From positions 19,910 to 83,909 of the forward strand of contig CALGLU010000079.1 of assembly GCA_937959275.1 (NCBI GenBank): 64,000 nucleotides of DNA, given 5' to 3'. Positions 1 through 64,000 of the stretch are shown one piece after another; the stretch's first letter is position 1, and every line of letters begins with the position of its first letter. The notes beneath the pieces were generated by a model. That model was not told the origin of the DNA. It was given only the letters and a program-made list of their open reading frames with translations, and searched no databases. The translations under genes were made by a program, and so were the position numbers. Source of the stretch: an uncultured Saprospiraceae bacterium (GTDB lineage Bacteria; Bacteroidota; Bacteroidia; Chitinophagales; Saprospiraceae).

Positions 1-204
1 TTCTGGAACAATGTCTATACTGTGAATGGTATTGAATATGCCTACTCGTCCTGTAGTGGCAATGGCGGTAATAAAATATATGTGTTTAAAGACCTGCCAT
101 TAGTCATCGTCATTACGGCATCTGCATATGGAATGCCCTTTGCACATAGGCAAGTCGATCAGATGATGGAACGATATATCCTGCCTGCGGTAGTCGGTGA
201 ATAA
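1..204 (+). CDS. C-terminal fragment of a protein truncated by the window edge, possibly a serine hydrolase/beta-lactamase-related protein
   Basis: Frame 1 is open from base 1 (FWNNVYTVNGIEYAYSSCSGNGGNKIYVFKDLPLVIVITASAYG...) to the TAA at 204. Confidence 0.5.
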   Translation, partial: FWNNVYTVNGIEYAYSSCSGNGGNKIYVFKDLPLVIVITASAYGMPFAHRQVDQMMERYILPAVVGE

Positions 205-263
205 TGACTGTTGTGGGCAAGCTGTTTAAGAGGAGTGTAACTGGGGTGGAAAAATTGTACCTA

Positions 264-296
264 TAAAAAAAGCCCGTTAACAAGTTAACGGGCTAT
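264..296 (-). terminator. Rho-independent terminator downstream of the cold-shock gene
   Basis: Perfect stem agcccgttaac-aa-gttaacgggct followed on the minus strand by TTTTTTT. Confidence 0.85.
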
Positions 297-321
297 ATGA
301 TCTAAAAGTTAGATGCGTGTG

Positions 322-516
322 TTATATTAATGATACGTTCACTGCATTTAATCCTTTTTGTCCTTCTTGAACATCATATGAGACCTTGTCTCCTTCATTA
401 ATTGAATCGACGTTAAGTCCTTTAACATGGACGAAAACATCTTTACCACCATCATCTGGTGTTATGAATCCAAATCCTTTCCCTTCGTTGAAAAATTTTA
501 CTGTACCGTTTGCCAT
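322..516 (-). CDS. Cold-shock domain protein (CspA family)
   Basis: MANGTVKFFNEGKGFGFITPDDGGKDVFVHVKGL...; RNP motifs KGFGFI and DVFVH. The true start is the internal Met (516), not 570. Confidence 0.95.
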   Translation of the reverse strand: MANGTVKFFNEGKGFGFITPDDGGKDVFVHVKGLNVDSINEGDKVSYDVQEGQKGLNAVNVSLI

Positions 517-953
517 TGTATTATAAATAATTATTAAATAGGCGAGATATAAACTTAATATCTCTACCACACCTTCTAAACGCTTCCCTACCTAGATAGT
601 TCCATATTTGTCTGATGGATCGCAAAAATACTACATAAAACTCGAAACATTCTCCTTAAATCTCATTTTTTCTAGTCATTAACCGTCATAAGTAGCAATT
701 TTAGGCTTATAGGCTGCCAATATCTTTCAGTGACGCTAGGTATTGACAAAAATAACAGTGATCCCTAATAAGCTATTGAATGTTAATGATGACTATATTT
801 TTAGAAATGCAAAGCACAATTAGCTTAGGTTTAAGCTAAATAAATATCCAATAATAGCTTCTGAAGTATTCCATTACAACTTTAAATAATAAATTTGAGG
901 CGAATCCATTTCTCAAGGTGTTCATCACTTATGGGATTTGAAAGTAAATATGT

Positions 954-2033
954 ATGAAAATAGGATTCTTAAAATCAGAGGACCCACGGTGTCCGCTGTC
1001 AGAAACATCGGCAAAAAAATTTAAAAAACTGGACGTCGCATTGTTGATCGAAAATGGACTAGGTGCAGAATTGGATCTGGATCTCGAACAATTAGATGGT
1101 GTAGTCGACAAATCCCGAGATGAAATTTTAGCTGATGCTGATATGGTATACAGTACTGATCCCCTATCAGAAGCAGATTTGTCAAAACTTAAAAAAGACT
1201 CCATTCTGGTGTCCTTTTATGCCCCCTTTAACGCGGTGAATCAAGTAGACACATTAACGGGCAAGGCTATTCAGGTCTTTAGTATGGATATGATACCAAG
1301 GACCACGTTGGCACAATCGATGGATGTCTTATCTTCTATGGCATCTATCGCTGGTTACAAATCTGTTTTATTAGCTGCGGAGAGACTACCTCGTTATTTC
1401 CCAATGATGATGACAGCTGCTGGTACTGTGAAGCCTGCAACGGTTATGATATTGGGTGCTGGAGTTGCAGGACTACAAGCTATTGCTACGGCTCGACGGC
1501 TGGGTGCTAAGGTTGAAGTGTTTGATGTTAGGCAAGCAGTGAAAGAAGAGGTCGAAGGTTTGGGTGGAAAATTCATTGAAGTCGAAGGAGCAACTGACGA
1601 CAAAGATGCAGGTGGCTATGCCGTCGAACAAACAGAAGAATTCAAACAACGTCAAAAAGATAAAATTGCTGAGCGCGTAGCCAATGCTGATGTGGTGATC
1701 ACGACTGCCCAATTGCGTGGCAGACCAGCTCCTACTTTAGTGACTAAGGCAATGGTAGAGAACATGAAGCATGGCTCTGTCATCATTGATCTAGCTGCAT
1801 CAACAGGAGGGAATTGTGAATTGACAGATGGTGAAACGACAGTCATGCATCAAGGCGTTCAGATCATTGGCGATTCACATTTAGCGAATTCTGCCTTGAT
1901 TGATGCGTCTGCATTACTATCAAATAACATATACAATTACACGCAACAGTTTTTTAAGGAAGGTCAAGTCAATGTTGATCTTGAAAATGAAATCATTGCC
2001 AAATCACGTATTTATACATACGAAAAATCATAA
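954..2033 (+). CDS. pntAA: NAD(P) transhydrogenase alpha subunit, part 1
   Basis: AlaDH/PNT domains: MILGAGVAGLQAIATARRLGAKVEVFDVR, RGRPAPTLVTKAMVENMKHGSVIIDLAA. Confidence 0.93.
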   Translation: MKIGFLKSEDPRCPLSETSAKKFKKLDVALLIENGLGAELDLDLEQLDGVVDKSRDEILADADMVYSTDPLSEADLSKLKKDSILVSFYAPFNAVNQVDTLTGKAIQVFSMDMIPRTTLAQSMDVLSSMASIAGYKSVLLAAERLPRYFPMMMTAAGTVKPATVMILGAGVAGLQAIATARRLGAKVEVFDVRQAVKEEVEGLGGKFIEVEGATDDKDAGGYAVEQTEEFKQRQKDKIAERVANADVVITTAQLRGRPAPTLVTKAMVENMKHGSVIIDLAASTGGNCELTDGETTVMHQGVQIIGDSHLANSALIDASALLSNNIYNYTQQFFKEGQVNVDLENEIIAKSRIYTYEKS

Positions 2034-2036
2034 ATC

Positions 2037-2354
2037 ATGATGCAATCATTAACGCAGTTTTTGGGAGATAATATGCTCTCCATTTACTTATTGATATTTG
2101 CTGTCTTCCTGGGATTTGAGTTGATATCAAAAGTACCATCAGTCCTCCACACACCTCTCATGTCTGGAGCAAATGCCATCAGCGGTATTGTACTAGTAGG
2201 TTCCATTATTTTCTTACGTAAGACTGATCCAAGTGAAACCTTTTCACTTGTCGTCGGTATGATTGCTATGATTATGGCGATGATTAACATAGTTGGTGGT
2301 TTTGCAGTGACAAATCGTATGCTGGCCATGTTCAAGAAAAAACCAAAGCAATGA
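2037..2354 (+). CDS. pntAB: NAD(P) transhydrogenase alpha subunit, part 2 (transmembrane)
   Basis: Short TM protein with FLGFELISKVPSVLHTPLMSGANAISGIVLVG, located between pntAA and pntB. Confidence 0.93.
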   Translation: MMQSLTQFLGDNMLSIYLLIFAVFLGFELISKVPSVLHTPLMSGANAISGIVLVGSIIFLRKTDPSETFSLVVGMIAMIMAMINIVGGFAVTNRMLAMFKKKPKQ

Positions 2355-3745
2355 CAGTATTTTTCCAATTAGCTTATTTAGTCGGTGCAGTCCTCTTTAT
2401 ATTAGGACTCAGAGGGCTTAGTGATCCCAAAACAGCAAGAGGCGGAAACTTAAGAGCTGCACTCGGTATGGGCATAGCAATCATTGCTTCCCTACTCTAT
2501 CCACTTGAAAACAGTCATGGCAATTTTGTATGGATCATCGTTGCCTTAGTGATTGGTTCGGCGATCGGCTGGATTAGTTCTTCAAAAGTTAAGATGACTG
2601 GGATGCCACAATTGGTGTCGATTTTTAATGGCCTTGGAGGCGGATCTGCGATGCTTCTCGCGTTTGTCGAATTTTTGAAATTTAATGATTCAGGCAGCTA
2701 TTCAGCTGGTCTTACATCATTGACTATACTGTTTACATTGTTGGTAGGATCTATCTCTTTTTCAGGTAGTATACTCGCCTATCTCAAGTTAGATGGTAAA
2801 ATAAAAGACAAACATGTCACACTACCAAAACATACAATCGTTAACCTACTACTGCTGGTTGTTACAATAGGTACTGTTGGTTATGCAATGTTCAATCCGT
2901 CAATGATGAGTTTGGTCATCGCAACCGTTATTAGTCTGATCTACGGCTTTTCATTTGTTGCGCCAATTGGCGGTGCGGATATGCCAGTGGTGATTTCATT
3001 GTTGAATAGTGTAACTGGAATATCTGCTGCTACAGCTGGTTTTTTATACAACAATCAGATTATGATTTTGGGTGGGATTCTTGTCGGAGCGTCGGGGACT
3101 ATCTTGACTGTCTTGATGTGTCGCGCGATGAATCGGTCGTTGATGAATGTTCTTATTGGAGGTTTTTCTGCAACGGGTGTGGCAGCGGCTGGAACAAGTA
3201 CTGATCAAGGTTCGGTCCAACCTACGCAACCAATAGATGTAGCCATACTTCTTAATTATTCAGAAAAAGTGATTATGGTGCCAGGCTATGGGATGGCCGT
3301 AGCGCAGGCCCAAAAACAAGCTAAAGAATTAGATGAGATCTTGACTAAAAAGGGCGTGGATGTCTACTACGGCATTCACCCGGTCGCTGGGCGAATGCCT
3401 GGGCACATGAATGTCTTATTAGCAGAGGTAGATATTAGCTATGATAAGTTATTGGATTTGGATGATTGTAATAGTGAATTGGGCGACACGGACATTGTCT
3501 TGGTCGTTGGTGCGAATGATGTGGTGAACCCCGCTGCGCTAGATGATCCTTCGAGCTCAATTTACGGGATGCCAGTGATGGAAGTGTGGAGAGCGAAAAA
3601 GGTCATTGTCTTTAAGCGAAGTATGAAGCCAGGCTATGCTGGAATTCAGAACCCATTGTTTTTTAAAGAGAATACGAATATGTTGTTTGGAGATGCGGGG
3701 AAGACCTTGAAAGATATTATCAATGAGATAAAAACGCTGGACTAG
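2351..3745 (+). CDS. pntB: NAD(P) transhydrogenase beta subunit
   Basis: PntB motifs ADMPVVISLLNSVTGISAATAGFLY, VPGYGMAVAQAQ, PVAGRMPGHMNVLLAEV; 4-nt overlap with pntAB. Confidence 0.95.
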   Translation: MTVFFQLAYLVGAVLFILGLRGLSDPKTARGGNLRAALGMGIAIIASLLYPLENSHGNFVWIIVALVIGSAIGWISSSKVKMTGMPQLVSIFNGLGGGSAMLLAFVEFLKFNDSGSYSAGLTSLTILFTLLVGSISFSGSILAYLKLDGKIKDKHVTLPKHTIVNLLLLVVTIGTVGYAMFNPSMMSLVIATVISLIYGFSFVAPIGGADMPVVISLLNSVTGISAATAGFLYNNQIMILGGILVGASGTILTVLMCRAMNRSLMNVLIGGFSATGVAAAGTSTDQGSVQPTQPIDVAILLNYSEKVIMVPGYGMAVAQAQKQAKELDEILTKKGVDVYYGIHPVAGRMPGHMNVLLAEVDISYDKLLDLDDCNSELGDTDIVLVVGANDVVNPAALDDPSSSIYGMPVMEVWRAKKVIVFKRSMKPGYAGIQNPLFFKENTNMLFGDAGKTLKDIINEIKTLD

Positions 3746-3881
3746 AGAATTTGTTGATTAGTTGGAGCGAAGCGGAAATCCTCGTCCGAACAAAGTGAGC
3801 GGCGGGATGGCTAGTGATTAGTGGATTTGTTAATTAGTGAACAGAAATAAATCCAAGGTACTTTAGTGCCTTGTTGATTGA

Positions 3882-3930
3882 GTCGATAGTCGATAGTCCA
3901 CAGTCAATGGTCAATGGTCGATGGTCGATA
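3882..3930. repeat. Degenerate heptanucleotide array, 7 units
   Basis: GTCGATA GTCGATA GTCCACA GTCAATG GTCAATG GTCGATG GTCGATA, contiguous 7-bp units. Confidence 0.85.
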
Positions 3931-4008
3931 GATACGACTGCAGCCTTACTTTCTCTTTTAATGACACATTAGTAATGATCTTTTAATTTTAATTTTGATT
4001 TTGAACTT

Positions 4009-4668
4009 TTGATTCCCCAAATATATACACCAAAAGTCGTTCAAGGAATAGAGCTCTTTTATGGAGAATTGCTTACAGCATATGATCAATTTCCGACTGT
4101 CAGAAACCACCTTGCCCAACTTGCACTGCGATTGTACGAAGGCATCCAAAACAAAATCCATCCACTCTACTCTGAATTAAATAATTACAATCAATCCTTT
4201 ATCGGGATGTCAGTAGAAGAACTGATGACTACAGAAATCACACAAGACGATTGCTATGAGACAATTGCGCAGGAATTTGGATTTCCAGATTGGACCTTCC
4301 TCAGTCAGCAGGATCAATTGAATTATCATCTACCATTTGAATGCGCAATTAACCTTCTCTTGAAGGGAAATGTGTCGGAGCTGACATCAAGCTTAACAGA
4401 CCATCCAGATTTAGTCAGTATGAGATCACCTTATGGCCATCGCGCTACCCTTCTCCATTATGTTGGTAGTAATGGTGTTGAATTTTGGAGACAGAAAGTG
4501 CCTTTAAATTTAGCAGAAATAACAACACTACTGCTGGACCACGGTGCTGATCCAACTGCAACAATGTCTGTTTATGGTGGACAATTTACAACACTTGAAT
4601 TATTGACTACAAGTGCACATCCTTATGAAGCTGGAGTGACGGAGGAAGTCGTAGCAGCGCTTTCTTAG
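4009..4668 (+). CDS. Ankyrin-repeat-like protein
   Basis: 220-codon ORF with TTG start; ankyrin-like segments (RATLLHYVGSNGVE, ITTLLLDHGADPTATMSVYGGQFTTLELL). Confidence 0.7.
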   Translation: MIPQIYTPKVVQGIELFYGELLTAYDQFPTVRNHLAQLALRLYEGIQNKIHPLYSELNNYNQSFIGMSVEELMTTEITQDDCYETIAQEFGFPDWTFLSQQDQLNYHLPFECAINLLLKGNVSELTSSLTDHPDLVSMRSPYGHRATLLHYVGSNGVEFWRQKVPLNLAEITTLLLDHGADPTATMSVYGGQFTTLELLTTSAHPYEAGVTEEVVAALS

Positions 4669-4684
4669 ATTATAGAATGTGCAA

Positions 4685-5221
4685 TCATAACTTCTTGATT
4701 AAATAAAGAGCTAGGCTGTCATCTAATACAAGCTCTTGACCATACTTTAATTGTGTGTAATCCTTGACCAAACCATTCCCATCTGGAATATACCCTCTCT
4801 TTATATAAAGAATCTGAGCCGCCCCATAGTCTTCATACAGACCAAAACCAATTCCTGCAAAAGCAGATACCGTTTTGATTCTTTGTTCTGCTTCATCCAT
4901 TATACGAGTCCCGAAACCGCTTCGTTGATAGTCCTTCAAGACATTAAAATCAACAATTTCTGGAATCCCTTTTGCTCGAAATGGCTGATAGTCTGATGTC
5001 CATTTTATGGTACAATACCCCACAAATTTTTCATTGAGTTCAGCATAGATAATATCCCTATCACCTGAGTTTTGATATTCGAGATATTGTAAATATTGCG
5101 AAAGAGGTTTATCCCATCCCTGCGTTTCAAAAGCACTTGAAATCTTTTGACAATCTGAATTCTTCAATTCTCTAAGAACCAATTTTCTTTGCATATTTAT
5201 AATTTCAAAATCAGGCGACAA
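4685..5221 (-). CDS. GNAT family N-acetyltransferase
   Basis: GNAT-like core: GYCTIKWTSDY..., IVDFNVLKDYQRSGFGTRIMDEAEQR, GLYEDYGAAQILYIKRGY. Confidence 0.75.
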   Translation of the reverse strand: MSPDFEIINMQRKLVLRELKNSDCQKISSAFETQGWDKPLSQYLQYLEYQNSGDRDIIYAELNEKFVGYCTIKWTSDYQPFRAKGIPEIVDFNVLKDYQRSGFGTRIMDEAEQRIKTVSAFAGIGFGLYEDYGAAQILYIKRGYIPDGNGLVKDYTQLKYGQELVLDDSLALYLIKKL

Positions 5222-5241
5222 TCAAAATATTAATTAACTCA

Positions 5242-5865
5242 TCACACATTCAAACCTAGAATATCTGTCCCTGTCAACTGCTGTATATGTTTAGTTATTT
5301 TCTCTATTGGCCAATCCCACCATTGTAATTCTAGCAAACGATTCATATGTTCTGCTGGAAACCGCTTTCGAATTTCTTTCGATGGATTTCCACCAACGAT
5401 AGAATAAGGTTCTACATCTTTCGTCACGACTGATTTGGTGGCAATGATAGCCCCATCACCTATGCTGACCCCAGGCATAATCGTTGCTCCATAGCCAATC
5501 CATACATCATTCCCGATGACTGTATTGCCTTTCGTGGGGTATGTTTTGCCTTCCATGGCATTGGACCAATCTTTTCCAAATATGGCAAAGGGATAACTTG
5601 CGATCGCATCACTCAAATGGTTTGCTCCATTCATAATAAAAGTAACATCTGATGCAATCATACAAAATTTACCAATGATCAATTTATCTCCTGTAAAATC
5701 AAAAAGATACTTTACATTCTTTTCAAAGTTATCAACTGATTCAAAATCATCGTAGTAAGTATAGTCACCAACAATGATATTGGGATTTGTGATGATGTTT
5801 TTAAGAAAGCATAGCCTGTCGTAGTTGGCTAATGGCAATCGATCATTTGGATTTGGGATATTCAT
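5242..5865 (-). CDS. Vat/CatB-family xenobiotic (streptogramin/chloramphenicol) acetyltransferase
   Basis: Hexapeptide repeat protein; IGKFCMIASDVTFIMNGANH, SYPFAIFG, GNTVIGNDVWIGYGATIMPGVSIGDGAIIATKSVVTKDVEPYSIVGGNP, LLELQWWDWP. Confidence 0.88.
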   Translation of the reverse strand: MNIPNPNDRLPLANYDRLCFLKNIITNPNIIVGDYTYYDDFESVDNFEKNVKYLFDFTGDKLIIGKFCMIASDVTFIMNGANHLSDAIASYPFAIFGKDWSNAMEGKTYPTKGNTVIGNDVWIGYGATIMPGVSIGDGAIIATKSVVTKDVEPYSIVGGNPSKEIRKRFPAEHMNRLLELQWWDWPIEKITKHIQQLTGTDILGLNV

Positions 5866-5926
5866 ATATTAAGACTTAAGTTTCTACAGGTATCCTACTC
5901 TATTATAGAATACGATATCAAGATAA

Positions 5927-6730
5927 CTAATTCCCAAATTTATAGTTTAGTCCATTACTCAAATCGTAGGTTAAGTTAGGCACACTTGATGGTGTTTCTG
6001 TATCATAGAATATTTGAAAATTAATTGACAGACTTAATCGATCCGTAATGTCTAGACTTAATTCATTATCATTCAACACTCTATAATCGCTGAGCATTCC
6101 GAATCTTGGCTGAACATATGTCGTACTAGAAAATGACACATCATCTTGTGGCAAAAGGGAGAATGAAAAGTAAGAGCTAAATCGATTAGCGAACAAATCT
6201 TGAGAATTACCTGACAGCTTTTCTAATTCATTCATATAGGCGATGCCCCAATAGAATCGGGCATTATCATAATTTGTCAATTGAAATCGCAAGCCCACTC
6301 CATTCAAGAATCGATGATCAATCTTTGTCAAGGAATTAAACTGAGATTGTGAAAACAATTCAAGTTCTATACGATTTGAAAGAGATCGATTATACCTCAA
6401 ATGGATGCTACCATTATTTGTGAAATTTTCACCCTCACCTTTAGCGAGAGAGTAATTGCCAAAAAGCAACACACTTTGTCGCGGCATAAAGTAGGTCAAA
6501 TGACCTCCATTGGAAATAGAAACAAAACTCTTTGTGGTCTTCTGGATTGATAACTGGAGTTTTACATCACCATGTAGACCTAAGGAGTCAGATGACATCC
6601 GTACCTGTTCAATATTAATGACTTGAGCTTCCACGCGAACACACAAAAGCAAAATCCCAAAACAGAAAATCAATTTCATGGAAGTTGAAAATTTATTCTG
6701 AATGATGTATTCAATGTAAAAGTAAGGCAT
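5927..6730 (-). CDS. Hypothetical secreted/outer-membrane beta-structure protein
   Basis: Long ORF with signal-like N-terminus and alternating aromatic beta-strand pattern. The start may be internal (MKLIFCFGILLLCVRVEAQ). Confidence 0.6.
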   Translation of the reverse strand: MPYFYIEYIIQNKFSTSMKLIFCFGILLLCVRVEAQVINIEQVRMSSDSLGLHGDVKLQLSIQKTTKSFVSISNGGHLTYFMPRQSVLLFGNYSLAKGEGENFTNNGSIHLRYNRSLSNRIELELFSQSQFNSLTKIDHRFLNGVGLRFQLTNYDNARFYWGIAYMNELEKLSGNSQDLFANRFSSYFSFSLLPQDDVSFSSTTYVQPRFGMLSDYRVLNDNELSLDITDRLSLSINFQIFYDTETPSSVPNLTYDLSNGLNYKFGN

Positions 6731-6814
6731 TTAATCCCACCTCGCCATCACTAAAAACTGTGATATTTGACCTCCACTTTTAATTAACTAGGTGCTTATG
6801 CTCAGATCATCTAA

Positions 6815-6850
6815 CAAAAAAAGGCCAGCTACTAATGTAACTGACCTTTA
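6815..6850 (-). terminator. Terminator hairpin downstream of the TPR gene
   Basis: aaaaaaaggccagctac-taat-gtaactgacctt; minus-strand reading ends in a T-run. Confidence 0.65.
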
Positions 6851-6894
6851 TATATTGTTAAGTTAAAACTAGAATGGCTCTAGTGCCTCAAGAA

Positions 6895-8310
6895 CTAGTA
6901 TCTAACTGTGACTCTCTCGCCTATCCAACAACCCACAGTCTGAGTTGATCCAGAAGAAACACCTCTTAAAAAGCCTTCTTCTTTATTTGGCAACGAACCT
7001 CTATATTTAGATTTCTTATCATTTGCTTCATCACTAACTGAAGGATCTACACTCGCTGCTTTAGAGTATTTCTCCATGGCAGCTAAGACTGCTAGACGCT
7101 GATTCCAACTATCTCCACAATTTCTTGCTCCTGTCGCATACATATCTCCAATCAACATATAAGCACGTCCGTAATTCGGATTTAGGCCAATCGCTGTTTT
7201 AGCTTCAGATCGTGCATCATTAAATTTCTTCATTTTTCTAAAGAGCGTCGATGCTATATAGTAGTGGTAACTCGCTTTCTTAGTGTTATCAGTTTCCTGA
7301 GTAATAGCTTCTCTATATTTTGCAATTGCACCTGGAAAATCTCCAGCATCATATGCTTTCTTTGCAAGCAACGCAGGATTGTTAGCTTCAAACTCTGCTT
7401 TCTTTTGTGCGTTCAAGGCAGATGCCCATGACTCATATTTTTTCTCTAATTCTGCAACTAAAGGATCTGTTTTATCACAACCTCTTCTAATGAGTCGTCC
7501 ATATAAGTCCTTTGCTAATTGAGGATCCTCTGGGTTGGCATCATATTCAGGACGCAATTTGGCTTTAAAGTACTCACAGTCATATATTTCTCTTTCAATC
7601 TTATTAAGCTCTGATTTTATATTTGCAAGCGCATTCTCATAGTACGGTGCATAATCACCACCTTTTTCTATATTAAACTCAGCGATTGGGATAATTTCAT
7701 CAAAAATACTTCTTGCTTTAGTCTGATCAATCTTTCCCTTCTGAAACTGATACGTAGCAATCGCTGCGTAAGGAATTAAAACATTGTACAATGTAGTATT
7801 TCCAGTTATCGCTACTGCTTTATCAAACTCTTCAAGATTTTTATCATATGGCTGATTGAGCTCATAATACATATCATAAGCTTTTTGACCTTGTAGATAC
7901 CCGACACGCTTTTTGGCAGCTTCTTCTCCGCCCTTAATTGTCAAAACACCAGCCTCATAACATCCTATACAACCATCGTATAATGCTAAAATTTTAGCTT
8001 TAAGATCCGTTTTACCTGCTTCATCTGCAGTTTTCATTTGGTGCTTGTAGATTTTGATACCATCTGTAAAATGAAAATCTCTTTTTCCATCAGCAGCCGG
8101 CGCTTTAGTAAATACTTCTGTCCAAGCTTCTAGGGCGTCATCATAATTTTCCAATTTGACATTATCTCTGTACACGGAATGCTGCTCAAGTAAATGTTCC
8201 ATATCTGCCATCCCATTCCACGTTTTACATTCTTGTCCTGTTACGGCTAAAGCAAGAAACATAGAAGATAGTATTGATAAAAGTGCTTTGTAATTCATAT
8301 TATTCGCCAT
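6895..8310 (-). CDS. Secreted TPR-repeat protein
   Basis: Signal peptide (LSSMFLALAVTGQ) and TPR-like helices (AYDAGDFPGAIAKYREAI..., ARSEAKTAIGLNPNYGRAYMLIGDMY). Confidence 0.8.
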   Translation of the reverse strand: MANNMNYKALLSILSSMFLALAVTGQECKTWNGMADMEHLLEQHSVYRDNVKLENYDDALEAWTEVFTKAPAADGKRDFHFTDGIKIYKHQMKTADEAGKTDLKAKILALYDGCIGCYEAGVLTIKGGEEAAKKRVGYLQGQKAYDMYYELNQPYDKNLEEFDKAVAITGNTTLYNVLIPYAAIATYQFQKGKIDQTKARSIFDEIIPIAEFNIEKGGDYAPYYENALANIKSELNKIEREIYDCEYFKAKLRPEYDANPEDPQLAKDLYGRLIRRGCDKTDPLVAELEKKYESWASALNAQKKAEFEANNPALLAKKAYDAGDFPGAIAKYREAITQETDNTKKASYHYYIASTLFRKMKKFNDARSEAKTAIGLNPNYGRAYMLIGDMYATGARNCGDSWNQRLAVLAAMEKYSKAASVDPSVSDEANDKKSKYRGSLPNKEEGFLRGVSSGSTQTVGCWIGERVTVRY

Positions 8311-8324
8311 TTAATTAGTTTCGA

Positions 8325-9656
8325 TCAATTATATTTTCTCTTTATAAACCATTCGTCGTCATTAAAAGTTAGACCTAATCCCAGTTTAACAAAAGTTTCA
8401 CTCAGGATATTTCCTGTCGATCGCTTACCAAATTCAATTCCCAAATTAATGTGAGAAATCTTTCTTTGGTACACGAACGGTAGGCCCAAACCAGCATTTA
8501 TGCTGTAATTTTTCAATTGATTTTGTTCTATCGATCTTGCTCCTTCGCCGATCGAAGCCCCAAATCTATAATAAATCCTGTCTCTGTAGTTAAAAGATTT
8601 AACATTAGGACGGAAAAAACCTCCAAAAGATAGCTTTGAGGCGTCAGAAAGTGATTCGGGATTTGCCTCATTTTCGTATTGACTCCATCTTGTTACTACA
8701 TAATTGACACCAACACTTAATTTAGCACCAACATAGTATGTTGCGCCTATTCCAAATTGAGATGGCATAGTCCCATTCCCATCGATGTCAATCAATGATG
8801 ATAAGGTATCAGTAATTGTAACGCCTTCTCGGATTGAAAACAGATTTTGATTGACAGAAGTAGCAGTTGTATTGATAGACGTCTTACCATTACCATAGAG
8901 TCCGATGTTAAGGGCTCTTGCATTCGCCGTAGGTGTCTTTGCAATTTCGTCCTTATTTAAAAGGAACTGATACATTGCTCCAAAATTATAGGTAAATCCT
9001 CTCAAGGTATATTCTGTAGAGAACTGATTATCAAAAGCATTAAAGGCCGAAAAATCGATGACTCTGTCATAACTTATCTGCCCAAATTGATACCCTAGAT
9101 TTACACCAACTGATAAGCTTTTATACATAACAGAATTACCCCATTGCACTTTGTATACGCCACCATTCCCAATAAATTCTCTAGAGAAGTCACCTATGGT
9201 TGGGTCTGTGTCTTCATTTAGAATGTGATAGGCAACTCTTGATACCGGCAATAAAGAGAATCCCATTCCGAATCTGAATTCCTTTTTCTCGCGTTCAAAT
9301 ACTTCATTCAACGGATTGGTTAGAGGAAAAGCCAAGCTTAAATACTCTAAATTCCCAGACCAATCTCGAGATGCATTTCCTTGGTCATCAGTAAGACTTA
9401 TATTATTTGCCGAGATCCCAACATCAAACGAGGTTGCCCTTAGAAAGGACAAAGACGCTGGATTGACAGGATTTATATGGTAATTGTCAGCATAGGATGC
9501 ATTGATACCTCCCATATGTCTGAGGTAGATTGGATTTGGATCAACAATATCACCAATTCCAAATCTTGAAAAGGGCGAATTGAAACCGCCTGACTGAGCA
9601 AAATTACTCACCAGTGATAAAAACATTGCCACTAAGACAACTAATAATTTACGCAT
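8325..9656 (-). CDS. Outer-membrane beta-barrel protein, conserved in Bacteroidota
   Basis: Signal peptide MRKLLVVLVAMFLSLVSNFAQ, then SPFSRFGIGDIVDPNPIYLRHMGG and beta-barrel-like strands; start set at MRKL, 8-nt overlap with coaX. Confidence 0.75.
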   Translation of the reverse strand: MRKLLVVLVAMFLSLVSNFAQSGGFNSPFSRFGIGDIVDPNPIYLRHMGGINASYADNYHINPVNPASLSFLRATSFDVGISANNISLTDDQGNASRDWSGNLEYLSLAFPLTNPLNEVFEREKKEFRFGMGFSLLPVSRVAYHILNEDTDPTIGDFSREFIGNGGVYKVQWGNSVMYKSLSVGVNLGYQFGQISYDRVIDFSAFNAFDNQFSTEYTLRGFTYNFGAMYQFLLNKDEIAKTPTANARALNIGLYGNGKTSINTTATSVNQNLFSIREGVTITDTLSSLIDIDGNGTMPSQFGIGATYYVGAKLSVGVNYVVTRWSQYENEANPESLSDASKLSFGGFFRPNVKSFNYRDRIYYRFGASIGEGARSIEQNQLKNYSINAGLGLPFVYQRKISHINLGIEFGKRSTGNILSETFVKLGLGLTFNDDEWFIKRKYN

Positions 9657-10374
9657 TATGCTGTAATATTTCATTAAGCCCAGTAAAGACTAGATTTGAA
9701 TCCGCTAATATCTTAGATTTCAAGTGCTTAGCCAAAAAATCTGCATCTCCTCCGGTTAAATTTATGTTAATGCCAGAGTATTCACGTCGAACACATGCTA
9801 TGAACGCTTCAATCTCAAATAATGTACCCCTCACTGCTCCATTTTGTAATGCCATCTTCGTATTCTGACCCAATAACTCGTTATGAAAGAGTAAAGGTAC
9901 TAAAGGCAATTTGTCAGTATGATCATTCATGGCTTTGATCCTCATATGCATCCCCGGCGTAATATTGCCACCTAGAAAACACCCCTTATCATCCACGACA
10001 TCAAGCGTCATACATGAACCTGCATCAATGATAAGATGTGCTTTACCTGGTTTTTTGGTGTATGCGCCTACTGCTGCTGCCAATCGATCAACACCCAAGG
10101 TCTTTGGACTCGCATAAGCATTTGTTATAGGCAATCGAGTCTTAAAGCTTAATTCAATAAACGTTGATAATTCCTTTTTTAAAAATCGCCTTAATGGACT
10201 ATTGTGGTGTCTAGTTGTAGATACTATTCCGTGAGTAATATAATGAGTTCTGATGAGCTGTCGAATATCCTTGATTAAAAATTTTGGATAATGTCCCGTT
10301 TTAATCAATTTCTGATCTTGGAATAGCGCATACTTCGCTCGTGTATTGCCAATATCAAGACAGATTGACTTCAA
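9649..10374 (-). CDS. coaX: Type III pantothenate kinase
   Basis: LDIGNTRAKYALF, GVDRLAAAVGAY, HLIIDAGSCMTLDVVDDKGCFLGGNITPG, LTGGDADFL. Confidence 0.93.
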   Translation of the reverse strand: MKSICLDIGNTRAKYALFQDQKLIKTGHYPKFLIKDIRQLIRTHYITHGIVSTTRHHNSPLRRFLKKELSTFIELSFKTRLPITNAYASPKTLGVDRLAAAVGAYTKKPGKAHLIIDAGSCMTLDVVDDKGCFLGGNITPGMHMRIKAMNDHTDKLPLVPLLFHNELLGQNTKMALQNGAVRGTLFEIEAFIACVRREYSGININLTGGDADFLAKHLKSKILADSNLVFTGLNEILQHNA

Positions 10375-10379
10375 GCTAA

Positions 10380-11903
10380 TTAATGTTTAAAATGGCGAAT
10401 CCCAGAAAATACCATTGTCATCTCGTTATTGTCACAAAAGTCAATACTTTCTTGGTCTTTAATCGAACCACCTGGCTGGACTACAGTTGATATTCCTGCC
10501 TTATGTGCTAATTCTACACAGTCAGGAAAGGGGAAAAAAGCATCAGAAGCCATCGTCGCCCCGTCTAAAATGAAGCCCATTCGAATCGCTTTATCAATTG
10601 CTTGTTTACACGCATCCACTCGCGATGTTTGGCCACAACCCATTCCCAATAATTGGTTATCTCTTGCTAAGACGATTGTGTTCGATTTTAAATTCTTGAC
10701 ACATTTATTTGCAAAAATAATGTTTTGCAATTCTCTATCTGTCGGCGTGCGTTTAGTTACTGGCTTGAAGTCATGATCAGTCTGATCTAGGATATCACTC
10801 TGTTGCCAGATCACACCATTCAAAATTGTTTTGACGCGCTCTGATGGCACAGACATATGCTTCATTTTTAAAAGCACTCGCTTCTTCTTACTTGATAAGA
10901 GCTTGTAGGCATCTGGAGCAAACGAAGGTGCTACCAACACCTCATAAAATATCGAATTAATTTTTTCTGCTGTTTGAAGATCTATCTCCGTATTACTGAT
11001 TAAAATACCTCCAAATGCTGATACTGGATCCCCTGCTAAAGCTGCATCCCAAGCATCGCTAATACTATCGCGCGTCGCTACACCACAAGCGTTTGTATGT
11101 TTCAAAATGCAAAACGTGGGAAGATTGTGTTCAAATTCGTGGATGATCTCTACTGCCGCATCAATGTCGACTAGATTATTATAGGACAAGTCTTTACCAC
11201 ATAGTTTTTCAAATTGCTCGTCAAGATCTCCATAAAAAATCGCCTTTTGATGTGGGTTTTCTCCATACCGCATTGGCGTAGCTTTATCCTCGGATAAACG
11301 TAAATGTCCCGTATTCTCAGAATCGAAGAAACCGAATATAGAAGAGTCGTAATTGGATGAAATGGCGAATGCCTTACTCGCTAAATATTTTCGGTCTTCG
11401 AGCGCAGTTAGACCTGCTTTTTTATTTAAAATGTCGAGAAGATCTACATATTGATCCTTTGATGGAACAACTACGATATCTTGATAATTTTTAGCTGCTG
11501 CCCTTATGAGAGATATACCACCTATATCAATTTTCTCTATGATTTCAGATTCATCATTTGTAGAGGCAAGTGTCTCTTCAAACGGATATAAGTCAACAAT
11601 GACTAAATCGATTTCTGGAATATCATACTCTGCCAACTCCGTTAAATGACCTTGTTCTCGACGAGCTAGAATTCCTCCAAATACTTTAGGGTGTAAAGTC
11701 TTTACTCGCCCTCCTAAAATTGAAGGATACGACGTCAGACTTTCAACGCTGTGAACTTCTACACCGAGCGACTCAATATATGTTTGTGTCCCTCCTGTGG
11801 AATAAATCTTTATATTCAAATCATCGAGGCGTTTGACGACTTCATCAAGACCTGTTTTATGATATACTGAAATCAGGGCTGAATTAATGAATTTATCACT
11901 CAT
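10380..11903 (-). CDS. purH: Bifunctional AICAR transformylase/IMP cyclohydrolase
   Basis: ALISVYHKTGLDEVVKRL, ILGGRVKTLHPKVFGGILARR, LRYGENPHQKA-type motif (MRYGENPHQKAIFYG), KHTNACGVA. Confidence 0.97.
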   Translation of the reverse strand: MSDKFINSALISVYHKTGLDEVVKRLDDLNIKIYSTGGTQTYIESLGVEVHSVESLTSYPSILGGRVKTLHPKVFGGILARREQGHLTELAEYDIPEIDLVIVDLYPFEETLASTNDESEIIEKIDIGGISLIRAAAKNYQDIVVVPSKDQYVDLLDILNKKAGLTALEDRKYLASKAFAISSNYDSSIFGFFDSENTGHLRLSEDKATPMRYGENPHQKAIFYGDLDEQFEKLCGKDLSYNNLVDIDAAVEIIHEFEHNLPTFCILKHTNACGVATRDSISDAWDAALAGDPVSAFGGILISNTEIDLQTAEKINSIFYEVLVAPSFAPDAYKLLSSKKKRVLLKMKHMSVPSERVKTILNGVIWQQSDILDQTDHDFKPVTKRTPTDRELQNIIFANKCVKNLKSNTIVLARDNQLLGMGCGQTSRVDACKQAIDKAIRMGFILDGATMASDAFFPFPDCVELAHKAGISTVVQPGGSIKDQESIDFCDNNEMTMVFSGIRHFKH

Positions 11904-12010
11904 GGGTATAGACTATGCAGGTTGGTAAATACTATAGAAATGTTGGTCATATTAATAATTTGTAAATGTATGTTTTTTTAAGGTTTAATCTCAATGGAAT
12001 GGGGAATAAA

Positions 12011-12060
12011 TAGTGGATAGTGGATAGTGGATAGTGGATAGTGGATAGTGGATAGTGGAT
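12011..12060. repeat. Perfect heptanucleotide array (TAGTGGA)n, about 7 units
   Basis: tagtggatagtggatagtggata... uninterrupted 7-bp period. Confidence 0.95.
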
Positions 12061-12147
12061 GTAGTGCGAACTGTGAAGTGGGATCGAGTCTGAATATGGA
12101 CGTCTAGGCGTTATAACTAATCAACTGCAAGCACTGGGAGTAAAATT

Positions 12148-12215
12148 ACCGAGTCTGGACTATCAACTATCGACTGCGACCAACGGGAGCACACTATCAA
12201 CTGCGACCAACGGGA
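12148..12215. repeat. Short direct repeats: ACTGCGACCAACGGGAGCA twice, preceded by reverse-complement heptads
   Basis: ggactatcaactatcgactgcgaccaacgggagcacactatcaactgcgaccaacgggagca. Confidence 0.85.
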
Positions 12216-12218
12216 GCA

Positions 12219-12803
12219 TCATCTCAAATTCAAAATATTACCCATCTGATAACAGATTCGGCAGCGGGGTTCGTATTTATCCTTTTCTCCAAGAACAACG
12301 GTTTCCTTTTCAGCTGTCAATCTGTATGAATGTGTTGCCAGATTCCCACAATGTGGACAAATCGCATGTACTTTCGTGACATACTCTGCCATCGCCATTA
12401 ATGCTGGAATCGGCCCAAAGGGATTACCTAAAAAATCCATATCCAGCCCGGCTACGATTACCCGCACGCCGCGCAAGGCAAGGGTTTCGCAAACTTGTGG
12501 TAATCGGTCATCAAAAAATTGAGCTTCATCGACGCCTACCACCATCACATCTGGTGCAACATCGAGGATATTCGAGCTTTCTGGAACAGGCGTCGAGGAG
12601 ATCACGTTCTCATCGTGCGAGACGACTTTAGTATCAGAATACCTGACATCTTTTTCAGGCTTATAAATCTCGACACGTTGGTTCGCTATTCTAGCTCGTT
12701 TAAGGCGACGAATGAGTTCTTCAGTTTTGCCTGAGAACATAGACCCACAGATGACTTCAATCCATCCACTTCGCTGACCTTTAAAATTGGGTTCTAAAAA
12801 CAT
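12219..12803 (-). CDS. tdk: Thymidine kinase
   Basis: [55 protein letters not shown]...CRICY. Confidence 0.97.
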
Positions 12804-12948
12804 AAGGCAATTTAAAAAACTGGAATGCTAATTGTTATAACATATTAGAGAATAAAAGCATACGAAATTGCAAAGTATTCAATTTTGTTGCGAATAATAA
12901 ATATAGTGGCAATTCTGTTTAAGTTTTGGCTTTAAAATTTACCAACCT

Positions 12949-13800
12949 ATGGACTATAAGAAAACTTCAATCCTTCTAAAAAAAATCAAATCACTGCATA
13001 ACACGCTGATGGACAATGCAGATCAGCCCTCTTCCATCGAAAAACAACTCATGCAGAGTTATTTACGAGATTTCTATGATTCTTTTGTTTCTGGCGAGGG
13101 GGCAACTGATATTTTTGCAGATGAGTCACAAACATCAGCAAAAGTGCAAGAAGCAATCCCAGCTATACCAGCTATACCCATGATCCCACCAATCTCTATT
13201 TCAGAGCCCATTCCTGAAGCAAGACCAGAAGTCACCCCGCTACAAAAAACAACACAGGAGTCAGTTCAAGAAACTATCCAGGAAACAATACCAGCAGTAG
13301 AAACCAATACCACTGCACCTATACTAGAAGAGACTGTCGAGGCAATCGAAGACACGACAATAATAACTAACACAACACAAGCTAATCAACCACCAATCGA
13401 GCAAGACAAACTAGCGGATGCAAAAACAGATGTAGAAATGGTCCATAGCGGAAAAGACATTGCAAAGCAGTTAGTCAATGATCCCGTTGATCAGGATCTA
13501 CTTGCCTTATTTACAGAATCGCCTATTACAGATTTATCTGACAAACTTGCCTTGCTTCCGATTCGAGATTTAACGAAAGCCTTGAGTATTAACGAACGCT
13601 TCTTTACGATTCAAGAATTATTTGGCGGGGATTCTGATCTTTTTCAAGCAACATTACAGAAATTGAATGGCTATAGTGACTTCGAACAAGCCAGTCAAGA
13701 GCTCATGGGTTCAGTTGCCACTGATTTTGATTGGTCATCTGCGCAAAAACAAAAAAAAGCATCTAACTTTATCAAACTCGTCAGACGGCGTTACCAATAA
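12949..13800 (+). CDS. Uncharacterised Bacteroidota protein with low-complexity linker
   Basis: Long ORF: helical N-terminus, Pro/Ile/Glu/Thr-rich middle, structured C-terminus (LTKALSINERFFTIQELFGGDSDLFQATLQKLNGYSDFEQA). Confidence 0.8.
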   Translation: MDYKKTSILLKKIKSLHNTLMDNADQPSSIEKQLMQSYLRDFYDSFVSGEGATDIFADESQTSAKVQEAIPAIPAIPMIPPISISEPIPEARPEVTPLQKTTQESVQETIQETIPAVETNTTAPILEETVEAIEDTTIITNTTQANQPPIEQDKLADAKTDVEMVHSGKDIAKQLVNDPVDQDLLALFTESPITDLSDKLALLPIRDLTKALSINERFFTIQELFGGDSDLFQATLQKLNGYSDFEQASQELMGSVATDFDWSSAQKQKKASNFIKLVRRRYQ

Positions 13801-13815
13801 AACGGACTCCCCCCT

Positions 13816-14550
13816 ATGCAAAACAAGGAAATTCATTCCTTTTTAGATTCAGCTAGATTCCCTATCGTGATTATTTTAATCATGTGGGTCGTACACTTTG
13901 TCAAAATTGCTACGGACACAGATATTACGCATTGGGGTATTTTTCCACGTACGTTAAGCGGGGCTAAAGGCATTTTATTTTCTCCTTTCATTCATGGTGA
14001 TTTCAGCCATTTGATATCGAATACGATTCCGATGTTTGTCTTGGGCTTGATCGTGTTTTTGTTTTATCGAAAAGTTGCGGTCGTCAGCTTTATACTGATT
14101 TACCTATTAACTGGATTCTCTGTTTGGTTTTTATCCTCTAGTATGGCCTTTCATATTGGGGCGAGTGGTGTCGTGTACGGCCTATTGTCATTTGTATTTT
14201 GGAGTGGTATTTTTCGTAGAAACATGAAGGCGATCGTGTTAGCCCTTGTGGTGTTGGTCTTGTATAGCGGCTATTTCTTTGGTGTGCTGCCTGATCAGGA
14301 AGGTGTGAGCTGGGAGAGTCATTTATTTGGGGCGATTGTCGGGATTATAATCTCATTCGTGTTTAAGAGTGCTGTGGAGGAGGATGAGCTTGAGCAAGAG
14401 AGCCCTTTTGCGCATGAGGCATTAGAGGCTAAAGAATATTTTTTTCCGCGAGATATCTTTGAGAAGACTCGAGCACAGCGGCTCGAAGAGCAGAGATTAG
14501 CAGAAGAGGAAAAAAGACGACTAGACCAGGGTGATTTTTTTCAATATTAA
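13816..14550 (+). CDS. Rhomboid family intramembrane serine protease
   Basis: HGDFSHLISNTIPMFVLG, catalytic GASG (FHIGASGVVYGLLSFV), His in WESHLFGAIVGIIISF. Confidence 0.9.
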   Translation: MQNKEIHSFLDSARFPIVIILIMWVVHFVKIATDTDITHWGIFPRTLSGAKGILFSPFIHGDFSHLISNTIPMFVLGLIVFLFYRKVAVVSFILIYLLTGFSVWFLSSSMAFHIGASGVVYGLLSFVFWSGIFRRNMKAIVLALVVLVLYSGYFFGVLPDQEGVSWESHLFGAIVGIIISFVFKSAVEEDELEQESPFAHEALEAKEYFFPRDIFEKTRAQRLEEQRLAEEEKRRLDQGDFFQY

Positions 14551-14551
14551 C

Positions 14552-16048
14552 TTAAAGTGCTTCTAATCTAGAATCACGCCTTTGCAACTTTGTATGTAAA
14601 TCTTTTTTGAGGGCTAGTACTAAGTCTGGACTTGAGTCAGCTACATTTTTAGTTTCAGATGCTGCTGATGTAAGATCGTACAATTCGACAAATCCATCTT
14701 TATGCTGTATCAATCGATGTGTTTTCGTCCGAATCGTTTTAGCATTACTCTTATACCCAATGACAGGATGACCAGTGGCTGTTGCGGGATTTGCTAATAT
14801 GGCATGTAAGGATACCCCTTCTGCGAAGTCAGGCGATTCGATTTTCGCTAAATCACAAAGTGTTGGAAAAATATCAAGTGTTGCTACAAGGGCATTGGTT
14901 TTGGTATTTGAGTTTTTCATGTCTGGATAATGAATAATCATAGGTGAATGCAAGGACTCCTCAAATAAACTGTGCTTTCCCCATATCGCGTGCTCTCCCA
15001 AGTGCCAACCATGATCCCCCCAAAGGACTACAATCGTATTTTTATCGGCACCTGTTCGCTTTAATTCAGCTAGGATCTTGCCAACTTGTGCATCAGCATA
15101 ACTAACAGAGGCTGCATAATGCCTCCGCAGTTCATCAGCAAAATCTTGATCTACATTCGGGTCTTTTTCCCATCGGTTATATTGTTTAAATTCTCCTGAC
15201 TTGTGCCATGTTGTTTTTTCGTTTGGTTTTTCAGGGTGGGCAATAGGAGGGAGTATAACATCTTCATAGTGATGATAATATGACTTAGGAGCTCCAAATG
15301 GTAGATGTGGTCGAATGAGACCAACAGCAAGAAAGAAAGGATTTTCCTCATCGGCAGATAATTCTTCGATTTGACTTAAGGCCTCTTCAGTAATCGCTCC
15401 ATCCGGATAAATCGTATCATCTCCTTCAACGGATTGAAACACATCCATTTCACTAGGGACAGTTCGTATTTCTCCATGCGCAAGTCCGTGCATCACACCG
15501 CGCGGGTGCTGCCACTCCCCTACTGGGATAAGGTGTTTATCCCAAGCGCCTGGCATTTCTATAATCGTGCTATCATTCCAATTGTCACCACCTCTCCCTC
15601 CTGGATGATGTGATACTTTACCCACAGATACAGTTGTATAACCATGTTGGTTAAACCACTCAGGCATGCTAGGCTGGATGTCTTCATTACCATCTGAGAT
15701 TTGGCTTGCTCGTGTAAAAAGTGCCTTATTAGAAGGTCCTCCGTAAGTACCTGTTAGTAAAGTGTATCGAGACGGGCCACAACTCGGCGCATTCACATAG
15801 TGATTGTTAAACAAAACCCCGCTTTGGGCTAACATATCAATGTTTGGAGAATGAATATAATCTACGCCATAACAGTTAAGTTCAGGACGAAGATCGTCAA
15901 TGCAAATCAGTAGAATATTCTGTTTTTCAGTAGGCTGTTCATCTTTACAACTAACCATCAATAGGGCAACAATGGTGAAGTAAAAAAACGGTCGCAATCT
16001 TCTACTATTCATAGTTATGTCTATTAAAATGAGGTCGTTAATGGTCAA
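14552..16048 (-). CDS. Sulfatase (iduronate-2-sulfatase-like), lipoprotein
   Basis: Formylglycine motif CGPSR (NAPSCGPSRYTLLTGTY), LLICIDDLRPELNCYG, lipobox LLMVSC; the N-terminus may start internally at MNSRRL. Confidence 0.92.
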   Translation of the reverse strand: MTINDLILIDITMNSRRLRPFFYFTIVALLMVSCKDEQPTEKQNILLICIDDLRPELNCYGVDYIHSPNIDMLAQSGVLFNNHYVNAPSCGPSRYTLLTGTYGGPSNKALFTRASQISDGNEDIQPSMPEWFNQHGYTTVSVGKVSHHPGGRGGDNWNDSTIIEMPGAWDKHLIPVGEWQHPRGVMHGLAHGEIRTVPSEMDVFQSVEGDDTIYPDGAITEEALSQIEELSADEENPFFLAVGLIRPHLPFGAPKSYYHHYEDVILPPIAHPEKPNEKTTWHKSGEFKQYNRWEKDPNVDQDFADELRRHYAASVSYADAQVGKILAELKRTGADKNTIVVLWGDHGWHLGEHAIWGKHSLFEESLHSPMIIHYPDMKNSNTKTNALVATLDIFPTLCDLAKIESPDFAEGVSLHAILANPATATGHPVIGYKSNAKTIRTKTHRLIQHKDGFVELYDLTSAASETKNVADSSPDLVLALKKDLHTKLQRRDSRLEAL

Positions 16049-16160
16049 AGGATAATAATTTAAAAATTAACACTACTTATATATTACTGAATTCTTCAAG
16101 TTGAAAATAATCTAATACATTCGCCATCCCAAAAATTTGATTCATTAACTACAGCCTAGC

Positions 16161-19100
16161 GTGCCAAAAACCATTGTATATAGCCTCACCCAACATCCCT
16201 TATTACAATGCTATATACCCACCCCATACGTCTGCGATATCGACAAAAATGGAAATCTGGGCTACATGCTTAAAAAAGTGACTCCTGAAGTTATAGCCTC
16301 GTATCAGTCCATCTCTTTAGATGAAGCCAATCAGCAATGCATCAAGATCTGCGAGGAATTAAGCGATGAAGGCCTCCATCAACGATTTATCAAAACAAAA
16401 CGCAACACCATAGTTAAGCTCCTCGCTGAACCTTTGACCGCTAAACCTATCCGAGCTGCCATTGACAAACAAGTGAATGAAGCTCTTCTATTATTTTGCC
16501 AACACCAACTCCCCGTATGCCTAAACATCGAAAGAAAAACAAGACTTGAAAGCATAAGAATCCATCTCCATCAGGACCAACTCTCGCCTATTCTTAAATT
16601 TAAAAAAACACAAACTGGCATACTGTACACCCTACGCTTAGTTGGTGCCGATACATCTGAATGGCACCCCGCTGACCTCGACCCTCATATGGTCTGTAAT
16701 CAGCCAGGCTGGGTCATTCTAAAAAGACAACTCTTTCAGCTACAATACATCAATGGGAATAAAATCAAACCCTTCTTAAAAAAGAAAACGATCACAATCC
16801 CAAACCACCTAAGCCATACCTATTTAGAAAAATTTGTTCACAGCCTGATTGCAAAAGTCAAGGTTGAGCTTGATGGTTTTGAATTAAAAGAGCATACAAA
16901 TGCCCCCACAACCATACTCAAAGCTAGAGAGGATTTTATTTCTGATACGTGGATATTGGATCTATTGTTTACCTATGAAAATGAAACATTTCACTATTGG
17001 GCAAAGGAAGACAAGCGGACTAGGATGCATTATGGCGAAAACAATGAAGTTTCATTTTCAATCACACGGCGACAAGAAAACGTAGAAGAAGCCATTATTA
17101 ATATCTTAAAACCGTATGGCGTCACTGTAGACAAAACCAAGCGCTTGGAATTTACCGAACCAACTGCTGACTCGTTTCATGCTATTCATTGGCTACAAGA
17201 ACATAAAAAGGCCCTTCAAGCACAACACATTGAAATCGAATTACCTCCTATCAATGATCATGTACTCTCTTTCGAACAACCAACAATTAGCATCTCGCAA
17301 ATTGAAGAGAATGACTGGTTTGATGTAAAAGCAGTCGTGACTATTGGCAAACAACAAGTCCCCTTCTCTCAACTGATCGAACACATAAAATCCAATAACC
17401 GCGTATTCGAAATGGAAAATGGGGACGCTTTCATCATCCCACTAGAATGGATGACTCAGTATGCAGGACTTGCGCGCTGGGCTCAAATCAAAGACAAAGA
17501 AGTCAAGATCCTTAAAAGTCAATACAGTCTTCTACAAGACGATGACAATGCTGATGAAGACTCTATACGTATTTATGAAGCCCCAACCGAGGATATTGAC
17601 TTCACCCCCTCGCCTCTTTTAAAAGCCGAGCTCCGCCCCTATCAACAGGCTGGTGTGCAATGGCTTATCAACCACCAACAAAATGGGCTGGGCTGCTGCC
17701 TAGCGGATGATATGGGGCTGGGCAAGACAGTGCAGACGATCGCGGCCCTGCTGCATGCGCGCGAAGGCTTTGCAAATCAAAATCATAATGAAAATCAAAA
17801 TCTAAATGAGAATGAAAATGAGAATCAGAATGAGAATGAGAATCAGAATCACAATCAGAAAATAGCCGCTCCGAAACAACATCCAAAGCCTGAGATACAA
17901 GGTGAGCAACTTGATTTATTTGGCATTGCACAAGAACCGATTGTAGTGAGTCCGCAGCTGGAAGAGAAGTTGATAGTCAATAGTCCACAGTCCATAGATA
18001 AAAAATCAAGCGAAGATCAACAACAAACAAGCAAAGATCAACACCTGCCTGACGGCAGTCAGGCCCAACACTCAACACTCATAGTAATGCCCTCCAGCCT
18101 CCTCTTCAACTGGCAATTGGAATGCAAAAAATTTGCGCCTCATTTACATGTGAAACAACATATTGGTCCTAAGCGATCTAAATCGTCATCTGATCTCAGT
18201 CGATTTGATGTTGTTTTGACAAGCTATCAGACTGCCCTTCGGGACATAGACATCTTGGTTGATATTGAGTGGCATTACATCATTCTTGACGAATCTCAAT
18301 ACATCAAAAACCCGGCATCCAAGATATTTTCTGCTATTCAACAACTATCTGCTGAACACAAATTAAGTCTATCGGGCACCCCCATAGAAAATAGCTTGTC
18401 AGATTTGTGGTCGCAAATGCAGTTTATTAATCCAGACATTTTAGGTAGCTATTCGTTTTTTAAAAAGCACTTTCAAAAGCCAATAGAAAAAGAGCAAGAT
18501 GAATCTCTTATTGATGAATTAAAGACATTGACACGTCCCTTTTTATTGCGACGAACCAAAGGAGAAGTCCTACCAGACCTTCCAGAAAAAACGGAACAAA
18601 TCGTGTTTTGCGAAATGTCATCAGCTCAAGCAAAAATCTACGAAACCAAAAAAAGTGCAACCCGCAATATGATTTTGCAATCTGACATGTCAGACCCACA
18701 GGTTAAAATGCAAGTCTTGAGTTCACTCTTGCGTCTTCGACAAATAGCTAATCATCCATCCTTATGTGATTCTGATTACGAAGACACTTCGGGCAAATTT
18801 GAAGTGATAAAAGAGTCGTTTGATACAGTCCATAAGTCTGGTCATAAAGCCCTTATTTTTAGTTCATTCACAGGGCATTTAGATTTAATGGCCACTTACT
18901 TGACTGAGCAAGACATCAACTACGTCAGCTTGACAGGCAAAACGAGTCAGGCCAACCGACAAAAGGCAGTCAAGGCATTTCAAGAAACCGAGTCAATACA
19001 GTTCTTTCTAATCTCCATAAAAGCAGGTGGCACAGGACTTAACCTAACTGCAGCTGATTATGTTTTTATTCTTGACCCGTGGTGGAATCCGTTTGTTGAA

Positions 19101-19295
19101 GAGCAAGCGATTGCAAGGGCGCATCGGATAGGACTAGAACACCCTCTTAACGTCATCCGATTCATCAGTCAAGAGACGATTGAAGAAAAGATTAATAAGT
19201 TGCAGCAGAAGAAACTGAAATTGAGCGAAGACTTTATTGATAGTGGGGACAAGATGCAATGGACAACGGATGAGTTACAGTATTTGCTTGATTGA
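16161..19295 (+). CDS. SNF2-family DEAD/DEAH helicase with a repeat-derived insertion
   Basis: GTG start; DDMGLGKTVQT, IILDESQYIKNP, LSLSGTPIENSLSDLWSQ, GGTGLNLTAADYVFILDPWWNPFVEEQAIARAHRIG. Confidence 0.93.
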   Translation: MPKTIVYSLTQHPLLQCYIPTPYVCDIDKNGNLGYMLKKVTPEVIASYQSISLDEANQQCIKICEELSDEGLHQRFIKTKRNTIVKLLAEPLTAKPIRAAIDKQVNEALLLFCQHQLPVCLNIERKTRLESIRIHLHQDQLSPILKFKKTQTGILYTLRLVGADTSEWHPADLDPHMVCNQPGWVILKRQLFQLQYINGNKIKPFLKKKTITIPNHLSHTYLEKFVHSLIAKVKVELDGFELKEHTNAPTTILKAREDFISDTWILDLLFTYENETFHYWAKEDKRTRMHYGENNEVSFSITRRQENVEEAIINILKPYGVTVDKTKRLEFTEPTADSFHAIHWLQEHKKALQAQHIEIELPPINDHVLSFEQPTISISQIEENDWFDVKAVVTIGKQQVPFSQLIEHIKSNNRVFEMENGDAFIIPLEWMTQYAGLARWAQIKDKEVKILKSQYSLLQDDDNADEDSIRIYEAPTEDIDFTPSPLLKAELRPYQQAGVQWLINHQQNGLGCCLADDMGLGKTVQTIAALLHAREGFANQNHNENQNLNENENENQNENENQNHNQKIAAPKQHPKPEIQGEQLDLFGIAQEPIVVSPQLEEKLIVNSPQSIDKKSSEDQQQTSKDQHLPDGSQAQHSTLIVMPSSLLFNWQLECKKFAPHLHVKQHIGPKRSKSSSDLSRFDVVLTSYQTALRDIDILVDIEWHYIILDESQYIKNPASKIFSAIQQLSAEHKLSLSGTPIENSLSDLWSQMQFINPDILGSYSFFKKHFQKPIEKEQDESLIDELKTLTRPFLLRRTKGEVLPDLPEKTEQIVFCEMSSAQAKIYETKKSATRNMILQSDMSDPQVKMQVLSSLLRLRQIANHPSLCDSDYEDTSGKFEVIKESFDTVHKSGHKALIFSSFTGHLDLMATYLTEQDINYVSLTGKTSQANRQKAVKAFQETESIQFFLISIKAGGTGLNLTAADYVFILDPWWNPFVEEQAIARAHRIGLEHPLNVIRFISQETIEEKINKLQQKKLKLSEDFIDSGDKMQWTTDELQYLLD
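17776..17862 (+). repeat. In-frame N/E/Q/H-coding hexamer-like repeat within the SNF2 ORF
   Basis: aatcaaaatcataatgaaaatcaaaat...gagaatgagaatcagaatcacaatcag, encoding NQNHNENQNLNENENENQNENENQNHNQ. Confidence 0.9.
17969..17996 (+). repeat. Heptanucleotide array inside coding sequence, 4 units
   Basis: GTTGATA GTCAATA GTCCACA GTCCATA; same units as the intergenic array at 3882-3930. Confidence 0.85.
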
Positions 19296-19532
19296 AGCGG
19301 AGGAAATTGAGAATAAGTCAACCTCTATTCATTCAAATAGAGATATGCGATCATATCTAATCTTATAAACAGACATTCAATTTCTATATTTTTTTCTAAA
19401 AATTATTTTGGTGTAAGAATTGATAATTTAAGATAGTACTAAAATCCTTTTTAAATCACTAAGAAATAATTCACGACCCAATAATAAATCAAGCAAAACA
19501 TCTGACTAATTAAATAATTTCTCAATAATACT

Positions 19533-20225
19533 CTAAAAGTCATTAAGTGTAATAGTCATTAATGTTGTAACCGGGTCACCTTCACAAATTCCTGGCTTCC
19601 ACAGTTGGGATGTTATTAAATCCTTAAGGTCATTGATCAGCTCTAGTTCGATATATCCCATCATTGATTTAGCCATTTCAATTTCTATAGGATTACCTTT
19701 AGATATTTCATTGTATTGTGTGTCTCCATTTTCGTCAGCCATGAACCAAAATATTTCACTTGTTAAGAATAAATTCTCTAATTCAGATTCCGTATTAATT
19801 ATAAAGTTCACTTCAAATATTTTGTATTGCTCAGATCTAAATAGATCTTCTGGTATTTTGGTCAAAATCAATGAATCCAATGCTTCTTTTGTATTTTGAT
19901 TCCCATTCAAAGATGCTTGGTTTACAAGTTTTGAATTTTCAATACCGTAGATATAAACTTCACTTATTTCTAGGCTGTTCTCCTCATCGATTATATTTAC
20001 TATTTCAATCTTATCTATTAGCTCACAATTTTCTTGGGCATTCATTACAATACTAAAGGCAAATAACTGCAAACAAAAAATAACTTTAATCGCATATTTC
20101 ATTTTTAAATTTTTCATAAGCGTTTCTTTATTCTCCATAATTCTCATATTTATTTTTCTTATACACAGTAAGTTTGCATCATTATAACCCGATCTTAACG
20201 TCAAAATAAACATCTGACATATCAA
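19533..20225 (-). CDS. Hypothetical secreted protein
   Basis: ORF with signal peptide (YAIKVIFCLQLFAFSIVMNAQ); the true start is probably an internal Met. Confidence 0.55.
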   Translation of the reverse strand: MICQMFILTLRSGYNDANLLCIRKINMRIMENKETLMKNLKMKYAIKVIFCLQLFAFSIVMNAQENCELIDKIEIVNIIDEENSLEISEVYIYGIENSKLVNQASLNGNQNTKEALDSLILTKIPEDLFRSEQYKIFEVNFIINTESELENLFLTSEIFWFMADENGDTQYNEISKGNPIEIEMAKSMMGYIELELINDLKDLITSQLWKPGICEGDPVTTLMTITLNDF

Positions 20226-20231
20226 TCTTAA

Positions 20232-20603
20232 TCAAGTCACCCCCACATAATGCTCCCCTCTTTTCAAATGACTCAAATTGTGTCGTTTACAATTGAGCTT
20301 TTCAACTAAATAATTCACTGCGGTTTCGGGGTTAAGGTCTTTTCCGCAGGTAAACAAATCAATGGCCGCATAGCCATTTTCTGGCCAAGTGTGAATATTA
20401 AAATGGCTCTCTGCGATGATAACCGATCCAGATACACCTTGCGGAGCAAACTGGTGAAAATGAGCTTTAATGATCGTTGCTTTGGCTAATGCTGCAGCTT
20501 GTAACATAATCTGCTCGAGGGCTACAGGATTATCTAAAATAGCCTGATCACATTCATACATGTCTAAAATCGTATGCCTGCCTAATGATGTATAGTTCTC
20601 CAT
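20232..20603 (-). CDS. speD: S-adenosylmethionine decarboxylase proenzyme, prokaryotic type
   Basis: Autocleavage-region motif VIIAESHFNIHTWPENGYAAIDLFTCG; start set at MENYTSLGRH, 1 nt after the upstream stop. Confidence 0.93.
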   Translation of the reverse strand: MENYTSLGRHTILDMYECDQAILDNPVALEQIMLQAAALAKATIIKAHFHQFAPQGVSGSVIIAESHFNIHTWPENGYAAIDLFTCGKDLNPETAVNYLVEKLNCKRHNLSHLKRGEHYVGVT

Positions 20604-20604
20604 T

Positions 20605-21765
20605 TTAATCTGCGACAAAGTGAGGTATAAATTGACAATCGTTGTCAATAATCATTTTTTCTGCTCGTCTAAAGGAAATGCCCGCAGCTTTTCCATTGAT
20701 ATTATACATGCCTGGTTGATAATATTCTCCACAGCTATCTTTATACAAAGTGGCAAATTCTTGATAAATAGAATGAGACATATCTAAGTCACCGTCAGTC
20801 TGCTCTGCTATTTGACCTCTTGAATCGAAGATGGTAATATTCTCTCCTAGCCTGCCGAAGACTGCTTTTTTCACATAGGGCATGCCTCGAAATGTTTTAG
20901 GATCAAGCGTTGACTTCAACAGATAATTCGATTTATATTTTTCTGCTAATCTGACTAAAAATGCCTTTGATTGATACACCATAGTGTAGGCTGGATTCAG
21001 CACATATAGTAGATCATTTAGAATCAAATTATGTAAGTCTGCCAATAAATCGGGTTCTTCAAAACAGATAAATTCCCACGGAATCAATTTTAATAAATAA
21101 TCAAACTTATAGTATGACTCATCATCTCCTTGAATAAAGACGCCTTCGTTTCTTGCGAACTGCACAGCGGGTAAATCTGCATAAAGTGTCTCGAAGCCTT
21201 CATTGGCTGCAGCATGTAATAATAAATCAAGGTTTGCAATATCTTCTTCGTGACCAAACGAGGTCCCAAGAATCATCTTCTCCCGATTAGGTTCTGCTAT
21301 GCTCAACCAATTAAAGGCAACTTCAAGTCTATTGCTTAGCTCAGAGTAGGGCAATCCTTCCAGCAAGGCATTAAATCCATTTTGAATGGTAATTGACTCA
21401 GGTAATAAAGTTGGCATATCTGCATTAAACTCCAACAGTTTAATAGGTAAATCATTTATTCCTCCAGAGAAATCAAATCTTCCTAATAGATGCATTTGAT
21501 CCTTCTTAACACTTTGGATAATGAGATCAATCATCTGATTCGGAAAGCCTAAAAACTGAAAGTCTCCACGCTTCACAATAGTCTGCAGTTCTTCTTTGAA
21601 CATCTCATAGACTTCATCCTGAGCCTTTTTAAAGGCAAGGACTTCATCACTGTATAAAAATATAGCTTCAGGGACGATATAATCATCGTCCAAAAGAAAT
21701 TCTAACTCATGCTCTTGTATTGCTGCATCAGGTATACCAGTTAGCTCAACAAGTCTATCCTCCAT
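20605..21765 (-). CDS. Glutathionylspermidine synthase-like ATP-grasp ligase (YgiC/YjfC family)
   Basis: ATP-grasp core YVKKAVFGRLGENITIFDSRGQIAEQTDG and NINGKAAGISFRRAEKMIIDNDCQFIPHFV; no amidase domain; 386 aa. Confidence 0.88.
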   Translation of the reverse strand: MEDRLVELTGIPDAAIQEHELEFLLDDDYIVPEAIFLYSDEVLAFKKAQDEVYEMFKEELQTIVKRGDFQFLGFPNQMIDLIIQSVKKDQMHLLGRFDFSGGINDLPIKLLEFNADMPTLLPESITIQNGFNALLEGLPYSELSNRLEVAFNWLSIAEPNREKMILGTSFGHEEDIANLDLLLHAAANEGFETLYADLPAVQFARNEGVFIQGDDESYYKFDYLLKLIPWEFICFEEPDLLADLHNLILNDLLYVLNPAYTMVYQSKAFLVRLAEKYKSNYLLKSTLDPKTFRGMPYVKKAVFGRLGENITIFDSRGQIAEQTDGDLDMSHSIYQEFATLYKDSCGEYYQPGMYNINGKAAGISFRRAEKMIIDNDCQFIPHFVAD

Positions 21766-22291
21766 ATGATTTAGTAGACTTGCCTCCGCCGTAACTTTTA
21801 GATGTAGTAGGTCTTTTGACAGTGGTTTTCCTAGCCGTACTCTTTAATTGAGATCTGCCTGCAGTATTCGACTTATTGTAAGCGTTGTCGCTAGCATAGG
21901 CGCTTCTATTGACACCAGAACCCATCGGTCTTCCCATCATATAGCCAAACATGCCAGCATAAGCCACCGTTCTGATCATAGATCGTTTAGGATCGTTAGC
22001 TTCCATCAATTTTACCTCGTCTAATGTAAATGTGTCCACAGAACTGTCGAGAAACGTAGCAATGATTTTACTATCTGCTCGATTTTGTAAAATTTCTTCG
22101 TCTGTTATTTTAAATAAATCTTTTTCTGTTTCTTGCAGTTCCAGATGAATGCCTTGTGTTGGTTCTTCTATCGTTTCCTCAACATAATCCTGTTCACTAC
22201 TGCTTTTAAAAAACATACTGTAAACAACGAATAAACCTAAGGCACCATAAATAATGTATTTAAGTGAGAACGAGTTTTGTCCTTCTGCCAT
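21755..22291 (-). CDS. Small single-TM protein with repetitive C-terminal tail ending in SYGG; candidate partner/substrate of the ATP-grasp ligase
   Basis: N-terminal TM (YIIYGALGLFVVYSMFF), basic Ser/Thr/Lys tail ...RKTTVKRPTTSKSYGGGKSTKSYGG*; 11-nt overlap with the ATP-grasp gene. Confidence 0.75.
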   Translation of the reverse strand: MAEGQNSFSLKYIIYGALGLFVVYSMFFKSSSEQDYVEETIEEPTQGIHLELQETEKDLFKITDEEILQNRADSKIIATFLDSSVDTFTLDEVKLMEANDPKRSMIRTVAYAGMFGYMMGRPMGSGVNRSAYASDNAYNKSNTAGRSQLKSTARKTTVKRPTTSKSYGGGKSTKSYGG

Positions 22292-22446
22292 TATAATATA
22301 AATTTTGTAATGATGTAATAATTGTAATTATTTGTAAATATGTCAATAAATCAGCAATCATCAAAAAATATTTTATTCTAATCAGCTTTATCGTCGGACT
22401 TTGTTCCATTGTCTACGAGCTTCTTATCAGTACCATTAGCTCTTAT

Positions 22447-23892
22447 TTGATGGGAGATAGCATTGTTCAGTTTTCATTGATCATTGGATTCTATCTAGCA
22501 TCCATGGGGATTGGAGCGTTTTTATCTCGATTCATTGTGCCAAAGGAAGTGCTCTTTGGCTTTATAAGCATTGAGCTGCTATTGGGTATTATTGGAGCAT
22601 TTTCTGTACCGATGTGTTATTTATTCTTTGCCCTCAGTGATTCCACAGGCTACCAATTCTTTGTTTTATCACTTGTCACGATCATTGGCACCTTGACTGG
22701 ATTTGAAATTCCACTGCTAACAAGAATTTTGGAGCATGAGAACACCTTTGAAAAAAACATTAGTGATATCCTAACCTTTGATTATTTAGGTGCACTTGGC
22801 GCTACCCTTCTCTTTCCATTTTTCCTTTTACCATTTTTGGGATTATATCGGTCATCATTACTATTTGGATTTATCAATTTATTGGTAGCCTTTGTGACAA
22901 TACAATTATTCAAAGAGCAATTGCAACTACGAAAGAGAAGTAAAACTTTACTCAATGCTGCAACAATTTGTTTGGCTATCTTAATTGGCTACATGCTCAT
23001 TCAAACGAATCAACATTTAGATCGATGGAATGAATCCATTTATAAATATCCAATCATTCATTCTGAACACACCCCATATCAAAAGATAGATATTGCAAAA
23101 AATAATTCTGAATTTAGATTATACCTCAATAGTGCAATACAGTTTTCTTCGCGGGATGAATACAGATATCATGAAGCATTAATCCATGTGCCACTCAGTC
23201 AATTAGAATCAGTAAAAACAGTCTTGGTCCTTGGAGGTGGTGAAGGATTAGCCATTCGCGAATTATTGAAATACTCTGAAATTCAACAGATAAGTCTGGT
23301 AGATATTGACCCAGCAATTACTCAACTATCTAGAAAAAATGAACTCATATCTAGACTCAATGAAAATGCATTAGAAGATAGCCGAGTCAACATCATTCAC
23401 CAAGATGCATTTACCTTTTTAAAAGAAGGCGATAGTCGGTTTGATGCAATCATCATAGATCTCCCAGATCCATCTAACGAAAGCCTTGCCAGATTGTACT
23501 CAGATGCATTTTACAAATTATGTTTAAAAAGACTCAATGCTGAAGGCGTACTAGCTACACAAGCAACAAGTCCACATTTAAGCACAAAAGCGTTTTGGTG
23601 CATTAATGAGACCATCCGATATGCAGGCTTTAATTACAGCTATCCTTATAATGTTTATATTCCATCATTTGGGAATTGGGGTTTTATTTTAGCAAAACAG
23701 TCACCACAGTTTACAAATTCATTGCGCCCAGAAATAGAGTACAAGTATTTAGAAAATGACAATTTTGAGCATCTATTTTATTTCGAAAAAGACATCAGAA
23801 TTAATGATGTTGAATTAAATAAACTCGACAAACCAATTTTATTAGAATACTATCTTGACCACTGGAAAAGCCTACAAGGAGAAAAACGGTAA
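22447..23892 (+). CDS. Membrane-fused spermidine synthase-like methyltransferase-fold protein (called start probably truncated, see findings)
   Basis: Multiple TM helices, then VLVLGGGEGLAIRELLKYSEIQQISLVDIDPAI, VNIIHQDAFTFLKEG, DAIIIDLPDPSN. Confidence 0.9.
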   Translation: MMGDSIVQFSLIIGFYLASMGIGAFLSRFIVPKEVLFGFISIELLLGIIGAFSVPMCYLFFALSDSTGYQFFVLSLVTIIGTLTGFEIPLLTRILEHENTFEKNISDILTFDYLGALGATLLFPFFLLPFLGLYRSSLLFGFINLLVAFVTIQLFKEQLQLRKRSKTLLNAATICLAILIGYMLIQTNQHLDRWNESIYKYPIIHSEHTPYQKIDIAKNNSEFRLYLNSAIQFSSRDEYRYHEALIHVPLSQLESVKTVLVLGGGEGLAIRELLKYSEIQQISLVDIDPAITQLSRKNELISRLNENALEDSRVNIIHQDAFTFLKEGDSRFDAIIIDLPDPSNESLARLYSDAFYKLCLKRLNAEGVLATQATSPHLSTKAFWCINETIRYAGFNYSYPYNVYIPSFGNWGFILAKQSPQFTNSLRPEIEYKYLENDNFEHLFYFEKDIRINDVELNKLDKPILLEYYLDHWKSLQGEKR

Positions 23893-23914
23893 GCATCTTA
23901 TAATTTAAAAAGCC

Positions 23915-24136
23915 TTTAGATATTATGGCATTCGCATCAATCTCGGCGGCGGGTTTCCAATTCGAAATAATTTAGCGTTTAAATTTGATTACCAATACAT
24001 GGCAGACCAAATGGTAAGCAATATTAAGTCAGCTTGTCAAAAAGCTAATCTCATGGAGCCCGATTTCTTTACGGAATTTGGAAGAAAAGTCGTAAAACTG
24101 TTTACTAAAGTCAATCCTCAAGACATTACTATATGA
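23915..24136 (+). pseudogene. Remnant of biosynthetic arginine decarboxylase
   Basis: Open frame without start: FRYYGIRINLGGGFPIRNNLAFKFDYQYMADQMVSNIKSACQKANLMEPDFFTEFGRKVVK..., resembling the central GGG(F/L)...P.(I/F).(S/T)E.G segment of Bacteroidota arginine decarboxylase. Confidence 0.65.
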
Positions 24137-24169
24137 ATTCAAATTCATAACCGTCAATTACACCTTATT

Positions 24170-24562
24170 ATGACATCTAATTACATGGAAACCTTAGTCT
24201 TAGAGATTAGACATCATAGAACTATTGCCGAAAATGAACTCTTAGCACCGGAAATTTGGAGTAAGAAATCATTCAAAGAATGCTCTCGAGTGATTGGAGA
24301 TACCTTGCTGGCTAACTTTTCAACGGAAGAAATACTAAACTACGGTACAACTATATCTTACAAAACTCTTGAGACGATCTTTAAGCAACGGTATATACTC
24401 AAATCTCCGCTAGATCGCCGCTGCCTGATCACCTTGACCAAACTGGTGAAATTTCTTGGCTATCAATCCTGGGCGGATTTCACAAAACAAAAAGATACGC
24501 CTAATCGGCAAAATGATCAGGTGCCTATTCCAATTCAACGATTTAAAAAAATGGCAAACTAG
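24170..24562 (+). CDS. Small uncharacterised protein, possible regulatory domain
   Basis: 130-aa ORF; TTISYKTLETIFKQRYILKSPLDRRCLITLTKLVKFLGYQSWADF resembles a short helical domain recurrent in Bacteroidota. Confidence 0.6.
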   Translation: MTSNYMETLVLEIRHHRTIAENELLAPEIWSKKSFKECSRVIGDTLLANFSTEEILNYGTTISYKTLETIFKQRYILKSPLDRRCLITLTKLVKFLGYQSWADFTKQKDTPNRQNDQVPIPIQRFKKMAN

Positions 24563-24599
24563 TACCTCAAGAACTAAATATCTAGTCGTATTCAATTGT

Positions 24600-24833
24600 T
24601 CTTTTCCACCTTCTCTTCGTAACAGAACCTGTCAAGATAGCTTTTGAATCTCAGCCCTTTAGGCTGATGATCTTATTTTGTTTATATCTAGGGGGCCATG
24701 ACCCCAGCTTTGGAATCTCAGCATTTCAGCTGTTTATGTCTGATAGTCTAGCTATCAAGGCCGGTTCTGTAACGACGTACAAGTGCAAAATACGCCAAAT
24801 GCACTAGTCAGTTATATCTTGACAAGGCACTAG
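24600..24833. repeat. Structured intergenic repeat containing a partial copy of the 169-bp MITE-like element (right half, about 24740-24833)
   Basis: tctgatagtctagctatcaaggccggttctgtaacgacgtacaagtgcaaaatacgccaaatgcactagtcagttatatcttgacaaggcactag; upstream inverted partner cgtaacagaacctgtcaagatagc. Confidence 0.8.
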
Positions 24834-25011
24834 AATCTGGCAAGGTATGACGCTTTCACAGTCCCTAAAAGGCTATCAGACCGAATCTGTGCTTTGAGTA
24901 GACGAAAAATAACTGTTTTTCATACACCATGTAATTAGTACTAGAGACACTAGCCATTCAGCATTCAATTAGAACTAAGTGAAAATTTAAAAGAATGTCA
25001 ACACTCTATAA

Positions 25012-25058
25012 ACAAAAAAGAGGCTGTATCATATGTTTGACACAGCCTCTTTTCTTTT
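25012..25058. terminator. Bidirectional terminator-like hairpin
   Basis: aaaaaagaggctgt...acagcctcttttctttt. Confidence 0.8.
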
Positions 25059-25073
25059 ATTCTAAACTCTCAT

Positions 25074-25922
25074 TTAATTATTACCAAGGATCAGCGGAAG
25101 ACCGCCTCCTTCTCCACCACCAACGATGACCACCTTTGAATTCGGTGATTGTGCTAGTTCGAGCGTTGCCTCTATGCCCTTGTCCTTCAGGATATTACTT
25201 GTCAAACTTGCATTCAAGATTCTATTTGCATCTGCTTTGGCTTGCGCTTCAATAATCTTACGCTCAGCTTCTTTTCGTTCTCTGTCAAGTTTAAAGTCAA
25301 ATTGAAAAGACAATTGCTCTTCTTCTAGCTTTTGCTCAATCGCATCTCGCAGTGTCTCTGGTAATTGCACCGATTTCACAAGGACAGCATCAAGAGCTAT
25401 ATTCTTCTCTTCGATAGATTTTCTTGTTTGCTCATATATCTCAGTTTGAATCGCTTCTCGTTTCGTCGAATACAATTCTTCTGGCAAATATTTACCAATA
25501 ACCTCTCTAGTCGCCGATCTAATTTCTGGTTGGATAATCCGACGAGCGTAATCAGTACCGACTTCATCGTGTAAATGACCAATTCTAGATGGAATTGGGC
25601 TAAATCGATAGGCTAAATCAACTTGGATTGACAAACCATTTTTGGATAGCACATCCATACTCTCCTCTCCTTCCTGAAATCTGACATCATAAATGATCAT
25701 ATCATTCCACGGCATGACGACATGAAAGCCCTGGTCATACACCTTATCTTTTTGGACACCACCAGCAAACCGCTTGAATTGCACGCCTTTGCTACCTGCT
25801 GGGACCGTTATAAATGTTGTGCTTGTTAGAAGCGTGAAGATGAGAAAGACGACAAAAGCCAGAATTATGTATTTCATAAAATTGGCTTGTTTTAGATCAA
25901 ATGGATTCTTACGTTGTGGCAT
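25074..25922 (-). CDS. Prohibitin/SPFH (HflC-like) family protein
   Basis: N-terminal TM, VPAGSKGVQFKRFAGGVQ, SPIPSRIGHLHDEVGTDYARRIIQPEIRSATREVIGKYLPEELYSTKREAIQTEI. Confidence 0.92.
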   Translation of the reverse strand: MPQRKNPFDLKQANFMKYIILAFVVFLIFTLLTSTTFITVPAGSKGVQFKRFAGGVQKDKVYDQGFHVVMPWNDMIIYDVRFQEGEESMDVLSKNGLSIQVDLAYRFSPIPSRIGHLHDEVGTDYARRIIQPEIRSATREVIGKYLPEELYSTKREAIQTEIYEQTRKSIEEKNIALDAVLVKSVQLPETLRDAIEQKLEEEQLSFQFDFKLDRERKEAERKIIEAQAKADANRILNASLTSNILKDKGIEATLELAQSPNSKVVIVGGGEGGGLPLILGNN

Positions 25923-26150
25923 AGATTGCTTTTAAAGGTTAACTGTTTTTCAATTATGATGTGATTAAAGCATGTATGTTAAAATAGTTTGTATGTGCTT
26001 GATTTTCAAAAAGATGCTGTTTTGGAGATGCATAGCCATTGCTATGGATCGAGAAAAAGCAGAAGTATTTAAGATCAATGACATGAAAAATAATTAACTA
26101 TATATTCTTAAATCACCTCAATATATTACTATGAACAAAATTGGGCTTGG

Positions 26151-27131
26151 TTAGTTCCGTATGGCCTCTCTGTTTATCAGATTTATCAGGTCTTTTCCCG
26201 TCCAATCCATCAGGCATTTCATATGCCCTTTAGGACATTTGCCTCTCCCTGACTTCGAACAAGGCCAGCAAGATAAATGATCATTTTCTAGTAAGAGTGG
26301 TGTATTCTCTTTTTTTGTCAAATAAGGATACATCCCAAACTTTGGAGACGTACTCCCGTACACAACCACAATTTTTTTATTGAACGCTGCCGCAATGTGC
26401 ATCAAGCCCGTATCACCCGTGATGACTAATTGACTTTCTCTGACAAGGACAGCAGATTCAAGAAGGCTACACTTACCGACCTTATTATTCACAAATCGGC
26501 GTGAGTATTCTTCAATCAGCTTTGATTTCTCAACGTCTAATGGCCCTCCTAATAAGATGATCGGCTCGTCGGACTGATTAATGTAGTCAACACACAGCTC
26601 TACAGGAATCTGCTTTGTTAAATGAGCTCCTCCAATCACCAATGCAGTATAGGCACCTTTGATGTTTAATGCGTTTATGTAATTCAACATAGATTTCTCT
26701 GAGTCTTCATCTATAAATAACTCTATCCCTTGATCATCATTTTCGACCTTGAGTTGAGCTACGGCATTAAAAAACTGATCAACTAAGTGTCCTTGCGGCA
26801 ATTTGTCAATCCGGAGGTTTAAAAACATCCATTTTTCAAGTGTGAATTTCTTAAATGAAACGAAAGGACATTTCAATACCGACCGTAATCGATACGATCT
26901 AGGCGTTTTATGTAAGTCAATGACAAGATTGTACTTTTCATCAAGTAGAGATTGCTTATGCTCTACCCAATCTTTGTCAAAACAGTATAATTTATCAATA
27001 TAAATATTGTTCTCTAAGACTGATTTATATTTTGATTTGGTAAGAAAATGGAGATCTGTTTTCAACTGGTCTTTGATACAGCGAATGATTGGACTTGTCA
27101 TTACCAAATCACCTATAGCCCCAAATCGCAC
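26151..27131 (-). CDS. Glycosyltransferase family 9 (heptosyltransferase-like)
   Basis: RFGAIGDLVMTSPIIRCIK, VITGDTGLMHIAAAFNKKIVVVYGSTSPKFG. Confidence 0.9.
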   Translation of the reverse strand: MRFGAIGDLVMTSPIIRCIKDQLKTDLHFLTKSKYKSVLENNIYIDKLYCFDKDWVEHKQSLLDEKYNLVIDLHKTPRSYRLRSVLKCPFVSFKKFTLEKWMFLNLRIDKLPQGHLVDQFFNAVAQLKVENDDQGIELFIDEDSEKSMLNYINALNIKGAYTALVIGGAHLTKQIPVELCVDYINQSDEPIILLGGPLDVEKSKLIEEYSRRFVNNKVGKCSLLESAVLVRESQLVITGDTGLMHIAAAFNKKIVVVYGSTSPKFGMYPYLTKKENTPLLLENDHLSCWPCSKSGRGKCPKGHMKCLMDWTGKDLINLINREAIRN

Positions 27132-27252
27132 GATTAAAATCTTCAGGTTTCTAAAAATTACAGCTCAGTTAATAAATTCTTCATAATAAAGATGTTAAAA
27201 CATAGGCAGAATACCACTACAATTCTGAGTAAATTGCTACAGAATTATAGAA

Positions 27253-27531
27253 ATGAAAGTAGTCAACGTTCAAGTCATCGGTAAAGTACAGGGCGTCTCA
27301 TTCAGATTCTCTACTATGGAAAAGGCAAAATCACTACAATTGAAGGGATGGGTCAAAAATCAAATGGACGGTAGTGTAAAGATCCTTGCACAAGGTGCTG
27401 ACAATTCTATTGCCTCATTAATCGAATGGTGTCATAACGGGCCGACCGCAGCTAGCGTTGATAAAGTTATGGTAGAGGAACTGAATCAATCAACGTTACA
27501 ACATTTAGAATCATTTGAAATCAGACGATGA
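27253..27531 (+). CDS. acyP: Acylphosphatase
   Basis: GKVQGVSFRFSTMEKAKSLQLKGWVKNQMDGSVKILAQG. Confidence 0.95.
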   Translation: MKVVNVQVIGKVQGVSFRFSTMEKAKSLQLKGWVKNQMDGSVKILAQGADNSIASLIEWCHNGPTAASVDKVMVEELNQSTLQHLESFEIRR

Positions 27532-28037
27532 TTAAGGATCGCATACAGCATTACTATCGGACTGAGCGCATCAGCAGTGTCGTGTTTTCAGGAGTGGGAG
27601 TCGTCAGTTCTTGTTTAGGCTTGTTGTATTACTTAATCCAGCAATCTGAATTGAGTCTTGGTCTGATGCTCGGATTATGTATTGTAGGATCGTATCAAAT
27701 CATAGTTGGCCTCATACGCCTAATCAGGAGCAGAGATCGGTTTAAAAAAAGCATAGAGGATGTAGATGCTCAGAGCAGTTATATTAGAGATATCGAATTA
27801 CCTAGAATCATCAAAAAAGAACAGTTGATCAAACAAATGCGGTATATCGAAATCAGCTTTCTCGTTGTGTCAGTTACCTTGATGTCATTTTTTCTTTTAA
27901 AACCCAATAACCACCATATGATGGGTACGCTCATTGGCCTTTGCTTTCATGCTGGTTTTTTGCTAAGCTTTGATCTGTTCTCCCAATTTAGAATTCAGGA
28001 ATACATCCATCAGCTTCAGAAATATTTGAATTTATAG
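27528..28037 (+). CDS. Hypothetical membrane protein, four predicted TM helices
   Basis: ORF overlaps the acylphosphatase stop by 4 nt (ATGA); hydrophobic segments. Confidence 0.7.
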   Translation: MIKDRIQHYYRTERISSVVFSGVGVVSSCLGLLYYLIQQSELSLGLMLGLCIVGSYQIIVGLIRLIRSRDRFKKSIEDVDAQSSYIRDIELPRIIKKEQLIKQMRYIEISFLVVSVTLMSFFLLKPNNHHMMGTLIGLCFHAGFLLSFDLFSQFRIQEYIHQLQKYLNL

Positions 28038-29657
28038 CTTCACAATTTTTTGATTGAGTGCATATCCATGTTCATTAAATAAGAGTTGGATAATATACAA
28101 TCCCTTTTCAAGATGCTGCAATGAGATAACAGATCTATATTCCTGTTCCAAAACTTGTCTTCCGCTCATATCAAAAATTCGAATGCCATCAATATTTGTC
28201 CCATTGATCACTAATTCATTAAATACAGGATTGGGGCTTAAGTCAATCTTAATCGGCTGAATTACGTCTTCAACATCCGTAACCATGTCACAAGTTATCC
28301 CGTCTTCATTTCCCCAAATTAAATCTGCGTACTCCGGATGATCGATATATGGATTGCGATTCCCTTGAATAGAAAACACAGCATTATTCCGATCGATTTC
28401 TTTTTGCGATACAGGATCTTGTCTGTGCCACTTCAACAATACGTCTAAATACCAATCCACAAAAAAACTATACTCTTCCCCTGACAATACCCGCTGCCCT
28501 CTGGAATCTACATTTTGCCACGCCCCAGCTACTGGACCATATCGAGTCGCTACATACAAATGCATACGCGCCACATCTCCCTTGTATTCATCAATAGGTT
28601 CAAACACTTCAAGCGTAAACCCTTCAAGTGATGAAAATCCTAATTTAGAACCATTCGATGTTTCAATTATCAAATCGTCAGTTTCTCCATAAGGGAAATT
28701 TGACCGCGTTGTATTGACAATTTTATCTGCTGGGATGATAAAATGAATATCACTGTATTGATCAGTATCTCGATTTCCTCCCCACCAAGATGTCGGAAAG
28801 GAATGTTCCCTATTATAATACAATCCTTCTTGATCAATATCTTCACCAAAGTCTTTATCCTCACCTGGAATATATTCATACGCCTCTGGCCCAGCTGGAT
28901 TATCACTATACATATCCCATATAATAAGTTGCTCACCGGCATCATTCAGACGTAGATCAGTCGTAAAATGAGAATCCCAAATATCAAAACTACGATCTGT
29001 GTATGGGATCACTCGATGGTCATCAAGCAAAGTAGTTAATGAGGATTTAAGGTCCGCACATCTATCGCCTAATTGTATGCCCATATCAATGTCCGCATAA
29101 TAGTCTGATCTAATCTGCAGTTCATCCAAGGCCATGTCAAATTCTCCTGATGTACTCGTAAAGCGAAAAGCGAAATGGACAGATTGCCCAATTAAAAAGT
29201 CCAATGCGATTGAAGGATGGTAAGCTGCATTAGAAATCTCATTGTCATCGCCTATAGGGTATAACGAAATAGGCACTGGACTCCAAGTTGCTGATTCTAT
29301 TGCTTGAATAGTAGATCCTCCAGTATAATCTGAAGCAAAAAACAACTCCAAGTCTCCATTCACAATCGCGTTTTTATACTTAAAAGAGATAAAAGGCATC
29401 GCCGATTGACCGAAAGCGATCAGTTCTGAAACCAACCAAATCGAATAATTAGTCTCTGATCCTCTCAGCCGAATAATGGGCTCTCCAAAATCAGTCGCAC
29501 AGCTCCATGTTGACTGACTCGACGCTTCCTGAACAATCGTCCAGCTATTTTGCGAGCAATCATTAAATGACTCAATCTCACTTAATCCCTGAGCCGATAT
29601 AAAATGTAAACCCACACAAGACATGAATAGGATTGTAAAATAAATGCGCATGGTCAA
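28032..29657 (-). CDS. Secreted endonuclease I family protein with T9SS C-terminal sorting domain
   Basis: YNREHSFPTSWWGG, SDIHFIIPADKIVNTTRSNFPYGE, NRNPYIDHPEYADLIWG; C-term IDLSPNPVFNELVING...GLYIIQLLFNEHGYALNQKIVKL. Confidence 0.92.
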   Translation of the reverse strand: MTMRIYFTILFMSCVGLHFISAQGLSEIESFNDCSQNSWTIVQEASSQSTWSCATDFGEPIIRLRGSETNYSIWLVSELIAFGQSAMPFISFKYKNAIVNGDLELFFASDYTGGSTIQAIESATWSPVPISLYPIGDDNEISNAAYHPSIALDFLIGQSVHFAFRFTSTSGEFDMALDELQIRSDYYADIDMGIQLGDRCADLKSSLTTLLDDHRVIPYTDRSFDIWDSHFTTDLRLNDAGEQLIIWDMYSDNPAGPEAYEYIPGEDKDFGEDIDQEGLYYNREHSFPTSWWGGNRDTDQYSDIHFIIPADKIVNTTRSNFPYGETDDLIIETSNGSKLGFSSLEGFTLEVFEPIDEYKGDVARMHLYVATRYGPVAGAWQNVDSRGQRVLSGEEYSFFVDWYLDVLLKWHRQDPVSQKEIDRNNAVFSIQGNRNPYIDHPEYADLIWGNEDGITCDMVTDVEDVIQPIKIDLSPNPVFNELVINGTNIDGIRIFDMSGRQVLEQEYRSVISLQHLEKGLYIIQLLFNEHGYALNQKIVKL

Positions 29658-29720
29658 ATTTAGTGGAATGAATGGACAACAATTAACTCACAAAAGACTA
29701 ATCTTAATAATTAACTCTTT

Positions 29721-29889
29721 CTAGTGGTCTGTCAAGTATATATTGACTAGTTGAATTTGATAGTAGTTTGTGCATGAACTAGGCGCAGGTTCGGTCTGAT
29801 AGCCTTAGCTATCAAGGCCGGTTCTGTAACGACGTGCATGTGCAAAATACGCCAAATGCACTAGTCAGTTATATCTTGACAGAGCACTG
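29721..29889. repeat. MITE-like dispersed repeat, copy 2 (about 169 bp)
   Basis: ctagtggtctgtcaagtatatattgact...agtcagttatatcttgacagagcactgg; imperfect terminal inverted repeats. Confidence 0.88.
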
Positions 29890-31383
29890 GCTAGCTAATA
29901 ACTGTTGTACTTCCTGCTGCAGCACCTCTAGATATTCATCGATATGAGACAAGTGCGTTCTGAAATTAGCTACTGCAAGGCGTAACCACACCACACCAGC
30001 AATGGTTGTGGTCGAAATAAAATATGTCGAATTCTCTCGAATTCTATGTGACAGGTCCAGATTAAATGTATTGGCCTGCTCTTGTTTATCTAATTCATAT
30101 CTGTAAATACAAACTGATAATTCTGGTTTGGGACCGACTAAAAATCCTAAATCTTGAACACGCTGATAAAAATACAAAGTCAACAACCACTTCTCCTCCA
30201 AGCAGGCTGTAAAAGGGGCTAGTCCATGTAATTGGAGAGGGAGCCACATCCGAAGCCCCCTAAAGTGCTTTGTCAATTCTGGCCCAGCTTCTGCAGGTGA
30301 TATGTAGGGATTGCGATCACCAGCATCTTGAAGATAATTCGCTTGATACCGATGCAAATTGAGTAAGGCTGATCTGTCCTTCACAAGCAAAGCACCCGAA
30401 CCATAAGGCAAAAACAAGGTCTTATGAGGATCCATAACTACCGAATCTGCTCGCTCAATGCCCTTAAATAATGGCTTCAACTCATCAACCAAAATAAAAA
30501 ACCCACCATACGCTGCATCGATATGAAACCAGCATTGATACTGCTCAGCAACCGCAGCAATTGCATCAATGGGATCAACTGACCCCACATCTGTTGTACC
30601 AGCTGACGCAACAATTAGAAAAGGATTTAGTCCCTCTTCACGATCTGCTTGTAGTTGCGCACCCAAGTCTTCTACATTCATCTTAAAGTCTTCATCTATG
30701 CCTACATCTCTCCACACACATTCATCCAAACCAAGTATGCGTAATGCTTTATGCACACAATGATGGGTCTGCTTGGTCATATAGACAACAGACCTTCGAA
30801 CATTTGTGCTATTCACTGCTTTCGCATGTCTTGCAGTCGCAATCGCTGTTAGATTAGCAATCGATCCTCCAGAAGGCAAATTACCAAAGGCTGTCTGAGG
30901 ATACCCTATCAGATCACACATCCATTTGATGAGCTGATTCTCAATTTTGACAGCTCCTGGGCCTGCAAAATACATGCCCGCAAAGTGATCTGTAAAGGCT
31001 GATATATAATCTGCTAATGCTGATGAATACACACCGCCGCCCGGAATATAGCCCAGATGGCCTGGCATCGCAGGACGAACGCCAGGCGTATCAACGGTTT
31101 CTTGCAATGTACGGATGAGCTCTTCTAATGATCTACCAGTCGCCTGAATAGGAAAATGGTCCAATTGATCAATAACTGAATAGTCTGCACCAAATGCTGC
31201 CTGCTCTTGAATTGTTTGAATAAAGCTTGAGCCATATGATGTTGCAGAGCGATTCCACGATTCTAATTGGTCTTTATCGGGCTCTAGTCTATTAGCGCTC
31301 GATTCCAGTCTAACTATTCTTTCTTTTAACGAATCCAATCGAATTAGTAACTCGGAACTGAAGGATCGATCTCCGCAGACCAA
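29869..31383 (-). CDS. PLP-dependent group II (aromatic/diaminobutyrate-type) amino-acid decarboxylase
   Basis: CWFHIDAAYGGFFIL, DSVVMDPHKTLFLPYGSGALLVKD, GPELTKHFRGLRMWLPLQLHG; start may instead be TTG at about 31338. Confidence 0.92.
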   Translation of the reverse strand: MVCGDRSFSSELLIRLDSLKERIVRLESSANRLEPDKDQLESWNRSATSYGSSFIQTIQEQAAFGADYSVIDQLDHFPIQATGRSLEELIRTLQETVDTPGVRPAMPGHLGYIPGGGVYSSALADYISAFTDHFAGMYFAGPGAVKIENQLIKWMCDLIGYPQTAFGNLPSGGSIANLTAIATARHAKAVNSTNVRRSVVYMTKQTHHCVHKALRILGLDECVWRDVGIDEDFKMNVEDLGAQLQADREEGLNPFLIVASAGTTDVGSVDPIDAIAAVAEQYQCWFHIDAAYGGFFILVDELKPLFKGIERADSVVMDPHKTLFLPYGSGALLVKDRSALLNLHRYQANYLQDAGDRNPYISPAEAGPELTKHFRGLRMWLPLQLHGLAPFTACLEEKWLLTLYFYQRVQDLGFLVGPKPELSVCIYRYELDKQEQANTFNLDLSHRIRENSTYFISTTTIAGVVWLRLAVANFRTHLSHIDEYLEVLQQEVQQLLASQCSVKI

Positions 31384-32471
31384 GCCAAGATGCCGCCCTT
31401 GAGGTTATACAACTTAGTCAGACCTAGCTGCGTTTGAAGCTGGAGAATGGCTGTAGCACTACGCTGGCCACTCCTACAATGGATAACAACATCTTTATCT
31501 TTTGATATTTTTTCAGCTTGTTCTATGATATTACCGAGAGGAATGAGTTCGCCGTCCAAGTTGCAAAAATCAAACTCGTATTGCTCTCTGCAATCAATCA
31601 ATTGAAAATCTTTTTTGGAGTCTTTCCACTCCTTTAGTTCAGTTACAGTAATTTCTTTGACTTCACTCATATTGTTTAGTATTTCAGTACCACAAAACTG
31701 CTCATAATTTATCAGGTCTGTGATATTAGTATCTTCATTTTTGTTAAACGTAAGAATGCGACTCTCAAGTGTTAGCGCATCAAATAAAAGCAATTTTCCA
31801 CTTAAAGGTTCACCAACATTAGCTACAATTTTAATGACTTCATTCGCTTGAAGACTGCCAATGATACCAGGCAAAACACCCAACACACCTCCTTCTGCAC
31901 AATTAGGTACACTACCAGCATTAGGAGGTACTGGATATAAGTCTCTGTAATTAGGCCCAACGACTCCTTCCTTACTGGTATAGTTAAACACAGATACCTG
32001 ACCCTCAAAGCGATAGACTGATCCATACACGTTTATTTTGTCCAGTAAGACACAGACATCATTGACCAAATATCTTGTTGGAAAATTGTCAGTTCCGTCA
32101 ACGACGATATCATAGGATTCTACAATATGTTTCGCATTCTCTGCAGTCAGTGTGTCTTGATAGATCTCTACTTGGATGTTAGGGTTAGCAGCCAGGATAC
32201 GCGCTTTTGCAATCTCAACCTTTGGCTTACCAATATCATCCATGGTGTACAATACCTGTCTTTGCAGATTACTCAAGTCGACGATGTCTGGATCAATAAT
32301 TCCTATTTTCCCAATGCCAGCCGCTGCAAGGTATAATAATGTAGGGCTACCTAATCCGCCAGCACCTACCACGAGAACACGCCCACTTTTAAGCCGCTCC
32401 TGCCCTGCCTCCTCAATAGTAGGAATGGATATATGGCGACTATACCTGATCCGTTCTTCTGTTGTTAGCAT
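31344..32471 (-). CDS. moeB: MoeB/ThiF-type adenylyltransferase with C-terminal rhodanese domain
   Basis: YSRHISIPTIEEAGQERLKSGRVLVVGAGGLGSP, DGTDNFPTRYLVND, rhodanese DCREQYEFDFCNL...VVIHCRSGQRSATAI. Confidence 0.93.
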   Translation of the reverse strand: MLTTEERIRYSRHISIPTIEEAGQERLKSGRVLVVGAGGLGSPTLLYLAAAGIGKIGIIDPDIVDLSNLQRQVLYTMDDIGKPKVEIAKARILAANPNIQVEIYQDTLTAENAKHIVESYDIVVDGTDNFPTRYLVNDVCVLLDKINVYGSVYRFEGQVSVFNYTSKEGVVGPNYRDLYPVPPNAGSVPNCAEGGVLGVLPGIIGSLQANEVIKIVANVGEPLSGKLLLFDALTLESRILTFNKNEDTNITDLINYEQFCGTEILNNMSEVKEITVTELKEWKDSKKDFQLIDCREQYEFDFCNLDGELIPLGNIIEQAEKISKDKDVVIHCRSGQRSATAILQLQTQLGLTKLYNLKGGILAWSAEIDPSVPSY

Positions 32472-32638
32472 GCTAATAGTTACGATTTTGGGGTTATTGT
32501 TAAAGTCCTCATTGTATATGATTTGTAGGTCTAATGAACGTGGATTGTCAAGAATTTTCCCGTCTACAAGACATAATATTACACTTAACTCTCTTGAAAT
32601 ACGAAGAGTTTTAACATTCAGGCGTCAAATTTCTCCAT

Positions 32639-35107
32639 ATGAATCAGAAAAATACATTTGTTTTTATCAGACTGGCTATGTTTACCCTCTGCTTTCTGGT
32701 TTTTTCTAGTCAAATCTGTTTTGCAAATTATCAATCTGGAATTCGATTATTTACAGAAGACTTTGATTCGACATGCGAAGACAAGTTAATGGATGGTGTA
32801 AACTTTCGTACGTTTTCAGTGATGGATATTCCACCTGTTATGGCTTACATAAACCATTATGAATGCGACGGCGGATTAGGGACAATTACAATTTACGCCA
32901 CTGAAGGTGATGATTTAACAAATTTAGAAATCAGCCTTGATGGCGGTGTGAGCTTTGTCTCATTAATGCCAGATAATTTCAATAATCTCTTATTACTCAA
33001 TGTCGAAGCTGGCATTTATGAGATTTATGTTCGACTGGCTAATGACAACGACATCAATAATCAAAGATATATTGGATTTTTTGAGCTCTTGCCAGCTACT
33101 GAAGTAGATTTAGATAAAGATGGGTATACCAAATGTGAGGATACAGACGATCGTGATCCTTGTGTACCAGAAGATTGTGATTTGGCCCAAGGTGTTGGAT
33201 GTGATTTATCCATTATTAAAAATGACTATGAATGGTGTCATTTTGAAGATTTATTAAACCCACAGCAACTCGCCATTGAAGTGAAGATGGAAGACATAGA
33301 AGGCTATGCTTCTTATGAGTGGAGTAATGGTGATACGACTTCTACTTTGCTTGTAAGCCCAATTAGTGATAGCTATTATCAAGTGAGTGTTAGTGATCAG
33401 TCTGGATGTGTGCTTGCTGATAGTGTCTTTGTGAAGGTTTATTATATTCCGTTTATAGATGCACAAATTATTCATCAAAATTGCAGTGGAGCCCTAGGAT
33501 CTATTGTTCTATTCTCACCAATCGGTGAGAGCTTGGATCAACTGCAGTTGTCACTAGATAATGGAGAAACATTCCAAGATCCGACTTTTGACAATTTTGG
33601 AAATATCATTTTATTTCAATTAGAACTTGGCGAATACGCAATTACAATTCGGCATAAAGAACAGACGCAGTGTGTTAAGGATTTAGGAGTTTTTGAGGTC
33701 GAGGACGAACAATTCTTTGACGAAGATAACGACGGTGTCCTGAGATGTGAAGATGAAAATGATGAAGATGAATGTGTACCCACCGTTTGTGAAATTTGCG
33801 AAGTAGTGAGCTCAGCAGGATTTGAATCAGCAGATGATTCGTGGGCAAGCTTATCCGAAAACGTAGAGTTATCTACAGAAAATCAACGCTCAGGTGCTAG
33901 CTCAGCCAAACTCAGCCTCAATGGTTCATTTATTGAAACAGAAGCCTTAAGTGTTGACAATCAGCGTTCTATCAAAATTGCATTTTCTGTATACCCCAGT
34001 AATTTAGAGCGTAATGAAGGTTTGGTTTTGTCTATATCTTCAGATGGAGGCAGTACATATACTGTGCTAAACAGTTGGTTGTCTCTAGTCGATTTTCACA
34101 ATGATGAATGGTTCGAATTAAATCACAGAGCAACAATTGATGACGGGATTACTGAATTACAAATTAGACTAAGCCAGTCTTCTTCTGAGTTCAATGATTT
34201 TATGTACATAGACGACGTCACGATTGAGTTTTGTGAAGCAGAGTATTTTGAGTCTAATCAAATCGTATGCGAACTCATTCATTATGACGACGTAGATGCC
34301 TTCCTTGACTTTTGGAGTTTTGGAGGTGGCGATGCCAATTTATCAACGAATTATTCTCAAAGCGGTCAATTTTCCTATCATCTTAAAAATGGAAATGGGG
34401 CTTCTTCGTCTATCATCTCAAATTCACTATCAACAGATGGAGTTGGCGTTTTATCGGTAGACTTCAGTTATACACCCATTAGTATGGAATTAAGAGAATT
34501 CTTTTCATTAGAACTGTCTTTGGATGGCGGCATTACCTACGGTCGCATACAAAGTTGGGTTTCTGGTGAATTTGAAAATGGAACTTCATACACGGAGACA
34601 GTTGTAATTCCTATTAATCGAAGTGCTAATAATCTAAGACTTAGGTTTACCAATTACGGTAATTCTCAATTTGATCATGTCTATCTGGATGATATTAAAG
34701 TTGAATATTGCGAAGATATTTCTAGACGTACAGATCCTCAGGATGCAGAAGTGGTTATCGAATTTGAAAAAGAAAATTCAACAGCTGAAAATCCCGATTT
34801 TAATCTAGGCTTCCAATCGATTGACTCTGGATTTGTGAAAGAAACTACTCGACCCAGCTCTATCATCTCTATATATCCTAATCCTACTGCAGATTATATA
34901 AATCTGTCAATGACTGATTTGGAGTCGACTACTGAGCAGTTACATTATCGCTTCACGGACATTGCTGGTCAAACTCATTTAATGGGGCGCCTACAAAATC
35001 AAAATGAGGCTCAAATTGACGTAACAAGTTTGCCATCAGGAACATATATCATTCAGCTATTTGATGAGCATAAGCTTCACATGAATCAAACGATGATCAA
35101 GATTTAG
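32639..35107 (+). CDS. T9SS type A sorting domain protein with TSP3-like acidic motifs
   Basis: Signal peptide; DLDKDGYTKCEDTDDRDPC; C-term SIYPNPTADYINLSMTD...GTYIIQLFDEHKLHMNQTMIKI. Confidence 0.85.
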   Translation: MNQKNTFVFIRLAMFTLCFLVFSSQICFANYQSGIRLFTEDFDSTCEDKLMDGVNFRTFSVMDIPPVMAYINHYECDGGLGTITIYATEGDDLTNLEISLDGGVSFVSLMPDNFNNLLLLNVEAGIYEIYVRLANDNDINNQRYIGFFELLPATEVDLDKDGYTKCEDTDDRDPCVPEDCDLAQGVGCDLSIIKNDYEWCHFEDLLNPQQLAIEVKMEDIEGYASYEWSNGDTTSTLLVSPISDSYYQVSVSDQSGCVLADSVFVKVYYIPFIDAQIIHQNCSGALGSIVLFSPIGESLDQLQLSLDNGETFQDPTFDNFGNIILFQLELGEYAITIRHKEQTQCVKDLGVFEVEDEQFFDEDNDGVLRCEDENDEDECVPTVCEICEVVSSAGFESADDSWASLSENVELSTENQRSGASSAKLSLNGSFIETEALSVDNQRSIKIAFSVYPSNLERNEGLVLSISSDGGSTYTVLNSWLSLVDFHNDEWFELNHRATIDDGITELQIRLSQSSSEFNDFMYIDDVTIEFCEAEYFESNQIVCELIHYDDVDAFLDFWSFGGGDANLSTNYSQSGQFSYHLKNGNGASSSIISNSLSTDGVGVLSVDFSYTPISMELREFFSLELSLDGGITYGRIQSWVSGEFENGTSYTETVVIPINRSANNLRLRFTNYGNSQFDHVYLDDIKVEYCEDISRRTDPQDAEVVIEFEKENSTAENPDFNLGFQSIDSGFVKETTRPSSIISIYPNPTADYINLSMTDLESTTEQLHYRFTDIAGQTHLMGRLQNQNEAQIDVTSLPSGTYIIQLFDEHKLHMNQTMIKI

Positions 35108-35351
35108 TCATTTTATAGAATCTGTCATCTAATTGTCACTCAAGTCTTAGTAACTGTAGGGTAAGTCACCCTTTGATCGACTATCATTTTAGCCTATTTT
35201 TGAAGTGTATATCGAAGTCTCTTTTAGCATGGAGGCAATCGTTATACAACACCTATTCATAAAACATACAAATTTGCCGTTTCCTTGTAAATGGCATCGA
35301 TAAAAAGATACTCCAACAATCTTGGTTGGACAATCCGTACTATTAATCTCT

Positions 35352-35384
35352 AATGCCGCATCATATTCATGATGTGGCATTTTA
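35352..35384. terminator. Terminator-like hairpin
   Basis: aatgccgcatcat-attc-atgatgtggcatt followed by ttaa. Confidence 0.5.
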
Positions 35385-35523
35385 ACATCATATTGCTAAT
35401 TTTACATATATATATAAACTTAATAATCAATTAATAATAGGTTATAATATTTCGCTATATTATCAAAAGCTACTATATTCGCACTGTATTATTTTCCAAA
35501 ACCCGATTTTTATTACAGGTCTC

Positions 35524-38010
35524 ATGAGTAAAAAGAAGCTGAAAAGCCGCAAGAAGGGCGCGAACCCTTTAGCAGACCCCCGTCTGCCCAAAATAGTTGG
35601 AATCATCTGTTTATTCCTATCATTTTACGTCCTCGTCGCATTCATTTCCTACATATTTACGTGGAAAGCTGATCAAGACAAAGTTCTAATGTATTCTTGG
35701 AACATCATATTTGAAAGTAATATGACTGTTTCTAATTGGTTAGGCCGTCTAGGTGCCTTTATTTCAAATACGTTTATGTATTGGGGATTTGGAGTGTCGT
35801 CATTCTTATTCATTCCATTATTATGGAAAATGGGTCTCGACCTCATCAGAACAAAATCCATCAAAGAAAGCCTTAGTTTATCAAAGTATATCATTCTTAT
35901 CGTTGCCTTTCTATCGATTGTATTAGAATTTGTATTCCATACATCTCAGTTTACTTGGGGTGGTATTTTTGGAACGAGCACTACGATTTGGTTGATCAAT
36001 TTTATTGGTAGAATAGGACTCAGCCTCTTATTGTTCTTTACAACACTCATTTTCTTGACCTGGTATTTCAACCCGAGTTTTGACAAGCTTGCCTTTGAAA
36101 TGCCTGCAGGCCCGCAATTTGATTTCAAATTTCCAACGTTTAATACGCGACCCCAAAAGCAGCAGAAAAAACCGTCAGCGAAAGATGATCCTCATGTGGA
36201 TGATAATAGCAAGTATTCTGCTCTCAAACCGAATTTTTCCCAGAGAGCCATTCCAAAAACCGACTCAGATGGTAGTCCTCAGGTACTTACAGATGATACT
36301 CAATTAGAGTTTGTCTTGCCTGAGCCCATCTTGGGGAAAAAGTCACCCAAGGCAAAAGTACCCCTAACTCCAGCTAATCTGGAAATGGAAATCAGTGGTG
36401 CTGACATCAATGTCACAGAAGGTAAAGAGAATACAATAGAGCAAAAAGCGACGCCAGCGCAACCTATACTTGGTGTTGCTGAAGAAAACGCTAATCACTC
36501 TGAGCCTTATGATCCAACTGCGGATCTACAAAACTATAAGTCTCCAAGCATAGACTTGTTAGAAGATTATGATGATCAAAAATATGAAATAGACAGATCA
36601 GAACTAGAGGCTAACAAAGATCAAATCATCGAAACGCTTCTTAATTATAAAATTGAGATCGTAAAAATAAGAGCCACCATTGGACCCACAGTCACACTCT
36701 ATGAGATCGTGCCTGCACCTGGTGTCAAAATCAGTAAAATAAAGAATCTAGAAGACGATATCGCTTTAAGTCTTGCTGCTTTAGGGATTAGAATCATAGC
36801 ACCAATTCCTGGTAAAGGGACTATCGGTATTGAGGTACCTAATAAAAAACCTCAAATCGTATCACTTAAAGAGGTCTTGAAGTCCGACAAGTTTACACAT
36901 GCGAAAATGGACCTGCCCATTGCATTAGGTAAAACCATTTCGAATGAAGTTTTCGTAGCCGATCTAGCAAAGATGCCCCACTTGTTAATTGCAGGTGCAA
37001 CAGGTCAAGGAAAATCTGTCGGTATCAATACAGTCTTAATGTCTTTGCTCTACAAGAAACATCCGTCACAAGTCAAGCTTGTATTGGTCGATCCTAAAAA
37101 GGTCGAATTGTTTCCTTACGCCAGTTTAGCAAAACACTTTTTAGCATACCTGCCCGATGCTGAAGAACCAATTATTACGGAGACACAAAAGGTCGTTCAT
37201 ACCCTCAACTCCTTGTGTATTGAAATGGATGAACGGTATGATCTATTAAAGAAAGCCAGATCAAGAAATCTTAAAGAGTACAATCAAAAATTTGTTGGCC
37301 GAAAATTAAATCCAAATAACGGTCATAAGTTCATGCCCTTCATCGTCTTAGTTATTGACGAGTTTGCTGACCTTATTATGACTGCAGGCAAAGAAGTAGA
37401 ATTGCCAATAGCTCGATTAGCTCAACTTGCGAGAGCCGTTGGTATACATCTTATCATTGCCACTCAACGGCCATCAGTCAATATTATAACGGGGACAATT
37501 AAAGCGAACTTCCCTGCACGATTAGCCTTTAAAGTCACATCAAAAATTGACTCCAGAACAATTCTCGATGCAGGTGGAGCGGATCAATTAATCGGCCGAG
37601 GAGATATGCTCTTATCAGTTGGTGGTAATATCGTTAGACTTCAATGTGCATTTGTCGATACACCTGAAGTAGAATCTATTCTGACTCACATCTCTGAGCA
37701 ACAAGGTTATCCTGATGGATTCCATTTGCCAGAATTTATAGATGAAGACAAAGCAATTGCTGGCGAGTTAAAATTGTCAGACTTAGATGAACATTTCACC
37801 GATGCTGCTCGTTTAACAGTTGCTAATCAATCTGGCTCTACTTCGATGATTCAGCGTAAAATGCAATTAGGTTATAATCGAGCTGGAAGAATAATGGACC
37901 AGATGGAAGCTCTAGGAATCGTTGGCCCAGCAAGAGGAAGTAAGCCAAGAGAAGTACTATATCATAGTGAAATGGAGTTATTAAACTATCTAGATCACTT
38001 GAAGGGATAA
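35524..38010 (+). CDS. ftsK: FtsK/SpoIIIE DNA translocase
   Basis: 4-TM N-terminus, Walker A LLIAGATGQGKSVGINTVL, VLVIDEFADLIMTAGKEVE, LIIATQRPSVNIITGTIKANFPARLAFKV, C-terminal gamma-like domain. Confidence 0.97.
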   Translation: MSKKKLKSRKKGANPLADPRLPKIVGIICLFLSFYVLVAFISYIFTWKADQDKVLMYSWNIIFESNMTVSNWLGRLGAFISNTFMYWGFGVSSFLFIPLLWKMGLDLIRTKSIKESLSLSKYIILIVAFLSIVLEFVFHTSQFTWGGIFGTSTTIWLINFIGRIGLSLLLFFTTLIFLTWYFNPSFDKLAFEMPAGPQFDFKFPTFNTRPQKQQKKPSAKDDPHVDDNSKYSALKPNFSQRAIPKTDSDGSPQVLTDDTQLEFVLPEPILGKKSPKAKVPLTPANLEMEISGADINVTEGKENTIEQKATPAQPILGVAEENANHSEPYDPTADLQNYKSPSIDLLEDYDDQKYEIDRSELEANKDQIIETLLNYKIEIVKIRATIGPTVTLYEIVPAPGVKISKIKNLEDDIALSLAALGIRIIAPIPGKGTIGIEVPNKKPQIVSLKEVLKSDKFTHAKMDLPIALGKTISNEVFVADLAKMPHLLIAGATGQGKSVGINTVLMSLLYKKHPSQVKLVLVDPKKVELFPYASLAKHFLAYLPDAEEPIITETQKVVHTLNSLCIEMDERYDLLKKARSRNLKEYNQKFVGRKLNPNNGHKFMPFIVLVIDEFADLIMTAGKEVELPIARLAQLARAVGIHLIIATQRPSVNIITGTIKANFPARLAFKVTSKIDSRTILDAGGADQLIGRGDMLLSVGGNIVRLQCAFVDTPEVESILTHISEQQGYPDGFHLPEFIDEDKAIAGELKLSDLDEHFTDAARLTVANQSGSTSMIQRKMQLGYNRAGRIMDQMEALGIVGPARGSKPREVLYHSEMELLNYLDHLKG

Positions 38011-38035
38011 GGGACATAGACAAAGCCAAATTTTT

Positions 38036-38073
38036 AAGCACAATGGATTCACGTCTGTTGTGCTTTTTTTTTG
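38036..38073 (+). terminator. Rho-independent terminator of ftsK
   Basis: aagcacaatgg...ctgttgtgcttttttttt. Confidence 0.75.
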
Positions 38074-38217
38074 TGCCATCTTTTAGTAACTAAAAAGATG
38101 TTAAAGGGACTACTAAGCTCGACCAAAGAGAGAGATTAGTAAGCCCGTATTTAATGCGGAGAACTCGCCGAATGAAATCTCTTTCTTTCTGAATTCTAAG
38201 GATAGACTGGATTTACC

Positions 38218-39468
38218 CTAAAACCCTCTTTTGTTTGAGCCTTTAAATATCGGCAGACCAAATACCAGTTTTTTCAATGTCGCTGAAAGATTATGTCCAA
38301 GCACTGAATAAGGACTCAATGTTGGTTTTGGATTTTTTCCCTCTCCCAGTCTTCGGATATGAATTTCATGCCACATTGTATCTACAAACCCACTCGTATC
38401 TAACATCTTAATCCCTGTTTTTGGTGTTGGCACATTAAGCTGTATGAGACTACCGTCAAAAATCCGATTTGGTAAATCTGGGTGCAATGTAAATGGGCGA
38501 GCAATTCCCACAACATCCAATTCTCCTTCTGCTATTGCCCTTTCCATTGTAGCTACTGTTCTGAAGCCACCAGTTAACATTAACGGTGTTCTCAATAATT
38601 TGCGCACTTTTTTCACATAATCAAGAAAATAAACTTCCCTTTCTTCGGTACTTTTTCTCTGGACAGCCCCCATCATCGCTGGTCGTTCATACGTACCACC
38701 ACTGATTTCTATTAAGTCCATTCCATTATCTCCTAACAGTTGTACCACTTCCATGGACTCTTCCTCTGTAAAACCACCTCTCTGAAAATCAGCAGAATTG
38801 ATTTTGATACCAATAGGAAATCGATCGCCAACTTTGGCGCGAATATTCTTGTAGACCTCCAAAACAAACCGTGCCCTATTCTCCAAGTTTCCGCCCCATT
38901 GGTCTTGTCGCTGATTGACCAGCGGGGATAAGAATTGACTAACTAGATAACCATGTGCACCATGTATCTGCACGCCAGTAAATCCAGCTTCTTTCAAAAT
39001 CGCAGCAGTGTTCCCAAAACGATCAATGATATCTAAAATTTCTGTTTCTTTTAATGCTCTAGGTTGTTTAAACATTTTTGACATTCCCTTGACATTTGTC
39101 ATAATCGCAGATGGAGCCACCACTTCCTTATTTATAGCCCCAATAGCTTGGCGTCCAGGATGATTGATTTGCGGCCAAAGATGAGCTCCTGTATTTTTGA
39201 CAATACCTGCCCATTGTTGTAACAATTCAAAATCAGCTTTATCCTCTACAATCACATTACCAGGCTCTCCAAGTGCTTTTCCATCTACCATGATATTACC
39301 TGTTAGCAATAAACCTGAACCTCCATCCACCCAGCGTTGGTACGCATGAATGATGGCTTTTGTAGGGCCATGATGCCTTGGTGACATATTCTCACTCATA
39401 GCGGATTTCGCAATACGATTTTGCAGTGTCACTCCGCAGGGCAGAATAAGTTCGGTTTGTAAATTCAT
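38218..39468 (-). CDS. NADH:flavin oxidoreductase (Old Yellow Enzyme family)
   Basis: LQNRIAKSAMSENMSPRHHGPT, WPQINHPGRQA, GFTGVQIHGAHGYLVSQFLSPLVNQRQDQWGG. Confidence 0.93.
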   Translation of the reverse strand: MNLQTELILPCGVTLQNRIAKSAMSENMSPRHHGPTKAIIHAYQRWVDGGSGLLLTGNIMVDGKALGEPGNVIVEDKADFELLQQWAGIVKNTGAHLWPQINHPGRQAIGAINKEVVAPSAIMTNVKGMSKMFKQPRALKETEILDIIDRFGNTAAILKEAGFTGVQIHGAHGYLVSQFLSPLVNQRQDQWGGNLENRARFVLEVYKNIRAKVGDRFPIGIKINSADFQRGGFTEEESMEVVQLLGDNGMDLIEISGGTYERPAMMGAVQRKSTEEREVYFLDYVKKVRKLLRTPLMLTGGFRTVATMERAIAEGELDVVGIARPFTLHPDLPNRIFDGSLIQLNVPTPKTGIKMLDTSGFVDTMWHEIHIRRLGEGKNPKPTLSPYSVLGHNLSATLKKLVFGLPIFKGSNKRGF

Positions 39469-39514
39469 ATCGAAGTGATTTAATAGTGAATGGTCTTTGC
39501 TTCAGAGCACAAGC

Positions 39515-40393
39515 TTATTCAAATAATGGCGTGCTCAAATAACGGTCTCCTCTATCACAGACGATAAACACAATCACACCACTTTCCAATTCTTCGCTCA
39601 ACTTGATAGCAGAATGACAAGACCCACCACTACTCATACCCGACAGGATACCTTCTTCTTTCGCTAAGCGTCTTGCCATGATTGTTGCCTCATCAGTACT
39701 TACATCAATAATACGATCTACCCGATGTGGCTCAAAAAACTTTGGCAAAAACTCTGGAGACCACCTCCGTATGCCAGGGATCCGCGAGCCATCCTGCGGT
39801 TGGGCTCCAACAATTTGCACCTTGGGATTTTGTTCTTTAAGATATCTAGAGGTCCCCATGATAGTACCAGTGGTTCCCATTGCAGAAACAAAATGCGTGA
39901 CCTGCTGTTGGGTATCTCTCCATATTTCGGGGCCTGTCGTCTTATAATGCTGCCCAGGGTTATCAATATTTGCGAATTGATTAAGCATATAATAATCACC
40001 TGATTCATGCATCTCCTCTGCAAGTTCTCTTGAATATTCAATCGTTTTCTCACCTGGTGTTAAGATGACATTGGCACCATATGCTTTCATGGTTAGTACT
40101 CGCTCCTTAGTGGCTGTCTCAGGCATAATGAGTGTAATATGAAGTCCACTGATTTGCGCAATCATAGCCAATGCTATTCCCGTATTACCACTTGTCGCTT
40201 CTACTAGATGATCTCCTCGCTTTATATCTCCTCGATTGAGAGCCTGTGATATCATACCATACGCTGCACGGTCTTTTACACTTCCGCCTGGATTATTCCC
40301 TTCTAGTTTACCATAAATAGTGACAGCATCATTCGTCGGAATACTATTGAGCTTAACTAATGGGGTATTTCCAATGAGTTCAAAAAGGTTCAT
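39515..40393 (-). CDS. cysM: Cysteine synthase B-type
   Basis: IGNTPLVKLNSI, GNNPGGSVKDRAAYGMI, EATSGNTGIALAMIAQ, GTTGTIMGTSRYLKE. Confidence 0.95.
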   Translation of the reverse strand: MNLFELIGNTPLVKLNSIPTNDAVTIYGKLEGNNPGGSVKDRAAYGMISQALNRGDIKRGDHLVEATSGNTGIALAMIAQISGLHITLIMPETATKERVLTMKAYGANVILTPGEKTIEYSRELAEEMHESGDYYMLNQFANIDNPGQHYKTTGPEIWRDTQQQVTHFVSAMGTTGTIMGTSRYLKEQNPKVQIVGAQPQDGSRIPGIRRWSPEFLPKFFEPHRVDRIIDVSTDEATIMARRLAKEEGILSGMSSGGSCHSAIKLSEELESGVIVFIVCDRGDRYLSTPLFE

Positions 40394-40407
40394 AGGGTAT
40401 ATGGGTT

Positions 40408-41247
40408 CTATTTAGCAAAATCTTTAAAGACAAAAGTATCAATCTCTTTCCCGCCATCTGTATTCATGCGTGCCTGATAATACAATTTTGATTCTTCCGG
40501 TATTGATTTAGTCAACCAGACATTGCCTCCAATCACACTACCTTTTCCCACAATCGTACTGCCTCCTAAAATAGTCGCTCCTGCATAGACAACACAATCA
40601 TCTTGTAATGTCGGATGACGTTTGTTATTCGCATCCTTTTTTCTAACACTCAATGCACCCAGCGTGACTCCTTGATACAGCTTGACCCGACGACCAATCG
40701 TAGCTGTTTCACCAATAACGACGCCTGTCCCGTGATCAATACAAAAAGACTCGCCTATAATCGCACCCGGATGTATATCGATCCCTGTTTTACTATGTGC
40801 ATATTCGGTAATGATCCGTGGTAAATCAGAAACCCCCATAAGTTGGAGTTCATGTGCAATGCGATAAGCAGCAATAGCATAAAAGCCTGGATAACTTCGA
40901 ATGACTTCTTTTTTACTATTGGCAGCTGGATCACCTTCATATATGGCTTCAATATCTTTTCGAAGCAAGGTATTGACAACAGGTAATCGATCGAAGAAAC
41001 CATCTGCGATTTGATTGACACCTGATCTGTCTTCGATGTCATTTTTTAACAAAAGTTGGACGAGTTCTAATTTACTTTGTTGTATTGCCACTCTTATTTC
41101 TGCCGAAGTCGTTAGAAACTCATTCGAATAATCACAAAATAACAGTCCTATTAAACCTTTAAAAAACCCTGCAACTTCGGAGGGCTTTGGACATCTCGTT
41201 TTTGTCTTATGCTCTATAAGCAAGTCCTGAATAAACTCTTCATTCAT
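40408..41247 (-). CDS. cysE: Serine O-acetyltransferase
   Basis: IDIHPGAIIGESFCIDHGTGVVIGETATIGRRVKLYQGVTLGAL; adjacent to cysM. Confidence 0.93.
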   Translation of the reverse strand: MNEEFIQDLLIEHKTKTRCPKPSEVAGFFKGLIGLLFCDYSNEFLTTSAEIRVAIQQSKLELVQLLLKNDIEDRSGVNQIADGFFDRLPVVNTLLRKDIEAIYEGDPAANSKKEVIRSYPGFYAIAAYRIAHELQLMGVSDLPRIITEYAHSKTGIDIHPGAIIGESFCIDHGTGVVIGETATIGRRVKLYQGVTLGALSVRKKDANNKRHPTLQDDCVVYAGATILGGSTIVGKGSVIGGNVWLTKSIPEESKLYYQARMNTDGGKEIDTFVFKDFAK

Positions 41248-41704
41248 AGTGTAAAAATAATCTTCTTATTCATAAGTATACTTAAATTTTCGATTATTGA
41301 ATATATCTATTAGTTAGAATAATCAGCAATCGATCTTTACGTCCTTTGATTTGCTTAAAACCTACAAAAACACTTCATTTATGAATTATGTAGACAATTT
41401 GATATATGAAAAATTGCATAGTTGTAGTTTTGTAGGTCATGTGATACATTTGTGTAGAGAGCAACAAGCTAATCCTTGCCTTAACTTTGAATTGTGATTT
41501 GAAGGTATTCTGTCACATATTGCAAGTGCCCATTTTTACAGTATTGCAGTTTAAAATAAGTAGAAAATCGAATAGCTAAATTCTATTCCTCAATATTGAA
41601 GTACTGACAAACTTTAATATAATCATGAGTTGATTCTCTACCTGTTTTTAGTTCAGATATTCATCTGAAGCGGTACACACCTATTTTATTAATCTAAATA
41701 TCTA

Positions 41705-44700
41705 ATGACGATGAATTCGCGTAAATTACTTTATGTGATAGGGATTTTTATTGCCCTATTCCTACTTCCAAACTCAAATTATTCACAATGTACTTCTCCG
41801 GGTTTTGACATAGATTTATACACAAATCTTCTCAGCACCCAGAATGTAACGATTGCTCCAGAAATTTCTAGCTTGACATACAATGATATGACAGGCGAAT
41901 TTGTAGCAGTAACAGATGGAGGAAGCTTTCTCAAAAGACACACTTCTGGAGCTTGGAATGCATATGGCATTACAAACTACGGCGGCTCACATTGTACAAC
42001 AACTCGATTTAGTGATACAGAAGCTATCACCTATATGTTCAGTTATACAAGCACGCTCCACAGATATGCAATAGCAGATGAGAGAGACAGAGCGATTGTA
42101 TTTGTTGACATTGCGAACTCTGATACTAATGTATCACATCCAACCACTTCCTACCTGAAGTTTAGTGGATTAAATTGTGGTGGCAATGATGGTATCGAAG
42201 GTTTAGCGTATGATGCCAACACGAATACAATGTATTTTGCAACAGAAGTTAACAGTCAAAAAATCTACAGCTTTGTAGTACCAGCATCGATTACTGGTCA
42301 AACGATTGCTGTTAATGAGGTTGCAGATTTAAGATCTATATCTGGACTAAGTACCTATTCAACACATGCATTAGATATCCTACCAAATGGTAACATTGTA
42401 GCACTCGTTACAAAACCAGGGAGTGGTGATAATGGAGCTTTTGCAAGAATGATTGTAGAAATCAATCCTTGTGGTGCAATGTTAGGTCAAATGGATTTAG
42501 AGCCGACGATAGCTTCAACAGCGGAGCTTGAAGGGATTGCAATTAAAGGTGCAAATTTATATGTGATTGGTGAGAATGCTAAAATGTATCAACTACAAAA
42601 ACAAGTGACTCAGGGATCAATTATAGTCGCTTCACCAGGTACTTTAGGATCCTATGATTCCGGCTCTTCTACCCTTGTTAACTGGGTAAGCACAAATGTA
42701 ACTGGAAATGTAAAAATAGATTTATACAAATCAGGGGTATTTGTAAGTACACTAACTGCTAATACAACTAACGATGGTACTCATTCTATAACACTACCAG
42801 TTGTCACTAGCAATCAATCAGGATATTCAGTAAATGTTGTTTCACTAGATGATCCGTCAGTTTCAGGAGCGAGTGGAGATTTTACAATAGCCGCTCCTGC
42901 TGGTACACTTACTGTTAATTCTCCTGGTAACGGAGAAACATTAAATGTCGGTACCTCTACTCCAATTAATTGGTCATCAGCAAATCTTGCTGGGAATGTT
43001 AAAATTGAATTATATCAAATCTCAACTTTAGTAGCTACATTATCTGCAAATACTGCAAATGATGGCAGCCAATCTGTACTTGTACCAAATGTACCTAACG
43101 GATCAAACTACAGAATCAAAATCACAAGTATCAACACACCATCTATAGACGATTGGGGTGGCTATTTTTCTATATCAAATCCAACAATTACAGTCAGTAA
43201 TCCAACAGCCGGAAGCACATACAGCTCAGCTAGCACAGTCAATGTCACATGGACAAGCTCGACAAGCGGTAATATGAAAATAGATTTATACAAAGGTTCT
43301 ACTCTTGTTGCAACTTTGGATAATTCAACAGCTGATGATGGTTCACGCGTAGTGACATTACCAACTGTTAATACTACGGCATCAGATTATAGAATAAGAG
43401 TAAGCAATATTGCTTCTGGCATCTATGACGATAGTGGTATGTTTGAAATTACAGCAGCTAATATTTTCGAAGTAACTAGCCCGTCTGCTAATGACGTCTT
43501 TAGTGGTGGAGATTTCACGACTGTTACATGGAATAGTAGCTATACTGGATCGGTAAGAATTAATCTTCGAAAAGGCAATTCATTTGTCAGTACACTAAAA
43601 GTGAGTACAGCAGATGATGGTTCATATTCAGTTCAGTTACCAGTTGTGGCAACGACAGGAAATGATTATCACATCAAGTTAATCAATAGGGAGGATGGTT
43701 CAGTATTCGATCTAGGTGATAATTTTACAATTACAGCATCTGACAACATTACTGTGACTTCACCTACTACAGGAGATATTTTCTTTGATGGAGATCCTAT
43801 TAACGTACTGTGGTCAACGAATATCGGAGGAAGTGTCGCAATAAATTTATTTAAAAATGGTACACACGTAGCCAATTTAAAAGCAGTTACAGCAAATGAT
43901 CAAAGTGAGTCTTTAACTTTACCTTCTGGATTAGTCGCTGGTAATGATTATGTCATTCGCGTTTCAAGTGTTACAAACACGAGTGTTATGGACGATAGTA
44001 ATCCATTTGTCATTGATGATGTTATTTCAAGTCCAACTGATGCCGATTTAATCGTAGCTAATGCAGGAACAGCAACTCAATCTGGCAACATATACGCTGT
44101 CTCTGGCATAAGCATTAGAAACAATGGTCAAGCACAGACAGGCCAATATTCTGTTGGTGCTTACTTATCAACGGATGCGACAATCTCATTTAATGATGTT
44201 AGAATTGGATTAATCGGTACATACAATGGCACTGCAGTCGGCGGTACTGAAACAGCAAGTTTTGCAGTTGACTTAAGCACATTAGGGCTTGCGGATGGCA
44301 CTTATTATTTTGGTGTTATTGCTGATGAATTTGATGATGAAATAGAATCAGATGATTCAAATAACACTGGTATGATTGGCTCTCCTCTGGCAACTATCAG
44401 TACCAATCAAGGCGGTGGACCATGTATTTCATTAGCTTCCGGCCCACACACAGAGTCTTTTGAAAATGGTTTAGGAGACTGGACTCAGTCAAACAGTGAT
44501 GATATGAACTGGACACGAAGATCAGGTACAACTCCATCATATTTAACTGGACCTTCGGGTGCTGCAAGTGGATCTAGTTACGTATACACAGAATCATCAA
44601 ATGGTAATCGCAATAAAATAGCAAAGCTTGTGAGTCCTTGCATAGATTTAGCTGGTACTCAGAATCCTCAATTGACATTTCAGTGTCACATGTATGGAGC

Positions 44701-45940
44701 GTCTATGGGATCATTAATGGTTAATGTGATCAATCCTCAGACAAATCAATCAATGAATGTATTCGTTCAAACAGGAGATCAAGGGAATCAATGGGTACAG
44801 GCCACAGCGCAACTATCTCAATTCGTCGGCCAGGAGATTATAATAGAAATTTCAGGACTTACAGGCATTTCTTATAGAAGTGATATGGCAATTGATCAAT
44901 TGGTTATTTCTGATTCAGCAGTTAATTGTGCGGATGCAGGAAATGCATGTGATGATGGTAATAGCTGTACCATAGGAGAGACATATGACAGCAACTGTAA
45001 TTGTACTGGTGGTGTTTATACAGATAACGATAATGACGGCTTATGCATTGGAGAAGACAGCAACGATAATGATGCCTGTGTACCTGTTGCTAGCCAAGCG
45101 TGCGAAGATTGTGTGAATACGGTTGCAGGAGCATTTACTGATGGATTTAATACAAATTTGAATAATTGGATTCAGTCATCTTCTGATCAAAATCAGTGGG
45201 TACAAAATTCAGGAAATACTCCATCTTCTAAGACAGGTCCAGCTGCAGCGATTGAGGGTTCACACTATGTATATGTAGAGGCATCTTACGGAGGGTTTCC
45301 ATATAAAAATGCAGAAATGACAAGTCCATGTATTGATTTAAGTTCACTCAATGCACCAAAGTTGGCATTTGCATATAGCATGTATGGATCAACAATGGGT
45401 AGCCTATCAGTTACAGTGACGAATACAATATCAGGTCAATCGAGTGTTATATTCTCAGAGACTGGAAACAAAGGAAATCAGTGGTTATTTGCTCAGATAG
45501 ACTTATCAGGATTTACGAATGACATTGTACAAGTGACAATCGAGGCAGTGACTGGATATGGCTTCAGAAGTGATATAGCGATTGACGATTTTGAAATTTC
45601 AAATACTGCAGGAAACTTCACAACGAAGTCAGAAACTAGAAACTTTGTTGAATTAGCCAGTGCAGATATAGAACCAGAAAATGAAATTGCAGATTTGTCT
45701 GTCTATCCTAATCCGGCAAGAGACTTTATGCAAATAGCTTTTGAATCTGACTTAACAGGTGAGGCGACATTGATGATGCATAATACAACTGGTCAGCTAA
45801 TCACAACAGAAAACCTAAGTATCAGAGAAGGAATGATTCAGAAAGAGATTGATGTAACAGGACTAGCTTCTGGCACGTATCATCTTTCAATAATTACAAA
45901 TGAAACAAGATTGACCAAAAAGGTCTTAGTCATAGATTAA
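41705..45940 (+). CDS. Large T9SS surface protein: esterase-like/SdiA-regulated-like N-domain, tandem Ser/Thr-rich Ig-like modules, two MAM-like modules, T9SS domain
   Basis: Repeated modules ending ...DYxIRVSSxxxxSxxDxSxxFxI; paired SFENGLGDW.../GFNTNLNNW... blocks; C-term LSVYPNPARDFMQIAFES...GTYHLSIITNETRLTKKVLVID. Confidence 0.88.
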   Translation: MTMNSRKLLYVIGIFIALFLLPNSNYSQCTSPGFDIDLYTNLLSTQNVTIAPEISSLTYNDMTGEFVAVTDGGSFLKRHTSGAWNAYGITNYGGSHCTTTRFSDTEAITYMFSYTSTLHRYAIADERDRAIVFVDIANSDTNVSHPTTSYLKFSGLNCGGNDGIEGLAYDANTNTMYFATEVNSQKIYSFVVPASITGQTIAVNEVADLRSISGLSTYSTHALDILPNGNIVALVTKPGSGDNGAFARMIVEINPCGAMLGQMDLEPTIASTAELEGIAIKGANLYVIGENAKMYQLQKQVTQGSIIVASPGTLGSYDSGSSTLVNWVSTNVTGNVKIDLYKSGVFVSTLTANTTNDGTHSITLPVVTSNQSGYSVNVVSLDDPSVSGASGDFTIAAPAGTLTVNSPGNGETLNVGTSTPINWSSANLAGNVKIELYQISTLVATLSANTANDGSQSVLVPNVPNGSNYRIKITSINTPSIDDWGGYFSISNPTITVSNPTAGSTYSSASTVNVTWTSSTSGNMKIDLYKGSTLVATLDNSTADDGSRVVTLPTVNTTASDYRIRVSNIASGIYDDSGMFEITAANIFEVTSPSANDVFSGGDFTTVTWNSSYTGSVRINLRKGNSFVSTLKVSTADDGSYSVQLPVVATTGNDYHIKLINREDGSVFDLGDNFTITASDNITVTSPTTGDIFFDGDPINVLWSTNIGGSVAINLFKNGTHVANLKAVTANDQSESLTLPSGLVAGNDYVIRVSSVTNTSVMDDSNPFVIDDVISSPTDADLIVANAGTATQSGNIYAVSGISIRNNGQAQTGQYSVGAYLSTDATISFNDVRIGLIGTYNGTAVGGTETASFAVDLSTLGLADGTYYFGVIADEFDDEIESDDSNNTGMIGSPLATISTNQGGGPCISLASGPHTESFENGLGDWTQSNSDDMNWTRRSGTTPSYLTGPSGAASGSSYVYTESSNGNRNKIAKLVSPCIDLAGTQNPQLTFQCHMYGASMGSLMVNVINPQTNQSMNVFVQTGDQGNQWVQATAQLSQFVGQEIIIEISGLTGISYRSDMAIDQLVISDSAVNCADAGNACDDGNSCTIGETYDSNCNCTGGVYTDNDNDGLCIGEDSNDNDACVPVASQACEDCVNTVAGAFTDGFNTNLNNWIQSSSDQNQWVQNSGNTPSSKTGPAAAIEGSHYVYVEASYGGFPYKNAEMTSPCIDLSSLNAPKLAFAYSMYGSTMGSLSVTVTNTISGQSSVIFSETGNKGNQWLFAQIDLSGFTNDIVQVTIEAVTGYGFRSDIAIDDFEISNTAGNFTTKSETRNFVELASADIEPENEIADLSVYPNPARDFMQIAFESDLTGEATLMMHNTTGQLITTENLSIREGMIQKEIDVTGLASGTYHLSIITNETRLTKKVLVID

Positions 45941-45965
45941 GCGATTTAAGTCATAGTATTTAGGT

Positions 45966-46001
45966 AGCCAGGGTCATTGTCGTGACCCTGGCATTTTTTT
46001 T
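45966..46001 (+). terminator. Rho-independent terminator
   Basis: gccagggtca-ttgtcg-tgaccctggc-attttttttt. Confidence 0.92.
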
Positions 46002-46087
46002 GCCCAACAGATGATGTATTTATTTGTAACAAGCTAACTATCTTGACTTTATAAAGCTTTTTTAAAAGAAATGGACTAACTTGCCGC

Positions 46088-47311
46088 ATGACATTTGCTG
46101 AACTTGGACTTGGGGAGGGACTTCTCGAGGCTCTTTATTACATGGGATTTGAAAAAGCGACTGCGATACAAGAACAAGCTATCCCAAAAATACTAGCGGG
46201 TAAAGATATGCTTGCTTGTGCTCAGACGGGAACTGGTAAAACTGGTGCCTTTCTACTACCAATTTTACAGAAAATAGCGACAAGTGATTCTAACAAAACG
46301 GAATGCCTCATCGTCGTACCTACTCGCGAACTTGCACTTCAAATAGATCAGGAGTTAGAGGGGTTTTCTTATTATTCGAATGTGAGTTCGATTGCCGTCT
46401 ATGGTGGTGGCAAGGGAGAAGACTGGGAACGACAAAAACGAGCATTGAAAAGCGGCACCCAAATTATAGTCGCTACGCCCGGAAAGCTGTTGACGTTTAT
46501 CAATCTGAATTATATTGATCTAGATAGTATCAAATATTTAATTCTAGATGAAGCAGATCGAATGCTTGATATAGGATTCCATGAAGACATCATGCAAGTG
46601 GTCAAGGTGCTGAAAAATAGAGAACAAACACTCATGTTCAGCGCTACAATGCCTCATAAGATTAAAACACTGGCAAAGACCATCCTGTCAGATCCAGATG
46701 AGATCATCATCGCTTTATCAAAACCTGCAGCAGGCGTACTCCAAGCCGCATACTTGGTCCATGAAACACAAAAAATAGAACTTCTTGTAAAGTTGATTGC
46801 CAACAAACCGAATTATAAAAGCATTCTCGTTTTTAGCTCCACTAAAAAGAAAATTAGTGAGATTACCAGAGCACTAAAGCGCAAGAATGAGAATGCGCTT
46901 GAGATCTCTTCTAATCTCGAGCAATCTGACAGAGAGAAAGTCTTATTAAGTTTTAGGGCAAAAACCACACGTATTCTCGTAGCCACGGATGTCATTAGTA
47001 GGGGTATTGACATTAAGGATATCAATTTGGTCATTAACTATGATGTTCCAGGGGATGCAGAAGACTACGTCCATCGAATTGGACGGACTGCCAGAGCAGA
47101 TACAACAGGCGTTGCCATTACCTTTATCAATCGGGATGATATGTACAAGTTTCAAAAAATAGAGAAACTGATAGAAAAAGAAGTCAAAAAACTAGCTCTC
47201 CCAGAAGGCATGGATCCAGGGCCAGAATGGAATACAAATAACCGAGGTGGTGGCAAAAAATCATACAGAGGCAAATCAAGATCAAAAGGCTCAAACCGAC
47301 ATAGGAGATGA
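46088..47311 (+). CDS. DEAD-box RNA helicase
   Basis: AQTGTGKTGAFLLPIL, VPTRELALQI, LDEADRMLDIGF, FSATMP, HRIGRTARA, basic C-terminal tail. Confidence 0.97.
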   Translation: MTFAELGLGEGLLEALYYMGFEKATAIQEQAIPKILAGKDMLACAQTGTGKTGAFLLPILQKIATSDSNKTECLIVVPTRELALQIDQELEGFSYYSNVSSIAVYGGGKGEDWERQKRALKSGTQIIVATPGKLLTFINLNYIDLDSIKYLILDEADRMLDIGFHEDIMQVVKVLKNREQTLMFSATMPHKIKTLAKTILSDPDEIIIALSKPAAGVLQAAYLVHETQKIELLVKLIANKPNYKSILVFSSTKKKISEITRALKRKNENALEISSNLEQSDREKVLLSFRAKTTRILVATDVISRGIDIKDINLVINYDVPGDAEDYVHRIGRTARADTTGVAITFINRDDMYKFQKIEKLIEKEVKKLALPEGMDPGPEWNTNNRGGGKKSYRGKSRSKGSNRHRR

Positions 47312-47787
47312 TTAAAAAATCGCTGTGGATAAAGCTTATAATTTGTGTCACAATCTGCATGGTGACTGGTCTATTTTCAGGGATAAGTACAGCAGATGCC
47401 ATCCAAAATTGGTACTCAACACTGAATAAACCCTTCTTTAACCCTCCAAATTGGATTTTTGCTCCTGTTTGGACTTTACTTTATTTCTTATTGGGGCTCG
47501 CCGTTGCTCTTGTGTGGCACAAAGGATGGGATAAAAAAGAGACAAAGCTTGCCATTGGCATGTTCGTATTGCAGTTTGCTGTCAATTTAATTTGGTCACC
47601 AACTTTTTTCAATCTACAAGCACCGACGATTGCATTCATTATTATCATTGTTTTGTGGGTTTTAATCCTATTGACAATTATGCGTTTTAACAAAGTTTAT
47701 CGAACAGCGGCCTTGTTACTGGTCCCCTATTGGCTCTGGGTTAGCTTTGCCACTGTCCTCAATGGATCCATTGTTTATTTAAATTAA
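47308..47787 (+). CDS. tspO: TspO/MBR family protein
   Basis: WYSTLNKPFFNPPNWIFAPVWTLLYFLLGLA, LQFAVNLIWSPTFF, LLVPYWLWVSFATVLNGSI. Confidence 0.95.
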   Translation: MIKKSLWIKLIICVTICMVTGLFSGISTADAIQNWYSTLNKPFFNPPNWIFAPVWTLLYFLLGLAVALVWHKGWDKKETKLAIGMFVLQFAVNLIWSPTFFNLQAPTIAFIIIIVLWVLILLTIMRFNKVYRTAALLLVPYWLWVSFATVLNGSIVYLN

Positions 47788-47864
47788 CCAAGATCAAGAG
47801 GTATTCTCCTCTTAATTTTACTTTCTAAGTTTTATCATAATATCTTTGCGTATCAAATAATACT

Positions 47865-49025
47865 ATGATCGATACATCCATAACAGCTGAAGTAGATATC
47901 AAATTAGATTCAATAGAAGATGCCATTGAAGATATTAAAAATGGCAAAATCATCATTGTTGTTGATGATGAGGATAGAGAAAATGAAGGTGATTTTATCT
48001 GCGCAGCTGAATCAGTGACTCCTGATATTATCAATTTCATGGCTAAGCATGGACGAGGATTGATCTGCACGCCAATCACAGAAAAAAGAGCTGAAGAGCT
48101 AGAACTCTCTATGATGGTGAATACAAATACAGCGCTTCATGAAACAGCATTTACGGTTTCAATCGATTATAAGCGTGAAGGATGTACAACAGGTATATCG
48201 ACGTATGATAGAGCCACTGGCATAAAAGCTTTAACTCAGTCCGCAACAGTAGCAAATGACTATGCTAAGCCAGGTCATATATTCCCATTAATCGCAAAGG
48301 ATGGCGGTGTGCTTAGACGGACGGGGCATACAGAGGCTGCAGTTGATCTAGCACAATTGGCAGGATTATATCCAGCAGGGGTCCTTGTTGAAATACTGAA
48401 TGAGGATGGCACGATGGCAAGATTGAATCAGCTCTTCGAGATTGCTCAGCGATTTGAACTCAAAATTATTAGCATTAAGGATCTTGTTAAGTATCGCATG
48501 AGTAAGGAGCGATTAGTCAAACAAGACGTTACGGTATCATTCAATACCCAATATGGAGATTTTGATATCATCGGATTCACCGAAAAGAATACAAGCGCTA
48601 CGCATCTTGTTATCAAAAAAGGAGAATGGATAGAAGATGAGCCCGTATTGGTCAGAGTCCATTCGTCTTCAAATACAGGCGATATATTGGGTGCTCTCCT
48701 CCTAGGCCATAGTGAGGAGCTACACAAAACCCTGAAAAAGATCAGTGAATATGGAGAAGGTATCCTACTCTATCTAAGACATGATGAAACTGAAAATTCA
48801 TTATTAGACTTATTACGATTGTTGAAAGAGCAGCAAGAGGATGGGCAAAAACTTAATCCTTACCCTCATGTCACCTCTAGTTCTGTCCAACGAAACTTTG
48901 GCATTGGTGCTCAAATATTGCACGAAATGGGAGTCAGAAAAATCCGACTCTTGACGAACAATCCCAAAAAGAGAATAGGCTTAATGGGATATGGTCTTGA
49001 AATCGTGGAAAACATTCCGATTTAG
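47865..49025 (+). CDS. ribBA: 3,4-dihydroxy-2-butanone 4-phosphate synthase with degenerate GTP cyclohydrolase II domain
   Basis: Rib[50 protein letters not shown]; RibA-like C-half ...[22 protein letters not shown]. Confidence 0.93.
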
Positions 49026-49037
49026 TCGTGCCGTTAG

Positions 49038-49664
49038 CTAGATAAAATCAGCAAACTGTTCTACAGGCTTTCTCACTTTAGCATCAAACTGTCCTTCGTC
49101 TACTTCATTCCTATAGCCTACAGCAGCCAGAACACAAGTAGTCAAGCCTTGATCCTTAAGGTCCAATATCTCATCATAAGCATCAGCGACGAATCCTTCC
49201 ATTGGACACGCGTCAATCTTTTTCTCCGCGCAAGCATACAGTAAAAACCCCAAGGCTAAATATGCTTGTTGCCTCGCCCACTCTAGTTTCACTTCAGCTG
49301 GCTTACCATTCACAAATCCAGCTATACTGTTCTTATATCCTGTCAAAGACTCTTTTGGCATGTCTCTGGTCTCACATATCAAATCAACATATTGATCCAC
49401 ATGGGCACTTGTTACTTCCTTGTCAATACAAAATACGATAAGATGAGAGCAATCACCGATCTGGGCTTGGTCATACGAAGCAGCTTGAAGCTTTAGTTTT
49501 ATGTCTTGATCAGAAATGACCAAGATTTTAAAGGGCTGCATACCAAAGGAACTTGGCGCTAATCTGATGACCTCTACTAAATCTTGTATATCTGAGGCAT
49601 TAATCTTAGCGTTTGCGTCAAATCCTTTAGTTGCGTATCTCCAGTTTAAATCAATCATAATCAT
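49038..49664 (-). CDS. Nitroreductase family NAD(P)H-dependent oxidoreductase
   Basis: WRYATKGFDANAKI, VIRLAPSSFGMQPFKILVISDQ, CPMEGFVADAYDEIL. Confidence 0.93.
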   Translation of the reverse strand: MIMIDLNWRYATKGFDANAKINASDIQDLVEVIRLAPSSFGMQPFKILVISDQDIKLKLQAASYDQAQIGDCSHLIVFCIDKEVTSAHVDQYVDLICETRDMPKESLTGYKNSIAGFVNGKPAEVKLEWARQQAYLALGFLLYACAEKKIDACPMEGFVADAYDEILDLKDQGLTTCVLAAVGYRNEVDEGQFDAKVRKPVEQFADFI

Positions 49665-49721
49665 TAAACGCTCGAAATGACATGTTGTTTAATCAGGCTT
49701 CAATAAATGATCAGTATAATG

Positions 49722-50258
49722 TTATCCATCTAGATCTTCTTTATTCATGGATTGATTAAACTGTTGTGATTGTCCTTTAGGTATTGACAATGACGTCCAT
49801 TGATTGCCTGTTAATATCTTAGCTTGATAAAGGATTTGACCGATGTGATGTGAAGAGTGACTGAGTGACCGAATAAGAGCTGTAGGTATAGTGTGAGCCT
49901 GATTTCTGATATAGATCGTCTCTTTAATATTCGTTTCATTCAATTCATCCAATGCTTCAAATAAGACAGTCCATGCCTTGTGCCAGTCATCCATGTAATC
50001 AGCTTTTTTATCAGCAGTAATAACGAATTCATTATCTCTATTTCTCCAAGACTTTTCTCCATCGGAGGATCTAAAATCTTTAAATCGAGACAACAGATTT
50101 CCAGAAATATGTTTGACGATAATGGCTACACTATTGACACCTTCATGTTGTTGGTAAAAGAATGCTTCCTCGCTAATTTGATTGATTGCTTGTTCAGCTA
50201 AGGTGCGATAATAGCCATACTGCTTTTTGATATCACTTAAGAACTGAGAGCTATCCAT
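49722..50258 (-). CDS. DinB-superfamily (DUF1572-like) protein
   Basis: GVNSVAIIVKHISGNLLSRFKDF, RSLSHSSHHIGQILYQAK; conserved His pattern. Confidence 0.82.
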   Translation of the reverse strand: MDSSQFLSDIKKQYGYYRTLAEQAINQISEEAFFYQQHEGVNSVAIIVKHISGNLLSRFKDFRSSDGEKSWRNRDNEFVITADKKADYMDDWHKAWTVLFEALDELNETNIKETIYIRNQAHTIPTALIRSLSHSSHHIGQILYQAKILTGNQWTSLSIPKGQSQQFNQSMNKEDLDG

Positions 50259-50920
50259 TACGCAGTATCATTTTCACTAAAGAATAGGATTCTAATATTA
50301 AATGCGAAAAGAAGAACGGCAATGCCTAACCAAATATACATCCAAATCTGAGCAGGTATAAATACCATAACCTCTTCATAAGCCTTTAAATCAGATGTCG
50401 GTCCAACATTAAAGTCTTGGATGATATATAAAACACTGGCTAATCCTAAAAACATTAATATTTCTCTCCCAAAACTTGTCTTCCAGGCTATCAGACCCAA
50501 AAACATAGAAAAGGCAAGTAATACAACTGTTGTAAACAAGGAGTTAAACCAATAAAATGCTGTCACCAACATGGCTATGATTAATAAGATCAGAACAGGC
50601 TTAACTAATTTTTGCCACCGAGCTCCCACATAAAACAACAGATTGCCAAACAAAGCACTTCCTAAATAACCACCCATTATGGTCACTGGCCGATTCCCAT
50701 TCGCCGTTCGAGTCCATCCACTTCCGTCTTGATTAATCTGTACCTCCTCTACCCAACCTCCTGTAAGTACAGCACCTATCGCATGTCCAAATTCGTGCAA
50801 AAACGTAACGAAGAGTCGAACTGGGTACATAATTTTTCGCCCAATATCCCCACCAAAATAAATCAAGCCAAAATAAATGGCGAGGATAATAATCATGCGT
50901 ACTAAAATTGAACTTTTCAT
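50258..50920 (-). CDS. M50-family membrane metallopeptidase
   Basis: Zinc motif FLHEFGHAIGAVLTGG in a multi-TM protein, GGYLGSALFGNLL. Confidence 0.85.
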   Translation of the reverse strand: MKSSILVRMIIILAIYFGLIYFGGDIGRKIMYPVRLFVTFLHEFGHAIGAVLTGGWVEEVQINQDGSGWTRTANGNRPVTIMGGYLGSALFGNLLFYVGARWQKLVKPVLILLIIAMLVTAFYWFNSLFTTVVLLAFSMFLGLIAWKTSFGREILMFLGLASVLYIIQDFNVGPTSDLKAYEEVMVFIPAQIWMYIWLGIAVLLFAFNIRILFFSENDTA

Positions 50921-51048
50921 GAAAATGATTTAATGATAAACGCAAAAAAAATATTGATAAGTTCCAGTCAAACTAATGCATTAAATATTGTGATTGCAAT
51001 AATATTAAACTAACTTAAGGTATTGTTAATCTATAAACCCAAAATTGC

Positions 51049-51345
51049 ATGGATATAAAGATAATCCGAGATTACACAACTACAAGTCCCAATTCATTTG
51101 AAGAGTATGCGCAGGACAGATTTCAAACATATTTCGACAAATACTCTTTCATTCAATCTGTTCAAATCTATTTAAGAGGAGACAAACACCCCACTAAAAA
51201 AGTAAAACTGCAAGTTAGATTAAAAGGTAAAGACATTTTTGCATCTGCAGAAGGAAAATACCATCATGACGCATTTGACAATGCGTTAAACAAACTCAAA
51301 AAACAGCTAGTGAAGTACAAAACAGAAAGGTACAAAGCAGCTTAA
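51049..51345 (+). CDS. hpf: Ribosome hibernation promoting factor/RaiA family
   Basis: 98 aa: RDYTTTSPNSFEEYAQDRFQTYFDKYSFIQSVQIYLRGD...HHDAFDNALNKLKKQLVKYK. Confidence 0.88.
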   Translation: MDIKIIRDYTTTSPNSFEEYAQDRFQTYFDKYSFIQSVQIYLRGDKHPTKKVKLQVRLKGKDIFASAEGKYHHDAFDNALNKLKKQLVKYKTERYKAA

Positions 51346-51383
51346 TATTGAGTGATTTACGCATTTAATAATTTAAATATGAT

Positions 51384-51430
51384 GATCCTTGATTTGTTAT
51401 CAACATAAACAAATCAAGGATCAGTTTTAT
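51384..51430 (+). terminator. Long perfect hairpin terminator of hpf
   Basis: gatccttgatttgtt-atcaacata-aacaaatcaaggatc followed by agtttta. Confidence 0.8.
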
Positions 51431-51450
51431 ATAGAATTATAGCTTAGCCC

Positions 51451-51619
51451 TAGTGCTCTGTCAAGTATATATTGACTTGTTGAATTTGAGTGTAGTTTGT
51501 GCATGAACTAGGCGCAGGTTCGGTATGATAGCCTAGCTATCAACGCTGGTTCTGTATCGACGTACATGTGCAAAATACGCCAAATGCACTAGTCAGTTAT
51601 GTCTTGACAGAGCACTAGG
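51451..51619. repeat. MITE-like dispersed repeat, copy 3 (169 bp, most intact)
   Basis: CTAGTGCTCTGTCAAGTATATATTGACT ... AGTCAGTTATGTCTTGACAGAGCACTAG; near-identical to 29721-29889. Confidence 0.92.
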
Positions 51620-52445
51620 TTAAGACTCTAAAAGTGATAACGTAATCCCCAGTCTCAAACCCATCTCCATCTCCATCAAAAACACAACCAGACTTTGATT
51701 TGATGCTACCTGATCCGACATCAGTACCAATCATTCTCATGGTAAAGCATTCTCCTACAGCATTACAATTCTCCATAACAGTTGTACTCGTCGTTCTAAA
51801 TTTAAGGCGTGTATGGTTGTAATTCCAACTAAACGTACCTGGTAATGGATTACTATTTGGATCTGTCATTTGAAATGTATTTCCAAACACGACACTTGCA
51901 GGATCCACTGGAGCATTAAATACTAGCGTAACAGATATTTTTCCCCCAAATTCCTCAATAAATCCTGTAAAAGACTCTCCACTTCCAACCATTGGTGAGG
52001 TCAGACAAAAACTCTGACAATTTAGATTTCTCCAACTGCCTTGCACATATCCTTCCAAGGCTTGATTGGATGGATTATACCGGATAGTCCCTTCTAGTGT
52101 TTCGCTAGTAAAACCAGGCTTCATACCACCTTTTGTCTCAATCGTTCCTTCTGTATCAAGTATAAGAATATCTTTTTCTTGCACCGATCCAAGCAAATCA
52201 GAATTGACATCTATCCTTAACTTATCATTTTGATTTCGAATATGATACTCTGTAAATGAACTATTTGACAATCCCGAATTTAATTCAAGTATTGTGGGAT
52301 TTTGCCAACTTGACGTAGACAATATAACCTTGGCTGTATCTATCCCTTCAACTTCAATCTCTGATTGGGCATAAATTATAGAGGGCATGAGAAAAAAGCA
52401 AATGGTAGTAATACGCAGAAATTTAATGCAAAAATTATGGTTCAT
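51615..52445 (-). CDS. Hypothetical secreted protein
   Basis: Signal peptide ITTICFFLMPSIIYAQ; beta-rich; stop codon lies in the repeat boundary. Confidence 0.7.
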   Translation of the reverse strand: MNHNFCIKFLRITTICFFLMPSIIYAQSEIEVEGIDTAKVILSTSSWQNPTILELNSGLSNSSFTEYHIRNQNDKLRIDVNSDLLGSVQEKDILILDTEGTIETKGGMKPGFTSETLEGTIRYNPSNQALEGYVQGSWRNLNCQSFCLTSPMVGSGESFTGFIEEFGGKISVTLVFNAPVDPASVVFGNTFQMTDPNSNPLPGTFSWNYNHTRLKFRTTSTTVMENCNAVGECFTMRMIGTDVGSGSIKSKSGCVFDGDGDGFETGDYVITFRVLT

Positions 52446-52598
52446 AGTGTGATTATTAAATAGCTAAAAACCACAAAACTATTCGTTAACTCTTATAAAA
52501 TCATCACTATAAATGGGGATTCTTGAAGTGCATTCACGATTGTAATTTCTCTCAGAAAAAAATCTGCTACAGTACTAATTATGAATGTACGCGGTCAG

Positions 52599-54176
52599 TT
52601 ATTCTATAAAGCTCTCTCTTTGTCTAACATGTTCAAGTTGACTTTGCATATCCCTAATCTTTTCAGGCATGAGTTGAGCAAGGTTCTCTTTTTGGGAAAT
52701 GTCCGTTTTTAAATTAAATAGCTCTAGGCTGTCCTTTGACTGTTTGTATCCAAAATGATCCCATGTCCATTCTGGTGCAGTTGAATGATAACCGGACTTA
52801 GAGTTAATGTAAAGCCAATCACCAGCACGCAGCGCATACTTATCTTTAAAGGTGTTTTGCACTGTAGTTTTCCGAATCTTGTTATCTGCATTTTCACCTA
52901 GCCAAACGGCTGTAAAATCATGACTATCATGTGCCAAGCCTTTTGGCAATTCAGCTCCTATAATATTCGATAAGGTTTTTAACAAGTCAACTTGACTGAT
53001 CAGCTGATCAGAGACACTTCCCCTTTTTATCTTTTTAGGCCAACGCACTACAAAAGGGACGTGATGTCCACCTTCATATACATCTCTTTTCAAACCACGA
53101 AACGGAGCTGAACTATGATGGTCATACTTTAATATGCGATCATAGGCATATCGCTCAGGCCCATTGTCAGCAGTAAAAATAACAATGGTGTTTTCAGTAG
53201 CACCAATGGCATCGAGAGCATTTAGTATTTGCCCCGAACTCCAATCCGTTTGGTAAACAAAATCTCCGTAAGCGCCGGCCTCGCTCTTTCCTCGAAATTC
53301 TTCGTTAGGTATAATTGGTGCATGTGGTGACGGGAATGCCATATACAGAAAAAAGGGGGCTTTAGCCTTCTTCCGTTTTTCAATGTAGGCCACTGCCTTT
53401 TTTGTCAACGTTGGTAATACATTGAAAAAATCCCAGTCTTGTAACGCTGGCCCTGGACGCACTTCCCAACTCCCCTCGAGTGGCTCACCTTTAGGCGATC
53501 GCATGGCAACTGTTGGTGTTTCGGTTACTCGCTCATTTTCAATGAAAGCATACGGTGGAAAATTAATAACTCCATCTCCGAAATAATAATCGAATCCATG
53601 ATCTAATGGTCCATCTGGTATTGCTTTGGTCCAATCATAGGCTAGTGCATCATAGTAGCGCAAATATCTTCCCCACAGTAAAAGTGAATCTTGTTGCGTC
53701 CAACTTTTATTGCGAATGGCCTCCCAATCCCACCCTAAGTGCCACTTCCCAATGCAGGCAGTTTGATATCCATTTTCATTTAGCATTTGAGCCATCGTGT
53801 ATTGATTATCCTTAAAAACAGACTCGCCCATCGCGTTAACGATACCGTGAAAATCTCGCCAATGGTACCGACCAGTCAACAGTGCATATCGACTCGGCGT
53901 ACAAATACCAGACGAACTATGGCCATCAGTAAAGCGCATCCCTTCCTTAGATAGTTTCTCAAGGTTTGGTGTCGGTATTTTTGAATTCGGATTCTCAATA
54001 TTGAGGTCGCCGTAACCCATATCGTCGGCGTATAAAATAATTATGTTGGGTTTTTCTTCCACAGTTACGGGGAGCAATTCTTGATTAGAGTTGTTCGCAC
54101 TCCTACTCGTACAGGCAAGCACAACGAAAAAAATCACAACAACAATACTTATCTGTAAGTGAGTATTGAATTTCAT
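52599..54176 (-). CDS. Arylsulfatase-type sulfatase, lipoprotein
   Basis: [13 protein letters not shown], formylglycine motif CTPSR ([21 protein letters not shown]), IGKWHLG, lipobox VVLAC. Confidence 0.95.
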
Positions 54177-54472
54177 AGCGTTTCGTATTGCATGATGTGT
54201 TTGCTTTAATTGAATCTCAATAAAACAATCATCAATTCATTAAGTCAGTGTTTTTAGTTGAGTTATGACAAGCTATTAAAGCTACGAAACTTTACGCATC
54301 AGCACAAAACACGAACTGTTATCCTGAACATGCCTTATCGCCGGAAATGGATAAATCTATCTTCAATGATTACTAAAAAGAAAGGGGGTTTGTTTATCAA
54401 AACATGAGGCTGTTTAGATTTCTCCACAAGGTCGAAATTGAGAAATGGGCCATAACTTGATTGCTCGACTAT

Positions 54473-54600
54473 CGCTCGCAATGACAGAGCTCTCGGATTA
54501 AATTTTGAGACTTCTTCTGTCACTACTTTAATTTTCGCTCGCAATGAAAGACATCTCGACATAAAATTTGAGACTTCTTTTTGTCATTACTTTAATATTA
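54473..54600. repeat. Two tandem ~63-65 bp units, each starting cgctcgcaatga
   Basis: cgctcgcaatgacagagctctcggattaaattttgagacttcttctgtcactactttaatttt / cgctcgcaatgaaagacatctcgacataaaatttgagacttctttttgtcattactttaatatta. Confidence 0.85.
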
Positions 54601-54666
54601 TTATCGCGTAGCGGAAATTGGTTTCTCTGGATAACGAGCCCCATTATACTTGTAAAAAAGAGTGGT

Positions 54667-55308
54667 TTACAAATTGTAAGTCAAGGTAGCGACCCATAGA
54701 TTTTCGTTGGTCTTTGGTGTCGTATTCGCAGAGTCTTGCCGCATATAGAGCAATGCAAGATTATAGTGATTCCACTTTGGAAAGAGTAAGCCTACATTGT
54801 AACGAATTCTTGTCATTTTATTAATTCCGTTTAACTGAAACCAAGGTTCGATGGCAAAGATTGGTTTGACCTTCCAAGTAACTGTCGGGGTGAGCGATGA
54901 ATGATACCTGATAAAGTCACGTTGAGGAACGTCTCCTAAATCAAAGGCATAATGCATTCTGATTCTATTCGTAAATGCGATGTGCGAATTCTTAAACACG
55001 TAGGCAAGATCTGCCCATAGAAACTGAACATCCTGTGCTTCAGGAATGATAAACGTTCGAGATAAAAACTGTACCGACCATCCTTTTTTCAGTTTGTGGT
55101 GCACGGAAATATCTATTGAAGTATTCCTATACTCTTTAAAATCATCATGCCTTGTGATGGGCCTCAAATCTATTCTCGTATCAGGTGTAAGTTGTTTTCT
55201 CAAACGGAGTGAACTCCATGTCCGATTAACCGTCTGCGCATACATCTCAGTTGCCAAACCAGATACTATCATTATAATCAGTACTACGATCCCCCCTCTC
55301 ACTCTCAT
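54667..55308 (-). CDS. DUF2490-like outer-membrane protein
   Basis: Signal peptide; VNRTWSSLRLRKQLTPDTRIDLRPITRHDDF..., IEPWFQLNGINKMTRIRYNVGLLF; beta-barrel-like. Confidence 0.75.
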   Translation of the reverse strand: MRVRGGIVVLIIMIVSGLATEMYAQTVNRTWSSLRLRKQLTPDTRIDLRPITRHDDFKEYRNTSIDISVHHKLKKGWSVQFLSRTFIIPEAQDVQFLWADLAYVFKNSHIAFTNRIRMHYAFDLGDVPQRDFIRYHSSLTPTVTWKVKPIFAIEPWFQLNGINKMTRIRYNVGLLFPKWNHYNLALLYMRQDSANTTPKTNENLWVATLTYNL

Positions 55309-55483
55309 GATTTAATTACTTACTTGTTATTAAAGGACGACAACAAATATGGTGTACCACAATAATAAGCATTCATTCTAAAAATTAAGAATTGGGCTAT
55401 ACATGATCTGAAAGTTATGATGATTCGTATTCAAGAAATAATACATATGTCTGTATACAGTCAAAAGCTTAGTCCTTATTGTC

Positions 55484-58477
55484 TTATGATTTTTTTAAAT
55501 ATGTTAAAAGATCAGCCATCTCCTCAACTGATAGTTGGGTGTGTATACCTTCCTGCATCGCTGATAATTCTGAAACTGTCATAGATTCTATATCCGAACG
55601 TAAGACTGGACTATCCTCACCAGATGCATCCCTCACAGTAATCGAATTGGAACTCTCTTCACTGATAACTCCAACTAGCTGCTTTCCTGAATTCAAATCA
55701 ATGGTATACAATTCATATCCATCAGCGATTGCTCGATTGGGTTGAAGAATATCTAATAGTAATGCTGCCTTATTGCGATTTCGAACTGAGGCAAGATCAG
55801 GACCAAAGGCAATCCCATTTTCTCCGCCTCGTTGGTGACAAATCCCACATCTAAGCTTGAATATATCTGTCCCGTCAACAGCACTTCCTACCATACTCAA
55901 AGCCGGTTCAAATTGATTCCAGATATCATCAGCTCTTAACTGACTGCCTTGGAGAAGAGATCTGGCGAGTGGTCTGACTTGGGGATGAGAACTATTGAGT
56001 AGCGACACTGTCTGTGGCCAAGACAGACACGACGAATGAATTAAGCCATTCTTAATATTATCTAACAAGCTCACTCTACTCGCATCAGTTTTGAGAAAAA
56101 ACAAGACAGCTTCGTTTCTCTCTGCAATTGATAGATTATCCCATTCTTGAATTAAAAAATCTGAAACTTCAACGCGGTCAGTTTTACTCAAAGCATCCAT
56201 GCAGGCTAATCTGATTGGCTTAGATTTAGTTTTTAAAAATACACTCATTAATAATTCTAAATAATTTTCTGGTGAAGATTTGCCAATGATATTTACTGCT
56301 TCAAGACTTGCATATTCAGTCGTCTCCGCATGTCGGCCTAACACCTGTTTAGCCTCGAGTACCAATCGATTATTTTCAGTCTTAAAATAATTAGCAGCTG
56401 CAAGCAAGTTGATGATTTGATCTCTTTGATCCTCATCACTCACAGTTGACAATCTCCGTTGGATGAGCTCCTCATTTGACTTTAACAGGCTAAAATTATT
56501 TTTATATGACAATGCTTTATTTACACCATCTAGAGTGACTGCGGTATACCATTTGTCATTGTCATCCAGAAAAATATTTTTAATAAATGTATTGCTCATA
56601 CCAGCTGAACTCCTGCGGATAATCATCTCAGCAAGTCGTCCAAAAAACTCAGCGGTTTCAGGACTTTCATTATTTTCCAATTTAATTCTAGCCCAATCAA
56701 AAAGATCTTTTAAATCAGTATCAGATGCAGAAAGAGCTGCCAATTGTATCCAAGGATCAGTTATATCTTTTAGTAATATGGACTGTCTGGTTTGCACAAC
56801 ATCAGGCAGGTTTGAATTACCTAGAGCAAGTAGGACTTGAAAGCGAACTTTTAGATCAGGATCATCAGCTAATTGCATCACATGTTGCATCAGCGTTGAA
56901 TCGTCTATTAAATGATCCTCAGCAATCTTTACTGCATTTTCGCGAACACCAGCCACAGGATTCCTAAGTAAGCTACTTATCAGTTCAGCGTCCATTGACT
57001 GCATCCCTTCTAATAGCCATGCGGCATGAACCTTTGCTTCAGGAGACTCTGTATTTAATAGAAAATCTTTTAGTGCCTGAATGTCAATCATGTCTTTTTT
57101 ATCCAATAATAATCGCTGTGCATGTCTTCGCCACCATATATTTTCATGCTCCAATTTGCCCATCAAGTCGGCTATACTCAAGGACGATAAAGTACTCCGA
57201 TTTAAAAAAGACATCGGCAAAGATCCTTTAGGACTCAAGCGATAGATGCGCCCTTTATCTGTACCTGCTGTTAGATCACCAGATGTCGTCACATCATCAG
57301 ATAACCATTCAGGATGCTCAATCACCTTTCGATGATAATCAAGAATATAAATCGCACCATCAGGCCCTAAGTAATGATTAACGGGCCTAAACCAAGAATC
57401 CGAACTTGACAAAAATTCTGTACCCTCTAGTAAATTATGTGATGCGAATGTCACTCCGTCATCCTTGATTTTGTCGACATGGATGAGATTATGGACAGGC
57501 TCCGCAGTGAACATTGTATTGTCATACTCTGCAGGAAACAATCCGCCATCATACCACAGAATACCGCAGGCTGACGTGATCACCCCGATATCAGTCAAGA
57601 GCTGATGCTCCGGTGAGATCGTCGTAGGATATAGTTCGAAGCCTTTACCTGCAGCGGGCATATAGTGGCGGCTCGTCTCCAAGACTAAATCTGCATTCCG
57701 ATTGGTGTGCTTTGCGTCCATGACAATATGAAAAAGATGATCTGCATTACTTGTCACAAAATGATGTCCCCAACTATCAAAGGTTTGCCCAAATTGACCC
57801 CTTGCCGACAAGGTTTCTAACTCATAGCTATCTGGCTTAAATCGAACCGCCAAACCGTCAGCATTGCGCGGCAGTTGAGGTCCATTCTCTTGATTAAAAT
57901 AACGTACCTCCTCACCTTCATCACCCAGCACATCATCAAACAGTTTGGTTTGAATCGCACCTTCATGAGAAAGATAAATCCAGTTATCCAAGCCAAACAC
58001 AGGACTGTTGACATTATGCTGTGGGTTAGACCTAGCGAATCCAACAAGCAGTGTATCCCGCACATCAGCACGCCCATCCTGATCTGTATCTTCTAAGAAT
58101 AATACGTGTGGAGGGTCCGTCACAATCCAACCCGTTTTCCATTTCATAATGCCTGTCGGTAATACAAGCCCATCTGCGAAGACAATGCTCTTATCAGGCA
58201 ATCCATCATCATCCGTATCGATCAACTCTTTTACAACGCCACTGCCTGACAGGTCCAATGGATAGCCATGCATCTCGACAACCATCAGTCTACCCTCTTC
58301 ATCAATTTCCATATCGACAGGATCTGAGACTAAGGGTTCACTGGCGATTAATTCCAATTGAAAGCCTTCGGGAATTTGAAATGTATCCAAGGTTTTGCTC
58401 TCGTCTGTTGCAGATTGACAAGCCAACAACAGACATGACAGGAGAACGAATAGAATAAGAGGCTTTACTACATCCAT
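55484..58477 (-). CDS. PVC-type membrane-bound dehydrogenase/HEAT-repeat/cytochrome c-like lipoprotein
   Basis: FQIPEGFQLELIASEPLVSDPVDMEIDEEGRLMVVEMHGYP; HEAT-like middle; C-terminal heme site LRCGICHQRGGENGIAFGPDLASV; lipobox LLLAC. Confidence 0.92.
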   Translation of the reverse strand: MDVVKPLILFVLLSCLLLACQSATDESKTLDTFQIPEGFQLELIASEPLVSDPVDMEIDEEGRLMVVEMHGYPLDLSGSGVVKELIDTDDDGLPDKSIVFADGLVLPTGIMKWKTGWIVTDPPHVLFLEDTDQDGRADVRDTLLVGFARSNPQHNVNSPVFGLDNWIYLSHEGAIQTKLFDDVLGDEGEEVRYFNQENGPQLPRNADGLAVRFKPDSYELETLSARGQFGQTFDSWGHHFVTSNADHLFHIVMDAKHTNRNADLVLETSRHYMPAAGKGFELYPTTISPEHQLLTDIGVITSACGILWYDGGLFPAEYDNTMFTAEPVHNLIHVDKIKDDGVTFASHNLLEGTEFLSSSDSWFRPVNHYLGPDGAIYILDYHRKVIEHPEWLSDDVTTSGDLTAGTDKGRIYRLSPKGSLPMSFLNRSTLSSLSIADLMGKLEHENIWWRRHAQRLLLDKKDMIDIQALKDFLLNTESPEAKVHAAWLLEGMQSMDAELISSLLRNPVAGVRENAVKIAEDHLIDDSTLMQHVMQLADDPDLKVRFQVLLALGNSNLPDVVQTRQSILLKDITDPWIQLAALSASDTDLKDLFDWARIKLENNESPETAEFFGRLAEMIIRRSSAGMSNTFIKNIFLDDNDKWYTAVTLDGVNKALSYKNNFSLLKSNEELIQRRLSTVSDEDQRDQIINLLAAANYFKTENNRLVLEAKQVLGRHAETTEYASLEAVNIIGKSSPENYLELLMSVFLKTKSKPIRLACMDALSKTDRVEVSDFLIQEWDNLSIAERNEAVLFFLKTDASRVSLLDNIKNGLIHSSCLSWPQTVSLLNSSHPQVRPLARSLLQGSQLRADDIWNQFEPALSMVGSAVDGTDIFKLRCGICHQRGGENGIAFGPDLASVRNRNKAALLLDILQPNRAIADGYELYTIDLNSGKQLVGVISEESSNSITVRDASGEDSPVLRSDIESMTVSELSAMQEGIHTQLSVEEMADLLTYLKKS

Positions 58478-58560
58478 GATTAATCTGATAGATGGATTAA
58501 ATTATAAAATGGAATTATTAAAAAATCATAGTTCTCTAAGTTAATAAATATTGGGGAGGT

Positions 58561-58652
58561 GGGGGAAGGTTGAAGGGGGAAGGGGGAAGGTTGTAGGGGG
58601 AAGGTTGAAGATTGAAGGGGGAAGTTTGAAGGGGGAAGGTTGAAGGGGGGAA
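58561..58652. repeat. Purine-rich heptanucleotide array, about 13 units
   Basis: GGGGGAA GGTTGAA GGGGGAA GGGGGAA GGTTGTA GGGGGAA GGTTGAA GATTGAA GGGGGAA GTTTGAA GGGGGAA GGTTGAA GGGGGGAA. Confidence 0.92.
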
Positions 58653-58806
58653 GGAAGAGAAACACATAAGACACATTAGCTTGTGGGACTTGGACAAGAC
58701 ACATAAGGGAATCGGGGTGATGAATTAGGAGATAGAGGCGGACTTGTGGAGCGTCTGTTCAAAAAACAATTGTTATCTTATGCTATTAACAGAAATACAC
58801 TTCTGC

Positions 58807-60426
58807 ATGAACAGTCAAATTAAAACAGTAACAACATTGTGCTTCGTGAGTTTACTTCTCTGCATGAGCAACCAACTCACACTGCACGCCCAAGAAACAA
58901 ATTTTAAATGGCCGGATGGGAAGCGAGCTGCGATCAGTCTAAGCTTTGACGATGCACGTACTTCTCATCCTCTTGTAGGCAAAGATCTCTTCAGAAGACT
59001 CAATGCTAAAGTGACCTACTATGTCGTACCAAGTGCCATGCAGGATTACGTAGAGGAATGGAAAGAGATTGTGGCTGATGGTCATGAGATCGGTAATCAT
59101 ACCGTATATCATCCCTGCACTGGAAATTTTCCATGGGCGCGGAATAGAGCTTTGGAAAACTATACGCTATCAAGTATGAAAAATGAATTGCTCAGCGCCA
59201 ATCAGCAAATCAAAGAAATGCTAGGTGTGGTGCCAGTCTCTTTTGCCTATACCTGTGGCAATACGTTTGTCGGGCGCGGGCGAGATACGCGGAGCTATGT
59301 TCCACTGATTGCGGACTTATTTGAAAATGGGCGTGGCTGGCTGAATGAAGCGTCTAACGATCCTGAATTTGCTGATCTAGCTTTGCTGCAGGGGATAGAA
59401 ATGGATGGGAAGGATTTTGAAACAGAGATCAAACCGATGGTGGATGCAGCGATTGCAAATGGGACTTGGTTATTATTGGCGGGACATGAAATCGGACCTG
59501 ATGGATTTCAAACAACTAGGGTGAAGATGCTGGAAGAATTAGTTGCCTATGTCGAGTCTCGCGAAGATGAGATCTGGTTGGCACCAGTTGGCACTGTGGC
59601 AGCTCATATGATCGATCAAAGAGACACACAAGCTGCAGCATTTAAATCTGCTCTCAGCTTTTGCGCAACTTTTGATAATGGCTATCAAGCAGATTATTCA
59701 ACAGGGTCTGGCGCTTTAATGAGTGCCCCTTCATACGATCAACTTGACAATAAAATAAAAGGCCTTGTCACACCGGAAGTCAACATTGCCCAACAACAAG
59801 GTAAAATTGGTGATGCGCTCGAATTCAAACGCAAGAGTCAGTCCGTTGTCTTTTATGAAGGTCTGGACAATGTAGACTATGACGCCACTGACTGGAATGG
59901 TACCGTCTCACTCTGGCTGAGCTTAAGTCCCGAAACTGATTTAGCGCCTGGCTTTACTGATCCGATCCAAATCACAGATACTGGCTATGATGATGGTGCG
60001 ATATGGGTGGACTTCTCGGATAAAAACCCAAGGGATTTTCGCATGGGCATCTTTGGTGATGTTGATGTATGGAATCCTGACAAACTCAAACCAGATGACA
60101 ATCCCGCATTCAACGATCGATTGGTTATTGCCGAAGAGAATAGTTTTGAGCGCGATCGCTGGACACATGTCGCTATTAGTTATTCTCATTTGAATAGCAA
60201 ATCTGGATATGCGACACTCTATATTAATGGGATCAAACAGGGCAGCAGAACAATAGCGGAGCCATTGACTTGGGAAGCAGAGAAGGCCAAAATATTCTTA
60301 GGTCTTAATTTTGTTGGACTTATTGACGAAGTGTCAATTTTTAATCGGGCGTTGACTGACGGGGAGATTCATTCGTTGTATCAGTTGCCGGGTGGCTTGA
60401 CGAGTATATTGGGTCAGGGGGAGTGA
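58807..60426 (+). CDS. Secreted polysaccharide deacetylase (CE4/NodB) with C-terminal LamG-like domain
   Basis: KRAAISLSFDDARTSHPLVG, DGHEIGNHTVYHPC; C-terminal RWTHVAISYSHLNSKSGYATLYINGIKQGS...FVGLIDEVSIFNRALTDGEI. Start set at MNSQIKTV. Confidence 0.9.
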   Translation: MNSQIKTVTTLCFVSLLLCMSNQLTLHAQETNFKWPDGKRAAISLSFDDARTSHPLVGKDLFRRLNAKVTYYVVPSAMQDYVEEWKEIVADGHEIGNHTVYHPCTGNFPWARNRALENYTLSSMKNELLSANQQIKEMLGVVPVSFAYTCGNTFVGRGRDTRSYVPLIADLFENGRGWLNEASNDPEFADLALLQGIEMDGKDFETEIKPMVDAAIANGTWLLLAGHEIGPDGFQTTRVKMLEELVAYVESREDEIWLAPVGTVAAHMIDQRDTQAAAFKSALSFCATFDNGYQADYSTGSGALMSAPSYDQLDNKIKGLVTPEVNIAQQQGKIGDALEFKRKSQSVVFYEGLDNVDYDATDWNGTVSLWLSLSPETDLAPGFTDPIQITDTGYDDGAIWVDFSDKNPRDFRMGIFGDVDVWNPDKLKPDDNPAFNDRLVIAEENSFERDRWTHVAISYSHLNSKSGYATLYINGIKQGSRTIAEPLTWEAEKAKIFLGLNFVGLIDEVSIFNRALTDGEIHSLYQLPGGLTSILGQGE

Positions 60427-60447
60427 ATTGGAGGAAGAGCACCATGC

Positions 60448-60501
60448 GCGTCATTCCGAACCTGCCTTTGTCGGCAGGCAGACTCGCTTCGGAATCTGAT
60501 T
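60448..60501. repeat. Nested palindromic intergenic repeat
   Basis: gtcattccgaacctgcctttgtcggcaggcagactcgcttcggaatc: outer ATTCCGAA/TTCGGAAT, inner CCTGCC/GGCAGG. Confidence 0.8.
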
Positions 60502-60870
60502 TATTCGACATTATATATACATATGCCTGTTTTATGTTTTTACTTGTAAAATTGTATGGGTGTAAAGTTCTATTGGAAGGTAATAAAATTTCAGTCAAAG
60601 TTTAGAATAGATCCTGAATCGACAGGCTGTGTCACAATTGGGTTGCTTGGTCTGAGAGTTGAGGCTCCACATATCATTTTGTCAGAATCAGAATTTTCAG
60701 GATTTGAAGATTCTAAACAAATAAAATCTTAACATCCTTTGATCTTGCGAATCCTGATTCAGACAATCTTTTCACATGACGCATACATTTTAAAACACTT
60801 CACTTCCAGTTGTACCGTCATCCTGAACACAGATTTTATGTTTAATTTTGCACCACACTAAACATAGATC

Positions 60871-62088
60871 ATGAACGGAACAGGCATAGGCACATCAACC
60901 ATAGCACAAGAACTAGACAGACTCCAACACATACAGATGACAGCACCGCCCATTGAGAAGCAAGAATTTTCTAAGCGGATTAGTAAGGCGACACAATTAA
61001 TGCAGACGCAAAACATTGATGCGATGTATGTTCATGCTGGCACCAATCTCTACTACTTTACCGGCATGCGATGGAGTTCTAGTGAGCGAATGGTGGGTTG
61101 TATTATTACTGCTGATGGCGGCTTACATTTCATAGCACCGCGATTTGAAGAAGGGACGATTCAAGAATTCATGATGCTTGAGGGTGAGGTGCACTGTTGG
61201 GAAGAACATGAAAGTCCCTATGCTTTATTTTTTGACATTCTAAACCAAGTAGGGATAACGAAAGGAGCAATAGGGATTGATGAAAGCACACCTTTTTTTA
61301 TCACAAATGGCTTGCAATTAGTGAATAGCACCATTCAACTCATCGACGCCAAACCAATCACTGCAGGCTGTCGGATGTCCAAGTCTGCAAATGAACTTAG
61401 GATTATACAAGCAGCTATGGATATCACATTGGAAGTACAAAAATCTACGGCGGCGATTCTAAGACCTGGAATCACATCCGAAGCAGTTGTTGCTTTTATA
61501 GACCAAGCTCATCGGCAATGCGGTATATCCAGCGGGTCCTATTTTTGTATCGTCTTGTTTGGAGTGGATAGCTCATTCCCGCATGGGGTAAAAAAACCAA
61601 AGGCACTTGATGATGGTGAAGTCGTGCTGATCGATACAGGGTGTATGATGCATGGCTATATATCTGATATTACGAGAACATATGTCTATGGTACGCCGAC
61701 AGCTGAGCAAAGCAGAATCTGGTCGATTGAAAAAGCGACTCAGCAAGCAGCATTTGAGGCGGCTATTTTGGGTAATCCTTGCTCGGACATTGATGATGCT
61801 GCGAGAGCCTGTCTTGTCAAGCATGGATTGGGACCTAGTTACCAATTGCCAGGCACACCACATCGCACAGGTCATGGTATTGGGCTAGACATTCATGAAT
61901 GGCCTTATATCGTGAAAAACAATATAGAAACATTAAAACCGGGTATGACCTTCAGTAATGAACCCATGATCTGTGTGCCAGAACAGTTTGGCATACGTCT
62001 TGAAGATCATATATATATGGATGAAAATGGAGCGAACTGGTTTACTCAACCGTCGCTTAGTATACAAAACCCACTGAATTATCAGTAA
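60871..62088 (+). CDS. M24 family Xaa-Pro peptidase
   Basis: VVLIDTGCMMHGYISDITRTYVYG, PHRTGHGIGLDIHEWPYI, GMTFSNEPMI, GIRLEDHIYM. Confidence 0.95.
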   Translation: MNGTGIGTSTIAQELDRLQHIQMTAPPIEKQEFSKRISKATQLMQTQNIDAMYVHAGTNLYYFTGMRWSSSERMVGCIITADGGLHFIAPRFEEGTIQEFMMLEGEVHCWEEHESPYALFFDILNQVGITKGAIGIDESTPFFITNGLQLVNSTIQLIDAKPITAGCRMSKSANELRIIQAAMDITLEVQKSTAAILRPGITSEAVVAFIDQAHRQCGISSGSYFCIVLFGVDSSFPHGVKKPKALDDGEVVLIDTGCMMHGYISDITRTYVYGTPTAEQSRIWSIEKATQQAAFEAAILGNPCSDIDDAARACLVKHGLGPSYQLPGTPHRTGHGIGLDIHEWPYIVKNNIETLKPGMTFSNEPMICVPEQFGIRLEDHIYMDENGANWFTQPSLSIQNPLNYQ

Positions 62089-62335
62089 AGTTCTTTAGTC
62101 ACACGTTGTTCACTTAATTGCATATCGTTGATTTTCAATACTTTAGCATTTTTCAACAGATAGCTTTAAATATAAATCTCAATACCTGCTTTGTTTAGAA
62201 AATCAAGCATTTACAACTCATGATACCGCAGGTTGTTAAATATCTTCAATAATGTAAATGAGTGGACATAAACTATTTGATAATGCTTAAGCGTTTATAC
62301 TATTTAAGCGTTACTTTTAAATGAATTAAAAACTA

Positions 62336-62935
62336 TTGAAAATGCATAAATTTAGAATATTCACCATTTTGCTAGTATCTGCAATGATGGTGTTTGCTTG
62401 TAAAAATGAAGCAGATACTGCAAACTCTAAGCAAGCTACAACGAAGGTGACTGCGCCTACAAAGCCATTACCATCTGGGTCAGCAGTTCCAGCTGCTAGC
62501 AAGACAACAGCATCCGCGAAAGCATCAACAGGTGGATTACAATGGAACTCCATCGATGATTTAGAAAAATTAGCTAGTAAGGGAGATAAAAAGGTAATGA
62601 TTGATATGTACACATCATGGTGTGGATGGTGCAAGGTCATGGACAAGAAGACCTTTACGGACCCAGAAGTTATTGCTTACCTGAATGACAATTATCACGT
62701 GATCAAATTCAATGCGGAGCAAAAGCAACCTGTCACCTATAAAGGTAAAACATACGAGTGGGTCAATGCAGGCCGTAAAGGTGTTAATATGTTAGCTCAT
62801 GAGATGTTAAACGGTCGATTAGGCTACCCATCTATGGTCTATCTTGATGAGAACTTGAATAAGATAAAAGTGTCTCCTGGTTACAAAACACCAGACAAAC
62901 TTTTAGCAGAATTAAAAGGAATGGAGTCTATTTGA
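62336..62935 (+). CDS. Lipoprotein with thioredoxin fold
   Basis: Lipobox MMVFAC; VMIDMYTSWCGWCKVMDKKTFTDPEVIAYLNDNY. Confidence 0.9.
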   Translation: MKMHKFRIFTILLVSAMMVFACKNEADTANSKQATTKVTAPTKPLPSGSAVPAASKTTASAKASTGGLQWNSIDDLEKLASKGDKKVMIDMYTSWCGWCKVMDKKTFTDPEVIAYLNDNYHVIKFNAEQKQPVTYKGKTYEWVNAGRKGVNMLAHEMLNGRLGYPSMVYLDENLNKIKVSPGYKTPDKLLAELKGMESI

Positions 62936-62960
62936 TAGAGCTCAAGAGAATATAAATAAA

Positions 62961-62993
62961 AAGGCAGGTAATTGTATTACCTGCCTTTTTTCG
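62961..62993 (+). terminator. Rho-independent terminator
   Basis: aaggcaggtaat-tgt-attacctgcctttttt. Confidence 0.92.
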
Positions 62994-63006
62994 TTTTTTT
63001 TGCACC

Positions 63007-63873
63007 ATGAATTCAATTGAAGACCTCATTGCACTTCTAGATTTGCAGCAAATAACGGACAATACCTTTGAGGCGATCAATTACAAAACGCCGTGGGGCA
63101 TTGTCTATGGAGGTCAAGTGCTTGCTCAAGCCTTGATCGCGGCCTACCATACAGTACAGAAAGATCGATTCGTTCATTCGTTACACGGATACTTTATCCT
63201 GCCTGGGAATATCGATATTCCGGTCACCTATGAAGTCGATACGATTCGAGATGGTGGATCATTTACGACCAGACGGATCGTCGCTCTACAGAATGGGAAA
63301 GCCATCTTTAATATGTCAGCGTCTTTTTGTTTACCTTTTGAGGGGATGGACCACCAAATCGATATGCCTGAGATTCCACAGCCGATAGATCTCATCAGTG
63401 ATCAAGAGTATAATAGTCGCTATAAAGATGAGCACCCGCAGCTGTATCAATACATTCAAACCGATCGTCCAGTGGAGTTTCGAAGAGTCGAACACACAGA
63501 TCATCTCAATCCACAGAATCGGAAGCCGAGACGACAAATTTGGACAAAAATAAAGGGAGAACTGCCTAGTAATCCACATTTACATCATGCTGCATTGGCC
63601 TTTATATCAGATTATAATCTAATGGGGACTGGTATTTTACCACAACGAAAGACCTTTGATCTTAGTAAATATAAGATGGCCAGCCTCGATCATGCGATGT
63701 GGTTTCATAGACATGTTGATCTTAATCAATGGTTATTGTATGATCTAGACAGTCCAAGTTCGAATGCAGGTCGTACCTTTGGTCGTGGACATTTCTATAA
63801 TGAGAATGGGCACATGATTGCGTCAACTGCACAAGAAGGCTTGATTCGAAAAAGACGTGAATCAAAGACTTAG
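63007..63873 (+). CDS. tesB: Acyl-CoA thioesterase II
   Basis: [93 protein letters not shown]. Confidence 0.96.
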
Positions 63874-63875
63874 TA

Positions 63876-64000
<125 letters not shown>

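Follow-up and report, generated by a model that had tools for sequence, protein, structure and literature searches.

The E. coli pairs YgiB-YgiC and YjfM-YjfC, each made up of a DUF1190 protein and a peptide-spermidine ligase, are the closest described systems to the locus reported here. Peptide-spermidine ligase activity has been reported for both YgiC and YjfC (Pederick et al. 2023, as cited in PMC12568646). In the searched literature since 2019, we did not find YgiB, spermidine and C-terminal together, and the idea about the substrate developed below may already stand in Pederick et al. 2023. DUF1190 is seldom mentioned in the literature that was searched. RefSeq names YgiC and YjfC as peptide-spermidine ligases. 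To our knowledge, the natural peptide of these enzymes has not been named so far; the C-terminal tail of the neighbouring protein would be a specific candidate answer.

Two further groups of genes bear on the comparison. PspA/YjfJ-type operons group a GspS-like ATP-grasp enzyme with DUF1190, DUF350 and PspA proteins, and one variant adds an AdoMet decarboxylase, according to the accessible part of PMC11237479; that part names no ligase substrate and makes no mention of a C-terminal tail. The C. jejuni gene Cj0371 is treated in published work as a chemotaxis and virulence-associated gene, with spermidine unmentioned.

The window, a stretch of 64,000 nucleotides from an uncultured Saprospiraceae bacterium, contains a cluster of four genes. 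Three lie on the minus strand: a gene for a 178-aa tail protein (21755..22291), a gene for a 386-aa standalone GspS-like ATP-grasp ligase of the YgiC/YjfC type (20605..21765), and speD, which encodes a 123-aa AdoMet decarboxylase of the B. subtilis type (20232..20603; ATG at 20603, stop codon ending at 20232). The tail gene overlaps the ligase start by 11 nt, and the gap between the ligase gene and speD is 1 nt. The fourth gene is divergent (22447..23892, plus strand) and encodes a membrane-fused, spermidine-synthase-like aminopropyltransferase, which in relatives is clustered with the tail, ligase and speD genes. The original prediction, made from the sequence of the window, had placed three minus-strand genes here with this overlap and gap, and had read them as a single-TM protein, an ATP-grasp ligase without an amidase domain, and SpeD. 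The coordinates bear out the layout and the family matches bear out the identities; the aminopropyltransferase gene is the member of the cluster that had been missed. In the window's family, the four genes are mostly kept together, in several orders. SpeD had been predicted to belong to the system, and this holds for the window's family; at the loci checked outside it, no speD turned up next to a ligase/tail pair, and the pairs elsewhere had neither speD nor the aminopropyltransferase gene nearby.

The ligase matches PF03738 (GSP_synth, E=4e-68). A Pfam search of its 386 aa gave no match to an amidase domain, whereas the bifunctional E. coli GspSA, of about 620 aa, carries one at its N-terminus. 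We built an AlphaFold2 model from 44 homologues (mean pLDDT 94.7) and found that its best match in the PDB was E. coli YjfC (7uk6, TM 0.88), followed by GspSA and YgiC. The equivalents of GspSA R316, D318, E330, N332, K498, K533, R538 and R598, which we take to be the catalytic positions, are invariant across the window ligase and all 44 sequences; the ATP-grasp fold and catalytic positions are common to the window ligase, GspSA and trypanothione synthetase. The catalytic residues on which the original prediction had leaned are thus intact, in a GspS-like fold. Near these positions, Met117 of the window ligase is Thr in 43 of the 44 sequences, which counts against reading the tail as the substrate. 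From its sequence and fold, the ligase is predicted to be a peptide-polyamine ligase of the YgiC/YjfC kind. We also considered a graspetide (ATP-grasp RiPP) system and rejected it: the ligase is of the GspS type, and its partner is an anchored 178-aa protein, not a short precursor.

The tail protein begins with a single TM anchor that has no lipobox Cys. The anchor is followed by an acidic beta domain, a Gly-zipper-like segment (AYAGMFGYMMGR) and a basic Ser/Gly tail whose last letters are KSTKSYGG; the protein ends with SKSYGGGKSTKSYGG, followed in the gene by the stop codon TAG. This C-terminal stretch (21758..21802, minus strand), with its conserved motif and terminal Gly-Gly, is the proposed site of recognition and modification. 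In an AlphaFold2 model, the beta domain is confident, and the low-confidence C-terminus is probably flexible. No similar structure was found in the PDB (best E-value about 1), and a ubiquitin-like system, which would also call for another type of ATP-grasp enzyme, was set aside. The single Pfam match, to DUF1190 (PF06693), is weak (13.7 bits against a cut-off of 22), and the profile link consists of a 20-residue GYMMGR segment alone, so that the protein was not classed as a plain DUF1190 member. Cys is conserved in the DUF1190 alignment (extra-cytoplasmic); the window protein has no Cys. Among 120 genomes, we found 19 relatives of the tail protein, all 19 of which end in GG, including two whose match stops short of the C-terminus. 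The tail had been described as repeated, which is a fair description; what is conserved, however, is a motif of the [S/R]G[FY][FG] type together with the exact C-terminus, not a tandem repeat.

E. coli YgiB ends in SRSMGG, with its stop codon 5 nt before ygiC, and YjfM ends in RGHWGG, with its stop codon 2 nt before yjfC. The E. coli systems and the window therefore have in common the ligase type, the fold, the upstream tail gene and the GG end. They differ in that the window tail protein has another N-terminal domain, with only the weak match to DUF1190, and in that the window cluster adds speD and the aminopropyltransferase gene; no PspA or DUF350 gene was found beside it. The PspA/YjfJ-type operons resemble the window in that they place a DUF1190 lipoprotein with a GspS-related ATP-grasp ligase and include polyamine genes. 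Campylobacterota proteins of the Cj0371 type, whose gene adjoins that of the ligase, can be aligned with the window protein over the full length: N-terminal anchor, beta domain, Gly-zipper-like segment and tail. They carry a lipobox and in C. jejuni usually end in FGS, whereas the window protein lacks the lipobox Cys and ends in GG.

We located 223 distinct standalone ligases, from Pseudomonadota, Bacteroidota, Campylobacterota and a Desulfobacterota set, and took as the upstream gene the longest same-strand ORF ending at most 60 nt from the estimated ligase start, chosen blind to its C-terminus. We found that 131 of 194 upstream genes end in GG, compared with 4 of 119 downstream genes and 29 of 1070 other ORFs of at least 200 aa; the last residue is G, S or A in 183 of the 194. 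GG stands at the exact C-terminus in 74% of 189 tails and at any offset from 1 to 29 in at most 12%. Phe or Tyr is commonest at position -3, and a motif of the [R/S]GGFG, SGFF or SGYG type lies roughly 8-18 residues from the end. About a quarter of the tails end in GS, SS, GA and similar pairs; the tail rule is therefore broader than GG, and a strict GG rule was ruled out. The tails sit on three types of carrier with different N-terminal domains: long DUF1190 proteins, the Cj0371/window type, and short proteins of 100-130 aa. All three share the RGGFG/SGFF motif, the S/G-rich stretch and the small last residue, and profile comparison joins the types via short segments alone, namely GYMMGR (alignments A3-A4, A3 being the Cj0371/window type) and RGGFG (A4-A5). 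If the tail were a signal for recognition by the ligase, one would expect it to be portable in this way and to occur on different carriers. At three loci (L124, L125 and L167), two tail-type genes with different N-terminal parts appear to stand in tandem before one ligase.

The terminal GG could also be a functionless by-product, arising because the tail gene runs into the ligase start or because the tail is rich in Gly and Ser. Such an overlap does exist in the window, between the GGA GGA codons and the ligase ATG, and the tails do have this composition; the original prediction had itself raised the nucleotide constraint as a caveat. Yet GG is present in 96 of 135 non-overlapping tails, compared with 44 of 54 overlapping ones, and all four Gly codons are used, which largely removes this caveat. 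The tail is also kept where its gene stands apart from that of the ligase (L033, L052, L058, L145 and others) or lies downstream of it (L204, L206, L223, L232), and GG persists in both arrangements. Together with the non-overlapping tails, the downstream genes rule out an artefact of the start codon, and the rarity of GG at other positions of the same tails rules out mere composition; we give the by-product explanation almost no credence. Whether GG would be conserved in orthologs and under other gene orders was a question that the original prediction had put, and it is kept in both.

The tail also accompanies the ligase at the level of genomes. The ligase is present in 19 of 19 genomes with the tail protein and in 4 of 101 without it, a difference whose Fisher p (about 1e-18) is overstated since genomes were counted as independent. 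Three genomes with the ligase and no tail protein of the window type (G116, G068 and G048) carry a short tail protein of another type adjoining the ligase; the fourth is G001, a genome of the window's genus that lacks the tail gene and is described below. Elsewhere the tail is rare: the pattern was found in 21 of 4901 other ORFs, and most of the 21 are evident tail genes of the same kind. No tail gene adjoins GspSA genes (0 of 14 loci), which, unlike the window ligase gene, also encode an amidase domain. The tail thus accompanies the ligase across very different bacteria, and does not accompany GspSA, which indicates that the tail protein is probably the ligase's natural target.

These findings suggest that the ligase naturally acts on the C-terminus of the small envelope protein encoded next to it and amidates it with spermidine or a similar polyamine; we consider this likely on the sequence evidence. 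What sequence and structure show directly is the pairing of the genes, the conservation of the tail, and the fold and intact catalytic residues of the ligase. An unlikely alternative is that the ligase uses a small soluble, glutathione-like peptide as the acceptor of spermidine and that the tail protein is an unmodified partner, such as a sensor, a binding lipoprotein or a localiser, whose GG tail docks. Docking would fit the co-occurrence and the adjacency as well, the characterised relative GspSA acts on the tripeptide glutathione, and export is predicted for the tail protein. Docking tails, however, need no free small residue at the exact C-terminus, whereas GG is position-specific here and 183 of 194 proteins end in G, S or A; moreover, different carriers share the tail. 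The original proposal, in which the ligase acts on a C-terminal Gly, passed all the sequence tests available, and only its tail rule has to be widened beyond GG.

Topology weighs on the preferred reading, in which the tail is the substrate. Lipobox-like motifs occur in 145 of 189 tail proteins, and these motifs and the conserved DUF1190 cysteines suggest export. The ligase has no apparent export signal. With most tail proteins predicted to be lipoproteins and the ligase to be cytosolic, access of the ligase to the tail must be explained, which counts against the tail as substrate. GFP is usually non-fluorescent after Sec export. Cj0371 with GFP fused to its C-terminus gives polar fluorescence (PMC4944492), which would favour a tail on the inside if the fusion is faithful. 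Because of this fluorescence, and because the tails are basic (median +8) and the N-terminal domains acidic (median -6), we considered a return of the tail to the cytosol through the Gly-zipper segment; we did not adopt it, as the segment is weakly hydrophobic and short tail proteins lack it. We conclude that the original proposal has good support as a prediction and needs correcting on three points: the tail rule, the fourth gene and the topology.

From these data we infer the tail as substrate, spermidine as the amine and a role in the envelope, as follows. Recognition by the ligase would involve the motif ([S/R]GGFG or SGFF/SGYG type) together with the flexible, Ser/Gly-rich residues that follow it. 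The enzyme would then use ATP to activate the carboxylate of the C-terminal Gly (or Ser/Ala) and join it in an amide bond to a primary amine of the polyamine, spermidine or one like it. Modification would precede export, or the tail would stay in the cytosol. This would leave an anchored envelope protein whose tail is strongly cationic and ends without a carboxylate, and which could bind to anionic lipid or to other polymers of the envelope.

In the window's organism, SpeD and the clustered aminopropyltransferase would supply the polyamine. SpeD scores 146.5 bits against TIGR03330 (cut-off 75.65), is also above the cut-off of PF02675, and is the single SpeD match in the genome. The aminopropyltransferase scores 553 bits against NF002956 (cut-off 472), matches PF01564, and is the genome's only strong spermidine-synthase match; no carboxynorspermidine decarboxylase was found above cut-off in this genome. 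The clustering of the four genes in the window's family would also fit a two-step scheme: the ligase would first put a diamine or another amine on the tail, and the membrane aminopropyltransferase would then lengthen it on the protein with decarboxylated AdoMet from SpeD. Aminopropylation of other substrates is considered in PMC11237479, which cites a 2019 study of AdoMet decarboxylases. Nevertheless, we regard such lengthening as very improbable: both polyamine genes are absent near the ligase/tail pairs elsewhere (loci checked), and ordinary polyamine synthesis suffices to account for an enzyme that lies above the cut-off of an equivalog model for polyamine aminopropyltransferases and has no strong counterpart elsewhere in the genome.

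Extending the preferred reading, amidation of the tail itself, to the several phyla surveyed, we lean towards a dedicated modification in which one ATP-grasp ligase would read a portable RGGFG/SGFF...GG tail on small envelope proteins and amidate its C-terminus with a polyamine; the clustered aminopropyltransferase of the window's family may provide the attached amine, or even extend it. In eukaryotes, SUMO-spermidine has an amide on the C-terminal GG carboxylate with a shift of +127.147 Da (PMC12270671), the mass shift that the original prediction had named (+127 Da). SUMO-spermidine is made by SUMO E1/E2, with no dedicated ATP-grasp ligase, and the likeness is functional, with no homology claimed. 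If the proposal is true, bacteria would have a dedicated protein-polyamine modification parallel to these conjugates, polyamine supply would be tied to envelope proteins and envelope-stress operons, and a function could be proposed for DUF1190 and for uncharacterised lipoproteins related to it, Cj0371 among them. The main value here lies in a named, testable candidate for the natural substrate of a known enzyme-partner pair.

Several minor observations concern the cluster and its surroundings. The aminopropyltransferase frame is open upstream to 22297 and homologous there (SIVYELLISTISSYL). Its first listed start codon is TTG at 22447, with no in-frame ATG, GTG or TTG in 22297-22447; since the ATG of relatives falls in this interval, this gene may begin at a rare codon or contain a wrong base call. 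In a genome of the window's genus (G001; L248, G001:C159:9000-16000), the tail gene and the 5' end of the ligase gene are both missing, speD is kept, and the aminopropyltransferase frame is broken; as this is a draft assembly, frame breaks may be errors. Adjoining speD, a minus-strand gene (19533-20225) encodes a secreted-looking protein that gave no Pfam or NCBIfam match. A plus-strand gene beyond it (16161-19295) encodes a helicase-like protein of the SNF2 type, interrupted by a low-complexity run of Asn, Glu and Gln (NENENQNENENQNHNQ). Band-7 proteins are present in some published polyamine-ligase operons (PMC11237479); in the window, a Band-7/SPFH protein is encoded about 3 kb from the cluster (25074-25922, minus strand).
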